Below are positions 1 to 64,000 of a DNA stretch of 64,000 nucleotides, in pieces. Origin of the DNA: Jiangella alkaliphila (lineage in GTDB: Bacteria; Actinomycetota; Actinomycetes; Jiangellales; Jiangellaceae); the NCBI RefSeq assembly GCF_900105925.1, contig NZ_LT629791.1, forward strand, positions 6,914,001 through 6,978,000. Reading direction: 5' to 3'. The notes beneath the pieces are model-generated. The model saw only the letters and a program-made list of their open reading frames with translations, had not been told where the DNA came from and ran no database searches. How positions within the stretch are numbered: the stretch's first letter is position 1; the number at the start of each line of letters is the position of its first letter. A program made the position numbers and the translations under genes.

Positions 1-54
1 CTACTGCTACGGCGGTAGTGACTCGCCCTCGGCGCACGACGGCCGGCGGGCAGA

Positions 55-624
55 ATGGGGCGGGTGTGCGCGTCGCCGACCGTCCTCGTCCTCACCGGGC
101 TGCCCGGCACCGGCAAGTCGACGCTGGCCGACGGGGCCGCGAGGGTGCTCGGCGCGCCGTCCTTCTCCGGCGACTGGCTGCTCGGCGCGCTCGCACCGCA
201 CGGCGTGCTGACCGGCCTGGACCGCGCGACGTACCGGCGGGTCTATGCCGATCTGCTGGGGACGCTGGTCACGCGGCAGTTGCTGCTCGGCCAGTCCGCC
301 GTCGTCGACTGCCTGGCCGACGACGCGCTGCTCACGCGGTGGCGCGGTCTCGCCGACGACCACGGCGCGCGGCTCGCCGTCGTCGAGTGCCGGTGCGGCG
401 ACGTCGACGTCCACCGGCGGCGCATCGAGGGGCGGAAGCGCGGGATCCCCGGCTGGCACGAGGTCGACTGGGCGCACGTCGAGCGGATGCGCGCCGAGTT
501 CCCGCCGCTCACCGTCGAACACCTGGCCCTCGACACCGCCGTGGGCGACGCCGGCGCGGCGCTGGCTCGCGTCCTCGACTACGCCCGCGGGCTCAGCTCC
601 GGTCCAGCAGCCAGCGGAGAGTAG
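55..624 (+). CDS. P-loop AAA-type kinase/ATPase
   Basis: A 189-residue protein with a clear Walker A loop, GLPGTGKST, at residues 15-23 behind a short hydrophobic strand (TVLVL). This is the layout of small P-loop kinases such as the zeta/Chp-like and shikimate-kinase-like families. A VVDCLADD segment near residue 85 could be the second acidic motif. The substrate cannot be read from the sequence, and a phosphotransferase acting on a small molecule is the most likely role. It is convergent with the next gene and overlaps its 3' end by about 30 bp. The ATG at 55 is the only start that keeps the first strand ahead of the P-loop. Confidence 0.75.
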   Translation: MGRVCASPTVLVLTGLPGTGKSTLADGAARVLGAPSFSGDWLLGALAPHGVLTGLDRATYRRVYADLLGTLVTRQLLLGQSAVVDCLADDALLTRWRGLADDHGARLAVVECRCGDVDVHRRRIEGRKRGIPGWHEVDWAHVERMRAEFPPLTVEHLALDTAVGDAGAALARVLDYARGLSSGPAASGE

Positions 625-1432
625 CCGGGGTGGCGTCGAAGTGACCGGCGTGGGCGGCGTCCGGCGCGCGGGTGATCACCGCGCCGGGGATGCGCTCGGC
701 CAGCCAAGCGGAGTGCGCGACCGGGACGACGGTGTCCAGCTCGCCGTGCCAGAGCGATACCGGGACGGCGATGTCCGCGGGGTCGAAGCCCCACGGCAGA
801 CCATAGAGCGCGCGTTCGTCGTCGACCCAGCCGGCGAGGCCGGGCCGCAGCGCCTCGGTGTAGGCGGCCGACAGCATGCCCTGGACGTCGGGCCGGGCCA
901 GCACCGCCTGCTCCGCCGCCGGCAGCAGCTCGCGCAGGTCCGCCGACTCGTTCTCGGTGATGAACGCCTCCAGCTCCGCCCGACCCTGGAGCGCGGCGGC
1001 GGCGCTGAGCCGGTTGCTCTCCATCATCCCGTCGGTCCAGTCGAGGCCGTCGGCGTCGCACGGCGCGGTGCTCGCGAGGGTCGCGACCTTCGTCGTCCGC
1101 TCGGGGTGCCGCGCGGCGAAGGCCAGCGCGTGCGGTCCGCCGCCGGAGACCCCGAAGACGGGGAAGCGGCCGAGCCCGAGCGCGTCGGCGATGGTGGCAA
1201 CGTCGTCGGCGGCGTCGACGACCCGCCGGTCCGGCCGCGGCGTGGAGTGGCCGAAACCGGGCCGGTCGAAGGTGATCAGGCGGATCCCGAGATCGGCGAA
1301 CATCGCGTCGTCGGGGTGCCGCGCCAGCCGGCTCATCGGCGTGCCGTGCGCATAGACGACCGGCGTGCCGTCAGGCACACCCCACTCCTCGACGGCGAGG
1401 GTCCGGCCGTCCGCGGTGCTGAACGATCGCAT
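593..1432 (-). CDS. alpha/beta hydrolase
   Basis: A 279-residue single-domain alpha/beta hydrolase. The HG oxyanion motif (YAHGTP) is at about residues 28-32, and the nucleophile elbow GVSGGG puts Ser at about 96. The acid is likely the Asp in GELDTVVP, and the base His lies in the C-terminal DAAHAGHF segment. The N-terminus, a hairpin of the type DGRTLAVEEWG, is typical of proline-iminopeptidase/epoxide-hydrolase-like enzymes. There is no signal peptide, so it should be cytoplasmic. The substrate is unknown. It stands alone between two genes of opposite direction. Confidence 0.85.
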   Translation of the reverse strand: MRSFSTADGRTLAVEEWGVPDGTPVVYAHGTPMSRLARHPDDAMFADLGIRLITFDRPGFGHSTPRPDRRVVDAADDVATIADALGLGRFPVFGVSGGGPHALAFAARHPERTTKVATLASTAPCDADGLDWTDGMMESNRLSAAAALQGRAELEAFITENESADLRELLPAAEQAVLARPDVQGMLSAAYTEALRPGLAGWVDDERALYGLPWGFDPADIAVPVSLWHGELDTVVPVAHSAWLAERIPGAVITRAPDAAHAGHFDATPATLRWLLDRS

Positions 1433-1519
1433 GGCGGCAAGCTACCGGCCGGCCGCGCCGCCGGCCGCCGCACTTAGCTGCCAGCAGATATCGCGCCTCG
1501 GCATAGGAGCGGCCCGCGG

Positions 1520-1903
1520 ATGGTTGACCACACCATGACCGACAGCAGTGCAGCACTGGACTACCTGACCCGCACCGGCACCGTCCACCTGGCCACCCGG
1601 ACCGAGGACGGACGCGAGATCGTCACCAAGATCTGGGCCGTCGTGGTCGACGGACAGGCGTACATCCGCAACGGCTACGGCGACTCCTCGAAGTGGTACC
1701 CCCGCATCCGCGGCGCCGGCCGGGCGGCGTTCGTCGACGGCCGGAACCGGTACGACGTCACCGCCGACCTGGTCGACGACGAGGCGACGAACGTCGCGGT
1801 CGACGACGCGTTCAGCAGCAAGTACGGCCACTCCGGCTCGTTGCGGATGATGATCACCGGCGACGTCCGCACGTCCACCCTTCGCGTCACGCCGGTCGCC
1901 TAG
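1520..1903 (+). CDS. DUF2255 family protein
   Basis: A 127-residue protein of one alpha/beta domain. The central IWAVVVDGQAYIRNGYGDSSKWYPRI stretch resembles the DUF2255 family, which has a split-barrel, flavin-binding-like fold. The function of the family is not established. An AGGAG at about 1505-1509 lies 10 nt before the ATG at 1520 and supports that start over the second ATG at 1535. It is convergent with the HxlR regulator gene, whose stop overlaps this one by a few bases. Confidence 0.65.
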   Translation: MVDHTMTDSSAALDYLTRTGTVHLATRTEDGREIVTKIWAVVVDGQAYIRNGYGDSSKWYPRIRGAGRAAFVDGRNRYDVTADLVDDEATNVAVDDAFSSKYGHSGSLRMMITGDVRTSTLRVTPVA

Positions 1904-2358
1904 CCGGCGGGGACGTCGACGCCGCCGAGTCGGAGCAGGCGGGACGAGCCCGTGCCGCCTCCTCCGACCGGCGCGCCGCACGCCGCGCACACGGTCGCGA
2001 CGTGCAGCTCCGCGCCGCAGGAGTGCTCCCACACCGTCGGCGGCGGACCCTGCGTCACGTACCGGTCGCCCCATTCCATCAGCGACAGCAGGATCGGCCG
2101 CAGCGCGCGGCCGGACTCCGTCGGCAGGTACTCGAAGCGGCGCGGGTGCTCGTCGTAGAGCCGCTTCTCCAGCACGCCGGCGTCGACCAGGGTGCGCAAG
2201 CGGGCGGCCAGGATGTCGCGGCTGCCGCCGGTGTTCGCGACGATCTCGTCGAACCGGACCCGCCCGAGCAGTACCTCACGCAGCACGAGGAAGCTCCACC
2301 GTTCCCCGACGACGGCGAGCGCGTTGGCGATCGAGCACTCGGCGACGGCGCCGGTCAC
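1900..2358 (-). CDS. HxlR-type winged-helix regulator
   Basis: A 152-residue regulator with the HxlR signature: CSIANALAVVGERWSFLVLREVLLG at the start, then a winged helix (SRDILAARLRTLVDAGVLEKR) and the YLPTESGRALRPILLSLMEWGDRY dimer helix. The C-terminal tail carries HSCG...CAAC (Cys at about 114, 124 and 127), a possible metal-binding knuckle that most HxlR proteins lack. It starts with a GTG that overlaps the stop of the SDR gene (GTGA), so the two should be translated together. It probably controls the thiolase-SDR operon in which it lies. Confidence 0.85.
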   Translation of the reverse strand: MTGAVAECSIANALAVVGERWSFLVLREVLLGRVRFDEIVANTGGSRDILAARLRTLVDAGVLEKRLYDEHPRRFEYLPTESGRALRPILLSLMEWGDRYVTQGPPPTVWEHSCGAELHVATVCAACGAPVGGGGTGSSRLLRLGGVDVPAG

Positions 2359-3065
2359 GACGCCGCCAGCTGTGGGTAGAGCGCGCCGACGTCGCCCGCC
2401 AGTCCGGCCTTGACCTGCCGGCTGACGTCGTCGACCAGCACCTCGAACTCGCCGGCCTCGACGGCGTCGAAGGCGAGCCGGGCCACGTCGCCCGGGGCGG
2501 ACTTCGGGGCGGTCACCTCCGCTGCCATGTCGGTGTCGATGTAGGCCGAGTGCAGGCCGGTGACGCCGATGCCGCGCTCGCGCAGCTCCAGCCGCAGCGA
2601 GTTCGTCTGCGACCAGAGCGCCGCCTTCGACGCGCTGTACGAGCCCGAGATGGCCAGCCACGACAACACCGAGTGCACGTTCAGCAGGTGCCCGCCACCA
2701 TTGGCCTCGATGACCGGTACGAACGCCCGCGTCACGCGCAACGGCCCGTAGAAGTTGGTCTCGAACTCGGTGCGCACGTCGTCGATCGGCGAGTCGAGGA
2801 ACGACGCGCTGACCAGTCCACCGGCGTTGTTCACCAGCACCTGCACGTCGCCTGCGGCGTCCACTGCCGCGCGCGCGTCGTCGTCCGACGTGACGTCCAG
2901 GCGCAATGGCACCACTCGCGGGTCGTCGGCGACGACGGTCCGCGGGTCGCGCGCCGCCGCGTACACCCGCGCCGCGCCGCGCGTCAGCAGCTCCGACACG
3001 AGCGCCTTGCCGAGGCCCCGGTTGCCGCCCGTGACGAGGGCGACGGTTCCTTCGATGCGGGTCAC
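2355..3065 (-). CDS. short-chain dehydrogenase/reductase (SDR)
   Basis: A 236-residue classical SDR. The NAD(P)-binding TGGNRGLG motif is at residues 12-19, NNAG lies at about 80, and the catalytic Ser...YSASK sits at about residues 135-153. No substrate can be assigned. The gene is translationally coupled at both ends, starting with a GTG inside the stop of the thiolase gene and running into the HxlR gene. The neighbouring thiolase suggests a role on a hydroxyacyl/ketoacyl compound, but this is inference. Confidence 0.85.
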   Translation of the reverse strand: MTRIEGTVALVTGGNRGLGKALVSELLTRGAARVYAAARDPRTVVADDPRVVPLRLDVTSDDDARAAVDAAGDVQVLVNNAGGLVSASFLDSPIDDVRTEFETNFYGPLRVTRAFVPVIEANGGGHLLNVHSVLSWLAISGSYSASKAALWSQTNSLRLELRERGIGVTGLHSAYIDTDMAAEVTAPKSAPGDVARLAFDAVEAGEFEVLVDDVSRQVKAGLAGDVGALYPQLAAS

Positions 3066-4246
3066 TGTGGTCCGTCCAATCGTTCGATGATGGTCGCGTT
3101 GGCAAGGCCGCCGGCCTCGCACATCGTCTGCAGCCCGTACCGGCCGCCGGTCTGCTCGAGCACCGACAGCAGGGTCGTCATCAGCCGGGCGCCGCTCGCG
3201 CCCAGCGGGTGCCCGATCGCCGTCGCGCCGCCGTTGACGTTCACCTTCGCCGGGTCGGCGCCGGTCTCGTGCAGCCAGGCCAGCACGACGCTGGTGAACG
3301 CCTCGTTCACCTCGAACGCGTCGATGTCGGCCGGCGTCAGCCCGGCGCGGCCGAGCACTTTCGCCGTCGCCGGGACGATGCCCAGCAGCATGAGCAGCGG
3401 GTCGTCGCCGACGACGGCGAACGAGTGCAGCCGGGCCCGCGGCCGCAGCCCGAGCCGTCGCGCCGTCTCGCGCTCGACGATGAGGACGGCCGCCGCGCCG
3501 TCGTTGACCGGCGACGAGTTGCCGGCGGTGACGTGCCAGCCGATCTCCGGGAACCGCCGCTCCCAGACGTCGGCCCGGAACGACGGCTTCAGCCCGGCCA
3601 GCGCCTCGGCCGAGGTGTCCGGCCGGACCGACTGGTCGACGGCGAGGTCGGCGCCGGGGACGGGGACGACCTCGGCGGCGAACCGGCCGTCGCGCCAGGC
3701 GGCGGCCGCCCGCTGGTGGCTGACCAGCGCGAACTCGTCCAGCCGCTCGCGCGACAGGTCGTAGCGGGCGGCGATCAGCTCGGCGCTGACGCCCTGCGGC
3801 ACCAGCCCGTCCGGATACCGCGCGGCGACGGCGTCGCCGAGGAAGTCCTGGCCGGCCGCCTGCGAACCGATCGGGACCCGGCTCATCGACTCGACACCCG
3901 ACGCGATGGCGACGTCGTAGGCGCCGCTGATGACGCCCTGCGCCGCGAAGTGGACGGCCTGCTGGCTGCTGCCGCACTGGCGGTCGACGGTGACGGCGGG
4001 CACCGACTCGGGGAAGCCGGCGGCCAGCACGGCCCAGCGGGCGGTGTTCATGCTCTGCTCGCCGATCTGCCCGACGGCGCCACTGATGACGTCGTCGACG
4101 GCGGCCGGGTCGAGGCCGGTGCGCTCGGCGAGCGCGCGGAGGACGGTCGCATGGAGGTCGACGGGATGGACGCCGGCCAGCGCTCCGCCCGGCTTGCCCC
4201 GGCCGAGTGGCGTACGGACTGCGTCGACGATGACTGCTTCTCGCAT
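3062..4246 (-). CDS. thiolase (acetyl-CoA C-acyltransferase)
   Basis: A 394-residue thiolase of normal family length. The nucleophilic Cys lies in DRQCGSSQQA (about residue 91), and the NGGATAIGHPLGASG motif supplies the catalytic His. The second Cys is in MCEAGGLANATI, a variant of the usual CxGGGxG. Thiolases cleave 3-ketoacyl-CoA with CoA, or condense two acyl-CoAs. It is the first gene of a coupled operon with an SDR and an HxlR regulator, so regulation by that HxlR protein is likely. A 21-bp-arm hairpin repeat lies 60 bp upstream of the start. Confidence 0.92.
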   Translation of the reverse strand: MREAVIVDAVRTPLGRGKPGGALAGVHPVDLHATVLRALAERTGLDPAAVDDVISGAVGQIGEQSMNTARWAVLAAGFPESVPAVTVDRQCGSSQQAVHFAAQGVISGAYDVAIASGVESMSRVPIGSQAAGQDFLGDAVAARYPDGLVPQGVSAELIAARYDLSRERLDEFALVSHQRAAAAWRDGRFAAEVVPVPGADLAVDQSVRPDTSAEALAGLKPSFRADVWERRFPEIGWHVTAGNSSPVNDGAAAVLIVERETARRLGLRPRARLHSFAVVGDDPLLMLLGIVPATAKVLGRAGLTPADIDAFEVNEAFTSVVLAWLHETGADPAKVNVNGGATAIGHPLGASGARLMTTLLSVLEQTGGRYGLQTMCEAGGLANATIIERLDGPQ

Positions 4247-4306
4247 GACACCACTCTAACTGCTGAGTTGGACAATCCAACCCACGACTCCGACGCGCCC
4301 TCCCGC

Positions 4307-4378
4307 GTTGATCTTGGAGTTGTTCGGCAATCGCGGGGCGAAGTGTCCGGTAGATACCCGAACAACTCCAAGATCAAC
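4307..4378. repeat. hairpin repeat, family A (GTTGATCTTGGAGT)
   Basis: A perfect inverted repeat with 21-bp arms (4307-4327 and 4358-4378) and a 30-nt loop. The left arm begins GTTGATCTTGGAGTTG. The copy at 26153 has the same outer arm and a related loop (both contain GGGCGA and TAGATACC). The hairpin lies between the divergent thiolase and zincin genes, so it is unlikely to be a simple terminator. Confidence 0.9.
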
Positions 4379-4433
4379 TTGGCCGTAGGGGCGGGAGGTT
4401 CGGGGCAGGCGCGGGCGGACGTACACTCGCGGC

Positions 4434-4799
4434 GTGGACGCCGACTCCGTCGACCTCGACGAGTTCGAGAGTATGGTCGACCAGGCCCTGGAGGAACTGC
4501 CCGACTGGGTGCAGGACGCCGTCGCCGGCATCGCGATCATGGTCGACGACCAGCCGCCGGCCGACTGGCACGGCCGTGGCCTGCTGCTCGGCCAGTTCCA
4601 CGGGGTGGCCCGGACGCGCATCGGCGGCCGGGTGCCGGGCAGCCTGCCGGACCGCATCGAGCTGTACCGCGTCCCGATCCTGAAGGTCAGCCAGACGCGC
4701 GACGACGTCGAGGCGCGGGTGCGCAAGGTGCTGGGGCACGAGATCGGGCATGCATTCGGCATCGAGGAGACCCGGCTGCGCGAGCTCGGGTGGTACTGA
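4434..4799 (+). CDS. zincin-like metallopeptidase family protein
   Basis: A 121-residue protein with an HEIGH zinc-binding motif at residues 102-106 (HEIGHAFGIEE), very close to the C-terminus, and an acidic N-terminal helix (VDLDEFESMVDQALEELP). This matches the small zincin-like family once called DUF1025. Its members are predicted metalloproteases of unknown substrate, often encoded alone in actinobacteria. It starts at a GTG and has no signal peptide. Confidence 0.8.
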   Translation: MDADSVDLDEFESMVDQALEELPDWVQDAVAGIAIMVDDQPPADWHGRGLLLGQFHGVARTRIGGRVPGSLPDRIELYRVPILKVSQTRDDVEARVRKVLGHEIGHAFGIEETRLRELGWY

Positions 4800-5112
4800 T
4801 CGGGGGCACCGTGCAGACTATGTTTGCCCAGGCCAGAGGCCCCTTGCCGCAACATTTCGATGCTGTCTACCGTCCGAACGGACCACCTTCGGGAACTGAA
4901 CTGACGAAATATCCCGAACGGCTTTTGCCGCCTCCACGCGCCTGAGTAGGGTTACGCAACTGGGGGGCGATCTGTAGCGGCTTCGTGCGAATTTCGCCAG
5001 ATCTCCCTCCGGGAACCAGAAGGGATCTCGGTCGATCAGCAGGGCTCGGCAAGAGAAGTCGACGGGACGCCGGCGTGGCCAGGGAGCCAGGTCCAGCGGT
5101 CCCCGGTTCGGC
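4800..5112. other. intergenic region without a recognisable gene
   Basis: There is no convincing reading frame. The region is less GC-biased than its surroundings. It contains a small inverted pair TTCGGGA (4888-4894) / TCCCGAA (4912-4918), which could be an operator or part of the promoter of the following membrane protein gene. No clear -35/-10 pair can be assigned. Confidence 0.4.
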
Positions 5113-5898
5113 GTGTCCCGGCGCTCGCCGTCCGGCTGGGTGTTCGACAAGGTCCGCCGCTACCCGGTCGTCATCGTGTGCGCGTTCGCGGCCACCCTCG
5201 GCATCACGCTCGGCAACATGCTGGTGCCCAGCATCGACCACGCGCTCGGCATCAGCCCGTTCCCGTCCGCCGACCAGGTCATCGCCTCGCCCGACGACGA
5301 GTCCGACCGGCCGTCCGGCAGCGCCGACCCGGACGAGACGCCCACCGACGGTGACTCCGCCTCCGCCGATCCCGACGACGACGGTGACGGCGGCGGCGGC
5401 GACGGCCAGTCCGGTGACGACGACGGCGGCGACTCCTCCGACGAGCCCGACGCCGAGCCGGGTGGCGGCGACGGCACCGGCTCCGGCGACGACGAGCCGT
5501 CCGACGACCCCGGCGAGACCGAGTCCGACGGCCCCGGCGACACCCCGTCCGGCAACGACCCGTCCGACGAGGCGAGCGACGACGCCACCGAGGTGCCCGG
5601 CACCGACTTCCCCACCGACCGGCCGTCCGGCTCGCCGACCGATGACGACGACTCGACGCCCACCGACAAGCCGACCGTCAGCAAGCCGACGGAGACGCCG
5701 TCGAACGAGGACGACGACGAACCGTCCGACGACGAGGACGACGAGAACGAGGGCATCTGCCTCGAGATCGACCTCTCGCCGCTGGAGCTGGCGCTCTGCC
5801 TGCTCGGCGGCGGCCAGGCCAGCCCGTCGCCGGTGCCGTACCTGCCGTTGCCGACACCCACGCCCACCCCGACGCCCGAGGCGACGCCGGAGCCCTGA
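5113..5898 (+). CDS. membrane-anchored acidic low-complexity protein
   Basis: A 261-residue protein that I do not recognise. A basic N-terminus (SRRSPSGWVFDKVRR) is followed by one membrane helix at about residues 18-40. About 160 residues rich in Asp, Ser, Pro, Gly and Thr come next. A short ordered-looking segment (CLEIDLSPLELALCLLGGG) with two Cys follows, and then a proline/threonine tail. The layout suggests an anchored extracytoplasmic linker or wall-spanning stalk. The ordered Cys-containing segment near residue 220 may be the functional part. The GTG at 5113 is chosen because it keeps the basic N-region. Confidence 0.6.
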   Translation: MSRRSPSGWVFDKVRRYPVVIVCAFAATLGITLGNMLVPSIDHALGISPFPSADQVIASPDDESDRPSGSADPDETPTDGDSASADPDDDGDGGGGDGQSGDDDGGDSSDEPDAEPGGGDGTGSGDDEPSDDPGETESDGPGDTPSGNDPSDEASDDATEVPGTDFPTDRPSGSPTDDDDSTPTDKPTVSKPTETPSNEDDDEPSDDEDDENEGICLEIDLSPLELALCLLGGGQASPSPVPYLPLPTPTPTPTPEATPEP

Positions 5899-5902
5899 GG
5901 GG

Positions 5903-6754
5903 TCAGCCGAACGTCCGGTCCAGGTGGGCCAGGCCCAGCCGCGCGTACTCGGCGGCGCCGCTGTTCTCGACGCCGTAGGCGATGTCCTCGAGCAGCGCGC
6001 ACCGCGCGTAGAACGCGATCCGCTCCGGCCCGACGGCGTCCGCGTCGCCGCCGTAGCGGGCGACGATCCGCTCGACGACGTCCTGGCCGAGGTCGCGGTA
6101 CAGGCGGCCGAGGTCGACGGCGGGATCGGCGATCGCCGCGTCCGTCCAGTCGATGACGCCGGTGATCGCCCCGCCGCCGACCAGCACGTGCTCCGCGCCG
6201 AGGTCGTTGTGGCAGAACGTCAGCCGCGGCGGCGGACCGGGCGGCGGCGCGGCGAGGAACGCCTCGACCCGGCGCCGGTCGGCCGGCGCGACGACCGCGG
6301 CCGCCGTCTCGTAGGACGTCGCCGCGGCCGCCAGCCACTCCGCGCCCGGTGCGTCGTCGACCTCGACCAGCGCGGACAACGCGCTGTCCGCGTCGTGCAG
6401 GCCGGTGAGGAACTCCGCCAGCGGAGCAGCCAGTGCGGCGGGGTCCGCGACCGGGTGGAACAGCAGCGGCGCGCCCGGCAGCTTGCGGTACGCGAGGATG
6501 CCGGTCGGCTCGTCGACGAACACCGGCTCCGGCACCGGCAGGCTGGACACCGCCGCGACCGCCGTCAGCAGCGCCGCCTCGTGCCGGGCCGCCGCGAGCC
6601 GCACGCCGGGCCCGTCGTCGCGGGACCGGCGCAGCACCAGCTCGCCGCCGATCTCGTAGGCGATGTTGTCCAGGCCGGCGCCGAGCGGAACGACCGGCGC
6701 GCCCGCGTAGCGGGGCGACTCGCGGGCGAGCGCCGCGCGGATGTCGTCGAGCAT
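5903..6754 (-). CDS. aminoglycoside phosphotransferase-like kinase
   Basis: A 283-residue protein of the APH/choline-kinase fold. The nucleotide-loop region (VVPLGAGLDNIAYEIGGELVLRR) is at the N-terminus. The Brenner motif HNDLGAEHVL lies at about residue 186, followed by GVIDWTDAAIADPAVDLGRL with the metal-binding Asp. Such proteins phosphorylate small molecules, and drug resistance cannot be inferred from the fold alone. It is convergent with the acidic membrane protein and divergent from the polymerase-domain gene. Confidence 0.85.
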   Translation of the reverse strand: MLDDIRAALARESPRYAGAPVVPLGAGLDNIAYEIGGELVLRRSRDDGPGVRLAAARHEAALLTAVAAVSSLPVPEPVFVDEPTGILAYRKLPGAPLLFHPVADPAALAAPLAEFLTGLHDADSALSALVEVDDAPGAEWLAAAATSYETAAAVVAPADRRRVEAFLAAPPPGPPPRLTFCHNDLGAEHVLVGGGAITGVIDWTDAAIADPAVDLGRLYRDLGQDVVERIVARYGGDADAVGPERIAFYARCALLEDIAYGVENSGAAEYARLGLAHLDRTFG

Positions 6755-6792
6755 GCTGGCGAACGTACCCGCCGTCCGCGAGACTGCAAGAC

Positions 6793-7734
6793 ATGCCGAG
6801 CAAGGTCAACGTCGACGTCGAGGGCCGCACCCTGGGTCTGAGCAACCTCGAGAAGGTGCTCTACCCCGAGACCGGGACGACCAAGGGCGAGATCATCCAG
6901 TACTACACGCACGCGGCGTCCGCGCTGCTGCCGCATCTGCGCGACCGGCCGGTCACCCGCAAGCGCTGGCCCAACGGCGTCGAGGAGGCGAACTTCTTCG
7001 AGAAGAACGCCCCCCGCGGCACGCCGTCGTGGGTGCGGACGGCCGAGCTGCCGTCGCCGGGCTCGACGATGGACCGCGAGACCGTCGTCTACGTCATGGC
7101 CGACGACCTCCCGACGCTGGTGTGGCTGGCCAACCTCGCCGTGCTCGAGCTGCACGTGCCGCAGTGGACGGTGTCCGCCGATGGCGTGGGGACGAACCCC
7201 GACCGGCTGGTCGTCGACCTCGACCCCGGCGAGCCGGCCAACGTCATCCAGTGCTGCCAGGTCGCGCTGCTGCTCGGCGAGCTGTTCGACGACGCCGGCC
7301 TGCCGTCGTACCCCAAGACCAGCGGGTCCAAGGGCATGCAGATGTACGTCGCGCTCGACGGCTCGGCGACGTCCGACCAGGTCAGCGCCTACGCGCGCGG
7401 GCTGGCGCAGCGGCTGGAGGGCGAGCACCCGAAGCTGGTGATCTCGCGGATGGAACGGGCCGCGCGCGGCAACAAGGTCTTCATCGACTGGTCGCAGAAC
7501 AACTCCGCCAAGACGACGGTCGCGCCGTACTCCGTCCGCGGCCGGGCCCGCCCGACCGTCTCGACGCCGCTCACCTGGGACGAGGTCGAGGCCGGCGCCC
7601 GCTCGACGGCGACGAAGCGGCTGCCGCTCCAGTTCGACATCGACGACGTCCTCGGCCGCCTCTCCGACGACGGCGACCTCCTCGAGCCGATGCTGAGCGA
7701 GGCGTACGCCCTCCCCGCCCCCGACGACGCCTGA
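6793..7734 (+). CDS. LigD-type polymerase/primase domain protein
   Basis: A 313-residue stand-alone protein that matches the polymerase (archaeo-eukaryotic primase) domain of LigD from end to end: LSNLEKVLYPE at the start, then NFFEKNAP, the metal-binding DLDPGE, and a TSGSKGMQMYV motif. LigD usually has His after the SGSKG motif; here that position is Gln, which I take as a mark of the separate Prim-PolC-like clade. There is no ligase or nuclease domain. It probably fills short gaps in base excision or end-joining repair. The ATG at 6793 begins right before the family's first strand. Confidence 0.85.
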   Translation: MPSKVNVDVEGRTLGLSNLEKVLYPETGTTKGEIIQYYTHAASALLPHLRDRPVTRKRWPNGVEEANFFEKNAPRGTPSWVRTAELPSPGSTMDRETVVYVMADDLPTLVWLANLAVLELHVPQWTVSADGVGTNPDRLVVDLDPGEPANVIQCCQVALLLGELFDDAGLPSYPKTSGSKGMQMYVALDGSATSDQVSAYARGLAQRLEGEHPKLVISRMERAARGNKVFIDWSQNNSAKTTVAPYSVRGRARPTVSTPLTWDEVEAGARSTATKRLPLQFDIDDVLGRLSDDGDLLEPMLSEAYALPAPDDA

Positions 7735-7751
7735 CGCCTGCCCGCACCTAA

Positions 7752-7812
7752 GTTGATCATGGAGAAGGTCGGCTCTGGCGACGGTTTTGAGCCGACCTTC
7801 TCCATGATCAAC
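7752..7812. repeat. perfect 24-bp-arm hairpin between convergent genes
   Basis: Two perfect 24-bp arms (7752-7775 and 7789-7812) around a 13-nt loop. The outer sequence GTTGATCATGGAGAAGG resembles family A at 4307 and 26153, but the inner arms and loop differ. It lies between two genes that end towards it and could serve as a bidirectional terminator, although no T-tract follows. Confidence 0.9.
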
Positions 7813-7847
7813 GGGGCCGCGGGGCGGGGCGTCCGCCCACCCGTCCG

Positions 7848-9014
7848 TCAGCCGTAGGTGACGGGGCCTTCGGGGAGGCCGGGCAGCAGCCCCTGCATCT
7901 CGTCGCGGCTCAGGCCGGTCGCCAGCAGGACGTCGACGGCGAGGGAGCGGACCTGAGCGATCACGATCTGCCCGGCGAAACCGCCGGTGTGGTCCAGCGC
8001 CTCGGTCGCCATGCGGGCGGCCTCGACGGCGGAGACGCGGGCCTCGCGCGACTCGTCGCCGCGTTCGAGGTCGATGCGGAGCAGGCGAACGGCGCCGGCC
8101 AGGGCGCGCAGCGACTGCGGCAGCACCTTCGGCACCGGCTCGTCGCGCTGCAGCAGGCTGATGACGTGCCGGCACAGCACGCGGGTGTTGCGGGTCATGT
8201 GGTCCAGCGGCGTGGCGACGTCGAGGTAGGCGGCGAGGTGACCGCGTTTCTGCCAGCGGACCGGTGCGATGCGGGCCACCTCGTTGGCACCTTCCAGCGC
8301 CGAGTGCATCGCGTCGACGTCGGTCTGGGTGTCGCGGGCGCGCTCCAGGGCCTCGGTGGCCATCGTCCGGTCCCGGTCGGCGAGCGCGTGCGAGGCCGAC
8401 TCCAGCACCTCGGCGACGGTGGTGAGCAGCGGGTCGATCTGCCGCCGCGCCGCGGAGACCGGGTTCAGCGGCAGCAGCAGGATGCTGATCGCCAGCCCGA
8501 CGCCGCAGCCGACCAGGGCGTCGACGAAGCGGTCGAGGTTGAGGCCGGTCGGGTCGGCCGGCGCCAGCGCGACGACGAGGACGGCGGACGCGCCGGCCTG
8601 GGTGACGATCAGCGGGCCGCCGTTGACCAGCAGCGCCGCGATCATCGCCAGCGCGACGACGAGCGCCAGCTGGACCACGCCGCCGCCGATCCACGACACC
8701 AGCAGGTCGCCGACCAGCACGCCGACCGCGACGCCGCCGACCAGCTCCAGCACCCGCGGCAGCCGCTGCCCCAGCCCGCCGCCGAGGACGATCAGCGCGG
8801 AGATCGGCGCGAAGAACGGCTGGGTGTGGTCGATCGGCGGGATCGTCGCCAGCCACCAGGCCAGCGCCGCGCCGAGCGCCGACTGCACGATCGGCAGCGC
8901 CGTGAGCCGGACCCGGCGCAACCGCGTGCCGGCGCTCTCCTTGGACCGCTGCGCCAGTGCCTCGAGCGCCTCCTCACGCCACTGCGAGGACGGGTTCTCG
9001 GGCGCGGCGGGCAC
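7848..9014 (-). CDS. FUSC-type aromatic acid exporter family membrane protein
   Basis: A 388-residue protein with about six membrane helices in residues 40-190, followed by a soluble, mostly helical C-terminal half (DPLLTTVAEVLESASHALADRD onward). This is the layout of the FUSC/ArAE family, whose members include fusaric acid and aromatic acid exporters. The family usually has two such halves, and here there is one, as in many actinobacterial members. The exported compound is unknown. It is divergent from a lipoprotein gene. Confidence 0.8.
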   Translation of the reverse strand: MPAAPENPSSQWREEALEALAQRSKESAGTRLRRVRLTALPIVQSALGAALAWWLATIPPIDHTQPFFAPISALIVLGGGLGQRLPRVLELVGGVAVGVLVGDLLVSWIGGGVVQLALVVALAMIAALLVNGGPLIVTQAGASAVLVVALAPADPTGLNLDRFVDALVGCGVGLAISILLLPLNPVSAARRQIDPLLTTVAEVLESASHALADRDRTMATEALERARDTQTDVDAMHSALEGANEVARIAPVRWQKRGHLAAYLDVATPLDHMTRNTRVLCRHVISLLQRDEPVPKVLPQSLRALAGAVRLLRIDLERGDESREARVSAVEAARMATEALDHTGGFAGQIVIAQVRSLAVDVLLATGLSRDEMQGLLPGLPEGPVTYG

Positions 9015-9064
9015 ATCCCCGATCGTAGAGCGCCCGCAGCTCGTGACACGTAGACTCCGGCGCC

Positions 9065-9892
9065 GTGACGACGAGCAAAGTGTGGCGTAGCGGCCTGACC
9101 GCGGCCGGGCTGGCGCTGGTGCTGGCCGGCTGCGGATCGTCCGACGACGGAGACGGCGGCGACGCGGGCTCGACGGCGGCGCCGTCCGCGGCTCCCTCGG
9201 GAGCGTCCACCGAGCCGGCCGAGGACGAGCCGGACGACCCGCTGCTGGCCGCGCTCGAGTCGCTGTCGCCGGACTTCGAGGGCGCGACGTCCTGCACCGC
9301 CGAGACGCCGCCCGAGATCTACGACGTGAGCGGCGAGGGCCTGCTCACCGGCGCCGAGTGGTACGGCGAAGCGCAGCCGGACGCCCCCGGCGCGCGGCCG
9401 GACACGGCCTACGTCGCCGACTTCTGCCTCCCGCCGGAGGGCGACCTGAGCCTGCGGGTCGAGCTCGACCTGCTCGAGTTCGCCGACGAGGACGCGGCGG
9501 CGGCCTGGCTCGACGAGCTGGGGGCCGCGACGTCGTTCGGTCAGGTCGTGGTGCGCGGCGAGGCGCCCGAGCCGAGCCCGTGCTCCGCGGACAACCCGAA
9601 GGTCGCCACCGCCGCCCAGTCGGCCGCCGGCGAGAACGCCGTCGACGTCGTCGTCACGGATCCGTGCAGCCCGGTGGAGTCCTTCCCCGACCTGGACTGG
9701 GAGCACCCGCGGTACAGCTTCGGGCAGGGCGGACGCTGGATCGTCATCGCCTACGCCGAGCAGTCCGGCGGCGGCCAGACCGAGGTCAGCGACGGCCAGA
9801 TGACGATGCAGCTGACCCGGACCCGCGTCGTCGACGAGGAGAGCCAGACCGCTGTCGTCGAGACCCTCACCGAGGAACTGGCCGATGCCTAA
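9065..9892 (+). CDS. predicted lipoprotein of unknown function
   Basis: A 275-residue secreted lipoprotein. The signal sequence runs from a Lys/Arg N-region through LTAAGLALVLAGC, with the lipidated Cys at about residue 24, and an acidic linker follows. The rest is an unrecognised globular domain with two Cys pairs (SCTAETP, FCLPPEG, PCSADNP, PCSPVE) that could form disulfides. The GTG start at 9065 gives a normal n-region. It is convergent with the GroES-like gene. Confidence 0.7.
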   Translation: MTTSKVWRSGLTAAGLALVLAGCGSSDDGDGGDAGSTAAPSAAPSGASTEPAEDEPDDPLLAALESLSPDFEGATSCTAETPPEIYDVSGEGLLTGAEWYGEAQPDAPGARPDTAYVADFCLPPEGDLSLRVELDLLEFADEDAAAAWLDELGAATSFGQVVVRGEAPEPSPCSADNPKVATAAQSAAGENAVDVVVTDPCSPVESFPDLDWEHPRYSFGQGGRWIVIAYAEQSGGGQTEVSDGQMTMQLTRTRVVDEESQTAVVETLTEELADA

Positions 9893-9896
9893 CCGG

Positions 9897-10229
9897 CTAC
9901 AGGTACAGGCCGGTCTGGCCGTCGGACAACCGCTCGGACGCGACGGCGTGCAGGTCGCGCTCGCGCAGCAGCACGTAGGTCTCGCCGCGCACCTCGACCT
10001 CGGCCTTGTCCTCGGGGTCGAACAGCGCGCGGTCGCCGACCTCGACCGTCCGCACGTTGGCGCCGACCGCCACGACCCGGGCCCACGCCAGCCGCCGTCC
10101 CATCGCGGCCGTGGCGGGGATGACGATGCCGGCGGACGAGCGGCGTTCGCCGTCCTCTCCGTCCTGGGAGACCAGCACGCGGTCGTGCAGCATGCGGATG
10201 GGCAGCTTCTCGGGGTCCTGGGCGGTCAC
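9897..10229 (-). CDS. GroES-like co-chaperone domain protein
   Basis: A 110-residue protein with the GroES fold: PIRMLHDRVLVSQDG at the start, AGIVIPATA at the mobile-loop exit, ARVVAVGANVRTVEVGDRALFDPEDKAEVEVRGETYVLLRERDLHAV to the end. It lacks a neighbouring groEL, and the mobile loop (EDGERRSSAGIVIP) is charged. It is therefore likely a paralogue with a modified role rather than the main GroES. The GTG at 10229 is chosen because upstream residues are low-complexity and read through an Arg/Cys/Gly-rich shadow. Confidence 0.75.
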   Translation of the reverse strand: MTAQDPEKLPIRMLHDRVLVSQDGEDGERRSSAGIVIPATAAMGRRLAWARVVAVGANVRTVEVGDRALFDPEDKAEVEVRGETYVLLRERDLHAVASERLSDGQTGLYL

Positions 10230-10257
10230 AGTTGTAGAGGGTACGTCCGGACGGCGA

Positions 10258-10593
10258 TCAGTGCCGCCGCGCCCGCCACAGCAGCAGCCCGACCACCAGC
10301 GCCGCACCGGCGACGGCGCCGAGCACCTCGAGCCGCGGGCTGCCGTCGGGCGTCGTGAGCCGCGCCCGCAGGCCCGCCGTCCCGTCCTTGACCAGCCGCG
10401 ACGGCGTCAGCCGCGTCGTCAGCTCGTCGATGTTGGCGGACAGCCGCTCGGTGCGGGCGGCGATCTCGGTCTCGATCTGGCGCACGCTGCGGCCGCGCTT
10501 GGCCAGCTCGGCCTGCACCTCGGGCGCCATCGGCATCGGCTGGCGCGACGCCGGCAGCACGGGCTCGGTCGGGCTCTGATCCGCGGCAGACAC
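10258..10593 (-). CDS. DUF3618 domain membrane protein
   Basis: A 111-residue protein. Its centre is the DUF3618 helix (RSVRQIETEIAARTERLSANIDELTTRLTPSRLV), a coiled-coil-like segment seen in many actinobacterial membrane proteins. A single membrane helix (LGAVAGAALVVGLLLW) comes near the C-terminus, followed by a basic tail. Its function is unknown. It is divergent from bcp, with 44 bp between the starts. Confidence 0.8.
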   Translation of the reverse strand: MSAADQSPTEPVLPASRQPMPMAPEVQAELAKRGRSVRQIETEIAARTERLSANIDELTTRLTPSRLVKDGTAGLRARLTTPDGSPRLEVLGAVAGAALVVGLLLWRARRH

Positions 10594-10637
10594 GGATCTA
10601 CCGTACCGATGCGACTGTCCAGTCGTATGGATACGGT

Positions 10638-11123
10638 GTGAACGTGACTGACTCGCGACTCTCCCCGGGCGACGCCGCGCCCGAGTTCACTCTTCCCGAC
10701 GCCGACGGCAAGCCCGTCTCGCTCACCGACTACCGGGGCCAGCGCGTCGTCCTCTACTTCTATCCCGCCGCGATGACCCCGGGCTGCACCACGCAGGCCT
10801 GCGACTTCCGCGACAACCTCGCCTCGCTGCAGGGCGCCGGGTACACCGTCCTCGGCGTCTCGCCCGACGCGCCGGCCAAGCTGGCGCAGTTCCGCGAGCG
10901 CGACCACCTCACCTTCCCGCTGCTGGGCGACGAGAGCCGCGCGACGCTCGAGGCCTACGGCGCATACGGCGAGAAGAAGCTGTACGGCAAGGTCGTGCAG
11001 GGCGTCATCCGGTCGACGTTCGTCATCGACGCCGACGGCAAGGTCGAGAAGGCCATGTACAACGTCAAGGCGACCGGGCACGTCGCAAAGCTCCGTCGCG
11101 ACCTGGGGCTCGACGCGGCGTGA
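10638..11123 (+). CDS. bcp: thioredoxin-dependent thiol peroxidase (Bcp/PrxQ)
   Basis: A 161-residue AhpC/TSA-family peroxiredoxin. The peroxidatic Cys50 lies in MTPGCTTQACDFRD, with the resolving Cys55 five residues later, the PrxQ alpha2-type pair. The N-terminus APEFTLPDADGKPVSLTDYRG and the KKLYGKVVQGVIRSTFVID segment are also typical of Bcp. It reduces hydrogen peroxide and organic hydroperoxides with thioredoxin in the cytoplasm. Its stop overlaps the GTG start of the next gene (GTGA). Confidence 0.95.
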   Translation: MNVTDSRLSPGDAAPEFTLPDADGKPVSLTDYRGQRVVLYFYPAAMTPGCTTQACDFRDNLASLQGAGYTVLGVSPDAPAKLAQFRERDHLTFPLLGDESRATLEAYGAYGEKKLYGKVVQGVIRSTFVIDADGKVEKAMYNVKATGHVAKLRRDLGLDAA

Positions 11124-12901
11124 CACGTGCCCGCCTGCGCACCGTCCTCGCCGTCGCGCTGATCGTCCTCGGCACGCCGCTGCTGCTCGCCGGCGCGGCC
11201 ACCGCCGTCTACGTCGGCCCCGACGACACCGTCGAGTACGCGCGCGCCGACGTCTCCGGCGAGGGCTCCGTCGCGGCCACGGCGGTGGACATCGCGACGG
11301 TCACCGGCCCGGTCCTGCACGTCAGCGCGCGGATGGCCGACGACAGCGACGTGTTCGTCGGCGTCGGGCACCGCATCCACGTCGACTCCTACCTCGACGG
11401 CGTCGGGCAGCAGACGGTCACGGCGGCGGACCTGCGCGGCGAGGTCACGTCGTCGTCGGAGCCCGGTGAGGCAGCCCCGGCCGCGCCGCCCGGCGACCTG
11501 GACTGGTGGGAGTCCCGTGCCTCCGGGCCGGGCTGGCAGGGCGTCTCGTACGAGCTGACCGACGAGCCGGTCCGCGTCGTCGTCATGTCGCCGTCGGCGT
11601 CCGGCGAGCCGCTGGACGTCGAGCTGAGCCTCGGCGCCGAGGTCGACGGGATCTTCCTGACCGGGGTGCTGGTGGGGGTCGGCGGGCTCCTGCTGATCGC
11701 CGGCGGCGTCCTGCTGATCTGGCTGCGGCGGCGACGGCGCAAGCGCAAGCTGCGCGCCGTCCCCGACGAGAAGAAGACGCCCGAGGAGAAGAAGGACGAG
11801 CCGCCGGGCGACCCGCACGCACCCTTCAAGAAGCCCGCCGAGGAGCCGGAGAAGGAGAAGGTCGCGACCGTCACGCCGCTGCCGAAGCGGCCGCTGCCCG
11901 AGCGCACCCCGCCGCCCCCGGCGCCCGCCCCGCCGCCGAAGCCGTCCGCCCGCATCGCCGTCGTGCTCGGGCTGACCGGGCTGGTCACCGCCTGCGCCCA
12001 GGTGCCGGGCGAGGTCGACGAGGGCGCGCGCGACGCGCTGATCCCGGCCATCACGACCGACCGCGCCGAGAGCTTCTTCGAGCAGTACAACGAGGTCGTC
12101 GGCGCGGCCGCCGGCGGCACCGGCGACGCCCCGCTGGCCGAGGTCGAGGGCGGCGCGCTACTGGCGACGTCGCAGTTCGCGGCCGAGCAGCAGCAGGCCA
12201 CCGGCGTCGCGCCTGAGTCGCTGCCGACCGACCTCACCCCGTCGGTCGTGCTGTCGCCGCAGGTCGGCGAGTACCCGATGTGGGCGGTCGTCACCGGCGA
12301 GGCCTCGGCCGGCGGCGCGGCGTCGTGGTACCTCCTCACCCGCGAGAACGCCGCGTCGCCGTGGCTGGCCACCCTCGCCGTCCACCCCGCCGAGGGCACG
12401 TCCGTCACCGCTCCGCTCACGGCCGACGGTGCCGCCGTCGTCGCCGACGATGCCGCCGCCGCCCGCGGCGACGAGGTGCTCGAGGTGCTGCGCGCCTACG
12501 GCGAGACCGGCGAGGAGCCCGAGGGCATCGACCTCGCCTTCGCCGACGGCCTCACCAACCTGCCCGCACACGGCCTGCAGCTCGACACCGCCCCGCCCGA
12601 GTTCGGCACCGCGTCGCGCAGCTGCGCCGTCGAGAACGCCGGAGAGGTCCACTGGCTGCAGACCGAGTACGGCGCCGTCGCGCTGGCCTCGATCAGCTGC
12701 ACGCAGTCGGTGACGGTGAACCCCGGCTTCTCCGTGGTGATCGAGGAGGCCGGCCTGGGCACCATTCCGGGCGGTTCGCAGATCTCGCAGGCGGAGATCT
12801 CCCAGAACGCCACCTTCATCCTCTCCGTCGACACCGACGGATCCGCGACGGTGGTCGGGCAGCGCATGCAGCCCATCGGCATGACCTGGTCGCTCCCCTG
12901 A
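11120..12901 (+). CDS. large membrane protein with an internal lipobox-like segment
   Basis: A 593-residue protein that I do not recognise. It appears to be two modules. Residues 1-210 carry a membrane helix at 7-30, an extracytoplasmic beta-rich domain, a second helix at about 178-201, and a strongly basic RRRRRKRK stop-transfer. Residues 211-277 are a charged and proline-rich linker. Then comes SARIAVVLGLTGLVTACAQ with Cys at 292, which looks like the signal sequence of a lipoprotein, followed by a 300-residue domain that resembles an exported lipoprotein. No internal start with a Shine-Dalgarno is evident, so the two are translated as one chain. It is coupled to bcp by a GTGA overlap. Confidence 0.7.
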   Translation: MTRARLRTVLAVALIVLGTPLLLAGAATAVYVGPDDTVEYARADVSGEGSVAATAVDIATVTGPVLHVSARMADDSDVFVGVGHRIHVDSYLDGVGQQTVTAADLRGEVTSSSEPGEAAPAAPPGDLDWWESRASGPGWQGVSYELTDEPVRVVVMSPSASGEPLDVELSLGAEVDGIFLTGVLVGVGGLLLIAGGVLLIWLRRRRRKRKLRAVPDEKKTPEEKKDEPPGDPHAPFKKPAEEPEKEKVATVTPLPKRPLPERTPPPPAPAPPPKPSARIAVVLGLTGLVTACAQVPGEVDEGARDALIPAITTDRAESFFEQYNEVVGAAAGGTGDAPLAEVEGGALLATSQFAAEQQQATGVAPESLPTDLTPSVVLSPQVGEYPMWAVVTGEASAGGAASWYLLTRENAASPWLATLAVHPAEGTSVTAPLTADGAAVVADDAAAARGDEVLEVLRAYGETGEEPEGIDLAFADGLTNLPAHGLQLDTAPPEFGTASRSCAVENAGEVHWLQTEYGAVALASISCTQSVTVNPGFSVVIEEAGLGTIPGGSQISQAEISQNATFILSVDTDGSATVVGQRMQPIGMTWSLP

Positions 12902-12940
12902 CCCAGCCGCGGAGCCCGGGTGCCCTACGATGGCCGATGC

Positions 12941-13022
12941 GCGGGAGTGGCGGAATTGGCAGACGCGCGACGTTTAGGCCGTCGTGTCTTCGGACGTAGG
13001 GGTTCAAGTCCCCTCTCCCGCA
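12941..13022 (+). tRNA. tRNA-Leu (anticodon UAG)
   Basis: The acceptor stem GCGGGAG (12941-12947) pairs with CTCCCGC (13015-13021). The anticodon stem CGACG/CGTCG encloses loop TTTAGGC, which gives anticodon TAG. A class II long variable arm (TGTCTTCGGACGTA) and a T-arm with GGTTCAAGTCC are present. CCA is not fully encoded, since ACC is followed by G. It reads CUA and other CUN codons. Confidence 0.95.
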
Positions 13023-13046
13023 CCGGGCACTCCAAGGCCGACGGTG

Positions 13047-13068
13047 CCCCCGCGGTTCTGTCCGGGGG
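13047..13068 (+). terminator. possible hairpin downstream of tRNA-Leu
   Basis: CCCCCG and CGGGGG can pair across a 10-nt loop, 25 bp after the tRNA. There is no T-tract. It may help end tRNA transcription, but the support is weak. Confidence 0.3.
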
Positions 13069-13167
13069 TCGTGGTGTGATCTCCACCAGCACCGTGCTGC
13101 GCCGCGACGGCATCCCCCCTGCCCCGGCCTGACGCCGCACACCGTCGAACCATCAGGGGGGAACGAC

Positions 13168-14250
13168 ATGGGCATCAAGGACAAGCTGCTGGACCTGTGG
13201 CAGCGCGACGCATCCGCCGTGGTGCACGGCTGGCTGCCGGGCACCGGCACGACGTACGGCGTGGGCGAGACCGGCCGGCGCTATCTGCAGGTCAGCTGCC
13301 TCGACCTCGCGATCAGATACGACCGCCAGCGGCTCGGCGAGCGCCGTCCCGTCCTCCAGTCGCTGGTCACGTGACCAGACGGGAACGAGCGCATCCCCGT
13401 CTCGCGCACGCTCGGCCCGTCCAGCTTCACCGGTCTCCATGACGGCAGCTTCGCGCAGCTCCTGCAGAGCAACGTGGCGTTGACCGGCGACCTGCCGATG
13501 AACGAGGGCTACGTCGACGTCGTCGTCGGGCTGCTGGCGGCACCCGGAGAAGGGCTGCTGGACAAGGCGACCGAGTTCCTGGGCGACCTCGCGGAGCTCA
13601 CACGGGTGCCGCAGCTGACCGCCGCCGCCGGGGTGGCGACCAAGATCACCGCCGGGGTCGACAAGCTGCTCGGCACCGACGAGACGATCGGCCTGCTCGC
13701 GTTGCAGACGTCGATCAACGCGGACGGCCTGCGCGACGGCTACTACGTCGCCACCAACTGGCCGGCGGCGAACGGCGGCCTGGATCGGCTCCGCGTCACC
13801 GACGCCCGCCTCGAGGTCCTGCACGACGACCAGGTGTGGCGGCCGGCCGCCGGGTTCGACTACTTCGTCCTCGAGGTGGCGACGACCGGCAGCCATCCCG
13901 ACCGCTGGCGGCAGCTCGGGGCGATGCCCAAGGTGGTCAAGGACGCCCTGAGCCAACTGGCCAAAGCGGTGTCGGACGACGACGTCGCGGCCGCCGGCAG
14001 CGCGGTCCGGGTCGCGATCGTCGAGGTCGAATTCGAGCCCAACCTGACCGTCGAGGACCGTGCGATCGCCGCCGACCGCATCGCCGCCGCAGGGGTCGAG
14101 CGGCGCAAGGTGATCCTCACGAAGCAAGCCGGGGAGGCCTCCGGCGACAGCGACCGGGCCGAGATCCTCGGCAAGCTCCAGTCGATCGATCTCGTCGGCG
14201 CGGACGTGACGAAGCGCCTCTCACTGATGCGGCAGCGCGCGTTCGGCTAA
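13168..14250 (+). pseudogene. unknown-function gene interrupted by an in-frame TGA
   Basis: One reading frame runs from the ATG at 13168 (GGGGGG ribosome site just upstream) to TAA at 14250. It is broken only by TGA at 13372-13374. Before the stop the protein reads MGIKDKLLDLWQRDASAVVHGW and after it PDGNERIPVSRTLGPSSF, with no change of frame or codon bias. Without the TGA the product would be about 360 residues. No known domain is recognised; the C-terminal part has LRVTDARLEVLHDDQVW and a helical end. A nonsense mutation, a sequencing error or readthrough (TGA followed by C) are all possible. Reinitiation at 13474 would give a 258-residue fragment. Confidence 0.7.
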
Positions 14251-14256
14251 CGGAAT

Positions 14257-14928
14257 TCAGCCGGCGGTCTTGACGTGCATCCACAGGACGACGTCGAGGA
14301 TGCGCAGGGGCGGGTCGTGCAGGTCGGACTCGCGGATCGCGGACTCCTGGGTCACCTCCTTGAGCCGCCCCTGCACGTCGGCGTCGGTGATGAGGTGCTG
14401 GTAGACGAGCCAGTCGACGCGGCGGTCCTGGCCGACGCCGAGGAGGCCGCGGGTGACGAGGGAGTCGCGGACGGGGAACAGCCGCGGCCGCTTGCGGGCG
14501 CACAGCTTCGACGCCGCCACCCACTTGTTGCCGCCTAGGGCGTTCTTGAGCTGCAGGTGCAGGTGCTCGGCGGCGTCGAGGACGGCGTCGTCGGCGTCGG
14601 CGAGGTCGGTCTCGGCGGGCACCATGCGCAGCGCCTTGAGGACGTCGTTGCGGTGCGGGCCGCCCTGCAGCAGCTGCCGCCCCGCCCGCGGCCCGACGGT
14701 GATGCCGAGCAGCGACGTGGCATAGAGGTCCGCGGCGGTGATGGAGTCGTACTCCACCGGGCCAACGGCGAGGAAGCTGCGGCCGGCGTAGTTGGAGTCG
14801 CGGTCGTAGAAGAGGCGGAGGTTCTCGACGGCGCCGGCGTCCTCGAGTGCTCCCAGCGCGGCCGACCGTGCGCGGTCGAGCTGAGCTGAGGACGGCCGAC
14901 GGGCGCGTGTCGGGGTCACGACGATCAT
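14257..14928 (-). CDS. DUF6308-like protein
   Basis: A 223-residue soluble protein that resembles the DUF6308 family of actinobacteria, whose function is unknown. Recognisable parts are YDRDSNYAGRSFLAVGP, ITAADLYATSLLGITVGPRAGRQLLQGG, LGGNKWVAASKLCARKRPRLFPVRDSLV and ILDVVLWMHVK. The ATG at 14928 is preceded at nine bases by GGAG. It is convergent with the interrupted gene. Confidence 0.6.
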   Translation of the reverse strand: MIVVTPTRARRPSSAQLDRARSAALGALEDAGAVENLRLFYDRDSNYAGRSFLAVGPVEYDSITAADLYATSLLGITVGPRAGRQLLQGGPHRNDVLKALRMVPAETDLADADDAVLDAAEHLHLQLKNALGGNKWVAASKLCARKRPRLFPVRDSLVTRGLLGVGQDRRVDWLVYQHLITDADVQGRLKEVTQESAIRESDLHDPPLRILDVVLWMHVKTAG

Positions 14929-15055
14929 CGTGACAGGCTCCTCGGACACAACCAACCCCTTGATCGTCAAGCGGACGCAAAGATTGCGGCCCCCACCGTG
15001 TAGAACGCGTGAAGATCCTGTCCCGTCCGGCCGTCGCGACCCTAGCGTCGAAGCC

Positions 15056-15361
15056 ATGGAGCACTCACAGCCATTGTTCGTCCCCGTCCGCTCGGCCGGC
15101 CCGGCGCCGTCACCATGTATCGCCGTCGTCACCGCCCGGCTCCCGGAGGGCGGCCGCGTCGGCCTGGCCTTCACCAGCGTCGAAGCGCTCGCCGCCGCCA
15201 TGGGCCGCAGTCAGCCGTGGATCCGGCTGAGCCTTGCCGCCGAGCGCGCGCTGCTCGCCCCCCTCGGTGTTTCGCGCATCCAGGTCGACCCGGCCCTCGT
15301 CGCGCCCCCGGTGCCGGCGACGACGAGCCGTGCGCTGGCGGGAGCCCGTCATGCGGCGTGA
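15056..15361 (+). CDS. SAV_915 family protein
   Basis: A 101-residue protein. QPLFVPVRS, VGLAFTSVEALAAAMGRSQPWIRLS and LLAPLGVSRIQVDPALVAP match the SAV_915 family (SseB-N-like), small actinobacterial proteins of unknown role. The ATG at 15056 follows a short leader. The 3' end overlaps the AsnC-type regulator gene by 11 bp, so both are likely made from one message. Confidence 0.75.
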   Translation: MEHSQPLFVPVRSAGPAPSPCIAVVTARLPEGGRVGLAFTSVEALAAAMGRSQPWIRLSLAAERALLAPLGVSRIQVDPALVAPPVPATTSRALAGARHAA

Positions 15362-15809
15362 GCTGGACGCCGTTGACCGGGTGATCCTGGGCCAGCTGCT
15401 GCGGATCGGGCGGTCCCCGCTGCACATCCTGGCGCGACGGGCCGGGCTGAGCGTCTCGGCGATGTCCGTGCGGGTCCGGCGGCTGGAGGAGGCCGGGGTC
15501 ATCGCCGGCTTCCGCGCCCAGCTCGACCTCGACGCCGTCGGCCGGCCTCTGCAGGCGGTCGTGCGGGTCGGGCTGGCGCCGGAGACCGAGCGGCCGATCT
15601 TCGAGAAGTGGCTCAGCGGCCGCTCGGCGGTGACGGCGGCCTGGCAGCTGGCCGGCGACGCCGACTACGTCGTCCACCTGGCCTGCCGCGACGTCGCCGA
15701 CCTCGACGACGAGTTGCGCGAGCTGACCGAACACGGCGGCGCCGAGCGGACGCCGACGAGCATGGTGCTGCATGCGGTCCCGGACCTCGGCGAACACCTG
15801 ACCGACTGA
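15351..15809 (+). CDS. Lrp/AsnC family transcriptional regulator
   Basis: A 152-residue regulator. The N-terminal winged helix-turn-helix (LDAVDRVILGQLLRIGRSPLHILARRAGLSVSAMSVRVRRLEEAGVIAGF) is followed by an AsnC/RAM ligand domain. Such proteins sense amino acids and form octamers. The start lies inside the previous gene, which suggests translational coupling. Confidence 0.9.
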   Translation: MRRELDAVDRVILGQLLRIGRSPLHILARRAGLSVSAMSVRVRRLEEAGVIAGFRAQLDLDAVGRPLQAVVRVGLAPETERPIFEKWLSGRSAVTAAWQLAGDADYVVHLACRDVADLDDELRELTEHGGAERTPTSMVLHAVPDLGEHLTD

Positions 15810-15841
15810 CCCTGTCGGTGCCCGGTTCTAGCCTGAGGACC

Positions 15842-16432
15842 ATGGCGTACGCGTTCGAGACCCGGCCGCTCACCGCCGCGACCTGGCCCGACCTCGAGGA
15901 GCTGTTCGAGGTCCGGGGCAACGCGATCGTGCGCGACTGCTACTGCATGTTCTTCCGGCGAGCCCGGCCGGCCAAGGACGCGCCGCGTCCCGACCCGGAC
16001 AGCAAGGCCGGCCTGCGCGCCCTGGTCGACGGCGACGGCGTCACGCCCGGCGTGACGCCCGGCCTGGTCGGGTACGTCGACGGCGGGCCGGCGGGCTGGA
16101 TCAGCCTGGGCCCGCGGCCTGACTTCCGGCGGCTGGAGCGGTCCCGCGTCATGAAGCAGGTCGACGACACCCCGGTCTGGTCGGTGGTCTGCACGTTCGT
16201 CGCGAGGCCGTTCCGCGGCCGGGGCGTCCAGCACCGGTTGCTCGCGGCCGCCGTCGAGCACGCCCGCGACCACGGGGCCGGCATGCTCGAGGCGTACCCC
16301 GTCGACAAGCCGGAGCGCAGCCATCCCGACTCCATGTTCGTCGGCTCGCGGTCGCTGTTCGAGCGGGCCGGCTTCACCGAGGTGGTGCGCCGGTCCCCGA
16401 CCCGGGTGACGATGCGCCTCGCGCTCCGCTGA
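15842..16432 (+). CDS. GNAT-family N-acetyltransferase
   Basis: A 196-residue protein of the GNAT fold. The acetyl-CoA loop is in SVVCTFVARPFRGRGVQHRLLAAAVEHARDHGAGMLEAYPVD (RGRGVQ, roughly residues 122-127), and the FERAGFTEVVRRSPTRVTM end is typical. An early DCYCMFFRRARP segment puts two Cys near the likely substrate site. It has no operon partner and the substrate is unknown. Confidence 0.85.
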   Translation: MAYAFETRPLTAATWPDLEELFEVRGNAIVRDCYCMFFRRARPAKDAPRPDPDSKAGLRALVDGDGVTPGVTPGLVGYVDGGPAGWISLGPRPDFRRLERSRVMKQVDDTPVWSVVCTFVARPFRGRGVQHRLLAAAVEHARDHGAGMLEAYPVDKPERSHPDSMFVGSRSLFERAGFTEVVRRSPTRVTMRLALR

Positions 16433-16486
16433 CCGCACCGGCCCAGATCGGGACAATGCACCAAGCCGGCCCAGAACGCAATGTGC

Positions 16487-16510
16487 GTACGACGTACGCG
16501 TACGGTGTAC
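16487..16510. promoter_or_regulatory. GTAC-rich palindrome upstream of the NmrA-type gene
   Basis: A 24-bp imperfect palindrome that begins and ends with GTAC and has the perfect 12-bp core CGTACGCGTACG. It ends 9 bp before the ATG at 16520, so a bound protein would block initiation. It looks like an operator for a dimeric HxlR, TetR or MerR regulator encoded elsewhere. Confidence 0.6.
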
Positions 16511-16519
16511 GCTGTCGCC

Positions 16520-17323
16520 ATGACCATCCTCGTCACCGGTGCGACCGGAAGCGTCGGCCGCCTCGTCGTCGACCACCTGCTCACCCGCGGCGCCACCGAC
16601 GTGCGCGCCCTCGTCCGCGACCCCGCGAAGGCCACACTGCCCGCCGGCGTCGACGTCGCGACCGGCTACGTCGCCGAACCCGAGTCGCTGGACGCCGCCT
16701 TCGACGGCGTCGACCGCATGTACCTCACGTCCTACACCGACACCGCCGCGGAGGTCCTCGCCCGCGCCAAGAAGGGCGGCGTGCGCCACGTCGTCAGCCT
16801 GTCCGGCGAGCGGGAGAGCTGGTGGGGCTCGATCGTCGACGACGTCGAGGCGTCCGGGCTCGAGTGGACGCACCTGTGGCCGGGCGAGTTCATGGAGAAC
16901 ACGACGATCTGGACCGACCAGATCCGCACCACGAGCCAGGTCCGCGACGGCTACGCGGCCTCCGCCAACGCCGCCATCGCGATGGACGACGTCGCCGCGG
17001 TCGCCGCCGTCACGCTCACCGAAAACGGCCACGTCGGGCGGGCGTACCCGCTCACCGGGCCCGAGACGCTGACGCGCGCCGAGAAGGTCGCGCTCATCGG
17101 CCGGGCCCTCGGCCGCGACGTCCCCTACGTCGAACTCAGCCGCGACGATGCGATCGCCGAGCTCACAGCGTCGATGGGCGAGTACGCCGAGTGGTACGTC
17201 GACGGCGAGGGCCAACAGGTCGAGCACCCGCAGCAGCCCACCACTGCTGTCGCCGAGGTGCTCGGCCGACCGGCCACGACCTTCGCCGACTGGGCCGTGC
17301 GCCACGCGGACCTGTTCCGCTGA
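16520..17323 (+). CDS. NmrA-type NAD(P)-binding reductase
   Basis: A 267-residue atypical SDR. The N-terminal nucleotide motif is TGATGSVG (residues 6-13), followed by a VRALVRDPAKA dinucleotide-selecting region and the HVVSLSGERESWW middle part seen in NmrA/QOR2-like proteins. Members reduce quinones or sense the NADP state. The Tyr of the classical SDR triad is not evident. It is preceded by a likely operator palindrome at 16487. Confidence 0.8.
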   Translation: MTILVTGATGSVGRLVVDHLLTRGATDVRALVRDPAKATLPAGVDVATGYVAEPESLDAAFDGVDRMYLTSYTDTAAEVLARAKKGGVRHVVSLSGERESWWGSIVDDVEASGLEWTHLWPGEFMENTTIWTDQIRTTSQVRDGYAASANAAIAMDDVAAVAAVTLTENGHVGRAYPLTGPETLTRAEKVALIGRALGRDVPYVELSRDDAIAELTASMGEYAEWYVDGEGQQVEHPQQPTTAVAEVLGRPATTFADWAVRHADLFR

Positions 17324-17347
17324 CCCGCGCCGCATTACAGTCGATAT

Positions 17348-17770
17348 GTGACGGTCATCGTTCTGCTCATCGCGCTGGTCGTGGCGCTCATCCTCACGGT
17401 GACGGTCGTCTATGCGCGGCAGCCGGCGTCCGGTACCGGGCGCGTCCGCCGGTACCGGCGCCGCATCCGCGTGGCGCCGCTGTTCCGGCTGGAGCGACTC
17501 AGCCAGCACCGCTACGTCCTGCGCAACGACGGCGGCACGCCCGCCTACGACGTCCAGCTCGACACCGGTGACCTCACCGTCACCGAGGGCGAGACCCACC
17601 TGCGCGAGTTCGGCCCGCGACACGCCGAACAGCTGCTGCTGATCCAGCCGATGCACGGCCGGGTGGCCGACCTCGTGGTGCGCTGGCGCGCCCGTCCTGG
17701 CGACGACGCGGTGCAGGTCACGCCGCTGCCGCTGGACATCGAGGCGGCCTCCGAAGGGCAGGACGCCTGA
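17348..17770 (+). CDS. single-pass membrane protein, function unknown
   Basis: A 140-residue protein. One N-terminal membrane helix (VIVLLIALVVALILTVTVVY, residues 3-22) is followed by an Arg-rich stretch and then a beta-rich domain (YVLRNDGGTPAYDVQLDTGDLTVTEGETHLREF...). The second part resembles an immunoglobulin-like/COG1470-type fold for which no function is known. It starts at a GTG 25 bp after the NmrA-type gene. Confidence 0.65.
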   Translation: MTVIVLLIALVVALILTVTVVYARQPASGTGRVRRYRRRIRVAPLFRLERLSQHRYVLRNDGGTPAYDVQLDTGDLTVTEGETHLREFGPRHAEQLLLIQPMHGRVADLVVRWRARPGDDAVQVTPLPLDIEAASEGQDA

Positions 17771-17844
17771 CTCGCCGGCCCGCGCGGCACGCGGGATTCG
17801 ACCGCGGCGACTCACCGCCGCGGATGATGACTTAAGGTCGTCCA

Positions 17845-18591
17845 ATGCTTGGCCTGCCGGACCACATCAAGGCGTGCCTGTTCGATCTGGACGGGGTGCT
17901 CACTCCCACGGCGGAAGTGCACAAAATCGCCTGGAAAGCGACGTTCGACGCGTATCTGCGCGACCACGCGCAGCGCACCGACGACGCCTTCGTCCCCTTC
18001 GATCTCGAGCGCGAGTACAACGTCTACGTCGACGGCAAGTCACGTGCCGACGGCGTACGGTCGTTCCTCGCCGCACGCGGCATCACCCTGCCCGAGGGCA
18101 GCCATGACGACCCCGGCACCGCCGACACCGTCAACGGCCTCGGCAACCGCAAGAACGCCGTGCTGCTGGAGCGGCTGCGCGAGGTCGGGGTGCGCCCCTA
18201 CCCGGGCTCCGTGACCTACCTGCGCGCAGCCGCCGAGGCCGGGCTGCGCCGGGCCGTGGTGTCCGCCAGCGCGAACGCCGGCGAGGTGCTCGCGGCGGCC
18301 GGCATCGACGACCTGCTGGAGATCAGGGTCGACGGCCTGACGGCGCGGGCGGACGGGCTGCGCGGCAAGCCGCAGCCCGACACCTTCCTCGCCGCGGCCG
18401 AGCGGCTGGCCGTCGCGCCGGGCGAGGCCGCGGTGTTCGAGGACGCGCTCGCCGGCGTCGAGGCGGGCCGCGCCGGCGCCTTCGGGCACGTCGTCGGGGT
18501 CGACCGCGTCGGCCAGGCCGACGCCCTGCGCGAGCACGGCGCCGACGTCGTCGTCACCGACCTCGCCGACCTGCTGGAGGCCGGCCGGTGA
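17845..18591 (+). CDS. pgmB: HAD hydrolase, beta-phosphoglucomutase type
   Basis: A 248-residue HAD protein. Motif I FDLDGVL carries the nucleophile Asp, motif II is VVSASAN, motif III is GKPQPD and motif IV is [12 protein letters not shown] helical cap lies between residues 25 and 100. It is coupled (GTGA) to a GH65 phosphorylase, the usual partner: the phosphorylase releases beta-glucose 1-phosphate and this enzyme converts it to glucose 6-phosphate. The gene symbol rests on that context. Confidence 0.88.
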
Positions 18592-20972
18592 TCCGAGAGA
18601 GCGCCTACCCGACGGAGCCGTGGCGCATCCGCGAGGCGACGCTGGACCTCGAGCTGCTGGCGCAGTCCGAGTCGGTGCTCGCGCTGTCCAACGGCCACAT
18701 CGGCCTGCGCGCCAACCTCGACGAGGGCGAGCCGCACGGACTGCCGGGCAGCTACCTCAACTCGTTCTACGAGCTGCGCCCGCTGCCGTACGCCGAGGCC
18801 GGCTACGGCTACCCCGAGCAGGGCCAGACCATCGTCAACGTCACCAACGGCAAGCTGATCCGGCTGCTGGTCGACGACGAGCCGTTCGACGTCCGCTACG
18901 GCGACCTGCGCGCGCACGAGCGCGTCCTGGACATGCGGGCCGGCACGCTCGACCGCACGGTGGAGTGGGTGTCGCCGGCGGGCCAGGCGGTGCGGGTGCG
19001 CTCGACCCGGCTGGTGTCGTTCACCCAGCGGGCCGTCGCCGCCATCTGCTACGAGGTCGAGCCGGTCGACAAGGAGGCCCGGGTCGTCATCCAGTCCGGG
19101 CTGGTCGCCAACGAGGAGGTCCCGGTCACGAAGAAGGACCCGCGCGTCGCGGCCGTCCTGGAGGAGCCGCTGGAGTCCGAGCAGTACCTCGCCAACGGCG
19201 CCGGCGGCCTGCTGATCCACCGGACGAAGGCCAGCGGCCTGCGCATGGCCGCGGCGATGACGCACGTCGTCGAGGGCCCGGACCGCACCGTCGTTAGCAC
19301 CGAGGCGTTCCCCGACTGGGCGCGGACCACGATCGCCTGCGTTCTCAAGCCGGGCGAGCGGCTGCGCGTGATCAAGCTGCTCGCCTACGGGTTCTCCAGC
19401 CAGCGGTCGCTGCCGGCGCTGCGCGACCAGGTCGGCGCCGCGCTGGCGTCGGCCCGGCTGTCCGGCTGGGAGGGGCTCTGCAAGGGCCAGCGCGAGTACC
19501 TCGACGCGTTCTGGGACGCGGCCGACGTCCGCGTCGACGGCGATCCCGAGGTCCAGCAGGCGGTCCGGTTCGGGCTGTTCCACGTCCTGCAGGCCGGCGC
19601 CCGCAACGAGATGCGGCCCATCGCGGCGAAGGGCCTGACCGGCCCGGGGTACGACGGCCACTCCTTCTGGGACACCGAGATGTTCGTGCTGCCGGTGCTG
19701 ATCTACTCGCAGCCCGACGCGGCGGCGCAGGTGCTGCGCTGGCGGCACGCCACGCTCGACCTCGCCCGGGAGCGAGCCCGCACCCTCGGGCTGAAGGGCG
19801 CCGCGTTCCCCTGGCGGACCATCCGGGGCCACGAGACGTCGGGCTACTGGCCGGCCGGCACCGCCGGCTTCCACATCGGCGCCGGCATCGCCGACGCCAC
19901 GATGCGCTACCTCCAGGCCACTGGCGACGAGGCGTTCGAGCGCGAGGTCGGCGTCGAGCTGCTGGTCGAGACGGCCCGGCTGTGGCGTTCGCTCGGCCAC
20001 CACGACCGCCACGGCGCGTTCCACATCGACGGCGTCACCGGCCCGGACGAGTACTCGGCGGTGTCGAACGACAACGTCTACACGAACCTCATGGCGCAGC
20101 GGAACCTGCTCGGCGCGGCCGACGCCGTCCTCCGTCACCCCGACGTCGCCGACGCCCTCGACGTCGGCGAGGAGGAGGCGGCCTCCTGGCGCGACGCCGC
20201 CCACGCCATGACCGTCCCGTACGACGCCGAGCTGGGCGTGCACCAGCAGTCCGAGGGGTTCACCCGGTTCCAGGAGTGGGACTTCGAGGAGACCGCCCCC
20301 GACGACTATCCGCTGCTGCTCACTCACCCGTACTTCGACCTGTACCGCCGCCAGGTCATCAAGCAGTCCGACCTCGTGCTGGCCATGCACTGGCGCGGCG
20401 ACGCCTTCACGCCGGAGGAGAAGGTCCGCAACTTCGCCTACTACGAGGCCCGCACCGTCCGCGACTCCTCGCTGTCGTCGTGCACCCAGGCCGTCATCGC
20501 CGCCGAGACCGGGCACCTGGAGCTCGCGCACGACTACCTGGGCGAGGCGGCGATGACCGACCTGCACGACAGCCACTCCAACACCAGCGACGGCGTGCAC
20601 CTGGCGGCGCTCGCCGGGGCCTGGCTCGGCCTGGTCGCCGGGTTCGGCGGCATGCGCGACCACGACGGCGTGCTGTCGTTCGCGCCGCGGCTGCCGAGCC
20701 GGTTCGAGCGGCTGGACTTCTCGCTGCTGTGGCGTGGGCTGCGGCTGCGGGTGAGTGTGCGGCCCGACGAGGTCACGTACTACCTGCGCGAGGGCGACCA
20801 CGAGGACGGCTCCCGCATCGACCTGCTGCACCACGGCGAGGCGGTGACGGTCCGCGTCAGCGCGCCGGTCACCGTGCCCATCCCGCCGGCGCCGCCGCCG
20901 CAGCCCGAGCCGCAGCAGCCGACCGGACGCGCCCCCGTCCGCCGCGGAGCGGGGCAGGTCGCCGGCGACTGA
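18588..20972 (+). CDS. GH65 disaccharide phosphorylase (maltose/trehalose/kojibiose type)
   Basis: A 794-residue glycoside hydrolase family 65 enzyme. The catalytic Glu is in [19 protein letters not shown] (Glu at about 488). [16 protein letters not shown] and [26 protein letters not shown] form the phosphate and glucose subsites. Family members cleave alpha-glucosides with phosphate to give beta-glucose 1-phosphate. The exact disaccharide is not settled; trehalose, maltose and kojibiose are the candidates. The last 40 residues are Pro/Arg-rich and look like an unstructured extension. It starts at a GTG inside the stop of pgmB. Confidence 0.92.
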
Positions 20973-21036
20973 CGTCGGCGGCCGGGGCGATAACCAGGTG
21001 ATCCGTCCTTGCCGGGCACCGTACGCTTGATGGCGT

Positions 21037-24000
21037 ATGCCCACCTCCCCCAGCACCGACACCTTGGCCGACCTGCGTGCGCGGCTGCCCGAGCTGATGC
21101 TGCGGGACGAACGGCGGCTCGCCCGCCGGCTCGACGGCGTGCGCAAGGTCCGCGACGCCGAGGCGAAGGCGGCCGCCGTCACGCAGATCGCGGGCGAGGT
21201 CGAGGCGGCGGAGCGGCGGCTGCAGCGGCGCCAGGCGACCGTCCCCGCCGTCCGGTACCCGGAGGAGCTGCCGATCAGCCAGCGGCGCGACGACATCGCC
21301 GCCGCCATCCGCGACCACCAGGTCGTCATCGTCGCCGGTGAGACCGGGTCCGGTAAGACGACGCAGCTGCCGAAGATCTGCCTCGAGCTGGGCCGCGGCG
21401 TCCGCGGGACCATCGGGCATACGCAGCCGCGCCGGCTGGCCGCGCGCACCGTCGCCGAGCGGGTCGCCGAGGAGTTGGGCACCGAGCTGGGCCGCGCCGT
21501 CGGCTACCAGGTCCGGTTCACCGCGAAGGCCGGCGACGACACCCTGGTCAAGCTGATGACCGACGGCATCCTGCTGGCCGAGATCGGGCAGGACCGCCTG
21601 CTGCGCCGCTACGACACGCTGATCATCGACGAGGCGCACGAGCGCAGCCTGAACATCGACTTCATCCTCGGCTACCTCAAGCAGCTGCTGCCGCGGCGGC
21701 CCGACCTCAAGGTGATCATCACCTCGGCGACGATCGACCCCGAGCGGTTCGCCGAGCACTTCGACGACGCCCCGATCATCGAGGTGTCCGGCCGTACCTA
21801 CCCGGTCGAGGTCCGCTACCGCCCGCTCGACCTCGAGGACGACGAAGAGCCGCGCGACCAGATCCAGGCCATCGTCGAGGCCTGCGACGAGCTGGCGCTG
21901 GAGGCGTCGGGCGACGTGCTGGTGTTCCTGTCGGGCGAGCGCGAGATCCGCGACACCGCCGACGCGCTGCGCAAACGGTACGCCAACGCCCCGCAGGGCA
22001 CCCTCGAGGTCCTGCCCCTCTACGCCCGGCTGTCCGCGGCCGAACAGCACCGGGTGTTCCAGCCGCACACCGGCCGGCGCATCGTGCTGGCCACGAACGT
22101 CGCCGAGACGTCGCTGACGGTGCCCGGCATCCGCTACGTCGTCGACCCCGGCACCGCGCGCATCTCCCGCTACAGCAACCGCACCAAGGTGCAGCGGCTG
22201 CCGATCGAGCCGGTGTCGCAGGCGTCGGCGCGGCAACGGGCCGGACGCTGCGGCCGGTTGTCCGACGGCATCTGCATCCGGCTCTACTCCGAAGAGGACT
22301 TCGAGTCGCGGCCGGCGTTCACCGAGCCGGAGATCCTGCGCACCAACCTCGCGTCGGTGATCCTGCAGATGACGGCGCTCGGGCTGGGCGACGTCGCGGC
22401 GTTCCCGTTCCTCGACCCGCCCGACCGGCGCAGCATCGCCGACGGCGTCAACCTGCTGGTCGAGCTGGGCGCGCTGGACCCGTCGGCCCGCGACGACAAG
22501 GAGCGGCTCACCACCGTCGGCCGGTCGCTGTCGCAGCTGCCCATCGACCCGCGGCTGGCCCGGATGATCCTCGAGGCCGGCCGCAACGGCTCCGTCCGCG
22601 AGCTGCTCGTCCTCACCGCGGCGCTGTCCATCCAGGACCCGCGCGAGCGGCCGAGCGACCAGCGCGACGTGGCCGACGCCTTCCACGCCCGGTTCGCCGA
22701 CCAGACGTCTGACTTCCTGGCGTTCCTCAACCTCTGGCGCTACGTCAAGGAGAAGCAGGACGAGCTGTCGTCCAGCGCCTTCCGCCGGCTGTGCCGCACC
22801 GAGCACCTCAACTACCTGCGCATCCGCGAGTGGCAGGACCTCGAGTCGCAGCTGCGCCAGCTGGTCAAGCCGCTCGGCGTCACGCTCAACAGCGCCGACG
22901 GGTCCGAGGAACACATCCATCAAGCCCTGCTCTCCGGCCTGCTGTCGCACATCGGCGTCAAGGACGAGGCGGGCAACGAGTACCAGGGCGCCCGCGGCGC
23001 GAAGTTCGCCGTCTTCCCCGGGTCGGCGCTGTTCAAGAAGCCGCCGCGCTGGGTGATGTCGGCCGAGCTGGTCGAGACGTCGCGGCTGTGGGCCCGGGTC
23101 AACGCCCGCATCGACCCCGCGTGGGCCGAGCCGCTGGCCGAGCACCTGGTGAAGCGGACGTACAGCGAGCCGCACTGGGAGCGCAAGGCCGGCGCCGTCG
23201 TCGGCTACGAGAAGGTCATGCTCTACGGCGTCGTCATCGTGCCGCGGCGCAAGGTGCAGTACTCCCGCGTCGACCCCGAGCTGAGCCGCGAGCTGTTCAT
23301 CCGGCACGCGCTGGTCGAGGGCGACTGGACCACGCACCACAAGTTCTTCCACGAGAACCGCGAGCTGCTGGAGGACGTCGAGGAGCTCGAGCACCGCGCC
23401 CGGCGCCGCGACATCGTCGTCGACGACGAGACGCTGTTCGCGTTCTACGACGAGCGCATCCCCGCCGACGTCGTCTCGGGCCGGCACTTCGACAGCTGGT
23501 GGAAGAACGCCCGGCACGAGCGCCCCGACCTCCTCACCTTCGACACCGACCTGCTGACCACCGACGCCGCCGGCGCCGTCACCCAGGCCGACTACCCCGA
23601 CAGCTGGCCGGTCGACGACCTCGACCTGAAGCTCACGTACCAGTTCGAGCCGGGGTCCAGCGCCGACGGCGTCACGGTGCACATCCCGATCGAGGTGCTC
23701 AACCAGGTCGAGCCCGACGGTTTCGACTGGCAGGTGCCGGGGCTGCGGCCGGAGCTGGTGACGGCGCTGATCAAGGCGCTGCCGAAGCCGCTGCGCCGCT
23801 CGTTCGTCCCGGCGCCCGACACCGCCCGCGAGGCGCTGGCCCAGCTGCCGCCGTCGCCGGCCGGCCAGCCGTTCATCGACGCGCTGGCCCGGGTGCTGCA
23901 CCGGGCGCGGGCCGTGCCGGTGGCGCCGTCCGACTTCGACCTGAGCAAGGTGCCCGACCACCTGCGCATGACCTTCCGCGTCCTGGACGAGAAGGGCCGG

Positions 24001-24966
24001 CTCGCCGCCGAGGGCAAGGACCTCGACGAGCTCAAGGTCATGCTGCAGAAGGAGCTACGCAAGACGATGGCGGCCGCGGCCAGCAGCATCGAGCGCGCCG
24101 GGCTGACGGCGTGGCCGGGCGGCGAGCTGCCGCGGACATTCGAACAGCGCCGCTCCGGGCACGTCGTCACCGGCTATCCGGCGCTGGTCGACGAAGGGAC
24201 GACGGTCGCGCTGCGGGTGCTGCCGACCCCGTCCGACCAGGCCCGCGCCATGTGGACCGGCAACCGGCGGCTGCTGCTGCTCGGCGTCCCGTCGCCGACG
24301 TCGTTCGTGCAGCGGCACCTCGCGAACCGGTCGAAGCTGGTGCTCAGCCAGAACCCCGACGGGTCGGTCGCGGACCTGCTCGACGACGTCGCCGCGGCGT
24401 CGGTGGACTGGCTGGTGGCGCAGGCCGGCGGCCCGGCGTGGGACGAGGCGGCGTTCGCAGCGCTGCGCGAGCGGGTCCGGTCCGACCTCATCGAGACCGT
24501 CTTCGAGGTCGTCGGCGACGTCGAGAAGGTGCTCGAGGTGTCCCATCGGGTCTCGACGGCGCTGAAGAGCACGACCAGCCTCGCGCTGACGGCGTCGCTG
24601 GTCGACGCCCGCGACCACCTCGCCCGGCTGCTGCCGCGCGGCTTCGTCACGTCCACCGGCCGGAAGCGGCTGCCCGACCTGCTGCGCTACCTGCGGGCGA
24701 TCGAGCGGCGGCTGGAGAAGCTGCCGACGTCGCCGCAGCGCGACCGGCAGAACATGGACACCGTCCGCCGGATCACCGACGAGTACGAGGCGGCGCTGGC
24801 CGCCCTCGCACCCGGCCACGGCCCGACCGCCGCCCACGACGCGGTCCGTTGGCTGATCGAGGAGCTGCGGGTCAGCCTGTTCGCCCAGGAGCTCGGCACG
24901 GCGCAGGCGGTGTCGGAGAAGCGGCTGCTCAAGGCCATCGACGCGCTCTACGACCAGCCCTCCTAG
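21037..24966 (+). CDS. hrpA: ATP-dependent RNA helicase HrpA
   Basis: A 1309-residue DEAH-box helicase of full HrpA length. The Walker A motif is GETGSGKTTQ at about residue 105, followed by DEAHERS, TSATID and QRAGRCGR. The helicase-associated and OB domains and the long DUF3418 C-terminal region come after these. HrpA unwinds structured RNA and rescues stalled ribosomes. It ends within four bases of the convergent GyrI-like gene. Confidence 0.97.
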   Translation: MPTSPSTDTLADLRARLPELMLRDERRLARRLDGVRKVRDAEAKAAAVTQIAGEVEAAERRLQRRQATVPAVRYPEELPISQRRDDIAAAIRDHQVVIVAGETGSGKTTQLPKICLELGRGVRGTIGHTQPRRLAARTVAERVAEELGTELGRAVGYQVRFTAKAGDDTLVKLMTDGILLAEIGQDRLLRRYDTLIIDEAHERSLNIDFILGYLKQLLPRRPDLKVIITSATIDPERFAEHFDDAPIIEVSGRTYPVEVRYRPLDLEDDEEPRDQIQAIVEACDELALEASGDVLVFLSGEREIRDTADALRKRYANAPQGTLEVLPLYARLSAAEQHRVFQPHTGRRIVLATNVAETSLTVPGIRYVVDPGTARISRYSNRTKVQRLPIEPVSQASARQRAGRCGRLSDGICIRLYSEEDFESRPAFTEPEILRTNLASVILQMTALGLGDVAAFPFLDPPDRRSIADGVNLLVELGALDPSARDDKERLTTVGRSLSQLPIDPRLARMILEAGRNGSVRELLVLTAALSIQDPRERPSDQRDVADAFHARFADQTSDFLAFLNLWRYVKEKQDELSSSAFRRLCRTEHLNYLRIREWQDLESQLRQLVKPLGVTLNSADGSEEHIHQALLSGLLSHIGVKDEAGNEYQGARGAKFAVFPGSALFKKPPRWVMSAELVETSRLWARVNARIDPAWAEPLAEHLVKRTYSEPHWERKAGAVVGYEKVMLYGVVIVPRRKVQYSRVDPELSRELFIRHALVEGDWTTHHKFFHENRELLEDVEELEHRARRRDIVVDDETLFAFYDERIPADVVSGRHFDSWWKNARHERPDLLTFDTDLLTTDAAGAVTQADYPDSWPVDDLDLKLTYQFEPGSSADGVTVHIPIEVLNQVEPDGFDWQVPGLRPELVTALIKALPKPLRRSFVPAPDTAREALAQLPPSPAGQPFIDALARVLHRARAVPVAPSDFDLSKVPDHLRMTFRVLDEKGRLAAEGKDLDELKVMLQKELRKTMAAAASSIERAGLTAWPGGELPRTFEQRRSGHVVTGYPALVDEGTTVALRVLPTPSDQARAMWTGNRRLLLLGVPSPTSFVQRHLANRSKLVLSQNPDGSVADLLDDVAAASVDWLVAQAGGPAWDEAAFAALRERVRSDLIETVFEVVGDVEKVLEVSHRVSTALKSTTSLALTASLVDARDHLARLLPRGFVTSTGRKRLPDLLRYLRAIERRLEKLPTSPQRDRQNMDTVRRITDEYEAALAALAPGHGPTAAHDAVRWLIEELRVSLFAQELGTAQAVSEKRLLKAIDALYDQPS

Positions 24967-25583
24967 GCGCCGGCGACCGGTTGCCGGAGGACGGTGCGCT
25001 GCTTATCCGGCGCGACTTTCCGGAAGTCGCTGAGGTAGATCTCGTGGTGCTTGCCGGTCATCCGCAAGCCCTGGCCGGGGATGAACTCGTCGTGCAGCCG
25101 CGCCAGGACGTCCGCCTCGTCGTCGAACGAGCCGATGTGAAGCGTCTGCACGCACCGCCCCTCGGACAGCGTCTCCAGGCGGACGTCGTCGAGCTTCGGC
25201 GGCCGGTTCGTAGCAGCCACCCGTTCGACGGCGGCCGCGACGGCGTCGTCGTCGAGCCAGTCCGGGACCATCAGCATCATCGTCCAGTCCCACCGCGACT
25301 TGTCCCGCGCGGCCGTGAACGCGTCGAGGTCGTCGGCCCACCACAGGCCCTCCAGGGGCGGGACCACATAGTCGCGCCCGAGGTCGAGCTTGCTGGCGAA
25401 CTTCAGCTTGTACGCGACCGGGTAGAGCGCCTCGACCGCCGCGGCGAACTCCGGCGACGTGTTGGGGTCGCCGTGCCCGTCGATCATCAGGTAGCGCAGG
25501 TCGGGGACGTCCAGCAGGCTGAACCGGCCGGCCCGCGCCCGGTAGCCGTCGAGGGTCTTCTTGAAGTCGGTCTTCTGCGTCAT
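24963..25583 (-). CDS. GyrI-like small-molecule-binding domain protein
   Basis: A 206-residue protein of the GyrI-like/SOUL-related fold (DUF of the type LDVPDLRYLMIDGHGDPNTSPEF, LDDVRLETLSEGRCVQTLHIGSFDDE, HEIYLSDFRKVAPDKQRTVLRQP). The family binds lipophilic or drug-like ligands, and some members are cyclopropanoid hydrolases. It is coupled by an ATGA overlap to the PadR regulator, which suggests that it detoxifies or senses the same ligand. Confidence 0.85.
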   Translation of the reverse strand: MTQKTDFKKTLDGYRARAGRFSLLDVPDLRYLMIDGHGDPNTSPEFAAAVEALYPVAYKLKFASKLDLGRDYVVPPLEGLWWADDLDAFTAARDKSRWDWTMMLMVPDWLDDDAVAAAVERVAATNRPPKLDDVRLETLSEGRCVQTLHIGSFDDEADVLARLHDEFIPGQGLRMTGKHHEIYLSDFRKVAPDKQRTVLRQPVAGA

Positions 25584-26110
25584 CGCTGCACCTGGACTCG
25601 GCCGGCGAGCCACTGCCTTTCCGCCTCCAGGAGGCTCAGGGAGTACGAGAACACCTCACGGGCAGGCAGCGGCAGCGGCGACTGCGCCGCCTGAGCCTGC
25701 CGGGCCGCCTCGATGCCGGCGATCCGGCCCTCGAGCCACGCCAGCCGGGCCTGCAGCGCCTGCGCGTACTCGTCGGCGGAGAGCAGCGGCAGGTTCGCGA
25801 GGCCGACCAGCAGCGGGTGCGGCACCGGACGCGGCTCCTCGACCAGAGCACGTGTGGTGCGGGCCGCGACGTCGCGTCCGGCGGCGGTCGCGTGGAACAC
25901 CCGGCGGGACTTGGCCGCGGCGGGCGCGTCGGGCACCTCGACGAGGCCACGCCGCTCCAGCTTGGCGAGCAGGTAGTAGATCGAGGAGAACCCGATGTCG
26001 GTCCACTGCCGGATGCCGCGCCGCTCGATGACCTGCTCGAGGTCATACCCATGCTGCGGCCGCTCGATGACGAGCCCGAGCACTGTCAGCTCCGCCGGCG
26101 TCAACTCCAC
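25580..26110 (-). CDS. PadR family transcriptional regulator
   Basis: A 176-residue PadR protein with an N-terminal winged helix (ELTVLGLVIERPQHGYDLEQVIERRGIRQWTDIGFSSIYYLLAKLERRGLVEV) and a C-terminal helical dimerisation domain (AQALQARLAWLEGRIAGIEAARQ). It probably represses its own operon through the perfect palindrome at 26117, just upstream of its start. It is followed by a GyrI-like gene. Confidence 0.92.
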   Translation of the reverse strand: MELTPAELTVLGLVIERPQHGYDLEQVIERRGIRQWTDIGFSSIYYLLAKLERRGLVEVPDAPAAAKSRRVFHATAAGRDVAARTTRALVEEPRPVPHPLLVGLANLPLLSADEYAQALQARLAWLEGRIAGIEAARQAQAAQSPLPLPAREVFSYSLSLLEAERQWLAGRVQVQR

Positions 26111-26116
26111 GCCCGC

Positions 26117-26134
26117 TATCCTAGCACTAGGATA
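26117..26134. promoter_or_regulatory. palindromic PadR operator candidate
   Basis: TATCCTAG-CA-CTAGGATA, perfect 8-bp arms with a 2-bp centre, located 7-24 bp upstream of the PadR start codon. It is AT-rich compared with its surroundings. The position and symmetry fit an autoregulatory PadR dimer site. Confidence 0.75.
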
Positions 26135-26152
26135 ACTCTCCGCCCCTAGCTC

Positions 26153-26221
26153 AAGTTGATCTTGGAGTAATGGCGCAATTGCTGGGCGAGTTGCCCGATA
26201 GATACCGCGTTTACTCCAAGA

Positions 26222-26228
<7 letters not shown>
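26153..26228. repeat. hairpin repeat, family A, second copy
   Basis: Perfect 18-bp arms (26153-26170 and 26211-26228) with a 40-nt loop. The outer AAGTTGATCTTGGAGT is the same as in the 4307 element, and the loop again contains GGGCGA and TAGATACC. The right arm runs into the last codons of cbiO and supplies its TGA stop. Confidence 0.9.
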
Positions 26229-26988
<760 letters not shown>

Positions 26989-26992
<4 letters not shown>

Positions 26993-27750
26993 GCGAGCAC
27001 CGCCGTCAGCGCGACGACGGCGGCGGCCAGCGGCAGCACGGCGCCGCGCAACCAATCGGCGCGGGTCGCGACGGCGGTGGAGGTCAGCGGCATGGCGCCA
27101 GCGTAGCCACGCGACAGCATCGCCAGGTGCACCCGCTCACCCCGTTCGTAGGACCGGACGAACAGCGCGCCGGCGCCCTGCGCGACCACCCGGACGTGCC
27201 CGAGGTGCCGGGCCTCGAAGCCGCGCGACTCACGGGCGATGCGCATGCGCCGCATGTCGCCGGTGACGACATCGGCGTAGCGGATCATGAACGACGCGAT
27301 CTCGACCAGCCGCTCCGGCACCTTCAGCCGCTGCAGTCCGGCCAGCAGCGCCCGGACGTCCGTCGTCGCCGCCAGCAGGATCGACGCGACCACGCCGATG
27401 GTGCCCTTGGCCAGGATGTTCCAGCCGGTCAGCAGCCCGTGCTCACTGAGCGACAGTCCGAGCACGTCGACCCGCGGACCCTGCGACACGATCGGCATGA
27501 GCAGCGCGAAGACCACGAACGGGACCTCGACCACCATGCGCCGGACGATCACCCCGGCCGGCACCCGGGCCACGGCGGCGACCACGCCGAGCAGGACCGC
27601 GTAGGCGCCGAACGCCCAGTACTGCTCCCGCGGCGTCGCGACCACCACCAGCACGAACGCCAGCAGCGCCAGCACCTTGACGTGCGCAGGCAGCCGGTGG
27701 ACCGGAGAGTCGCCCGGCCGGTACAGCGAATGCCCGTGGCCGCCGCTCAC
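26989..27750 (-). CDS. cbiQ: ECF transporter transmembrane protein CbiQ
   Basis: A 253-residue T-component with five or six membrane helices in residues 20-130 and near the C-terminus. The coupling helices with Ala-Arg-Gly motifs are present (ESRGFEARH and LSRGYAGAMP). It couples CbiO to the substrate-binding CbiM. Its start and stop overlap its neighbours by four bases each. Confidence 0.92.
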
Positions 27751-28781
27751 CGGACGGCGTTCTCCGTCGCACGAGCCGAGGACCGGCCGCCGACCAGCCG
27801 GAACAGCACCACACCGATCACGACGACCACCGCGACGCCGAGGATGCCGGCCAGACCGACCGGGATGCCGCCGACGTCGCCGTAGTCGGCCAGCGCGAAG
27901 TCGCCGAACGCGTGGTCGCGGGCGGTCTCGAGGAAGCCCTCACCCTCTGCGACGTACTCCAGGCCGTCGGGGTTCGCGCTGGCGAAGAAGCTGACGATGC
28001 CGGCCAGCGCCAGCGCGACCAGGCTGCCGCCGATCAGCAACGGCCGCACGCTCCCCCGCGCCGCCGCACCCGCGGGTTCCGGGGCACCCACCGGCACCAG
28101 CGTGCCGTCAGCCTGCTTGAGCTGCAGCGCCGGCCGCAGCCCGCGGGCGGCGTAGACGAGGTCGGGCCGGACGGCGACGACGGCGCTCACCGTCAGCCCC
28201 GTGATGACCGCCTCGCCGATGCCGATCAGCGTGTGCCAGCCGAGCATGCTCACGGTGAGGGTGCCGAGCGGCAGCGACGCCTCGCCGCCGACCGCGAACA
28301 GCAGCACGAAGACCAGCGCGGCGACCGGCACGGACACCAGCGCGCCGATGGTCGCCGCCGGCACCACCGACGCCGGCCGCTTCGACAGCACCGCCAGCAC
28401 CGCGCGCGTCACCACCCAGCCGACGACCACCGTCGTGATGCCGATGAGCGAGATGTTGGTCCCGAGCGCGGTCAGCCCTCCGTCGGCGAACAACAGACCC
28501 TGCACGAGCAGCACCACCGAGAGACACAGCACCGCCGTCCACGGGCCGACCAGCACGGCCGCGAGCGCGCCGCCCATCAGGTGGCCGCTGGTGCCGACGC
28601 CGACCGGGAAGTTCAGCATCTGCACGGCGAACACGAACGCCGCGGTGAGGCCGGCCAGCGGGGCGGTGCGCTCGTCCAGCTCGTCCTGCGCCTTGCGCAG
28701 CGCGAGGGCGACCCCGGCGGCGGCGACGGCGCCCGTCGCGACCGAGGTGGGAGCGTTCAGGAACCCGTCGGGGACGTGCAT
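27747..28781 (-). CDS. cbiM: CbiM-CbiN fusion, substrate-binding part of the cobalt/nickel ECF transporter
   Basis: A 344-residue fused protein. Residues 1-215 are CbiM, beginning MHVPDGFL, in which the free N-terminus and His2 take part in metal binding, with about seven membrane helices. The C-terminal part is CbiN, with its NPDGLEYVAEGEGF motif between two helices. The transporter takes up Co(II) or Ni(II), and the sequence does not decide between them. It is divergent from metE, which makes methionine without cobalamin. Confidence 0.93.
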   Translation of the reverse strand: MHVPDGFLNAPTSVATGAVAAAGVALALRKAQDELDERTAPLAGLTAAFVFAVQMLNFPVGVGTSGHLMGGALAAVLVGPWTAVLCLSVVLLVQGLLFADGGLTALGTNISLIGITTVVVGWVVTRAVLAVLSKRPASVVPAATIGALVSVPVAALVFVLLFAVGGEASLPLGTLTVSMLGWHTLIGIGEAVITGLTVSAVVAVRPDLVYAARGLRPALQLKQADGTLVPVGAPEPAGAAARGSVRPLLIGGSLVALALAGIVSFFASANPDGLEYVAEGEGFLETARDHAFGDFALADYGDVGGIPVGLAGILGVAVVVVIGVVLFRLVGGRSSARATENAVR

Positions 28782-28882
28782 GGGTGTCCTCCTCGTGAAC
28801 GGGGGCGAAATGTCCGGTTACGGATCGAGATCCTGTATCTGACCAGCCACGACAAGCAGAGAACCCCTTGTCCACAGAATGA

Positions 28883-28897
28883 TGCGACAGAGTCGCA
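28883..28897. promoter_or_regulatory. palindromic operator candidate TGCGAC-AGA-GTCGCA
   Basis: Perfect 6-bp arms around a 3-bp centre, about 100 bp upstream of cbiM. It could be the site of a metal-responsive regulator (Nur/Fur- or ArsR-like) for cobalt or nickel uptake. The regulator is not in the window. Confidence 0.5.
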
Positions 28898-29018
28898 CAT
28901 GACGCAAGAGCACAAGAACGCCGTTCATTTCCCGAATCATGAGACGCAACTGTCCGTATGGCGGGACGTCACCTTGCGGTCGCCCGGCGCGTTCGTAGGA
29001 TCGCAGACACTGGTGGTT

Positions 29019-29053
29019 CGGCCGGCGGGCACCTGATGGGTGCGATCCGGCCG
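29019..29053 (+). promoter_or_regulatory. structured hairpin in the metE leader
   Basis: CGGCCGG (29019-29025) pairs with CCGGCCG (29047-29053), and inside it GCACC pairs with GGTGC across a TGAT loop. It ends 90 bp before the metE start, and a second palindrome GAGGCCGGCCTC follows at about 29090. It could be an attenuator or an unknown riboswitch. It is not a recognised SAM, SAH or B12 class. Confidence 0.4.
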
Positions 29054-29142
29054 ACGCAAGAGGCCCTCGGCGCGGTTGACGTCGACCGGGAGGCCGGCCT
29101 CCGGGCGAACGCATGTCCGCGCTCCCGAGGAGACCCCTGATC

Positions 29143-31413
29143 ATGCCCCGAACCCTGGCATCGACCGTGCCCGGCTATCCGCGCATCGGCCCGGACCGCG
29201 AGCTCAAGCGCGCCCTCGAGGCTTACTGGGCCGGCGAGTCCGGCCGCGACGAGCTGGACGCGGCCGCGCGCGCCGAACGCGAGCGGACCTGGCGCCGGCT
29301 CGCCGCGCTGGGCCTGGACGCCGTCCCGTCGAACACGTTCTCGCTGTACGACCAGGTCCTCGACGCCGTCGTGCTGGCCGGCGCCGTGCCGCCGCGGTTC
29401 GCGTCGCTCGGCCTGGACGGGCTCGGCACGTACTTCGCGATGGCCCGCGGGGCCGGCGGAGCCGGCGGGGTCGCCCCGCTGGAGCTGACCAAATGGTTCG
29501 ACACCAACTACCACTACCTGGTCCCGGAGATCGGCCCGGCCACCCGCTTCCACCTCGACCCGGCCAAGCCGGTGAACGAGTACCGCGAGGCGCGAGCGCT
29601 CGGCCTCGAGACGCGGCCGGTGCTGCTCGGCCCGGCCAGCCTGTTGCTGCTGTCGAAGCCGGTGTCCGGCGCGCCGTCCGGATTCGAGCCGCTCGACCGG
29701 CTCGACGACCTCGTCGCGGTCTACGCACTGCTGCTGACGACCTTGGCCGCCGAGGGCGTCGAGTGGGTGCAGCTGGACGAGCCGGCCTACGTCGCCGACC
29801 GGACCGCCGACGAGCTCGAGGCGCTGCGCCGGGTGTACGAGCGGCTCGGCGGGCTGGCCGAGCGGCCGTCGATCCTGGTGTCGGCGTACTTCGGCTCGCT
29901 GGGCGACGCGCTGCCGGTGCTGGCGTCGTCGCCGGTGGAGGCGATCGGGCTGGACCTGGTGGCGGGCGGGCTGCCGGTTGGTGACGTCCCCGGGCTGGCC
30001 GGCAAGACCGTCGTCGCCGGCGTCGTCGACGGGCGCAACGTCTGGCGCACCGACCTCGACGCGGCGCTGGCGACCCTGCGCGCCGTCGAGTCGCTGGCCG
30101 GCGCCGTCGCCGTCGGGACGTCGTGCTCGCTGCTGCACGTCCCGTACGACCTCGACGCCGAGACCGCGCTGGACCCGCAGCTGCGGTCGTGGCTGGCCTT
30201 CGCCGACCAGAAGGTCGCCGAGGTCGTGACGCTTGCGGCGGCGCTGCGCGGCGAGGACCGGTCGGCGGAGTTCGACGAGGCCCGGGCCGCCCTCGCCGGC
30301 CGCGCCGCCGCCCCGAGCGTCGTCGACGACGGCGTCCGCTCGCGGCTCGCGGGACTCGGCCCCGGCGACACCCGCCGCGGACCGTACGCCGAGCGAGCCG
30401 CCGCGCAGCGCGACCGGCTCGGCCTGCCGCCACTGCCCACCACGACGATCGGCTCGTTCCCGCAGACCGGCGACATCCGGCGAGCGCGGGCGGCGTTCCG
30501 GGCCGGGAAGCTGGACCGCGCGGAGTACACGGCGCGCATGCGGGCCGAGATCGAGCGGGTGATCCGGCTGCAGGAGCGGCTCGGCCTCGACGTGCTGGTC
30601 CACGGCGAGCCTGAACGCAACGACATGGTGCAGTACTTCGCCGAGCACCTGGCCGGGTTCGTCACCACCGAGCACGGCTGGGTGCAGTCGTACGGCTCGC
30701 GCTGCGTCCGGCCGCCGATCCTCTACGGCGACGTGTCGCGGCCGGCGCCGATCACCGTCGAGTGGGCGACGTACGCGCAGTCGCTCACCGAGCGTCCGGT
30801 GAAGGGGATGCTGACCGGCCCGGTCACGATCCTCGCCTGGTCGTTCGTCCGCGACGACCAGCCGCTCGGCGACACCGCCCGGCAGGTCGCGCTGGCCATC
30901 CGCGACGAGACCGTCGACCTCGAGGCGGCCGGTGTCGGCATCGTGCAGGTGGACGAGCCGGCGCTGCGCGAGCTGCTGCCGCTGCGCGTCGCCGACCGGG
31001 CGGCGTACCTGGAGTGGTCGGTGACGGCGTTCCAGCTGGCGACGTCCGGCGTGGCCGACACGACGCAGGTGCACACCCACCTGTGCTACTCCGAGTTCGG
31101 CGACGTCGTGGCCGCCATCGACGGGCTGGACGCCGACGTCACCAGCATCGAGGCGGCGCGGTCGCGGATGGAGATCGTGCCCGACGTGGCCGCGTCCGGC
31201 TTCGACCGCGGCATCGGCCCCGGCGTCTACGACATCCACTCACCGCGCGTGCCCGGCACCGACGAGGTCGAGGCGCTGCTGCGGCGCGCCCTGGCCGACA
31301 TCCCCGGCGACCGGCTCTGGGTGAACCCCGACTGCGGCCTGAAGACGCGGACGTACGAGCAGGTCGAGCCTGCCCTCACCGCGCTCGTCGCCGCCGCGGC
31401 GCGGGTGCGCTGA
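29143..31413 (+). CDS. metE: cobalamin-independent methionine synthase MetE
   Basis: A 756-residue enzyme with both (beta-alpha)8 barrels. The N-terminal [24 protein letters not shown] binds folate. The C-terminal catalytic half has [36 protein letters not shown] and the zinc ligands in THLCYSEF and NPDCGLKTR. It transfers the methyl group of 5-methyltetrahydropteroyltri-L-glutamate to homocysteine. GAGGAG at 29127-29132 supports the ATG at 29143 over the one at 29113. It is divergent from the cobalt uptake operon. Confidence 0.97.
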
Positions 31414-31422
31414 CGCCGTCCG

Positions 31423-32364
31423 CTACAGGTCGTCGAGGGCGGCGAGGTCGTCGAGGTCCGGCTCCCAGGAGCCGGCGGCGACGTTCGCCGCGACCTGCTC
31501 AGCCGACACCGCGCCGGCGATCACGGAGCCGACGGCGGGCTGGGCGGCCAGCCCGCCGATGGCGACGTCGAGGAGGGTGCGGCCGCGATCGGCGGCGAAC
31601 CGCTCCATCGCCTCGATGCGGTCGAAGTCGGCGGTCGCGAGGCGCTCGGCGCCGGATGCGGTGTCCAGCCGTGACCCGGCGGGCGCCGGCTCGCCGCGCC
31701 GGTACTTGCCGGTGAGCAGGCCGTACGCGAGCGGCCCGTACGGCAGGATGCCGACGCCGGCGTTCTCGGCGGCGGGGATCAGCTCGTCCTCGGCGGCCCG
31801 GTCGTAGAGCGAGTACTGGTTCTGGGCGCTGACGAACGGGGTCAGGCCCTCGGTGCGGGCGATCCAGGCCGCCTCGGTGACCTGCCAGCCGTCGAGGTTG
31901 GACGAGCCGGCGTAGCGGATCTTGCCCTCGGCCACCAGCTCGTCCAGGGCGGCGAGCGTCTCCTCGAGCGGCGTCAGCGGGTCGGGGAAGTGCAGCTGGT
32001 ACAGGTCGATCCAGTCGGTCCCGAGCCGGCGCAGGCTGGACTCGACGGCGCGCCGGACGTAGCGCCGCGACCCGCGCACGCCCCAGTCCGCGCCGTTCGC
32101 GCCCTGCATGTCGCCGCCGAACTTGGTCGCGATGACGGCGTCGTCGCGGCGGCCGGCCAGGGCGGCGCCGAGCATCCGCTCGCTCTCGCCGAGCCCGTAG
32201 GTGTCGGACGTGTCGAACAGCGTCACGCCGTGGTCGAGCCCGGCGTGCACGACGGCGGTGGCGGCCGCCTCGTCGATGCGCCGGCCGAACGCGTTGCAGC
32301 CGATGCCGACGACGGAGACGGTGAGCCCGGACTCGCCCAGCTGGCGATAGCGCATGTCAGTCAC
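31423..32364 (-). CDS. aldo/keto reductase
   Basis: A 313-residue NADPH-dependent aldo/keto reductase. The catalytic Asp and Tyr are in FDTSDTYG, the Lys is in IATKFGG and the His is in YQLHFPD. SVIAGAVSAEQVAAN near the C-terminus is the cofactor-phosphate region. It reduces aldehydes or ketones of unknown identity. Its start lies 18 bp from a hairpin that begins the cassette of the next gene. Confidence 0.92.
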   Translation of the reverse strand: MTDMRYRQLGESGLTVSVVGIGCNAFGRRIDEAAATAVVHAGLDHGVTLFDTSDTYGLGESERMLGAALAGRRDDAVIATKFGGDMQGANGADWGVRGSRRYVRRAVESSLRRLGTDWIDLYQLHFPDPLTPLEETLAALDELVAEGKIRYAGSSNLDGWQVTEAAWIARTEGLTPFVSAQNQYSLYDRAAEDELIPAAENAGVGILPYGPLAYGLLTGKYRRGEPAPAGSRLDTASGAERLATADFDRIEAMERFAADRGRTLLDVAIGGLAAQPAVGSVIAGAVSAEQVAANVAAGSWEPDLDDLAALDDL

Positions 32365-32381
32365 GACCCGACCCTACGGGA

Positions 32382-32415
32382 GGGAGTTCTCCTCGCTATA
32401 GCAGGGAGAACTCCC
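32382..32415. repeat. left hairpin of nuclease cassette 1
   Basis: Perfect 11-bp arms GGGAGTTCTCC / GGAGAACTCCC around a 12-nt loop. It is nearly identical, and in the same orientation, to the hairpin at 33524, which lies on the other side of the AbiEi/DUF559-type gene. Confidence 0.9.
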
Positions 32416-32438
32416 ACCCGATCAAGGGCAACGCGGCG

Positions 32439-32456
32439 GAGTTGTCCACAGATCGC
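32439..32456 (+). promoter_or_regulatory. conserved leader motif of nuclease cassette 1
   Basis: GAGTTGTCCACAGATCGC. The same 18 bases occur upstream of the paralogous gene at 43842, with exactly the same 46 intervening bases to the start codon. Its core TTGTCCACA equals the actinobacterial DnaA-box consensus. Confidence 0.7.
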
Positions 32457-32502
32457 CGGACGGCCCTGGCGAACCGCGCGGTCGCGGCGCAGGCTGTCGA
32501 GC

Positions 32503-33567
32503 ATGTCCCATGTGCGCGCGCTGCAGCTGGCCCAGGTGCAGGACGGCCTCATCACTCGAGCCCAGGCGCTCGCCACAGGACTGACATCGTCGGCGATCGA
32601 GCATGCACTACGGCCGGGCGGGCCTTGGCAGCGCGTGGTCCGCGGCGTTTACGCGACGTTCACCGGTCCGCTCGCGCCGATCCACCGGCTGCGGGCGGCC
32701 TGCCTGCGGGCGGGCGACGGCGCGTTGATCACCGGGGCGTGGGCGTGCTGGATGTCCGGGCTGAGGTACGGGCCTCAGCCAGGCGAGGTGGTGGACGTAC
32801 TGGTCGCGCGATCGGTGGACCGCGCGCACACGGGCTTCGTCAGGGTCCATCAGACCGGGCGGCTACCGCGAGCCCAGTTCTGGGTCGACCGCGACGAGAT
32901 GTCGGTCCAGGCACCGGTTCCGGCCGAAGTGGTGCTGGACGTGCTCGTGCCCACGGCTCGACCGAGGATGATCCCCAAGGTGCCGGCAGCGCGGGCCGTT
33001 GTCGACGCCATCGTGCTCACGGAGTCGCAACGACCCGACTGGACGCCGGCGCACTCTGAGGCGGCGCTCCGGAACATCCGGGCACTGATGTGTGAGGCGG
33101 TACAACGCCGGAAAGCGACACTGCGCGACCTGCGGTCGGAGGTGCTGGCCGCACGGAGGCGTGGCTCCGCGCTGGCGCGGGTCGCGTTGGCGGACGTCGA
33201 GGCGGGCTGCCGGTCCGCACCCGAGTGCGAGCTTCGCGACCTGGTGCGCCGCAGCCGGATCTTGCCCGAGCCGGTGTGGAACCGCCCGCTGCCCGGCGTG
33301 CGCGGGATCATCCCGGACGCCTGCTGGCCGCAGCGAAGGCTGATCGTCGAGGTCGACTCACGATCGTTCCACGGATTCGGCGATGCACCGGAGCGGACCG
33401 AGCACCGGCGTGCCCGGCTTGCGGCGCTGGGCTGGGTGGTGTTGCCGGTGTCGCCGGCCCGGCTGCGCTCGAGCCCTGCCGGGGTGCTGGCCCAGATCGA
33501 GGCGGCATACCGAGCAGCCGGGAGGGAGTTTTCCTCGCCATCACCGGGGAAACTCCCGCCTCACTAA
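32503..33567 (+). CDS. AbiEi-like N-terminus fused to DUF559/VSR-like nuclease domain (cassette 1)
   Basis: A 354-residue protein. The N-terminal 50 residues (VQDGLITRAQALATGLTSSAIEHALRPGGPWQRVVRGVYAT) match the winged-helix domain of AbiEi-type antitoxins. The C-terminal 110 residues form a DUF559-like, VSR-type nuclease fold: ECELRDLVRRSRILPEPVWNRP, then IPDACWPQRRLIVEVDSRSFHG with candidate catalytic Asp and Glu, then LGWVVLPVSPARL. No AbiEii toxin is adjacent. The last codons read through a hairpin that also occurs upstream of the gene. A paralogue with about two-thirds identity is at 43842. The biochemical role is unknown; a DNA-cutting activity is inferred from the fold. Confidence 0.8.
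   Translation: MSHVRALQLAQVQDGLITRAQALATGLTSSAIEHALRPGGPWQRVVRGVYATFTGPLAPIHRLRAACLRAGDGALITGAWACWMSGLRYGPQPGEVVDVLVARSVDRAHTGFVRVHQTGRLPRAQFWVDRDEMSVQAPVPAEVVLDVLVPTARPRMIPKVPAARAVVDAIVLTESQRPDWTPAHSEAALRNIRALMCEAVQRRKATLRDLRSEVLAARRRGSALARVALADVEAGCRSAPECELRDLVRRSRILPEPVWNRPLPGVRGIIPDACWPQRRLIVEVDSRSFHGFGDAPERTEHRRARLAALGWVVLPVSPARLRSSPAGVLAQIEAAYRAAGREFSSPSPGKLPPH
33524..33557. repeat. right hairpin of nuclease cassette 1
   Basis: GGGAGTTTTCC pairs with GGGAAACTCCC with one wobble pair, around a loop. It differs from the hairpin at 32382 at only a few positions, mostly in the loop. It encodes part of the C-terminus of the nuclease-like protein and lies between two convergent genes. Confidence 0.85.
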
Positions 33568-33577
33568 CCGGCGGGCG

Positions 33578-34573
33578 TCAGCCGGCGGTGCTCTCGCGGA
33601 TCTCCAGCCTGAACGGGACGTCGATGCGCTCGGCCTTGGCCTCGGGGTCGGCGAGGCGGCGGACGACCAGGCGGATCGCCTCGGCGGCGAGGAACGGCAC
33701 GTCGGGCGAGACGGTGGTGAGCGAGGGCGTCGAGTAGCGGCCGTCCTCGATGTCGTCGAAGCCGGCCACAGCGACGTCCTCGGGGACTCGCAGGCCGCGC
33801 TCGTGCAGGACCCGCAGCGCGCCCAGCGCCATGAGGTCGTTGAAGAAGAAGACGGCGTCGACCGGGCGGCCGCTGTCGAGCAGGGCGTTCATCGCCTGGG
33901 CGCCGCTGGCGCGGTCGAAGTCGAGGTCGGACACGACCAGCCGGCGGTCGACCGGCAGCCCGGCGTCGTGCAGGGCGGCGCGGTAGCCGCGGGCGCGCAC
34001 CCCGCCGGTGCCGGCCCGCTGCGCTCCGACGGCCGCGATGTGCCGGCGGCCCAGGGCGACGAGGTGCGCGGTGACCTCGCGCGCGGCCCGGACGTTGTCA
34101 ATGGCGATGTGGTCGAAGCCGGCCGGGTGGCCGCGCTCGCCGAGCAGCACCATCGGCGTCGAGCCCGGGTGTGCCGCGACGTCCTCGACGGTCATCGCCA
34201 TGGGGCTGAACACGACGCCGTCGATCAGCTGGGTGTCGAGCGAGTCCAGTGCGATCCGCTCGCGCTCGGCCTCGCCGAAGGTCTCCTCGATCAGCACCGT
34301 GAGGCTCTGCCGCTTGGCGACGGCGCCGATCTCGGACGCGAGCGCGGCGAAGTACGGCGAGGTCAGCTCGGGCAGCGCGATGGCGAGGAACCCGGACCGC
34401 CCGTGCCGCAGGCTGCGCGCGGACACGTTGGGCCGGTAGCGCAGCTCCGCGATGGCCTTGAGCACCTTCTCGCGGGTCTTCTCGGTGACGTTGGGGTGGT
34501 TGTTGATGACGTTGGAGACGGTCTTGAACGACACCCCGGCGAGGTCCGCCACGTCCTTCAGCCGCGTGCCCAC
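33578..34573 (-). CDS. LacI-family repressor of the arabinan locus
   Basis: A 331-residue LacI/GalR regulator. The helix-turn-helix RLKDVADLAGVSFKTVSNVINNHPNVTEKTREKV is at the N-terminus and is followed by a hinge helix with YRPNVSARSLR. A periplasmic-binding-type effector domain ends the protein. It starts at GTG 34573. It is divergent from abfA and probably acts on the two direct repeats at 34702-34744, responding to arabinose or an arabino-oligosaccharide. That ligand is an inference from the neighbours. Confidence 0.92.
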   Translation of the reverse strand: MGTRLKDVADLAGVSFKTVSNVINNHPNVTEKTREKVLKAIAELRYRPNVSARSLRHGRSGFLAIALPELTSPYFAALASEIGAVAKRQSLTVLIEETFGEAERERIALDSLDTQLIDGVVFSPMAMTVEDVAAHPGSTPMVLLGERGHPAGFDHIAIDNVRAAREVTAHLVALGRRHIAAVGAQRAGTGGVRARGYRAALHDAGLPVDRRLVVSDLDFDRASGAQAMNALLDSGRPVDAVFFFNDLMALGALRVLHERGLRVPEDVAVAGFDDIEDGRYSTPSLTTVSPDVPFLAAEAIRLVVRRLADPEAKAERIDVPFRLEIRESTAG

Positions 34574-34701
34574 CTGCTGCCCCTCTCGCCTGCCCAGGAC
34601 GACCCTGACCGAGTGTAGGCACCGCCCGGCATCCGGCCGACCCGTTTTCCGGCGCTGTCGCACCGGACCGGACCAACTCCCCCTGCACTCTTCCCAACGA
34701 A

Positions 34702-34744
34702 GGTTATCCGTTGTAAAACTGTCCGCACGGTTATCCGTTGTAAA
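34702..34744. promoter_or_regulatory. two direct repeats GGTTATCCGTTGTAAA, likely LacI-type operator
   Basis: Two identical 16-base copies (34702-34717 and 34729-34744) spaced 27 bp apart, between the divergent repressor gene and abfA. The second ends 17 bp before the abfA start. The AT-rich repeats also likely overlap a promoter. Each has partial symmetry TTA...TAA, as expected for one LacI-type half-site pair. Confidence 0.75.
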
Positions 34745-34761
34745 TCCATCGAGGAGACTGC

Positions 34762-36282
34762 GTGTACGACGTCGAGGTCGGACTCGATCCGGCATTCACC
34801 GTGGGCACCGTCGACCCGCGCTTGTACGGATCGTTCGTCGAGCACATGGGCCGGTGCGTCTACGGCGGCATCTTCGAGCCCGACCACCCGACCGCCGACG
34901 AGCACGGCTTCCGTCAGGACGTCGCCGACCTGGTCCGTGAGCTGGGCGTCACCACCATCCGCTACCCCGGCGGCAACTTCGTCTCCGGCTACCGCTGGGA
35001 GGACGGCGTCGGCCCGGTCGCCGAGCGGCCGCGCCGGTTGGACCTCGCCTGGCGCTCGCTGGAGCCGAACACCGTCGGCACGGACGAGTTCTGCCGGTGG
35101 GCCCGCGGCGTCGGCATCGACCCGATCATGGCGGTGAACCTCGGCACCCGCGGCGTCGACGCCGCCGTCGACCTGCTCGAATACACGAACTTCGCGCCCG
35201 GCAGCACCAGCACCGCCGACCGGCGGGTCGCCAACGGGAACAAGGACCCGCACGCCGTCGGCACCTGGTGCCTGGGCAACGAGATGGACGGGCCATGGCA
35301 GGTCGGCCACAAGACCGCCGACGAGTACGGGCGGCTGGCGGCGGAGACGGCGCGGGCGATGCGCCGCGCCGACCCCGACCTCGAGCTGGTCGCCTGCGGC
35401 AGCTCCAACGGCGCCATGCCGACGTTCGGCACCTGGGAGCGGACCGTCCTGGAGCACACCTACGACCTCGTCGACCACATCTCGCTGCACGCCTACTTCG
35501 AGCCGGTCGGCGGCGACGTCGACAGCTTCATGGCCTCGTCCGAGGACATGCGGCGGATGATCACCGCGATCGCCGCCACCGCGGACCACGTCGGCGCGGT
35601 CCGGCGCAGCGGCAAGCGGCTGACCATCTCCTTCGACGAGTGGAACGTCTGGTACCAGCACCGCTTCTCCGGGCAGGCCGGCCTGGACGTCAACGAGAAC
35701 GCACCGCTGATCGAGGACGTGTACGACGTCACCGACGCGGTCGTGGTCGGCGACCTGCTGATGGCGCTGCTGGACCACTGCGACCGGGTGGCGATCGCCT
35801 GCCAGGCGCAGCTGGTCAACGTGATCGCGCCGATCATGACGCGGATCGGCGGGCCGGCGTGGCGGCAGACCATCTTCCACCCGTTCGCGCTGACCGCCCG
35901 GCACGCCCGCGGGACGGTGCTGCGCGCGGCTGTGCGGACGGCGCCGCTGCCGACCCAGCGCTACGGCGACGTCCCCGGCACCCGGGTGACCGCCGTCCAG
36001 GACCCGGAGACCGGCGCGCTCACGCTGCTGGCCGCGAACCGGAACCGCACGGAGCCGGCCCGGCTCACCGTCCCGCTCCGCGCGTTCGACCAGCACGGAC
36101 GGCGGCCGCGGCTGCTGGAGCACGTCGCCATCGCCGACGCCGACCCGTCCGCCACCAACACCGCCGAGCACCCGGACCGGGTCGTCCCGCGTCCGGTCAC
36201 CGGCACCGTCCTCGACGGCGAGCAGACGCTGACCGCTACCCTGCCGCCGTCGTCCTGGCACCTCATCCGGCTGGGCGACTGA
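34762..36282 (+). CDS. abfA: GH51 alpha-L-arabinofuranosidase
   Basis: A 506-residue family 51 enzyme. The acid/base Glu is in CLGNEMDG (about 174) and the nucleophile Glu in SFDEWNVW (about 293). The N-terminal LYGSFVEHMGRCVYGGIFEP and the C-terminal beta domain are typical. There is no signal peptide, so it acts in the cytoplasm on imported arabino-oligosaccharides. It is the first gene of an arabinan-use operon and starts at GTG behind a GAGGAG site. Confidence 0.96.
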   Translation: MYDVEVGLDPAFTVGTVDPRLYGSFVEHMGRCVYGGIFEPDHPTADEHGFRQDVADLVRELGVTTIRYPGGNFVSGYRWEDGVGPVAERPRRLDLAWRSLEPNTVGTDEFCRWARGVGIDPIMAVNLGTRGVDAAVDLLEYTNFAPGSTSTADRRVANGNKDPHAVGTWCLGNEMDGPWQVGHKTADEYGRLAAETARAMRRADPDLELVACGSSNGAMPTFGTWERTVLEHTYDLVDHISLHAYFEPVGGDVDSFMASSEDMRRMITAIAATADHVGAVRRSGKRLTISFDEWNVWYQHRFSGQAGLDVNENAPLIEDVYDVTDAVVVGDLLMALLDHCDRVAIACQAQLVNVIAPIMTRIGGPAWRQTIFHPFALTARHARGTVLRAAVRTAPLPTQRYGDVPGTRVTAVQDPETGALTLLAANRNRTEPARLTVPLRAFDQHGRRPRLLEHVAIADADPSATNTAEHPDRVVPRPVTGTVLDGEQTLTATLPPSSWHLIRLGD

Positions 36283-36309
36283 CCCGGCACTGCCTGCGAA
36301 GGAGCAGCT

Positions 36310-37659
36310 GTGACCACACCACGACAGTCATTGGGACACCCACTGACCAGACGACGCTTCCTCGCCGTGACCGGCCTGGCCGGCGCCGGCACGCTCCTCG
36401 CCGGCTGCGGCGGCGGCTCGGAGTCCCCCGGCGCCGAGCCGGCCGAGGGCGACGGCGGCGCCAGCGGCTACGACGGCCCCAACGTCGAGCTGGCGTTCTG
36501 GAACGGCTTCACCGGCGGTGACGGCCCGTTCATGCAGGAGCTGGTCGACACGTTCAACTCCGAGCATCCGAACATCGCGGTGACGATGACGGTCTCGGAG
36601 TGGGCCGACTATTACCAGAAGGTCCCGACCGCGGTGCAGTCGGGCAACGGCCCGGACGTCGGCATCATGCACATCGACTCGCTGTCGACGAACGCCGCCC
36701 GCAACGTCATCGTCCCGCTCGACGACGTCGCCTCGGCGCTGGAGCTGCAGGCCGGCGACTTCGCCGAGGCCGTCTGGTCCGCCGGCGAGTACGACGGGCA
36801 GCGCTTCGGCATCCCGCTGGACGTGCACCCGCTCGGGTACTTCTACAACAAGACCGTCCTGGAGTCCGCCGGGCTGGACCCGGAGAACCCGCCGATGGAC
36901 CGGACGTCGTACGAGGCGGCGCTGGAGTCGCTGGCGTCGGCCGGGATCCAGGGGCACTGGATGTCGCCGCACCCGTTCACCGGCGGGCTGACGCTGCAGT
37001 CGCTGATCTGGCAGTTCGGCGGCGACCTGTTCAACGCCGACGGCACCGAGGTCACCTGGGCCGAGGATCCGGCCGTGGAGGCGCTGACCTGGATGGTCGA
37101 CGCCGTCAACAACGGCTGGAGCGCCAGGGACGTCGGCCAGGACGCCGACGCGATCGCGCTGCAGAACGGCCAGACGGCGTTCAACTGGAACGGCATCTGG
37201 CACATCAACACCCTCAAAGAGGTGCCTGACCTGCAGTGGGGCGTGGCGCCGCTGCCGAACATCGGCGGCACCGACGCGGCCTGGGCCGGCTCGCACAACT
37301 TCGTCATCATGCGCCAGCGCACCCCCGACGACGACAAGCTGGCGGCGTCGCGGGTGTTCATCAACTGGGTCAGCCAGCAGTCCATCGCGTGGGCCGAGGG
37401 CGGCCAGGTGCCGGCCCGCAACTCGGTGCGCGAGTCGGCCGAGTTCGAGGCGCTGCCCGAGCAGGCCGCGCTCGCCCAGCAGGTGGACTACCTGCACTTC
37501 CCGCCGGCCGTCCCGGGCATCGGCGACGTGTTCGCGGACTTCAACCAGGCACTGAACGAGGCCGTGCTGCTGACCAAGGAGCCGGCCGCGGCGCTCTCCG
37601 AGGCGGCCGAGCGGGCCACCCGGAAGCTGGAAGAGAACGCCGACCGGTACGAGGGATAG
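36310..37659 (+). CDS. ABC transporter sugar-binding lipoprotein
   Basis: A 449-residue extracellular solute-binding protein of family 1. The signal TRRRFLAVTGLAGAGTLLAGC has a twin-Arg-like start and the lipobox Cys at about 33. The mature part has VELAFWNGFTGGDGPFMQELVDTFNSEHP and other features of sugar-binding proteins. It delivers arabino-oligosaccharides to the two permeases that follow; that ligand is inferred from the flanking GH51 and GH43 genes. Confidence 0.93.
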   Translation: MTTPRQSLGHPLTRRRFLAVTGLAGAGTLLAGCGGGSESPGAEPAEGDGGASGYDGPNVELAFWNGFTGGDGPFMQELVDTFNSEHPNIAVTMTVSEWADYYQKVPTAVQSGNGPDVGIMHIDSLSTNAARNVIVPLDDVASALELQAGDFAEAVWSAGEYDGQRFGIPLDVHPLGYFYNKTVLESAGLDPENPPMDRTSYEAALESLASAGIQGHWMSPHPFTGGLTLQSLIWQFGGDLFNADGTEVTWAEDPAVEALTWMVDAVNNGWSARDVGQDADAIALQNGQTAFNWNGIWHINTLKEVPDLQWGVAPLPNIGGTDAAWAGSHNFVIMRQRTPDDDKLAASRVFINWVSQQSIAWAEGGQVPARNSVRESAEFEALPEQAALAQQVDYLHFPPAVPGIGDVFADFNQALNEAVLLTKEPAAALSEAAERATRKLEENADRYEG

Positions 37660-37662
37660 CCC

Positions 37663-38622
37663 GTGGTCTCCCCCACCGCCACCGCACCCGCGCGCGGCCC
37701 GGCCGCGCGCGGGCCCGCGGGCCGGTCCTCCCCCACGCGTATCCGCCGGCACGCGCCGTGGACGCCGTACGCGTTCATGGCGCCGTTCCTGGTCATCTTC
37801 GTGACGTTCGTGCTGGCCCCGGCCGTGCTGGGGATCTGGATGAGCCTGCACGACTGGGACTTCATGCTGCCGAACCGGCCGTTCGTCGGGCTGGACAACT
37901 ACGCCGCGCTGTTCGACTCCACGTCCGCCGTGTTCGAGACGTTCTGGCACGGCATGCGCGCCACGGCGATCTTCACCGTCGCCAGCGTGCCGCTCCTGGT
38001 CGCGATCCCGCTCGGGCTGGCGATCATGCTGAACCGGCGCTTCCCCGGCCGGACGGTGTTCCGGGCGATCTTCTTCATGCCGTACGTGCTGGGCGTCGCC
38101 GTCGTCGGGCTGCTGTTCCGGTTCATGCTGGACCCGAACATCGGCATCGTGAACGGCCTGCTCGGCACGTCGACACCGTGGATCACCGCCCAGCCGTGGG
38201 CGTGGATCAGCCTGGTCGCGATGACGGTGTGGTGGACGCTCGGCTTCAACACGATCATCTACCTGGCCGGGCTGCAGGACATCCCCGGTGAGCTGTACGA
38301 CGCGGCCCGCGTCGACGGCGCGTCGGCCTGGCAGCAGTTCCGGCACGTGACGCTGCCTGGGCTGCGGACGGTGCACCTGTTCGTCGTGACGATCACGATC
38401 CTGGCCTCGGCGAACATGTTCGGCCAGGCGCTGCTGGTGACCAACGGCGGGCCGGGCGACACCACCCGGACCGCGCTGATCGTCATGCTGGCCGAGGGCC
38501 TGGAGTCGTTCCGGATGGGCAGCGCCGCGGCGATGTCGTACCTGCTCGCGGTGTTCCTGGGGATCGTCTCGATCGTCCAGGTGCTGGCCATGCGGGAGAG
38601 GAGGCCGCGATGGCGGTCGTGA
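37663..38622 (+). CDS. ABC sugar transporter permease, MalF type
   Basis: A 319-residue permease with about six membrane helices. The EAA loop is in IPGELYDAARVDGASAWQQFRHVTLPGLR. Its start is at GTG 37663, four bases after the binding protein stop. The N-terminal 30 residues are Pro/Arg/Ala-rich and cytoplasmic. No ATPase gene lies in the locus. Actinobacteria often use one shared MsiK-type ATPase, which would be elsewhere. Confidence 0.93.
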   Translation: MVSPTATAPARGPAARGPAGRSSPTRIRRHAPWTPYAFMAPFLVIFVTFVLAPAVLGIWMSLHDWDFMLPNRPFVGLDNYAALFDSTSAVFETFWHGMRATAIFTVASVPLLVAIPLGLAIMLNRRFPGRTVFRAIFFMPYVLGVAVVGLLFRFMLDPNIGIVNGLLGTSTPWITAQPWAWISLVAMTVWWTLGFNTIIYLAGLQDIPGELYDAARVDGASAWQQFRHVTLPGLRTVHLFVVTITILASANMFGQALLVTNGGPGDTTRTALIVMLAEGLESFRMGSAAAMSYLLAVFLGIVSIVQVLAMRERRPRWRS

Positions 38623-39506
38623 CGCGTCCCGACGCCGGCCCGCGCCCGGCCGCCCCACGCCACGGCGGCGCGGCGCCCGGAGCGTTCTTCCGGCAGGGCA
38701 TGTTCTGGCTGTTCCTGCTGGTCCTGACGGTGATCTTCATCGGGCCGATCGTCTGGATGTTCCTGACGTCGATCAAGACGAACCCGGAGGCGACCTCCGT
38801 CCCGCCGACGCTGCTGCCGTCGTCGCCGACGTTCGGGGCCTACGAGGGGCTGCTGCGGCTGGACGGCGCCTACCCGGTGCTGCGCTGGTTCCTCAACAGC
38901 CTGCTGGCGGCGACGCTGCACATGGTGCTGGTGCTGGTGGTCGCGTCGACGGCGGCGTACGCGCTGGCCCGGCTGCACTTCCGCGGCCGCGGCGTGCTGT
39001 TCGTGGTGATCGTGTCGACGCTGTTCGTGCCGGGGTTCGTGTTCCTCATCCCGAACTACCTGATCATCGACCAACTGGGCTGGCTGGACACCGTCTGGGC
39101 GCTGGCCGTGCCCGGCGCGGCCGGCGCGTTCGGGGTGTTCTTCCTCCGGCAGTTCTTCGCGATGCTGCCCAATGAGCTGGAGGAGGCGGCGCTGATCGAC
39201 GGCGCCAACCAGTGGCAGATCTTCACCCGCATCGTGCTGCCGAACTCCAAGCCGGCGCTGGCCACGCTGGCCGTGCTGTCGTTCCTGTCGAACTGGAACG
39301 ACTTCATCTGGCCGATCTACGTCCTGTTCAGCCCGGAGCGGCTGACGCTGCCGGCCGGGCTGCGGCTGCTGCAGGGCGCGTACACCACCGACTACCCCGT
39401 CATCATGGCCGGCGCGTTCGTCGCCAGCGTCCCCGTCCTGATCCTGTTCCTGTTCACGCAGCGCTACGTCATCGAAGGCGTCTCGCGCAGCGGACTGAAG
39501 GGATGA
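38610..39506 (+). CDS. ABC sugar transporter permease, MalG type
   Basis: A 298-residue permease with six membrane helices. The EAA loop is in LPNELEEAALIDGANQWQIFTRIVLPNSKP. It overlaps the previous permease gene by 13 bp and ends in an ATGA overlap with the GH43 gene, so the transport and enzyme genes form one coupled operon. Confidence 0.93.
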   Translation: MAVVTRPDAGPRPAAPRHGGAAPGAFFRQGMFWLFLLVLTVIFIGPIVWMFLTSIKTNPEATSVPPTLLPSSPTFGAYEGLLRLDGAYPVLRWFLNSLLAATLHMVLVLVVASTAAYALARLHFRGRGVLFVVIVSTLFVPGFVFLIPNYLIIDQLGWLDTVWALAVPGAAGAFGVFFLRQFFAMLPNELEEAALIDGANQWQIFTRIVLPNSKPALATLAVLSFLSNWNDFIWPIYVLFSPERLTLPAGLRLLQGAYTTDYPVIMAGAFVASVPVLILFLFTQRYVIEGVSRSGLKG

Positions 39507-41761
39507 TCCCCGTGCGTCGTAGGTTCCTCGCCGGCATCGCCGCCGTCGTGCTGGCACTGCCCGCCGCGGCCCCGGTCGCCACCGCCGAACCCGCAGCCGA
39601 CCCCGTCACCCAGAACCCGATCTCCGGCTCGTTCTCCGACACCTACGCCGACCCGGCCGTCATCCGCGGCAAGGACGGCTACTGGTACCTGTACGCGACC
39701 AGTGACCCGCTGCACGAGGCGCCGAGCGAGTTCGGCCTCATGCACATCGCCCGATCCCGCGACTTCACCGACTGGGAGTACCTCGGGACGGTGTTCGAGG
39801 AGGGCGACCGGCCGGCCTGGACGACGAACACGTCCTTCTACTGGGCGCCGGACATCCGCTACGTCGACGGTCAGTACGTCATGTACTACACCGTCACCGA
39901 CACGGTCGCCGAGGCCGGGCCGTGGAACTATGCGATCGGGGCCGCGACGGCGCCGACGCCGGCCGGGCCGTGGACGGACACCGGCGGCCCGGTGGTCGCG
40001 CCGCGGCCGACCGGCAACGGCGACTACTTCAACACCATCGACCCGGCGCTGCTGTCGGCGTCGGACGGCAAGCGGTACCTGTACTTCGGCGGCTTCCACG
40101 GCGGCCTGTGGGTGACCGAGCTGGACGAGACCGGGCTGCGCGCCGTCGGGTCGCCGACGCAGGTCACCATCGCGGACCGGTACGAGGGCTCGTTCGTGGT
40201 CGAGCGGGACGGCTGGTACTACCTGACGGCGTCGTCGGCGAACTGCTGCGCGGGGCCGGTCACCGGGTACAGCGTCTACGCCGGACGATCGACGAGCCCG
40301 CTCGGCCCGTTCGTCGACCACGAGGGCGTCTCGATGCTGGACTCGCGCGTCGGCGGCACCCAGGTGCTGGCGCAGAACGGCAACCGCTGGATCGGCGTCG
40401 GCCACCACACGATCGTCACCGACGTGTCCGGGCAGGACCACATCGTCTACCACGCGATCGACCGCGACGACGCCTGGCTGGACGCGCCCGGCGGGGTGAA
40501 CGAGCGGCCGACGCTGGTCGACCGGCTGGACTGGATCGACGGCTGGCCGGTCGCGCGGGCCGGGGCCGGTCCGTCGGACACGCCGCAGCCGGCGCCGGTG
40601 ACGGCGAGCTCGCTCGGGATCGACGCGTCCGCGCCGGCGTCGAACGGGGCGCTGCGCGGCGACTGGTCGGCCGGCACCGACTCGAACGGCGACGGCGGCG
40701 CCGTTGCGGTGCTGTCCGGCGAGGCGCGGACCACGCGCAATGCGCCGCGGGATGTGCGGGTGGAGGCGGACGTCCGGGCGGCCGGCACGTTCTCCGTCGA
40801 GGTCGCACGGTCCGGCCGCAACGCCATCACGGTCACCGTCGACCCCGCGGCTCGGACGCTGACCGCGACGGCGACGCGGGGCGGCCGGGTCGAGCGGGAC
40901 ACCGCGCCGCTGCCGTCGCGCTGGTCCGGCGAGGAGTGGACGGCGCTGGCGGTCGAGGTCCGCGACGGCCGCGTCGTCGCCCGGCTGGCCGAGAGCCGGC
41001 TCGGCGACGCCGACGCCGAGGTCGCCGTGGACCTGCCGCGCGGCCTGACGGGGTCGCGTCCGGTGACGCTGAGCGGCACGGCGCAGGTCGACAACCTCAC
41101 CGTCGTCGAGGCCCATGAGCCCGTGACCGAGCGGGTGGACGAGCCCAGGACCGGGCGCACCGTGTTCACCGAGAACTTCGGCGGCGACCTGCGTCCCGGC
41201 TGGGAGTGGCTGCGGCCGTCGTCGTCCGTGACCGTCGGCGACGGTGTCCTGAACTGGCCGCTGGCCTCCGTCGACGTCGTCGGCGCCGGCAACACCGGGC
41301 CGCTGCTGCTGCGCACTCCGCCGGAGGGCGAGTGGATCGCCGAGACCAAGCTGAACCTCGACCTCGGCTCCGGCACGATCCGCAACTACCAGCAGGCCGG
41401 GCTGATCGTCCGCGTCGACGACGACAACCTGCTGCGGCTGGGCGACGTCGCGATCTGGGGCAGCCGGCAGGTCGAGTTCGGCAAGGAGCTGAACGAGAAC
41501 GGCGCCCTGCGCTGGGGCGCGCACCTCGGCGGCCCGGTCGCGTCGACGATGTGGCTGCGCATCCACCACACGACCGACCCGGAGACCGGCGAGCACCAGT
41601 ACCGGTCCGCGTCGTCGCGCGACGGCGAGACCTGGCGGTGGGGCGCGACGTGGACGCTGCCCGCGGACACGTCGCCGTCGATCGGCCTCTACGCGGGCGG
41701 CGGCGCCACCCCGGCCACCGTCGCGACCTTCGACTGGTTCCGCCTGTACGAGGTGCGATGA
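39503..41761 (+). CDS. secreted GH43 family glycosidase with C-terminal accessory domains
   Basis: A 752-residue secreted enzyme. The signal peptide (VRRRFLAGIAAVVLALPAAAPVATA) is followed by a GH43 five-blade propeller (residues about 45-350). It starts with DTYADPAVIRGKDGYWYLYATSD, in which the Asp is the general base, and includes YFNTIDPALL and RYEGSFVVERDGWYYL, in which the Glu is the likely acid. Two lamin-G-like beta domains follow. An arabinanase or arabinofuranosidase role is likely. Its C-terminal domain resembles the sugar-binding accessory domains of such enzymes. Confidence 0.88.
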   Translation: MIPVRRRFLAGIAAVVLALPAAAPVATAEPAADPVTQNPISGSFSDTYADPAVIRGKDGYWYLYATSDPLHEAPSEFGLMHIARSRDFTDWEYLGTVFEEGDRPAWTTNTSFYWAPDIRYVDGQYVMYYTVTDTVAEAGPWNYAIGAATAPTPAGPWTDTGGPVVAPRPTGNGDYFNTIDPALLSASDGKRYLYFGGFHGGLWVTELDETGLRAVGSPTQVTIADRYEGSFVVERDGWYYLTASSANCCAGPVTGYSVYAGRSTSPLGPFVDHEGVSMLDSRVGGTQVLAQNGNRWIGVGHHTIVTDVSGQDHIVYHAIDRDDAWLDAPGGVNERPTLVDRLDWIDGWPVARAGAGPSDTPQPAPVTASSLGIDASAPASNGALRGDWSAGTDSNGDGGAVAVLSGEARTTRNAPRDVRVEADVRAAGTFSVEVARSGRNAITVTVDPAARTLTATATRGGRVERDTAPLPSRWSGEEWTALAVEVRDGRVVARLAESRLGDADAEVAVDLPRGLTGSRPVTLSGTAQVDNLTVVEAHEPVTERVDEPRTGRTVFTENFGGDLRPGWEWLRPSSSVTVGDGVLNWPLASVDVVGAGNTGPLLLRTPPEGEWIAETKLNLDLGSGTIRNYQQAGLIVRVDDDNLLRLGDVAIWGSRQVEFGKELNENGALRWGAHLGGPVASTMWLRIHHTTDPETGEHQYRSASSRDGETWRWGATWTLPADTSPSIGLYAGGGATPATVATFDWFRLYEVR

Positions 41762-42753
41762 GGCTGCTCGCCGCGGCCGGGACGGCGCTGGTCGTCGTCC
41801 TGGCCGCCTGCGGCAGTGACGAGCCCGACCCCGAACCCGTTCAGGAGGAACAACCCGTGGGCTTCACGAACCCGGTGTTCGACGAGGACTTCCCCGACCC
41901 GGCCGTCATCGAGGCGGATGGCGGCTACTACGCCTACGCGACCAACTCGCCGCTCGGCAACGTGCCGGCGCTGACGTCGTCGGACCTGGTGTCGTGGGAG
42001 CCGGCCGGCGACGCGATGCCGGTGCTGGCGCCGTGGGTGACGGGCGGGCGAACGTGGGCGCCGGAGATCGCGGTGCACGCGCCGGACCGGTACGTCCTCT
42101 ACTACACGGCGCTGGGGACGGCGTCGGGGCGGCAGTGCGTGGGCCGCGCCGTGGCGACGTCGCCGGCCGGCCCGTTCGTCGACGACTCCGCCGAGCCGCT
42201 GATCTGCCAGGCCGGCGACGGCGGCTCGATCGACGCCAGCCCGTTCACCGACGCCGACGGCACTCGCTACCTGCTGTGGAAGAACGACGGCAACGCGGTC
42301 GGCGTCGACACCTGGATCTACGCCCAGCCGCTGTCCGAGGACGGGTTGTCGCTGGTGGGGTCGCCGGTGCAGCTGATGAAGCAGGACCAGCCGTGGGAGG
42401 GCGACCTGGTCGAGGCGCCGTTCCTGTGGCTGCGCGACGGCACGTACTACCTGTTCTACTCGGCGAACGCCTACGACTCCGCCGACTACGCCGTCGGGTA
42501 CGCCGTCTGCGACGGGCCGCTCGGGCCGTGTCGCAAGCCTGCTGACGCGCCGATCCTGGTGTCGTCCGACGACGCCGCCGGGCCGGGGCACTGCGTGCTG
42601 ATCGAGAAGGACGGCCGGACGTGGATGGTGCACCACGCCTGGCCACCGGACGCCGTCGGCTCCGTGCTGCCCGGCCGGACGATGTGGCTCACCGAGGTCA
42701 CCTGGGAGGACGGCGTCCCCGTGCTGGACGGCCCGCGCGCGTCAGTGGATTGA
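41758..42753 (+). CDS. GH43 family lipoprotein glycosidase
   Basis: A 331-residue GH43 enzyme anchored by a lipid. The signal RLLAAAGTALVVVLAAC ends with the lipidated Cys at residue 18. The catalytic residues are the Asp in DFPDPAVIE, the Asp in GSIDASPF and the Glu in LVEAPFLWL. It is coupled by ATGA to the larger GH43. It probably trims arabino-oligosaccharides at the cell surface. The stop lies right at a cassette hairpin that begins at 42753. Confidence 0.9.
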   Translation: MRLLAAAGTALVVVLAACGSDEPDPEPVQEEQPVGFTNPVFDEDFPDPAVIEADGGYYAYATNSPLGNVPALTSSDLVSWEPAGDAMPVLAPWVTGGRTWAPEIAVHAPDRYVLYYTALGTASGRQCVGRAVATSPAGPFVDDSAEPLICQAGDGGSIDASPFTDADGTRYLLWKNDGNAVGVDTWIYAQPLSEDGLSLVGSPVQLMKQDQPWEGDLVEAPFLWLRDGTYYLFYSANAYDSADYAVGYAVCDGPLGPCRKPADAPILVSSDDAAGPGHCVLIEKDGRTWMVHHAWPPDAVGSVLPGRTMWLTEVTWEDGVPVLDGPRASVD

Positions 42754-43842
42754 TGGCGCTCTTTGTACGGCCCCAGCAGTAGATAGAGCGCCATGACCGG
42801 CGAGATACGCGGCCTCGATCTGGGTCAGCACCCTTGCCGGGTCCGCGCGTAGCCGGGCCGGCGACACCGGCAGCACCACCCAGCCCAGCGCGGCCAGCCG
42901 GGCACGGCGCTGCTCGGTCCGCTCCGGCGCGTCGCCGAACCCGTGGAACGAACGCGAGTCGACCTCGACGATCAGCCGCCGCTCCGGCCAGCAGGCGTCC
43001 GGGACGATCCCGCGGACCCCGGGCAACGGACGGTTCCACAGCGGCTCCGGCAGAATCCTGCTGCGGCGCACCAGGTCGCGCAGCTCGCACTCCGGCGCGG
43101 ACCGGCAGCCCGCCTCGATGTCCGCCAACGCCACTTTCGCCAGCACCGAGCGGCGCGGCCAGGCCGCTTCGACCTCGTTGCGCAATGCGGCCGGTCCGGC
43201 CATCCGTCGTTGCACGGCCTCGCACATCAGCGCCCGGACGTTCCGCAGTGCCCTGGTCCGGTGCGTCGCGGGCTTCGAGCACCCGTAGCGGCACCGGCAC
43301 CCTGGCGACCAGTCCGGCGGCGCGTGCTCGGTGAAGACGACGGTGTCGACGACGGCACGCGCCGCCGGCACCATGAGGATCTCGCCCGGTCGTGCCGTCG
43401 GCGCCAGCTCATCGAGGACCACGTGCGGCGGCGGTAGCGCGTCGGCGTCGTCGACGCCGATCCAGCCGGACGCCGCGGGCATCCGCACGGTGCGCCGGAC
43501 CACCACGAAGCCCGTTCCGTGCAGCCGTACGGCCCGACCCACCAGCACCTCGATCTCGTCCCCGACCGGCGGGCCATAGGCGAGACCCGACATCCAGCAT
43601 GCCCACGCACCGGTGACCAGCGCGCCGTCACCCGCGTACAGGCGGGCGGCCCGCAGCCGGTGCAGCGGCGACAGCGGTCCGGTGAACGTCGCGAACACGC
43701 CACGCAACACCCGCTGCCACGGACCGCCTGCCCGCACCGCATGCGTGATCGCGGCCGGCGACATCTCGGCCGCCAGTGCCTGCTTGCGCGTGATCAGGCC
43801 GTCCTGGACCGCGGCCAGCCGCTGAGCTCGTACATGTGGCAC
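42742..43842 (-). CDS. AbiEi-like N-terminus fused to DUF559/VSR-like nuclease domain (cassette 2)
   Basis: A 366-residue paralogue of the protein at 32503. The two share MxHVRAxxLAxVQDGLITRxQALA at the start and RSAPECELRDLVRRSRILPEP through the end. This copy has an extra Cys-containing insert (SPGCRCRYGCSKPATHRTR) in the middle. Candidate catalytic residues are in VPDACWPERRLIVEVDSRSFHG. It starts at a GTG. Its stop lies beyond a 42-bp hairpin that also occurs beyond the 5' end. It is convergent with the GH43 lipoprotein gene, with a 12-bp overlap. Confidence 0.8.
   Translation of the reverse strand: MPHVRAQRLAAVQDGLITRKQALAAEMSPAAITHAVRAGGPWQRVLRGVFATFTGPLSPLHRLRAARLYAGDGALVTGAWACWMSGLAYGPPVGDEIEVLVGRAVRLHGTGFVVVRRTVRMPAASGWIGVDDADALPPPHVVLDELAPTARPGEILMVPAARAVVDTVVFTEHAPPDWSPGCRCRYGCSKPATHRTRALRNVRALMCEAVQRRMAGPAALRNEVEAAWPRRSVLAKVALADIEAGCRSAPECELRDLVRRSRILPEPLWNRPLPGVRGIVPDACWPERRLIVEVDSRSFHGFGDAPERTEQRRARLAALGWVVLPVSPARLRADPARVLTQIEAAYLAGHGALSTAGAVQRAPSIH
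42753..42794. repeat. 3'-side hairpin of nuclease cassette 2
   Basis: Perfect 10-bp arms ATGGCGCTCT / AGAGCGCCAT at the ends of a 42-bp element that contains TTTGTACGG. Most bases match the element at 43915, in the same orientation. It is part of the coding region of the nuclease-like protein. Confidence 0.9.
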
Positions 43843-43888
43843 GCAGCCCAGCCTGCGTCGTTCGAGAGCGCGCTACCACCCCCGGCTC

Positions 43889-43906
43889 GCGATCTGTGGA
43901 CAACTC
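43889..43906 (-). promoter_or_regulatory. conserved leader motif of nuclease cassette 2
   Basis: On the minus strand this reads GAGTTGTCCACAGATCGC, the same as at 32439-32456, with the same 46-base gap to the start codon. Elsewhere in the two leaders there is little similarity. Confidence 0.7.
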
Positions 43907-43914
43907 GAGTGAGC

Positions 43915-43956
43915 ATGGCGCACTTTGTACGGCTAGAGCAGCAGAAAGAGCGCCAT
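43915..43956. repeat. 5'-side hairpin of nuclease cassette 2
   Basis: A 42-bp element with arms ATGGCGCACTTT / AAAGAGCGCCAT (one mismatch) and the shared TTTGTACGG. It is a direct repeat of the element at 42753. It touches the stop codon of the oxidoreductase gene at 43956. Confidence 0.9.
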
Positions 43957-45536
43957 CACCCGTTCACCGTGACGTCGATGGTGTGCCAGCCGCTGGCGCC
44001 GTCGGGGACGGGTGGCGCCTGCTCGGACGTCTGCACCTCACCGTCGGCGGTGGTGGCGCGGACCTGGAGGCGGTGGTCGCCGGGCTCCGCGTCCCACCCC
44101 CACACCCACTGCCGCCAGGTGTCGGTGCTCGGGACGGCGGCCAGCCGCGCGGCGTTCCAGTCGCCGTCGTCGACCTTCACCTCGACGGCGTCGATGCCGC
44201 GGTGCTGCGCCCACGCGACCCCGGCGACCGCGACGGTGCCGGCGTCGACGTTCGCCTGGCTGCTCGGGACGTCGATGCGTGAGGCGACCTTGACCGGGCC
44301 GCGCTCGGCCCAGCCGCGCGTCGTCCAGTAGGCGTTGAACTGGTCGAACCGGCTCACCTCGAGCTCGACCACCCACTTGGTCGCGCTGACGTAGCCGTAC
44401 AGGCCGGGCACGATCATCCGCACCGGGAACCCGTGCGCGAGCGGCAGCGGCTGGCCGTTCATGCCGACCGCCAGCAGCGCGTCGCGGCCGTCGGTGAGCA
44501 CGTCGAGCGGCGTGCCGGCGGTCCAGCCGTCCTGCGAGCGGGACCGGACGGCGTCGGCGTCGGGACTGGGCTGCGCGAGCGCGAGCACGTCGGCGATCGG
44601 CACGCCGGTCCACAGCGCGTTGCCGATGAGGTGGCCGCCGACCTCGTTGGAGACGCAGTTCAGCGTCAGCCAGCGGTCCTCCAGGCCCATGCGGACCAGC
44701 TGGTCGTAGTCGAGCTCGACCTCGTTCTCGACCATGCCGTGCACGCGCAGCGTCCAGTCCTCGGCCCGGACCAGCGGTTCCGAGAGCGCGGTGTCGATGC
44801 GGTAGAAGTCCTGGTTCGGGGTGCGCCACGGCTCCGCGCCGCTGACGGTGAGGTCGGCGCCGTCGGGCGGGGTGGCCCGGGGCAGGTCGAGGCTGGTCGC
44901 GAGGTCGTCGCGGGACGTCTCGACACCGGCTCGCCGGGCGCCGAGCAGCTGCCCGAGCCCCGTGCCGACGACGGCCAGGCCCGCGGTGATGCCCGCCGCG
45001 GTGAGGAACGTCCGCCGGCTCGGCCCGCGGGCCGTCTCGGCGTCGCCGGTGGGTGGCGGTGCGGTTGCCTTGCCGACCAGCCAGCTGAGGGTCGGCAGCG
45101 CGACGATCCCGGCCGCAACCGTGGGGATGAGGTCGGCCATCGTGGTGTCCGGCCGGTTGTTGACGGCGAATCCGGCGATCACCAGCAGGACGGTGGCGGC
45201 GAGCATGCCGGCGCCCTTGCGGCGGGCCGTGAGCAGGCCGATCAGCCCGCCGAGCACCGTCAGCACCACACCCATGCCGACCAGCAGCGCGGTCTTGTCG
45301 TGGGTGCCGAACGTCTCGATGGCGAAGTCCTTGAGCCACGGCGGCGTGAGGTCGATGAACTCCTCGCCGACCGCCACCACCGGCGTCTCGGCCCTTCCCA
45401 GCGCGCCCGCCACCACCTCGGCGACGGCCAGCCCGAGGCCCAGCGCCAGCACCCCCGCCAGCGCCGGCGGCCACCACGGCCTGCGCGGTGTCGACGGCAG
45501 CGCGGCGGACGGCGTTGCCGTCACGGAGTCGGTCAC
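43956..45536 (-). CDS. membrane-bound molybdopterin-dependent oxidoreductase (sulfite oxidase family)
   Basis: A 526-residue protein. Four to five membrane helices fill residues 20-200, including a twin-Arg-like SRRTFLTAAGITAGLAVVG. The SUOX-type molybdenum domain follows: NQDFYRIDTALSEP, then LTLNCVSNEVGG with the Mo-binding Cys, and MIVPGLYGYVSATKWV. A C-terminal immunoglobulin-like dimerisation domain ends it. It likely oxidises an extracytoplasmic substrate and feeds electrons to an unknown partner. The GTG at 45536 has an upstream GGGAGG; the GTG at 45572 has no ribosome site. Confidence 0.88.
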   Translation of the reverse strand: MTDSVTATPSAALPSTPRRPWWPPALAGVLALGLGLAVAEVVAGALGRAETPVVAVGEEFIDLTPPWLKDFAIETFGTHDKTALLVGMGVVLTVLGGLIGLLTARRKGAGMLAATVLLVIAGFAVNNRPDTTMADLIPTVAAGIVALPTLSWLVGKATAPPPTGDAETARGPSRRTFLTAAGITAGLAVVGTGLGQLLGARRAGVETSRDDLATSLDLPRATPPDGADLTVSGAEPWRTPNQDFYRIDTALSEPLVRAEDWTLRVHGMVENEVELDYDQLVRMGLEDRWLTLNCVSNEVGGHLIGNALWTGVPIADVLALAQPSPDADAVRSRSQDGWTAGTPLDVLTDGRDALLAVGMNGQPLPLAHGFPVRMIVPGLYGYVSATKWVVELEVSRFDQFNAYWTTRGWAERGPVKVASRIDVPSSQANVDAGTVAVAGVAWAQHRGIDAVEVKVDDGDWNAARLAAVPSTDTWRQWVWGWDAEPGDHRLQVRATTADGEVQTSEQAPPVPDGASGWHTIDVTVNG

Positions 45537-45623
45537 CCTCCGATCATCCTCCCGGCCGGCCGTTCCGCCCACCAGGGACCATGATCGTCAGCGAAAGTTC
45601 AGAATTCCTGGTTTCTGGTGGGG

Positions 45624-46107
45624 CGTCCCCCTGCTGCCCATTCTCTTAGCCGCGCACCCGCGCCTCAAGCGGACCGATGGCGCTTCGCGCGGCGATGACC
45701 GCTTGACCCGCGGCCACGCGGCCTAAGAACGGGCAGCTATCAGGGGGACGGGGAAGAACCGGGCACAGCCCGCGTCCGATTCGCGGCGTTCGCCGGATTT
45801 CCAGAGCGTGTGGACAGCGATGATCATCAACGATCGCGGACATCATGAGGATTACCCGAGCCTCGACACGGTTGTAAGCGTGTTGAGGCTCGGGTAATCC
45901 TCATGACGGCCCCAGAAACACCGGTAAATCTCACCCCGTGGACACCGCGACGTCGCCACACTCCCCCGTCCCCCTGATAGCTGCCCGCACTTAGACCGCG
46001 AGGGTGCGGGTCAAGTCCAAGCCCCCAACCACCAGCAGAGAAGCACCACAGCGGCGCGGACTTGAGGCGCACCCTCGCGGCTAAGAAAATGGGCAGCAGG
46101 GGACGGC
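45624..46107. repeat. compound inverted-repeat region, family B
   Basis: Four related arms lie in alternating direction at about 45624-45675, 45701-45753, 45963-46018 and 46058-46107. They form two nested cruciform-like pairs and one overall inverted repeat. Shared words are GGCAGCTATCAGGGGGACGG, CTTAGACCGCG and GCGCCTCAAG. No reading frame is convincing. A related arm pair occurs at 60723. The region lies between the oxidoreductase start and the end of rdgB. Confidence 0.8.
45843..45906. repeat. 28-bp-arm hairpin inside the family B region
   Basis: Arms at 45843-45870 and 45879-45906 match at 27 of 28 positions, with one wobble pair, around an 8-nt loop GTTGTAAG. The left arm begins TCATGAGGATTACCCGAGCC. 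It sits between the two pairs of family B arms. Confidence 0.9.
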
Positions 46108-46120
46108 CAACTGGGGAAAC

Positions 46121-46729
46121 TCAGGCCAACTCGGCGAGATGCACGGCGATCGCCCGGAACGCCCGCCCCCGGTGCGAAATGGCATCCTTCCCGGCGGGAG
46201 ACAGCTCAGCAGTCGTCAATGTCGACCCGGACGCGACGAAGATCGGGTCGTAGCCGAACCCGTTCGACCCTCGCGGCGACCGCACGACCACCCCGTCGCA
46301 GCGGCCCTCAGCGGTGAACGAACGACCATCGGGCAGCGCCAGCGCAGCCACACACACGAACGCCGCCTGCCGCGACTCGTCGGGCACGCTCGTCAACTGC
46401 GCCAGAACCAGCCGCAAGTTGGCGACGTCATCGCCATGGACCCCGGCCCAGCGCGCCGAGAACACGCCCGGCATCCCGCCCAATGCCGCAACCGTGAGCC
46501 CGGAGTCGTCGGCCAGCGCGGGCAACCCGGTCGCGACGGCAACCGCGCGGGCCTTGAGCAGCGCGTTCTCCTCGAACGTCAGCCCGGTCTCCTCGACGTC
46601 GGAGACGCCGGGAAAGTCCGAGACCGGCACGAGCGAGACCGGCGCTCCGGCAGCGGCCAGGATCCGTGAGATCTCCGGGACCTTGTGCGCGTTGCGGGTC
46701 GCGAGGACGACCTTCGGCGAAGCGCTCAC
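46121..46729 (-). CDS. rdgB: RdgB/HAM1 non-canonical purine NTP pyrophosphatase
   Basis: A 202-residue house-cleaning pyrophosphatase. It begins [19 protein letters not shown], and [25 protein letters not shown] and [11 protein letters not shown] form the nucleotide and metal site. It removes ITP, dITP and XTP. It is coupled by GTGA to rph, the order seen in other actinobacteria. Confidence 0.96.
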
Positions 46730-47451
46730 CCGACCAGCGCCGCGTTCTGCAGGTCGGTCAGCTCCTTGCAGCCGGTGCCGGCCAGCGCCAGCAGCGAGTC
46801 GAGCTCCTGGCGGTCGAACGGCGCGCCCTCGGCGGTCCCCTGCACCTCGATGAACCGGCCGTCGCCCGTCATGACGACGTTCATGTCGGTCTCGGCGCGG
46901 ACGTCCTCCTCGTAGCAGAGGTCGAGCAGCGGCTCGCCGTCGACGACGCCGACGGAGATGGCGGAGACGGAGTCGGTCAGCACCTTCTCCGACGACGACA
47001 GCAGGTTCTCCGAGCGCATCCACTCGACGGCGTCGTACAGCGCGAGGTAGGCGCCGGTGATGGCCGCGGTGCGGGTGCCGCCGTCGGCCTGGAGCACGTC
47101 GCAGTCGATGACCAGCGTGTTCTCGCCCAGCGCCGCGGTGTCGATGATGCCGCGCAGCGACCGGCCGATGAGCCGTGAGATCTCGTGCGTACGTCCGCCG
47201 ATGCGCCCCTTCACCGACTCGCGGTCGGAGCGGGTGTTCGTCGACCGCGGCAGCATGGCGTACTCGGCCGTCACCCAGCCCAGGCCCGAGCCCTTGCGCC
47301 AGCGCGGCACACCCTCGGTGACCGACGCGGCGCAGAGCACGCGGGTCTTGCCGAACTCCACGAGCACCGAGCCCTCGGCGTGGTCGAGCCAGCTCCGGGT
47401 GAGCCGGACGGTGCGGAGCTGGTCGGCACTGCGGCCGTCTATACGGGTCAT
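46726..47451 (-). CDS. rph: ribonuclease PH
   Basis: A 241-residue phosphorolytic 3'-5' exoribonuclease. It has [20 protein letters not shown] at the start, the phosphate-binding [26 protein letters not shown] and the [18 protein letters not shown] segment. It trims tRNA 3' ends in the cytoplasm. Its stop overlaps the GTG of rdgB. Confidence 0.97.
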
Positions 47452-47498
47452 GCCGCCCAAGCTATCGCCTCGGCGGCCGCCACAGCGCCGACCCCCGC

Positions 47499-48494
47499 TC
47501 AGAACGTCCGGATCGCGATCTCCGCCGGCGCCGAGAACAGCGACACCAGCTCGTCGTCCAGCTTCACCAGCGTGAGCGAGACGCCGGCCATGTCCAGCGA
47601 CGTGCAGTACTCGCCGACGTAGTTGCGCCCGACGTTGATACCGCGGTCGGCGAGCTGCTGGTGCGCGCGTCCGTAGAGGATGTACAGCTCGCTGATCGGC
47701 GTGCCGCCCAGTCCGTTGATCATCAGGGCGACGTTGTCGCCGCGCTCGTAGGGCAGGTCGGTGACGACGGCCTCGAGCAGCTCGTCGACGATCTCGTTCG
47801 CGCCGGCCAGCTTCTCGCGCCGTCGGCCGGGCTCGCCGTGGATGCCGACGCCCATCTCCATCTCGTCGGCGCCGAGATCGAACAGCGGCGAGCCCTTGGC
47901 CGGCGGCGTGCACGACGTCAGCGCCATGCCCATGGTCCGGGTGACGGAGTTGACCTTGTCGCCGATGCGCACCAGCTCGTCGAGGTCCGCGCCCTGCTCC
48001 GACGCCGCGCCGACCGCCTTGATGACGAAGAAGTTGCCGGCCACGCCGCGCCGCCCGACGGTGTACGTCGAGTCCTTCACCGCGACGTCGTCGTCGACCA
48101 CGACGGTCTTGATGGTGACGCCCTCGGCCTCGGCCAGCTCGCGGCCCATGTCGAACGCCATGCGGTCGCCGGTGTAGTTGTTGATCAGGTGCAGGACGCC
48201 CTTCGACGAGTTCAGCAGCTTGCTGGTCTCGAGCACGTAGTCCATCGGCGGCGCCGAGAACACGTCACCCGGACAGGCGGCGTCGAGCATCCCCTTGCCG
48301 ACGACCATGACGTGCGCCGGCTCGTGCCCGGACCCGGAGCCCTGGACGATCGACACCTTGTCGTCGCTCGGCGCGTCGGCGCGCATGATGAGGTTGTACT
48401 CAGGCACGTATCGCAGCGTGTCCGGGTTGGCCAGCGCGATGCCCGTGAGCATCTCCGGCACGTACTGCTTCGGGTCGTTGACGAACTTCTTCAC
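47499..48494 (-). CDS. dhaK: dihydroxyacetone kinase subunit DhaK-like
   Basis: A 331-residue DhaK protein. [29 protein letters not shown] opens it. [10 protein letters not shown] and the covalent substrate His in [10 protein letters not shown] are present. It phosphorylates dihydroxyacetone or a related short ketose together with DhaL. No DhaM phosphocarrier is near, so the phosphoryl donor is open. It is the last gene of the operon aldolase-HAD-dhaL-dhaK. Confidence 0.92.
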
Positions 48495-49210
48495 GGCGCC
48501 TCCTCGGGCGTGGTGGGCGTGACGGTGGGGGTGGCGTGGTCCGCCCAGCCCCCGGCGACTCGTTCGGCCATGACGGCGACGGCGACGGCGCCCGCGTCGA
48601 GCGTGCCGATGCTGCGTTCCCCCGTGTACGCAGCTCGGCCCCGCTTGGCGATCAGCTCCCGCGTCGCCTCCGCTCGTTCGCGCGCCGTCGTCGCCGCCGC
48701 CTCCAGCGCCGCCTGCCCGCCGGCTCCGGCGGCCAGTTCGGCCTCCAGCCGGTCGACGGCCGGGATCAGGGCGTCCAGCAGCGTCTTGTCGCCGACGTCG
48801 GACTGGCCGCGGGTCTTGATCCCCTCGATCGCCGCCCGCAGCATGGCGACGGCGTCGTCGGCCGTGACGGCGGTCCGGTCGCCGGCCGCCACGCCGGCGC
48901 GGATGAACGCCGTCCCCCAGATCGGCCCGGACGTGCCGCCGATGCGCCCGGTGATGGTGAGGGCGACCTTCTTCAGGAACGTGCCGACGTCGGTGCGGTC
49001 GATCGCGTCCCAGTCAGCCAGCACGATCTCGAAGCCGCGGGCCATCGAGTAGCCGAAGTCCCCGTCGCCGACGACGGCGTCGAGGTCGCCGAAGTACGTC
49101 TCGTTGTCGACCGCCGTCTGGGCGATCGTGCGGACGACGTACTCGACGGCGGGGAAAGCCGACAAGTGGCCGCCCGCCGAGGGCGCAGCCGGGGAAAAAT
49201 TGCCGTCCAT
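48491..49210 (-). CDS. dhaL: dihydroxyacetone kinase subunit DhaL-like
   Basis: A 239-residue nucleotide-binding subunit. The magnesium Asp residues are in LDAVVGDGDFGYSMARGFE, where the usual GDxDHG motif has Phe in place of His. GGTSGPIWGTAFIRAG and GDKTLLDALIPAVD are typical. This variant might mark a kinase for a sugar other than dihydroxyacetone. It overlaps dhaK by four bases. Confidence 0.9.
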   Translation of the reverse strand: MDGNFSPAAPSAGGHLSAFPAVEYVVRTIAQTAVDNETYFGDLDAVVGDGDFGYSMARGFEIVLADWDAIDRTDVGTFLKKVALTITGRIGGTSGPIWGTAFIRAGVAAGDRTAVTADDAVAMLRAAIEGIKTRGQSDVGDKTLLDALIPAVDRLEAELAAGAGGQAALEAAATTARERAEATRELIAKRGRAAYTGERSIGTLDAGAVAVAVMAERVAGGWADHATPTVTPTTPEEAP

Positions 49211-49993
49211 TCATGCCTCCTTCAGCAGCGCGGCGACGTCGTCGAGCGTGATCCACTCGCCGGGCCGGGCCGCGGAGCGGTTCGCGAGCACAGTGGTGTG
49301 CTCGCCGTCCGGGTCGCCCAGGGCGGTGACGACCAGGGCGGCCTCGGCGAAGTCCTCGTGCTCGGTGTAGCCGTTGACCGTGACCAGGCAGCGCAGCCCG
49401 GCCCCGTCGGCGGCGAGCAGCCCGTTGCGGCTGTCCTCGACCACGACGACGGCGTCAGGCTCGGCGCCGAGCCGGTCCAGTGCGAGCAGGTAGATGTCCG
49501 GCGCCGGCTTCTTGCGCGGCACGACGTCGCCGGCCAGGACGGTGAAGTCCGCGGCCCGCTCGTCCCCCACGACGTGCTCAAGGACCGCGCGCACCGACGG
49601 TTCGGCCGACGTCGACGCGACGGCGAGCGCCCAGCCGGCCGCGGCCGCCTCCTCGACCAGCCGTGCGACGCCCGGGCGGCCGGGTAGCCGGCCGGCGGCG
49701 ACCATCGCGGTGTAGAGCTCGGTCTTGCGCCGGTGCCACTGGGCCAGCAGCTCGCGCTGCCCGTCCGGGTCCGCCGGCAGCCCGTTCGCCGCGACGAACT
49801 CCGGCGTCAGCAGGCTCGCCATCCGCTCCTTGCCGCCGCCGATCAACAGCTTCTCCGCGTACTCGTCCTCGCTCCACCGCACCGGCAGGCCGAACTCGGC
49901 GAACGTCTGGTTGAACGCGGGCAGGTGGCCGTAGCGCTCGGTGTCGGCGAGGACGCCGTCGCAGTCGAAGACCAGCGCCGGCACGTCCGTCAC
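49211..49993 (-). CDS. HAD hydrolase of the aldolase-kinase operon
   Basis: A 260-residue HAD phosphatase/mutase. It has FDCDGVLADTE, a helical cap, ASTSAEPSVRAVLEHVV, RKKPAPDIYLLALDRLG and VEDSRNGLLAADGAG. The cap type is shared with beta-phosphoglucomutase and with small sugar phosphatases. It is coupled by GTGA to the aldolase gene and lies directly before dhaL. The substrate is probably a short sugar phosphate, as inferred from context. Confidence 0.88.
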   Translation of the reverse strand: MTDVPALVFDCDGVLADTERYGHLPAFNQTFAEFGLPVRWSEDEYAEKLLIGGGKERMASLLTPEFVAANGLPADPDGQRELLAQWHRRKTELYTAMVAAGRLPGRPGVARLVEEAAAAGWALAVASTSAEPSVRAVLEHVVGDERAADFTVLAGDVVPRKKPAPDIYLLALDRLGAEPDAVVVVEDSRNGLLAADGAGLRCLVTVNGYTEHEDFAEAALVVTALGDPDGEHTTVLANRSAARPGEWITLDDVAALLKEA

Positions 49994-50850
49994 CACGCCT
50001 TCCCGGCGCTGCCGAACTGCCGCATGAACCCCGCGGCCATGCCCAGCACGTCGCCGCGGACGTGCGTGAACAGCGACGGCGGGTCCCAGCTGTCGCGCTG
50101 TTCGGCGTCGCGCAGGTACGCCAGGTTCGACTGCATGAACGTCACCTTGAGCGCCGTCGAGATGTTCACCTTCGCGCAGCCGCGGGCGATGAGGTCGGCG
50201 AACTGCTCGTCGGACATCCCGGTGCCGCCGTGCAGGGCGATCGGGATCGGCTCGGCCTCGACGATGTCCGTCACCCGCTGCGCGTCGAGCTTCGGCGCCG
50301 CCTTGTAGCGTCCGTGCGCGTTGCCGATGGCCGGCGCGAACACGTCCACGCCGGTCGTGCGGATGAACGTCAGCGCCGTCTCCAGCGTCTGCCGCTCCGC
50401 CTCCTCGTCCGAGCCGACGCCGTCCTCGACGCCGGTGATCGACTCGATCTCGCCCTCGACGTGCGCGCCCAGCGCGTGCGCCTCCTTCACGACGTCGACG
50501 GTCTGGCGCTGGTTCTCCTGTACCGGCAGCCGCGACGCGTCGAAGAGGACGCTGTTCCAGCCCTTGCGCAGGCAGTCGGTGATGACCTCGCGCTCCGGGC
50601 AGTGATCCAGGTGCAGCGCGACGGGGACGTCGATGCCGGCGGTCAGCTCCCGCCACATCGCGAAGAGCAGGTCCAGCCCGATCGACTTCACCGTCTTCAC
50701 CGACGTCTGGACGATCACCGGCGCCCGCTCCTGGACCGCCGCCGCGAGGACGGCCTCCATGCTCAGGTCGTTGACGATGTTGATGGCCGCGACGCCGTAG
50801 CGTTCGGCGAAGGCCCGGTCCAGGATCTCCCGTGTCGGCACGACCGCCAC
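49990..50850 (-). CDS. class II (zinc) fructose-bisphosphate-type aldolase
   Basis: A 286-residue class II aldolase of the tagatose/fructose-bisphosphate family. Zinc ligands are in ALHLDHCPE, in IGNAHGRYK and in LHGGTGMSDEQF. It normally cleaves ketose bisphosphates to dihydroxyacetone phosphate plus an aldehyde. The GTG at 50850 has AGGGGG eight bases upstream; the GTG at 50859 sits too close to it. With the HAD, DhaL and DhaK genes it forms a catabolic operon whose sugar is unknown. Confidence 0.9.
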   Translation of the reverse strand: MAVVPTREILDRAFAERYGVAAINIVNDLSMEAVLAAAVQERAPVIVQTSVKTVKSIGLDLLFAMWRELTAGIDVPVALHLDHCPEREVITDCLRKGWNSVLFDASRLPVQENQRQTVDVVKEAHALGAHVEGEIESITGVEDGVGSDEEAERQTLETALTFIRTTGVDVFAPAIGNAHGRYKAAPKLDAQRVTDIVEAEPIPIALHGGTGMSDEQFADLIARGCAKVNISTALKVTFMQSNLAYLRDAEQRDSWDPPSLFTHVRGDVLGMAAGFMRQFGSAGKAW

Positions 50851-50942
50851 CCGGCCCACCCCCTTTGCTGGCTGCTTCCGACGTTAGGCGGGGCGCGGGG
50901 GCGGCGCCTCGGGGAACCTCCCCGTCTGTGTGCGGGATCTCC

Positions 50943-52736
50943 CTACCGCCGGGCCGCGCCGCGGGCGGCGACCTCCGTGCGGCTGCTGGCGCCGGTCTTG
51001 CGCAGGACGGCGCCGACGTGCTTCTCGACCGTCTTGACGGAGATGTTCAGCCGCTCGGCGATCTGCTTGTCGCGCAGCCCGCGTTCCAGCAGGTCACGGA
51101 CCTCGCGCTCGCGGACGGTGAGCGCGGCGCCGTCCGCGTCGGGCACGGCCGGCCGGGGCAGGCCGTCGCGGACGCTGGCCGAGAGGGTGATGCCGCCGTG
51201 CGCCGCCGCGAGCACCGCGCGGGCCAGCTCGGGTCCGTCGGCGTCCGGTCCGACGCAGCCGCGGGCGCCGGCTCGCAGCGCCTGGCCGACGATCGGGTCG
51301 CCCGCCGTCGCGCCCAGCAGCAGGACCGCCGCGCCGGGGTCCTCGGCGACCAGCTGCCGGGTGCACTCGACCCCGTCATGGCCGCCCAGGTAGGCGTCGA
51401 CCAGCACAACGTCGGGGCGCAGCAGCCGGTACGCGTCGAGCAGCGCGGGCGCGCTGTCGATCTCGGCGACCACCTGCACCCCCGGCTCGGCGGCCGCGAG
51501 CAGCCGGGCCAGGCCGGCCCGCGTGACCGGCTGGTCGTCGACGACGAGGACGCGCAGCCGGGGCGCCGCCGTCCCGTCCGGGTCACCGGTCTCGGCCGGC
51601 TGGTACGGCAGGCCGGCGCGGATCTGCGTCCCCCAGCCCGGCGTCGACTCGACCTCGACGGTGCCGCCGTAGGTCCGGGTCCGGGCGACGATGCCGCGCA
51701 GGCCGAAGCCGTGGCCCGGCTGCTGGGACGCGGCCCGGTCGAAGCCGCGGCCGTCGTCCTGCACCATGAGCACCAGCTCGTCCGGCCCGTACACCACCCC
51801 GACCCGCGCCGACGACGCCGCCGCGTGCTGGACGATGTTCGTCAGCGCCTCCTGCACGATGCGGAACGCCTGGTGCGCCAGCTCCGGCGTCAGGGGCGCC
51901 GGCTGCCCCGCGACGACCAGCTTCGCGTCGAGGTTCCCGGTCGCTCGTGCCCAGGCGACCTCGACGCCGATGGCCTCCTCCAGCGAGTGGCCCTCCAGCA
52001 GCGACGGTGGCAGCCCCAGCGCCGTGCGCCGCGACTCCGCCAGCGCACCGCGGGCCGCCTCGCGCGCGGCCGCCAGCCTGCCGCCGTCCTGCTCCGTCGC
52101 CCCTTCGAGGTGGACGAGCACGGCGGCGAGGCCCTGCGCGACGCTGTCGTGCACCTCTCTGACCAGCCGCTCCCGCTCGGCGGCGGTGGCCTCGGCGCGG
52201 GTGCGCTCCTCCAGCTGCTCGTGCATGCGCGCGTTGACGATCGCGATGGCGGCGTGCTTGGCGAACAGCTCCAGCAGCCGCGCGTCGTCGTCGGTGAAGG
52301 TCCGATCGGGATCCCGGCTGAAGACGATGCAGGCGCCGATGACGCTGTCGCGCCAGGCGATCGGCACCCCGATGACCCCGTGCAGCGTGGCGCGGTCGGC
52401 CGGCGACACGTGCCCGCCGGGGACCTGGGCGTACTCGGCGAAGACCAGCGGCGCGCGGGCGGCGACGACCGCGCCGGTCATGCCCTCGGACAGCGGGAAG
52501 CTGCGGCCCGACTGGCAGGCGATGCCGAAGTCGGCCTCCTTGCGGTACACGCCCGCGGTCTCGTCGACGCTGCAGATCGAGCCGGCGTCCGCGCCGAGGA
52601 GCTCCACCGAACGGCGCAGGATCCGGTCGAGCAGCGGGCGGAGCGAGAACTTGCCGGCCAGGTCCTCGACCACCGACGCCAGCGCGTCGGCGCGCGCCTC
52701 AGCCGTGCGCTCGACCTCGTGCCTGCGTTGACCCAC
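50943..52736 (-). CDS. GAF-histidine kinase-receiver-LuxR fusion protein
   Basis: A 597-residue single chain with a whole two-component system. A GAF domain spans residues about 25-170. A HisKA_3 helix follows with His196 in REVHDSVAQGLAAVL, then an ATPase domain (ALTNIVQHA, DDGRGFD, GFGLRGI). A receiver has its acceptor Asp at about 447 in VLVDAYL. A LuxR-type DNA-binding domain (LTVREREVRDLLERGLRDKQIAERLNISVKTVEKHV) ends it. The receiver lacks the conserved Lys near GARGCVGPD. The GTG at 52736 has GGAGGGG upstream; the ATG at 52775 does not. It lies upstream of the aldolase operon and may control it. Confidence 0.9.
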   Translation of the reverse strand: MGQRRHEVERTAEARADALASVVEDLAGKFSLRPLLDRILRRSVELLGADAGSICSVDETAGVYRKEADFGIACQSGRSFPLSEGMTGAVVAARAPLVFAEYAQVPGGHVSPADRATLHGVIGVPIAWRDSVIGACIVFSRDPDRTFTDDDARLLELFAKHAAIAIVNARMHEQLEERTRAEATAAERERLVREVHDSVAQGLAAVLVHLEGATEQDGGRLAAAREAARGALAESRRTALGLPPSLLEGHSLEEAIGVEVAWARATGNLDAKLVVAGQPAPLTPELAHQAFRIVQEALTNIVQHAAASSARVGVVYGPDELVLMVQDDGRGFDRAASQQPGHGFGLRGIVARTRTYGGTVEVESTPGWGTQIRAGLPYQPAETGDPDGTAAPRLRVLVVDDQPVTRAGLARLLAAAEPGVQVVAEIDSAPALLDAYRLLRPDVVLVDAYLGGHDGVECTRQLVAEDPGAAVLLLGATAGDPIVGQALRAGARGCVGPDADGPELARAVLAAAHGGITLSASVRDGLPRPAVPDADGAALTVREREVRDLLERGLRDKQIAERLNISVKTVEKHVGAVLRKTGASSRTEVAARGAARR

Positions 52737-52805
52737 GGCCCCTCCACGGCGGTGTGGGAAGCTCTCGCCTCGCATCGTACGCCGCGAAAATGCCCCGCAA
52801 CGTGT

Positions 52806-52843
52806 TTACGAAACTTACGAAGCGAGTTACGATTGTTTCGTAA
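52806..52843. promoter_or_regulatory. four TTACGA repeats, toxin-antitoxin operator
   Basis: TTACGAA at 52806 and 52815, TTACGAT at 52827 and the inverse TTCGTAA at 52837-52843. They lie in an AT-richer stretch 17-55 bp before the antitoxin start. This looks like a multi-site operator for cooperative autorepression by the antitoxin. Confidence 0.75.
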
Positions 52844-52860
52844 TTGAGGAGGGCGCAGTC

Positions 52861-53388
52861 GTGGCAATGGAGCAGCAGACCTATCTACCTGAGCAATCCG
52901 AGCAGCTCGCCGATGTGCTGAGCTTCCTCGACGCACACGAGCGTGTCCACGGCGCCCGACCGGCGACACGCTACCTGCTGGTCGGAGCCGACGAGCACGA
53001 CAGCGTCGAGGTTCCCGCGTCCATCCACCGCGCGCTGCGGCAGATCGTCGAGGCGCTGCAGGCCGGCAAGGCGGTCACGGTGGTCCCGCAGAACAAGCTG
53101 CTCACCACCCAGCAGGCGGCGGACCTCCTGGGTGTCAGTCGCCCGACGGTGGTCAAGCTGATCGACGACAGCGTGCTCCCTGCGGAGACGCCGGGCAAGC
53201 GCCGCCGCATGGTCAAGCTCGACGACCTGTTGCGGTACCGGACACAACGCCGCGAACAGCAGTACCGCGCGTTGCTGGAGACCTCGGTCGACTACGACGA
53301 TGTCGAGGACAGCCCGGAGGTCATGGCCGAGGAGTTCCGCCGCATCCGCGCCGAAGTCGCCGCAAAGCGGTCGCACCACGACCGCTGA
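52861..53388 (+). CDS. antitoxin with excisionase-type helix-turn-helix
   Basis: A 175-residue protein. The middle is a MerR/excisionase-like DNA-binding domain: LLTTQQAADLLGVSRPTVVKLIDDSVLPAETPGKRRRMVKLDDLLRYR (residues 80-127). The C-terminal acidic helix (SVDYDDVEDSPEVMAEEFRRIRAEVAAKR) is likely the toxin-binding tail. GGAGGG seven bases before GTG 52861 supports the start. It is the partner of the PIN toxin that follows 18 bp later. Confidence 0.88.
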   Translation: MAMEQQTYLPEQSEQLADVLSFLDAHERVHGARPATRYLLVGADEHDSVEVPASIHRALRQIVEALQAGKAVTVVPQNKLLTTQQAADLLGVSRPTVVKLIDDSVLPAETPGKRRRMVKLDDLLRYRTQRREQQYRALLETSVDYDDVEDSPEVMAEEFRRIRAEVAAKRSHHDR

Positions 53389-53406
53389 TCTTGCCAAGAT
53401 GGCCGC

Positions 53407-53985
53407 ATGTTCGCGGCGGTCCTCGACACCTGCGTGCTGTGGCCCAGCCTGCAGCGCGACTTCATATTGTCCATGGCGATCGAGGGCCTGTACCGGCCGC
53501 TCTGGAGCGACGCCATCCTCGCCGAACTGCACCGCCACGAGGTACTCAAGCTGGAGAGACGTGGCGCGGACCCCGACGAGGCGGCCGAGCGTGCCGACCA
53601 CCTGATCAACCAGATGCGCCGTTACTTCGATGACGCACTGGTGATCGGGTGGGACGGGCTCGACGGGACGTACGGCCTCCCCGATCCCGACGACGAGCAC
53701 GTCGTCGCCGCTGCCGTCGTAGGAGGTGCTGGGGCGATCGTCACCGACAACGTCAAGGACTTCCCCGCGGAGGTCGTGCCGTCACACCTTCAGATTCTCA
53801 GCGCTCAGGAGTTCGCCGCCAACACCGCCGATGTCGACCCCAGCCGAGCCGCCCAGGCGCTCCAGGTGCTCGCGAGGCGCCACCAGAGGCCCCCGCGTAC
53901 CGCCGCGGAGCTGCTGGACCTGCTCGTCCGCCGCTACCAGATGACCGAGGTGGGCGAGATCCTCGCGCCGGTGATCGAGCCCTAG
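53407..53985 (+). CDS. PIN-domain toxin ribonuclease
   Basis: A 192-residue PIN protein. The metal-binding acids are Asp7 in AVLDTCVLWP, Glu40 in ILAELHRHE, the Asp pair in LPDPDDEHVVAAAV and Asp114 in VTDNVKDFP. PIN toxins cleave RNA, and the antitoxin upstream blocks them. The protein is longer than VapC, with a C-terminal helical extension of about 60 residues. It is convergent with the SGNH hydrolase gene, with a 4-bp overlap. Confidence 0.9.
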   Translation: MFAAVLDTCVLWPSLQRDFILSMAIEGLYRPLWSDAILAELHRHEVLKLERRGADPDEAAERADHLINQMRRYFDDALVIGWDGLDGTYGLPDPDDEHVVAAAVVGGAGAIVTDNVKDFPAEVVPSHLQILSAQEFAANTADVDPSRAAQALQVLARRHQRPPRTAAELLDLLVRRYQMTEVGEILAPVIEP

Positions 53986-54761
53986 GACGCGGGCGACCGC
54001 TCGGCGAGGCGGGCGCGGCGGAGGAGCTCGCGGCCGGCGAGGGTGGCCGCCCAGGGGACGAGGTCGCGGGCCTTGCGGCCGGCCCAGGGGACGCCCTCGA
54101 CGAGCATCCAGCGCAGGTCGGCGAGCGGCGTCGGAGGCAGCCCGCCGGACGCCGTCAGGGAAGGCAGCTCGGCGACCGGCCAGCCGGCGTCGCGCAGCTG
54201 GACGGCGAAGGCGTGCGCCAGCCGCCGGTGCCCGAGCTCGGACGGGTGCAGCCGGTCGACGCTCCAGTTGGCGCGCTCGTAGATCCACGAAACGGAGGTG
54301 AGGTCGACCCGCACGCCGCCGAACCGCTCGTACACCTCGTCGTAGATCTCGTTGAGCGCGCAGAGCCGCCGCCACAGCGGCCGGCCGAGCAGCGGCGGCA
54401 GCCCGAACACCCGGGCGTGGTTGTGCACGCGCGCCGTCAGCAGCGTCGCGCCCGAACCGGTCAGCGCCGCCGCGGTCTCCGTCAGGTGGGCGCGGACGAC
54501 GGCGGGCGCGAAGTCCGAGCGCATGGTGTCGTTGACGCCGACCAGCAGGCAGGCGAGGTCGGGCCGCAGCTCCAGCGCCGCCGCGAGCTGACCGTGCCTG
54601 ACGTGTGGAGTGCGGGCGCCGCTCACCGCGAGGTTGGTGTACTCAGACGTCGGAAACGTGGCCGCCAGCAGGCCGGCGAAACCGCGCCAGCTCCCGTCCG
54701 GCAACGGGTCGCCCATGCCGCACACGGTCGAGTCGCCCAGCGCGACCAAGCGAACGCTCAC
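53982..54761 (-). CDS. SGNH/GDSL hydrolase
   Basis: A 259-residue esterase-like enzyme. Block I is ALGDSTVCGMGD with the nucleophile Ser, block II has NLAVSGARTP, block III is VGVNDTM and block V has DRLHPSELGH with the Asp-His pair. There is no signal peptide. The substrate is unknown; acyl esters or carbohydrate acetates are common for the family. It is divergent from the sortase gene. Confidence 0.9.
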   Translation of the reverse strand: MSVRLVALGDSTVCGMGDPLPDGSWRGFAGLLAATFPTSEYTNLAVSGARTPHVRHGQLAAALELRPDLACLLVGVNDTMRSDFAPAVVRAHLTETAAALTGSGATLLTARVHNHARVFGLPPLLGRPLWRRLCALNEIYDEVYERFGGVRVDLTSVSWIYERANWSVDRLHPSELGHRRLAHAFAVQLRDAGWPVAELPSLTASGGLPPTPLADLRWMLVEGVPWAGRKARDLVPWAATLAGRELLRRARLAERSPAS

Positions 54762-54851
54762 GGATCTTCACGATGACACGATCACGTGGCCAGCCGGCGA
54801 ACACCATGAATCGCCTGCGTACCGAGGGTGTGACGGGTTACCTTCGGGACC

Positions 54852-55592
54852 GTGCAGCGCAGGGCGGCGCCGAGGCATCGCCGGGCGGCCCGGACGGGGG
54901 TCCCCGGCCGCCGCACGCTGTTCGCGGCCGCCGGGATCGCCGGCGAGCTGCTGCTCACCGCCGGCGCACTGGTGCTGCTGTTCGTCGTCTACACGTTCTG
55001 GGGCACCGGCCTGCAGACCGCGGCCGCCCAGGACGACCTGCGCGACCAGTTCCAGCAGCACCTGCTCACCCGCTCGGACGAGCCGGCCGAGACCGACGGC
55101 GCGGAGGCCGAGCCGGCGCCGCTGGAGCTCGGCGACGCTTACGGCATCCTGCGCATCCCGCGCTTCGGCGACGACTGGGAGCGCATCGTCATCGAGGGCA
55201 CCGACCCCGGCGACCTCAAGGACGGCCCGGGTCACTACGTCGACAGCGTCGACCCCGGCCAGCTGGGCAACTTCGCCGTCGCCGCGCACCGGTCCGGCCA
55301 CGGCGAACCGTTCGCCGAGTTCGCCGAGCTGCGCGAGGGCGACATCGTCGAGATGGAGACGGTCGACGGCGTGTTCCGGTACGAGCTGGACGACGCGCCC
55401 GGCGGCGACAACGACGGCAACGTCATCGAGGCGACGGAGCTGTGGGTGGTCGACCCGGTGCCAGGCGAGCCGACCGAGACCGAGCCCACCGAGGCCCGGC
55501 TGACGCTGACGACGTGCTGGCCGCGGTGGGGGTCGGAGAAGCGGATGTACGCGACCGGCGTGCTCGTCGACGAGGCGCCGCGGGATCAGTAG
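54852..55592 (+). CDS. srtE: class E sortase
   Basis: A 246-residue sortase. The membrane helix is at residues 25-48. The catalytic His146 is in AVAAHRSGHG, Cys222 in LTLTTCWPRWG and Arg231 in SEKRMYATG. The TTCWPRW pattern is that of class E enzymes of actinobacteria, which usually recognise LAXTG. It attaches surface proteins to the peptidoglycan. No LAXTG substrate is encoded nearby. It is convergent with the PIG-L deacetylase gene, with a 7-bp overlap. Confidence 0.93.
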   Translation: MQRRAAPRHRRAARTGVPGRRTLFAAAGIAGELLLTAGALVLLFVVYTFWGTGLQTAAAQDDLRDQFQQHLLTRSDEPAETDGAEAEPAPLELGDAYGILRIPRFGDDWERIVIEGTDPGDLKDGPGHYVDSVDPGQLGNFAVAAHRSGHGEPFAEFAELREGDIVEMETVDGVFRYELDDAPGGDNDGNVIEATELWVVDPVPGEPTETEPTEARLTLTTCWPRWGSEKRMYATGVLVDEAPRDQ

Positions 55593-56395
55593 AGCATCAG
55601 CGGGTAGACCTCGAAGATCGACCCGTACTCGACGCCCAGCCGCGGGCCGGTCATCCGCGCGAACATGCCGAGGAAGTCGCGCGGTTCGGGGTGGCCGGGC
55701 AGCGCGCCGAGGTAGCCGGCGTGTGCCTCGAGCGACTGCACGCCCAGGTCGAACGTGTCGGTGATGTCGACGCCGTGCCCGGCCTCCAGCGACCCGGCCG
55801 CCCAGATGGCCCGCACCTTGTTCCACGGCTCGAGGCCCTCGTCGAGCAGCTCGGTGAAGACCCAGCGGTTTCCGGCGTCGCGGGCGCCGTCGAGCACGGC
55901 CTTCCCGGTGGCGATGTGGTCGGCCTGGTTGAGCATGCCCGGGCCGAAGGTCTCGTGGAAGTTGCCGGTGATGACGATGTCCGGACGGTGCCGGCGGATG
56001 GACCGCGCGATGTCGCGGCGCAGCGGCAGACCGTACTCGACGACGCCGTCGGGATAGCCGAGGAACTCCACCACGTCGACGCCGACGATGGCGGCCGCGT
56101 CGCGTTCCTCCTTCTCGCGCAGCGGGCCGGTCTGCTCGGGCGGCATGGAGTCGATGCCGGCCTCACCACTGGTGACCATGCAGTAGACGATCTGCTTGCC
56201 CTGCCCCGTCCAGCGCGCGATGGCCGCGGCGGCGCCGTACTCGATGTCGTCGGGGTGCGCGGCGATGACCAGCGCGCGCTCCCAGTCCTCGGGCAGCGGC
56301 TCCAGCGGCGTCGTCGGCACCGGGAACGGCGGCTCGAACGGCGCCGCCTCCGGTTCTGCCGCCGGCTGCTCGGGCGCGACCGTGTTCTCCGTCAT
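55586..56395 (-). CDS. PIG-L family deacetylase
   Basis: A 269-residue LmbE/PIG-L protein. The zinc motif AHPDD is at residues 46-50, and the third ligand His lies in NQADHIATGKAVLDG. Family members deacetylate N-acetylglucosaminyl compounds, for example in mycothiol or glycan metabolism. Sequence alone does not tell which substrate. The start overlaps the MBL gene stop by one base. Confidence 0.88.
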   Translation of the reverse strand: MTENTVAPEQPAAEPEAAPFEPPFPVPTTPLEPLPEDWERALVIAAHPDDIEYGAAAAIARWTGQGKQIVYCMVTSGEAGIDSMPPEQTGPLREKEERDAAAIVGVDVVEFLGYPDGVVEYGLPLRRDIARSIRRHRPDIVITGNFHETFGPGMLNQADHIATGKAVLDGARDAGNRWVFTELLDEGLEPWNKVRAIWAAGSLEAGHGVDITDTFDLGVQSLEAHAGYLGALPGHPEPRDFLGMFARMTGPRLGVEYGSIFEVYPLMLY

Positions 56396-57147
56396 CAGAC
56401 CTCCCAGTGACCCCCCGGCACGGCGAGCTCGACCGGGCCGTCGTAGACCGCGCTCGCGTGCTCGGCCGCACGCTGCGGGTCGCCCCATGGTGGCACGTGC
56501 GTGACGACCAGTCGACGGGCCCCGGCGGCGGCCGCGTGCTCGCCGGCCTCGCGCCCGGTCAGGTGGATGCCGGGCGGGTTGTCGTCGCCGTCGGCGTAGG
56601 CGGCCTCGCACAGGAACAGGTCGGTGTCGCGGGCCAGCTCGACCAGCGCCGGCGACGCCGCCGTGTCGCCCGAGTAGACCAGCGACCGGCCGTCGTGCTC
56701 GACCCGGATCGCGTACGCCGGCACCGGGTGCGCGACCCGCGCCACCCGCACCGTCAGCGGCCCGACGGCGAACCCGTCCGCCGGGTACTGGAGGAAGTCG
56801 AACTCGCCGGACAGCCCGGGGTCGGGCTCCTTGCCGTAGGCGGCGGCCATCCGCTCGGCCGTCGCGGCGGGACCGTAGACCGGGATCCGCCGCGCCGACG
56901 GCACCCCGTAGCGCAGCGCGACGTACAGCCCGCACAGGTCCATGCAGTGGTCCGGGTGCAGGTGGGTGAGCACGACGGCGTCCAGCTCGGCCAGCCCGGC
57001 GACGCCGACCAGCTGCTGCAGCGGGCCGAGCGCGCCGTTGCCGAGGTCGAGCACCAGCCGGACCCCGCCGGCCTCGACCAGGTAGCCGGACGCGGGCGAG
57101 CCGGGACCGGGCATCGAGCCCGAGCAGCCCAGGACCGTGAGCCTCAA
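56395..57147 (-). CDS. MBL-fold phosphodiesterase (Rv1339-like)
   Basis: A 250-residue metallo-beta-lactamase-fold protein with [10 protein letters not shown] at residues 61-70. It begins [25 protein letters not shown], very close to mycobacterial Rv1339, an atypical class II cAMP phosphodiesterase. It therefore probably hydrolyses cAMP or a related cyclic nucleotide. TTG at 57147 is the start; it overlaps the murI stop (TTGA) and keeps the family N-terminus. Confidence 0.88.
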
Positions 57148-57977
57148 GAGCCGACCGCCAGGTTGCGCCCGACGACCGGCAGCTCGGACGTCTCCTCGAC
57201 CGACGCGATCTCCGGGCCGAGGAAGCGGCGGCCCAGCTCGCGGAACGGCCGGGCGTCGCCGGTGGAGCGGAACTGGTGCGTCGGCGCCGGCAAGGTGTCG
57301 TCGCGCATCAGCCGGTGGTCGACCAGCGTGCGGTAAACGTCCTTCGCGGTCTCCTCGGCGCTGCTGACCAGCGTGACCGCCTCGCCCATGACGTACGAGA
57401 CGACGCCGGTGAGCAGCGGGTAGTGGGTGCAGCCGAGGACGAGGGTGTCGACGCCCGCCGCGCGGACCGGCTCGAGGTACTCGCGGGCGACGGTCTCCAG
57501 CTCCGGGCCGTGGGTGATGCCTGCCTCGACGAACTCGACGAACCGCGGGCAGGCCTGCGTGGTGATGGAGAGGTGCGGCGCGGCGGCGAAGGAGTCCTCG
57601 TAGGCGCGCGACGTGACGGTGGCCCGGGTGGCGATGACGCCGACGGTGTTGTTGCGGGTCGCGGCGACGGCCCGGCGCACGGCCGGCTGGATGACCTCGA
57701 CGACGGGGATGTCGTAGCGCTCGCGGGCGTCGCGCAGGACCGCGCTGCTGGCCGAGTTGCACGCGATGACCAGCATCTTCACGCCCTCGGCCACGAGGGT
57801 GTCCATGACGTCGAGGGCATACTCGCGCACCTGCGCGATCGGCCGCGGTCCGTACGGGCCACGCGCGGTGTCGCCGACGTACAGGACGGGCTCGTGCGGG
57901 AGCTGGTCGAGCAGCGCCCGGGCGACCGTCAGACCGCCCACTCCGCTGTCGAAGATCCCGATCGGTGCGTCGTTCAT
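57144..57977 (-). CDS. murI: glutamate racemase
   Basis: A 277-residue cofactor-independent glutamate racemase. Asp10 is in GIFDSGVGG, the first catalytic Cys in [10 protein letters not shown] (about 73) and the second in LGCTHYPLL (about 187). It makes D-glutamate for peptidoglycan. The MBL-fold gene follows it as in Mycobacterium. Confidence 0.97.
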
Positions 57978-58057
57978 CGGAGCAAGAGCGTACGCCGACC
58001 GGCGGACCCTGGCCGCCGGACGTGGCGAACGCCACGTCGCGCCGGCGGTGACGCTCG

Positions 58058-58633
58058 TTACGCGCGGCGGTAGTCGAGCACCACGTGGCCGCTTCCGAAC
58101 GACTGGACGTCGGTGAGCTCGAACGACGTCGGCGCGAACCCCGTCGAGAACAGCGGCACACCGGCCCCGGCGACGACCGGGTACTGCTTGACCACCAAGC
58201 GGTCGATCTCCGGCAGCAGCGCGCCGGCCAGCCCCGCGCCGCCGGCGAGGTAGACGTCCAGCGGCGAGTCCTCGGCCTTGAGCGCCTGGACGGCCGCGAC
58301 GGGGTCGCCGCCGATGATCGTGACGGCAGGGTCCGGCGACTGCGTCATCGTCGTCGACACGACGTACTGCCGCAGGTGGGCGTACGGGCTGGTGATGCCG
58401 ACGTCGAGCGCGGGCTGGTAGGTGCGCCGGCCCATGACGATGGTGTCGAACCGCGAGTTGGGGACGTCGTCGACGCGGCCCAGCCTGCGCGCGTGGGTCG
58501 GCAGCGCGTCGCCGAACTGGGTGAACATCCAGGTGGCGTACTCGTCGGGCACCGGGAAGAAGTCGACCTCGTCGCCCGGGCCGGCGATGAAGCCGTCGAT
58601 GGACTGTCCGATGTAGTAGACCAGCTGGCGCAT
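58058..58633 (-). CDS. dihydrofolate reductase-like (RibD C-terminal) protein
   Basis: A 191-residue protein of the RibD_C/DHFR-like fold. It has [25 protein letters not shown] at the start, [15 protein letters not shown] and [37 protein letters not shown]. Such NADPH-dependent reductases act on pterin- or flavin-like compounds of unknown identity. It sits between murI and cysM, where the mycobacterial order has a rhomboid gene instead. The ATG at 58633 is chosen over 58651 from the family start. Confidence 0.85.
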
Positions 58634-58658
58634 CAGTGCACCGTACGTCACGCGGCCG

Positions 58659-59899
<1,241 letters not shown>

Positions 59900-59965
59900 C
59901 GGACTGCTCCTGGACTCTTCTGCTGCTGGGACGGTCACCCACCGCAACGGCGGTGCTGGGTCACA

Positions 59966-60400
59966 TCATTCCCCATCGATGACCTGGACTTCCTCCTCGG
60001 TCACCACGCCGTCCACGATCCGGAACGAGCGGAACTCGTGCGTGTCCTCGTCGCGGGTCGAGACCAGGACGTAGTGGGCGCCCGGCTCGTTGGCGTAGGC
60101 GATGTCCGTGCGGGACGGGTACGCCTCGGTCGCCGTGTGCGAGTGATAGACGACGACCGGCTCCTCGTCGTTGTCGTCCATCTCGCGATATAGGCGCAGC
60201 AGGTCCATCGAGTCGAACTCGTAGAACGTGGGCGACCGGGCCGCGTTGAGCATCGGGACGAACCGCTCCGGGCGATCGGTGCCGGCCGGGCCGGCGATCA
60301 CGCCGCACGCCTCGTCCGGGTGGTCCTTGCGGGCATGCTCCACGATGGCGTCGACGAGGTCACGGCGGATGCTCAGCACGGTTGCCAGGATACGGAGCAT
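59966..60400 (-). CDS. mec: Mec-type JAMM metallopeptidase
   Basis: A 144-residue M67 (JAMM) peptidase. Its Glu is in DEACGVIAG, and the zinc motif is HSHTATEAYPSRTD. It matches mycobacterial Mec from end to end, which cuts the new cysteine from CysO. ATG 60400 is used here; GTG 60379 would give a product close to the mycobacterial length. It may also trim the CysO tail. Confidence 0.93.
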   Translation of the reverse strand: MLRILATVLSIRRDLVDAIVEHARKDHPDEACGVIAGPAGTDRPERFVPMLNAARSPTFYEFDSMDLLRLYREMDDNDEEPVVVYHSHTATEAYPSRTDIAYANEPGAHYVLVSTRDEDTHEFRSFRIVDGVVTEEEVQVIDGE

Positions 60401-60496
60401 GACGGGCTGACGTGCCGCTGGCCGGGGGGCCGTGTGGGCGGTCCCCCGCTGCCGCGGCCCAAATACACCGTCCGCCGGATCCTGCAGCGTCGGCAT

Positions 60497-60592
60497 CCTG
60501 GGTGTGACGCGCGTCCTGGGTCTCACGCGCGCCGAACACCCGTTTCGAGCCCGAAACCGCGCCTCACACCCAGGACGCGCCTCACACCCAGG
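60497..60592. repeat. 34-bp-arm hairpin built of tandem CCTGGGTGTGA units
   Basis: The left arm 60497-60530 and the right arm 60559-60592 match at about 30 of 34 positions. Each arm holds two copies of CCTGGGTGTGA-GCGC, so the hairpin is itself made of a direct repeat. The loop holds a small TTTCG-AGCC-CGAAA hairpin. It lies upstream of mec and may be in its leader. Confidence 0.85.
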
Positions 60593-60604
60593 TTGGTCCG
60601 CCGG

Positions 60605-60683
60605 GTCCTCGATAGGCAGGACCGTCCTCGATGGCAGAAACCGTCCTAGCGCCCCATCGAAGACGGTCACCACTATCGAAGAC
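60605..60683. repeat. nested double hairpin of GTCCTCGATRG units
   Basis: The outer pair is GTCCTCGATAG (60605) with CTATCGAAGAC (60673). The inner pair is GTCCTCGATGG (60624) with CCATCGAAGAC (60654). Unit pairs are nested, and each has the same one-base bulge or mismatch. No reading frame is seen. Confidence 0.85.
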
Positions 60684-60722
60684 GACAGCCGGCATCGACG
60701 CCCGACCCGTCGCCACACTCCC

Positions 60723-60777
60723 CCCGTCCCCCTGATAGCTGCCGAGTTCTTAAGACCGCGGGCAGCAGGGGGACGGG
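60723..60777. repeat. hairpin of family B near the DUF2017 gene
   Basis: CCCGTCCCCCTG-ATA-GCTGCC pairs with GGGCAGCAGGGGGACGGG, with an ATA bulge, and TTAAGACCGCGG lies in the loop. The same words occur at 45720-45760 and 45960-46000. It ends 13 bp before the stop codon of the DUF2017 gene, so it lies at the 3' end of a transcript. Confidence 0.85.
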
Positions 60778-60789
60778 CAACTCAGCCAG

Positions 60790-61383
60790 CTACTCCAGGG
60801 CGGAGGACAACGTCCGGACGAGCGTCTCCTGGACCCAGCCGAGCCAGTCGTAGACGTCGTGGACGTGGCGGCGGGGGTCGTTCTCGTCGAGGGAGAGCCA
60901 GTCGTCCCCGTCGGCGTCGGTGACGCCGAGGCGGGTGCCGAGGGCCAGCCGCAGGTCGGTGAGCGTGCGGAGCCAGGCCTCGGACTCGTCGGCGTTCAGC
61001 TCGATGCGGATCTTCTCGCGGTTCTTCGACGCCGCCCCGGCACCGTCGGCCGTGGCCAGGGAGGCGAGCACCGTCGCCGCCGTCGCCGCCTTGCGGTCGC
61101 GCAGGCCGCGCTCGGTGAACCGGCGGAAGTCGGACGCGGCCTCGGTGTCCTCGCGATAGCCGTCGGGGAAGAGCCGCAGCAGCACCGGGTCGGTCGGGCG
61201 GGACATCGTGTCGTCGGACAGGCCGAGCTCGGCGGCCCAGCCGTCACCGGCGGCGAGGTCAGCGGGCTCCTCGCGCACCAGCTCCAGCAGCTGACCCACC
61301 AGAGAGCGCAGCAGCTCGACCTCGACGACGTGGAACGACGCGGCGACGACGCCCCCGCGGGCCCGACGGAACGCGGTGCTCAG
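60790..61383 (-). CDS. DUF2017 family protein
   Basis: A 197-residue helical protein. It has [63 protein letters not shown] and [14 protein letters not shown]. Its family always sits with clpS in actinobacteria. Its function is unknown. The likely start is CTG 61383, which overlaps the clpS stop as CTGA. The nearest standard start is TTG 61416 inside clpS. No ATG or GTG fits. Confidence 0.85.
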
Positions 61384-61676
61384 ACTCGGTCCCCCGCCTT
61401 CTGCAGCGTGGCCCAAAGCCCGTAGGAGTGCATGGCCTCGACGTCGCGCTCCATCTCTTCACGCGTGCCGGAGGACACGACGGCCTTCCCCTTCTCATGG
61501 ACGTCGAGCATCAGCTTCTCGGCCTTCGTCTTCGGATACGCGAAGTATGCCTGAAAGACGTAGGTGACATACGACATGAGGTTGACCGGGTCGTTCCACA
61601 CCACGGTGACCCACGGGACGTCGGCCAGCGGCACCTCGGCGGCCTCCGGGCGCTCGATCTCGACGGGTGCGGTCAT
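61380..61676 (-). CDS. clpS: ClpS adaptor protein
   Basis: A 98-residue N-end rule adaptor. [73 protein letters not shown] is diagnostic; the binding-pocket Asp and the Met-Ser-Tyr region are present. It hands proteins to ClpAP/ClpCP. ATG 61676 has GGGGG upstream. It is divergent from pncB as in mycobacteria. Confidence 0.96.
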
Positions 61677-61865
61677 CACGGCCCCCAATGGTGTCATCTT
61701 CCGGCCATCACCCCGCGCCGTCCTCGCGCTGCCAAGCACAACTATGCTCTGGGCCGGCGTTGTTCCCGCCGGTCCACGACATCTCATCATCCACCCCACG
61801 CCACGCCTTCGCCAGTCTCCGCGGGATCCGGGCCATTCGGGGCGCAGCCGCATAGTCTGGTGGTT

Positions 61866-63164
61866 GTGTCGGAGACGACGGCCCTGCTCACCGACCATTA
61901 CGAGCTGACGATGCTCCAGGCGGCGCTGGCCCGGGGCACCGCCGGACGGCGCTCGGTGTTCGAGGTGTTCGCCAGACGCTTACCCGGCGGACGCCGCTAC
62001 GGCATCGTCGGCGGCACCGGCCGGCTGCTCGACGCGATCGAGGAGTTTCGGTTCGACGACGACGCGCTCGCCCACCTCGAGCGCAACGGTGTCGTCGACG
62101 GCGCCACGCTGGCCTGGTTGTCCGACTATCGGTTCACCGGCGACGTCTGGGGCTACGGCGAGGGTGAGGCGTACTTCCCGAACTCGCCGCTGCTCATCGT
62201 CGAGGCGTCGTTCGCCGAGGCGGTCGTGCTCGAGACGCTCGCGCTGTCGGTGCTGAACTTCGACTCCGCCATCGCCACGGCGGCCTCGCGTATGACGACG
62301 GCGGCCGGCGGGCGGCCGTGCATCGAGATGGGCTCGCGACGCACCCACGAACGGGCCGCCGTCGCCGCCGCGCGGGCCGCCTACATCGCCGGGTTCGCCA
62401 CCACCAGCAACCTCGAGGCAGGTCGCACGTACGGCGTACCCACCCAGGGCACCAGCGCGCACTCGTTCACGTTGCTGCACGACACCGAGCGCGACGCGTT
62501 CACCGCGCAGGTCGACTCCCTGGGCAAGGGCACGACCTTGCTGGTCGACACGTACGACGTGGAAGAGGCGGTGCGGCTGGGCGTCGAGGTCGCCGGGCCT
62601 GAACTGGGCGCCGTCCGGCTCGACTCCGGCGACCTGCTGCCGCAGGCGAAGGAGGTCCGCGCGCTGCTGGACTCCCTCGGCGCCCGCGACACCCGCATCG
62701 TCGTCACCAGCGACCTCGACGAGCACGCCATCGCCGCGCTGGCCGCCGCGCCCGTCGACGCGTACGGCGTCGGCACCCAGCTGGTCACCGGGGCCGGCTC
62801 CCCGACGGCGGGCATGGTCTACAAGCTCGTGGCCCGGACCGGCGGCGACGGCACGCTGGCCTCCGTCGAGAAGAAGAGCGCCGGCAAGGTCAGCCACGGC
62901 GGGCGCAAGTACGCGCTGCGCCGCCGCAACGTCCGCGGCGTCGCCGAGGCGGAGGTCATCGGGGTCGGACACGAGCCGGCCGACGACGGCGACGACCGCC
63001 CGCTGCTGGTGCCGCTCGTGCGCGACGGCGAGACCGTCGGCCGCGAGCCGCTGGCCGCCGCCCGCGAGCGGCACGAACGGGCCCGCGCCGAGCTGCCCCG
63101 CATCGCGCTGAAGCTGTCGCGCGGTGAGCCCGCCATCCCCACCCGCTGGGAGGACCGCCCATGA
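61866..63164 (+). CDS. pncB: nicotinate phosphoribosyltransferase
   Basis: A 432-residue NAPRTase. The start is [31 protein letters not shown]. The phosphorylated His is in [12 protein letters not shown], and [19 protein letters not shown] forms the PRPP site. It makes nicotinate mononucleotide for NAD salvage. Its stop overlaps pncA by four bases. GTG 61866 is the first start in frame. Confidence 0.96.
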
Positions 63165-63754
63165 AGCGCGCACTCATCGTCGTCGACGTCCAGAACGACT
63201 TCTGCGAGGGCGGCAGCCTCGCCGTCGCGGGCGGCGCGGACGTCGCGTTCGGCATCGCCGAGGTGCTCAAGCGCTGGACCGACGGCGACGAAGGGGACCG
63301 CCGCTACGACTACGTCGTCGCCACCCGCGACCACCACATCGACCCCGGCGACCACTTCTCCGAGACCCCCGACTACGTCGACAGCTGGCCACCGCACTGC
63401 GTGGCCGGCACCGATGGCGTCGCGTTCCACCCGAACCTCGACCCGCAGCCGTTCGACGCGGTCTTCGACAAGGGCGAGTACCAGGCCGCCTACTCCGGCT
63501 TCGAGGGCAAGTCGCACGACGGTGTCGGGCTGGCCGACTGGCTGCGCGGCCACGAGGTCGGCTCCGTCGACGTCGTCGGCATCGCGACCGACCACTGCGT
63601 CCGCGCGACCGCCCTCGACGCCGCCGGGAACGGCATCGAGACGACGGTGCTGCTCGAGCTCACCGCCGGGGTCGCGGCCAGGACGACGTCGGCGGCGCTG
63701 GACACCATGCGCGCGGCCGGCATCCGGCTGGAAGGCGCTCCGATCGTCCGCTGA
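63161..63754 (+). CDS. pncA: nicotinamidase
   Basis: A 197-residue isochorismatase-like amidase. Asp9 is in VVDVQNDF and the active Cys in GIATDHCVRATALDA. The metal triad is in RDHHIDPGDHF, with the Lys in FDKGEYQAAYSGF. It hydrolyses nicotinamide to nicotinate, the substrate of the pncB product. The ATGA overlap supports joint translation. Confidence 0.96.
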   Translation: MKRALIVVDVQNDFCEGGSLAVAGGADVAFGIAEVLKRWTDGDEGDRRYDYVVATRDHHIDPGDHFSETPDYVDSWPPHCVAGTDGVAFHPNLDPQPFDAVFDKGEYQAAYSGFEGKSHDGVGLADWLRGHEVGSVDVVGIATDHCVRATALDAAGNGIETTVLLELTAGVAARTTSAALDTMRAAGIRLEGAPIVR

Positions 63755-64000
63755 TCAGGCGGTACGCGCGGTGGCCGACGCCTCGCGGGCGTCCAGCAGC
63801 TCGTCCCAGTGCTCCGTGCCCCACGCGCACAGCGCCTCGATGACCGGCAGCATCGTCCGCCCGAGCGGCGTCAGCGCGTACTCGACGTGCCGCTCGGGGC
63901 CGGGCCGCTCGGTGCGCGCGACCAGGCCGTCGCGCTGCAGGTTCTTGAGCGACGCGGTGAGCGACTGGGCGCTGACGGTGCGCAGCGGGACGCGCAGCTC
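63755..64000 (-). CDS. HxlR-type regulator, cut off by the window end
   Basis: The last 81 residues of a winged-helix regulator are visible: LRTVSAQSLTASLKNLQRDGLVARTERPGPERHVEYALTPLGRTMLPVIEALCAWGTEHW. The recognition helix and wing match HxlR. The start and the N-terminal part lie outside the window. It is convergent with pncA. Confidence 0.85.
   Translation of the reverse strand, partial: ELRVPLRTVSAQSLTASLKNLQRDGLVARTERPGPERHVEYALTPLGRTMLPVIEALCAWGTEHWDELLDAREASATARTA

Follow-up and report, generated by a model that had tools for sequence, protein, structure and literature searches.

The stretch of Jiangella alkaliphila DNA analyzed here (the window, 64,000 nucleotides of the source genome G000, which is a single contig of 7.7 Mb) carries two paralogous nuclease-like genes with hairpins at both sides. 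The question raised by this locus is what these hairpins have to do with the nuclease. The initial annotation had compared the arrangement with REP sequences and their RAYT transposases, with another class of enzyme, and had also seen in the hairpins possible duplicated target sites or recombination ends.

Two nuclease genes between palindromes

The layout of both cassettes is given in Table 1. The four genes that adjoin them code for an aldo/keto reductase, a LacI protein, a glycosyl hydrolase 43 and a molybdopterin oxidoreductase, and no AbiEii nucleotidyltransferase toxin gene was found among these four.

Table 1. Position of the cassette components and of the solo palindrome at the edge of the window.
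Feature	Coordinates	Strand	Remarks
Solo palindrome, family G, right part	1..35	+	L122; begins 17 bases before the window (G000:C1:6913984-6914035, covariance model match)
Cassette 1 upstream palindrome	32373..32424	+	Stem family F, GGGAGGGAGTTCTCC...; model match 50.5 bits
TTGTCCACA box, cassette 1	32442..32450	+	In the gap between palindrome and gene
Nuclease gene 1, 354 aa	32503..33567	+	AbiEi-like N-terminus, Vsr/EDxHD-type C-terminal domain
Cassette 1 downstream palindrome	33515..33566	+	Overlaps 3' end of gene 1; 41.7 bits
Nuclease gene 2, 366 aa	42742..43842	-	69% identical to gene 1
Cassette 2 downstream (3') palindrome	42748..42799	-	Stem family E, ATGGCGCTCTTT...; covariance model match; overlaps stop codon of adjoining glycosyl hydrolase 43 gene
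TTGTCCACA box upstream of gene 2	43895..43903	-	
Cassette 2 upstream palindrome	43910..43961	-	Overlaps stop codon of molybdopterin oxidoreductase gene

Matching palindromes were found around both genes, as the initial annotation had described, although the word near-identical that it used is generous for pairs with 76% identity over 51 nt (cassette 1) and 85% over 46 nt (cassette 2). Its reading of the orientation was correct, with direct outscoring inverted for both pairs, and the stems are indeed paired within each cassette and different between the two. The gene stop some 10 bp past the 3' palindrome is a property of the two window genes; the genes of other clades stop ahead of the palindrome or within it.

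We applied a fixed criterion for bracketing pairs (a score of at least 8 for each palindrome and a mutual score of at least 22). It detected pairs around 20 of the 24 copies in the genus, compared with none at 1000 random positions (from the window and the regions of four relatives) and none around the 52 other genes of the window, which excludes chance as the origin of the pairs. The four copies that failed were L018, L019, L024 and L025. The last was an artefact of the match end, with both palindromes visible by other matches (as L200), and in L024 the two palindromes differ too much for the criterion. One more copy, L033, was left out of the count because its match starts within the coding sequence; direct comparison of the flanks shows a clear pair. 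The source genome has three further close paralogues (60-64% identity) and all five genes own a palindrome pair, while its six distant DUF559 loci (L006, L008-L012) have none. Regarding orientation, 15 of 22 bracketing pairs were direct, five inverted and two ties, the palindromes being so nearly symmetric that the margin between both scores is small in some pairs.

The TTGTCCACA box, which we take to be DnaA-box-like, was present in 22 of 25 genus copies. It also appears upstream of three distant paralogues that have no hairpin pairs, which separates the box from the hairpins. For this reason we dropped the idea of a DnaA box as a hairpin-linked feature, and the box is probably a promoter or operator element.

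The domains proposed for the protein were confirmed, with different clarity depending on the method. The Pfam matches of the two window proteins were weak and below the curated cut-offs, both for AbiEi_4 (E values of 0.034 and 4e-4) and for DUF559 (0.0031 and 4.7e-4). The AbiEi match of PADLOC was clear (best E values of 7e-9 and 7e-11). In the predicted structure, the N-terminal half resembles AbiEi and the catalytic domain has an EDxHD/Vsr fold that resembles the homing endonuclease I-Bth0305I (the closest) and Vsr; at the sequence level there was no meaningful PDB match. E241, E243, D272, E283, D285 and H290 are invariant among the nucleases and are candidates for the residues of an EDxHD active site. 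A Y1 HUH tyrosine transposase domain was absent from both proteins in the Pfam search, and a Y1 (RAYT-type) gene was found in none of 12 genomes. The nuclease diverges faster than its neighbors. Five units located at the same place (site 4, see below) have nucleases with 78-90% identity, compared with 94-99% and 84-95% for the flanking proteins (over parts of 140 and 110 aa).

Each palindrome is an imperfect one of about 50 bp with arms of 22 pairs, and 48 of them could be aligned over 52 columns without gaps. In this alignment 21 of the 22 stem pairs had changes on both sides. The covariation cells amounted to 286 against a mean of 99 after shuffling, and none of 500 shuffles reached 286. The apex GC[CT][AC]T[AG]GC (GC-YMTR-GC) was found on either strand in 31 of the 48, and columns 22 and 31 were unpaired in 29, which places a common mismatch three pairs away from the loop. 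Reading the columns by eye we saw no conserved block like the GTAG/CGTC head.

Palindromes dispersed through the genomes

With the covariance model R1, the source genome gave at least 127 strand-wise matches at E<=1, which correspond to at least 70 distinct places (at least 55 at E<=0.001). Only nine of these 70 or more places fall in the five nuclease units. The census is a lower bound, and the tenth palindrome of the units, the 3' one of cassette 2, is not among the R1 matches listed. Seven neighboring pairs of palindromes start 51-66 bp apart. The 51 palindromes contained in 40 fetched regions were grouped by stem into families A (6), B (10), C (4), D (10), E (3), F (5) and G (9), with four left unassigned. 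The families mostly match nuclease clades. For A, B, C, E and F the matching clade is present in the source genome; D and G are orphans there, and the full nucleases of those clades appear only in other species.

The location was surveyed at 60 solo loci picked by best score (40 in G000, 11 in G001 and nine in G007), with gene calls by a home-made finder based on codon usage. Among the 56 that could be classified, 40 lie between convergent genes and 16 between tandem ones. None of the 60 was scored as divergent or as centered inside a gene. As background, convergent gaps make up 12 of the 64 gene gaps of the window, and 136 of its 6104 intergenic bases. Placement between convergent genes and beside stop codons is what could be expected from ordinary bidirectional terminators or 3' regulatory hairpins that resemble each other by chance and do not move. 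Nevertheless, no intrinsic terminator (a GC-rich stem followed by a T run) covers a whole hairpin between 31000 and 46000 of the window, where the one prediction that overlaps a hairpin relies on an internal T run, and chance resemblance does not fit with common sequence families at dozens of sites.

Solo palindromes could also be left behind by deletion between paired hairpins, in the manner of solo LTRs. We searched about 0.8 to 1.7 kb at each side of the 60 solo loci and found no nuclease remnants, in a search that did detect three of four control regions with decayed cassettes (L066 was missed). We have discarded this origin as the main route.

On a wider scale, 20 of the 22 family genomes have nuclease relatives (E<=1e-25), as do eight of the 274 others of the class in our sample. 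Palindrome matches at E<=0.001 were counted in 79 class genomes. Four Jiangella genomes had from at least 61 to at least 74 each, and outside Jiangella nine of 75 had any R1 match. One of them, G045, has a similar hairpin family with 20 strand-wise matches, and no relative of the nuclease was found in it. From 38 loci in named genomes we tested 28, the other ten being Jiangella contigs already covered. Pairs were detected at four of the seven Jiangella loci, and at eight of the 21 from MAGs or from Jiangellaceae genera besides Jiangella, the latter eight with new stem sequences. The remaining 13 failed the criterion, so that relatives with the gene and no detected pair, which the initial annotation had considered as evidence against its proposal, do exist beside others that have pairs. 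At one MAG locus (L218) two identical palindromes lie within identical 64-bp direct repeats. Outside the family (L241-L248), where the flank tests were looser than the randomly controlled criterion, clear folded flank repeats were found in L248 (with GCTATAGC at the palindrome apex), L241 and L244. They were borderline in L242 and L245, absent in two more, and the last locus is cut by a contig end. No copies of the nuclease were found in viral contigs or phages; one relative with 30% identity is on a Rhodococcus ruber plasmid.

Hairpins, nuclease clades and turnover among relatives

The similarity of the hairpins drops with the distance of the nucleases (rho -0.54 for 21 units, 0 of 5000 permutations), and this is also the case within site 3 alone (rho -0.63 for eight units, 32 of 5000 permutations). 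Among the species, this site hosts three or more nuclease lineages, and both orientations are found. In G001 and G010 its flanks are 94-96% identical and yet the nucleases belong to different lineages. In the genomes compared, the type of hairpin goes with the nuclease, also at a site shared by different clades. Upstream and downstream palindromes had a mean score of 35.3 within units and 11.5 between units. However, in 10 of 21 units a better match than the unit's own second hairpin was found in a different unit at that site, and therefore homogenization within units is not general.

The number of hairpins also follows the nuclease. Matches per genome, counted on both strands and as lower bounds (at least 148 in G007), correlated with the intact nuclease genes, assigned by hand, with a Spearman coefficient of 0.926 (p 1.5e-5, 12 genomes, kinship ignored). 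At the lower end, G003 lacks the nuclease and gave 12 weak strand-wise matches (best 35.5 bits). The only nuclease gene of G002 is broken, and four of the nine matches in this genome come from the two palindromes of that gene. These data bear on the idea that some other enzyme of the host or of an element moves the palindromes, the DUF559 gene being a cargo or a reader (a regulator or processor). The orphan families D and G, the dispersed hairpins of G045 and the nine non-Jiangella genomes in which the model has any match would fit such an enzyme. Weak matches only in the gene-free genome of the genus do not, nor does a stem family that changes with the nuclease clade at a shared site; in the 12 genomes there was also no Y1/RAYT gene, which would be the best-known candidate. 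We consider this explanation quite improbable.

Comparing relatives, we read base by base three of the 11 solo sites queried in G001 and compared six of the nine of G007 (for L148 and L149 the two sides of the junction could not be connected in relatives). Solo L144 is present in G007, and G011, G009 and G000 lack it at that junction. L147 is present in G011 and missing in G000, L146 is missing in G004, and L141 of G001 is shared with G005, while G010 lacks it at that intergenic position. One orthologous intergenic site has family B in G001 and G005, C in G007 and D in G000. Neither presence and absence among relatives, nor different families at one place, nor a hairpin type that depends on the nuclease clade agrees with the terminators mentioned above, and that explanation becomes highly improbable.

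Five sites account for the full units of the genus. At site 1 the neighboring genes of G000 point in the same direction, and the unit lies there in either orientation depending on the species. At site 2, compared in 12 genomes, the unit is present in three (G000, G006 and G008), a single hairpin in G005 and G007, and none in G011, where the stops overlap (TGATCA); the site is decayed in G001 and G010, and has other inserts or is rearranged in four genomes. Site 3 has the unit in 10 genomes (in G011 the gene was matched in two pieces) and is empty, with no hairpin, in G002 and G003. At site 4 there are six units, a broken one in G002, unrelated inserts in G003, G004 and G006, and empty sites with no hairpin in G008 and G010. 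The two flanks of site 5 (L003) are not adjacent in relatives. At filled sites the outer ends of the palindromes often coincide with the stop codons of convergent neighbors.

Altogether, five of the seven informative empty sites have no hairpin and two have one, indicating that the unit usually brings both hairpins. The proposal of duplicated target sites is mostly unsupported by these sites. We have rejected it as a general rule, also considering that the junctions are too diverged for clean edges. TGATCA does flank the single site 2 hairpin of G005 at both sides and appears once in the empty G011, but the same ends are found on several solos elsewhere, so that a 6 bp duplication is indistinguishable from an extended palindrome. 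For the single hairpins of site 2, deletion between paired hairpins is a possible source.

A free-standing homing endonuclease would account for part of this turnover. It would cut gene-free palindromes or stop-codon junctions, and the unit would be copied in by recombination via the hairpins or the flanking genes, solos being homing sites or leftovers. The catalytic domain is closest to I-Bth0305I, reported to dimerize on a target of nearly 60 bp (PMC3943268). The several clades and both orientations at site 3, where the turnover is compatible with homing into a gene-free allele, the single hairpins at site 2 and the identical repeats of L218, hairpin included, point in the same direction. 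Against it, full units occupy five sites and palindromes dozens, the 60 solo loci had no gene remnants, and the own palindromes of the unit are intact and would stay cleavable. We regard homing as unlikely to be the explanation.

A probable REP-like system with a different enzyme

In the comparisons made here, paired, clade-specific and dispersed palindromes are tied to the nuclease. The best reading, to which we give a probability of roughly 0.6, would be a REP-like repeat system in which a Vsr/EDxHD-type nuclease takes the place of RAYT and moves the palindromes. The AbiEi-like N-terminal half would read the palindrome stem, the Vsr/EDxHD-type domain would cut at or beside it, and palindromes would be copied in trans into the 3' ends of genes, above all between convergent ones, as a single-stranded hairpin, a cruciform or a duplex. 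The nuclease unit itself would stay at a few sites and occasionally be replaced or lost. What we infer from sequence are the binding and cleavage of DNA, the copying of the palindromes and the form of DNA in which they are copied. Intact sites all over the chromosome would endanger the host of an enzyme that cuts duplex DNA, which counts against this reading. It is also weakened by the two orphan families in G000, by the copies that fail the pair criterion (4/24 in the genus and 13/21 in other genera and MAGs), by the 10 of 21 units better matched by a foreign hairpin of the same site, by the hairpins of G045 with no nuclease relative found, and by a correlation of hairpin number that ignores kinship and uses lower bounds from both strands.

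The similarity in logic to REP and RAYT seen by the initial annotation is strongly supported by the dispersed solos, the clade-specific stems, the copy number that tracks the gene and the lack of any RAYT-type gene in the 12 genomes searched. In the literature cited here, RAYT/REP systems are described with a bracketing palindrome pair, co-evolution, a copy number tied to the gene and fast evolution (PMC2817692), REP located between convergent or unidirectional genes (PMC3733652), doublets (PMC3116915) and a stem bulge (PMC8266576). As in REPtrons, BIMEs and REPINs, the Jiangella gene lies between two palindromes with many dispersed extragenic copies, whose type and number follow the cognate gene (with the caveats of two orphan families and of kinship ignored); the fast-evolving gene, the location, the doublets and the bulge are also comparable with what those sources report. 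However, the enzyme is an AbiEi plus Vsr/EDxHD-type nuclease and not a Y1 HUH transposase, the palindrome has about 50 bp instead of 20-40, no GTAG head was seen, and the pair is mostly direct (15/22) whereas that of REP is inverted. The Jiangella system thus behaves as REPtrons do without belonging to them, having neither Y1 domain nor GTAG head and mostly direct pairs.

With I-Bth0305I it shares the predicted catalytic fold, and a dimer like the one reported for that enzyme on nearly 60 bp (PMC3943268) would suit a palindrome of 50 bp, but the Jiangella nuclease is outside any intron or intein, has an AbiEi-like N-terminal half and is accompanied by many gene-free palindromes. An N-terminal domain and the bracketing and dispersed palindromes also distinguish it from Vsr mismatch-repair endonucleases and the DUF559-type NGO0050. 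The AbiE type IV toxin-antitoxin systems have the same AbiEi fold (by PADLOC and the predicted model), but here this part is fused to a nuclease and no toxin partner adjoins it. In the open-access PMC literature, DUF559 papers included, we found no published account of such a palindrome-nuclease system.

The REP literature cited here (PMC2817692, PMC3733652, PMC3116915, PMC8266576) ties REP palindromes to one transposase superfamily. We think it somewhat better than an even chance that actinomycetes evolved a second kind of REP system independently of RAYTs, which recurs with unrelated palindromes outside Jiangellaceae. In it, each palindrome family would be spread and maintained by its own nuclease, of the Vsr/EDxHD homing type and with an AbiEi-like DNA reader. 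If so, DNA-cutting enzymes with no relation to each other would have led convergently to REP-like repeats, and dispersed palindromes would be a convergent strategy, with an unrelated nuclease class giving the same genome architecture. It would suggest a first role for a protein group filed as DUF559/AbiEi and, if the recognition proposed here holds, provide enzymes with family-specific recognition of palindromes. Since several families of enzyme and palindrome coexist in one genome and can be compared, the question of how short non-coding palindromes spread in bacterial genomes becomes testable.

Solo palindromes and the other contents of their sites

When the window was searched against Rfam its sole match was a tRNA, the hairpins falling below the threshold of every family. 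Two of the solo palindromes (those lying away from the nuclease units) in the Jiangella genome G001, L140 and L142, were identical over their first 50 bases, and their left flanks had 14 bases in common (GCAGGCCGCCGACG), as if the copy had carried adjacent DNA along. The gap corresponding to L142 was filled in the relative G002 by a different hairpin with TGATCA ends, which the palindrome covariance model R1 left undetected when run on that region. Another intergenic spot, with solos in other species, held extra genes in L266 and L269 (G009 and the J. alkaliphila genome, G000) and in L168 (G002); judged by reading the sequence, these may be toxin-antitoxin-like.

Features located in the window and in related or more distant genomes
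Feature	Location	Coordinates	Remarks
tRNA	window	12941-13022	+ strand
Hairpin, TGATCA ends	L155 (G002)	~1640-1700	TGATCATCAACCTTCTG...
AATGATCACGT-containing insert	L061	4280-4476	reverse-complemented copy
AATGATCACGT-containing insert	L256		
AATGATCACGT-containing insert	L257		
Hairpin	L290 (G045:C20)	~1495-1560	TGATCTTGGCTGGGTTT...

Other repeats

Inserts of ~170-200 bp containing AATGATCACGT were found in intergenic gaps of three Jiangella relatives (G005, G006 and G003), and they look like a separate MITE-like family. Beyond the genus, repeated AAGAAGGGGCCCCTTCTT palindromes were present in the flanks of a distant DUF559 gene (L245 in G198), different in kind from those associated with the Jiangella nuclease.

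Hairpins in another actinomycete family

A genome from a different actinomycete family, G045, gave 20 strand-wise matches to R1. The one copy inspected (L290) lay directly past a likely stop codon. A search of this genome for relatives of the Jiangella nuclease found none, and its hairpins possibly belong to a further REP-like system served by some other enzyme.
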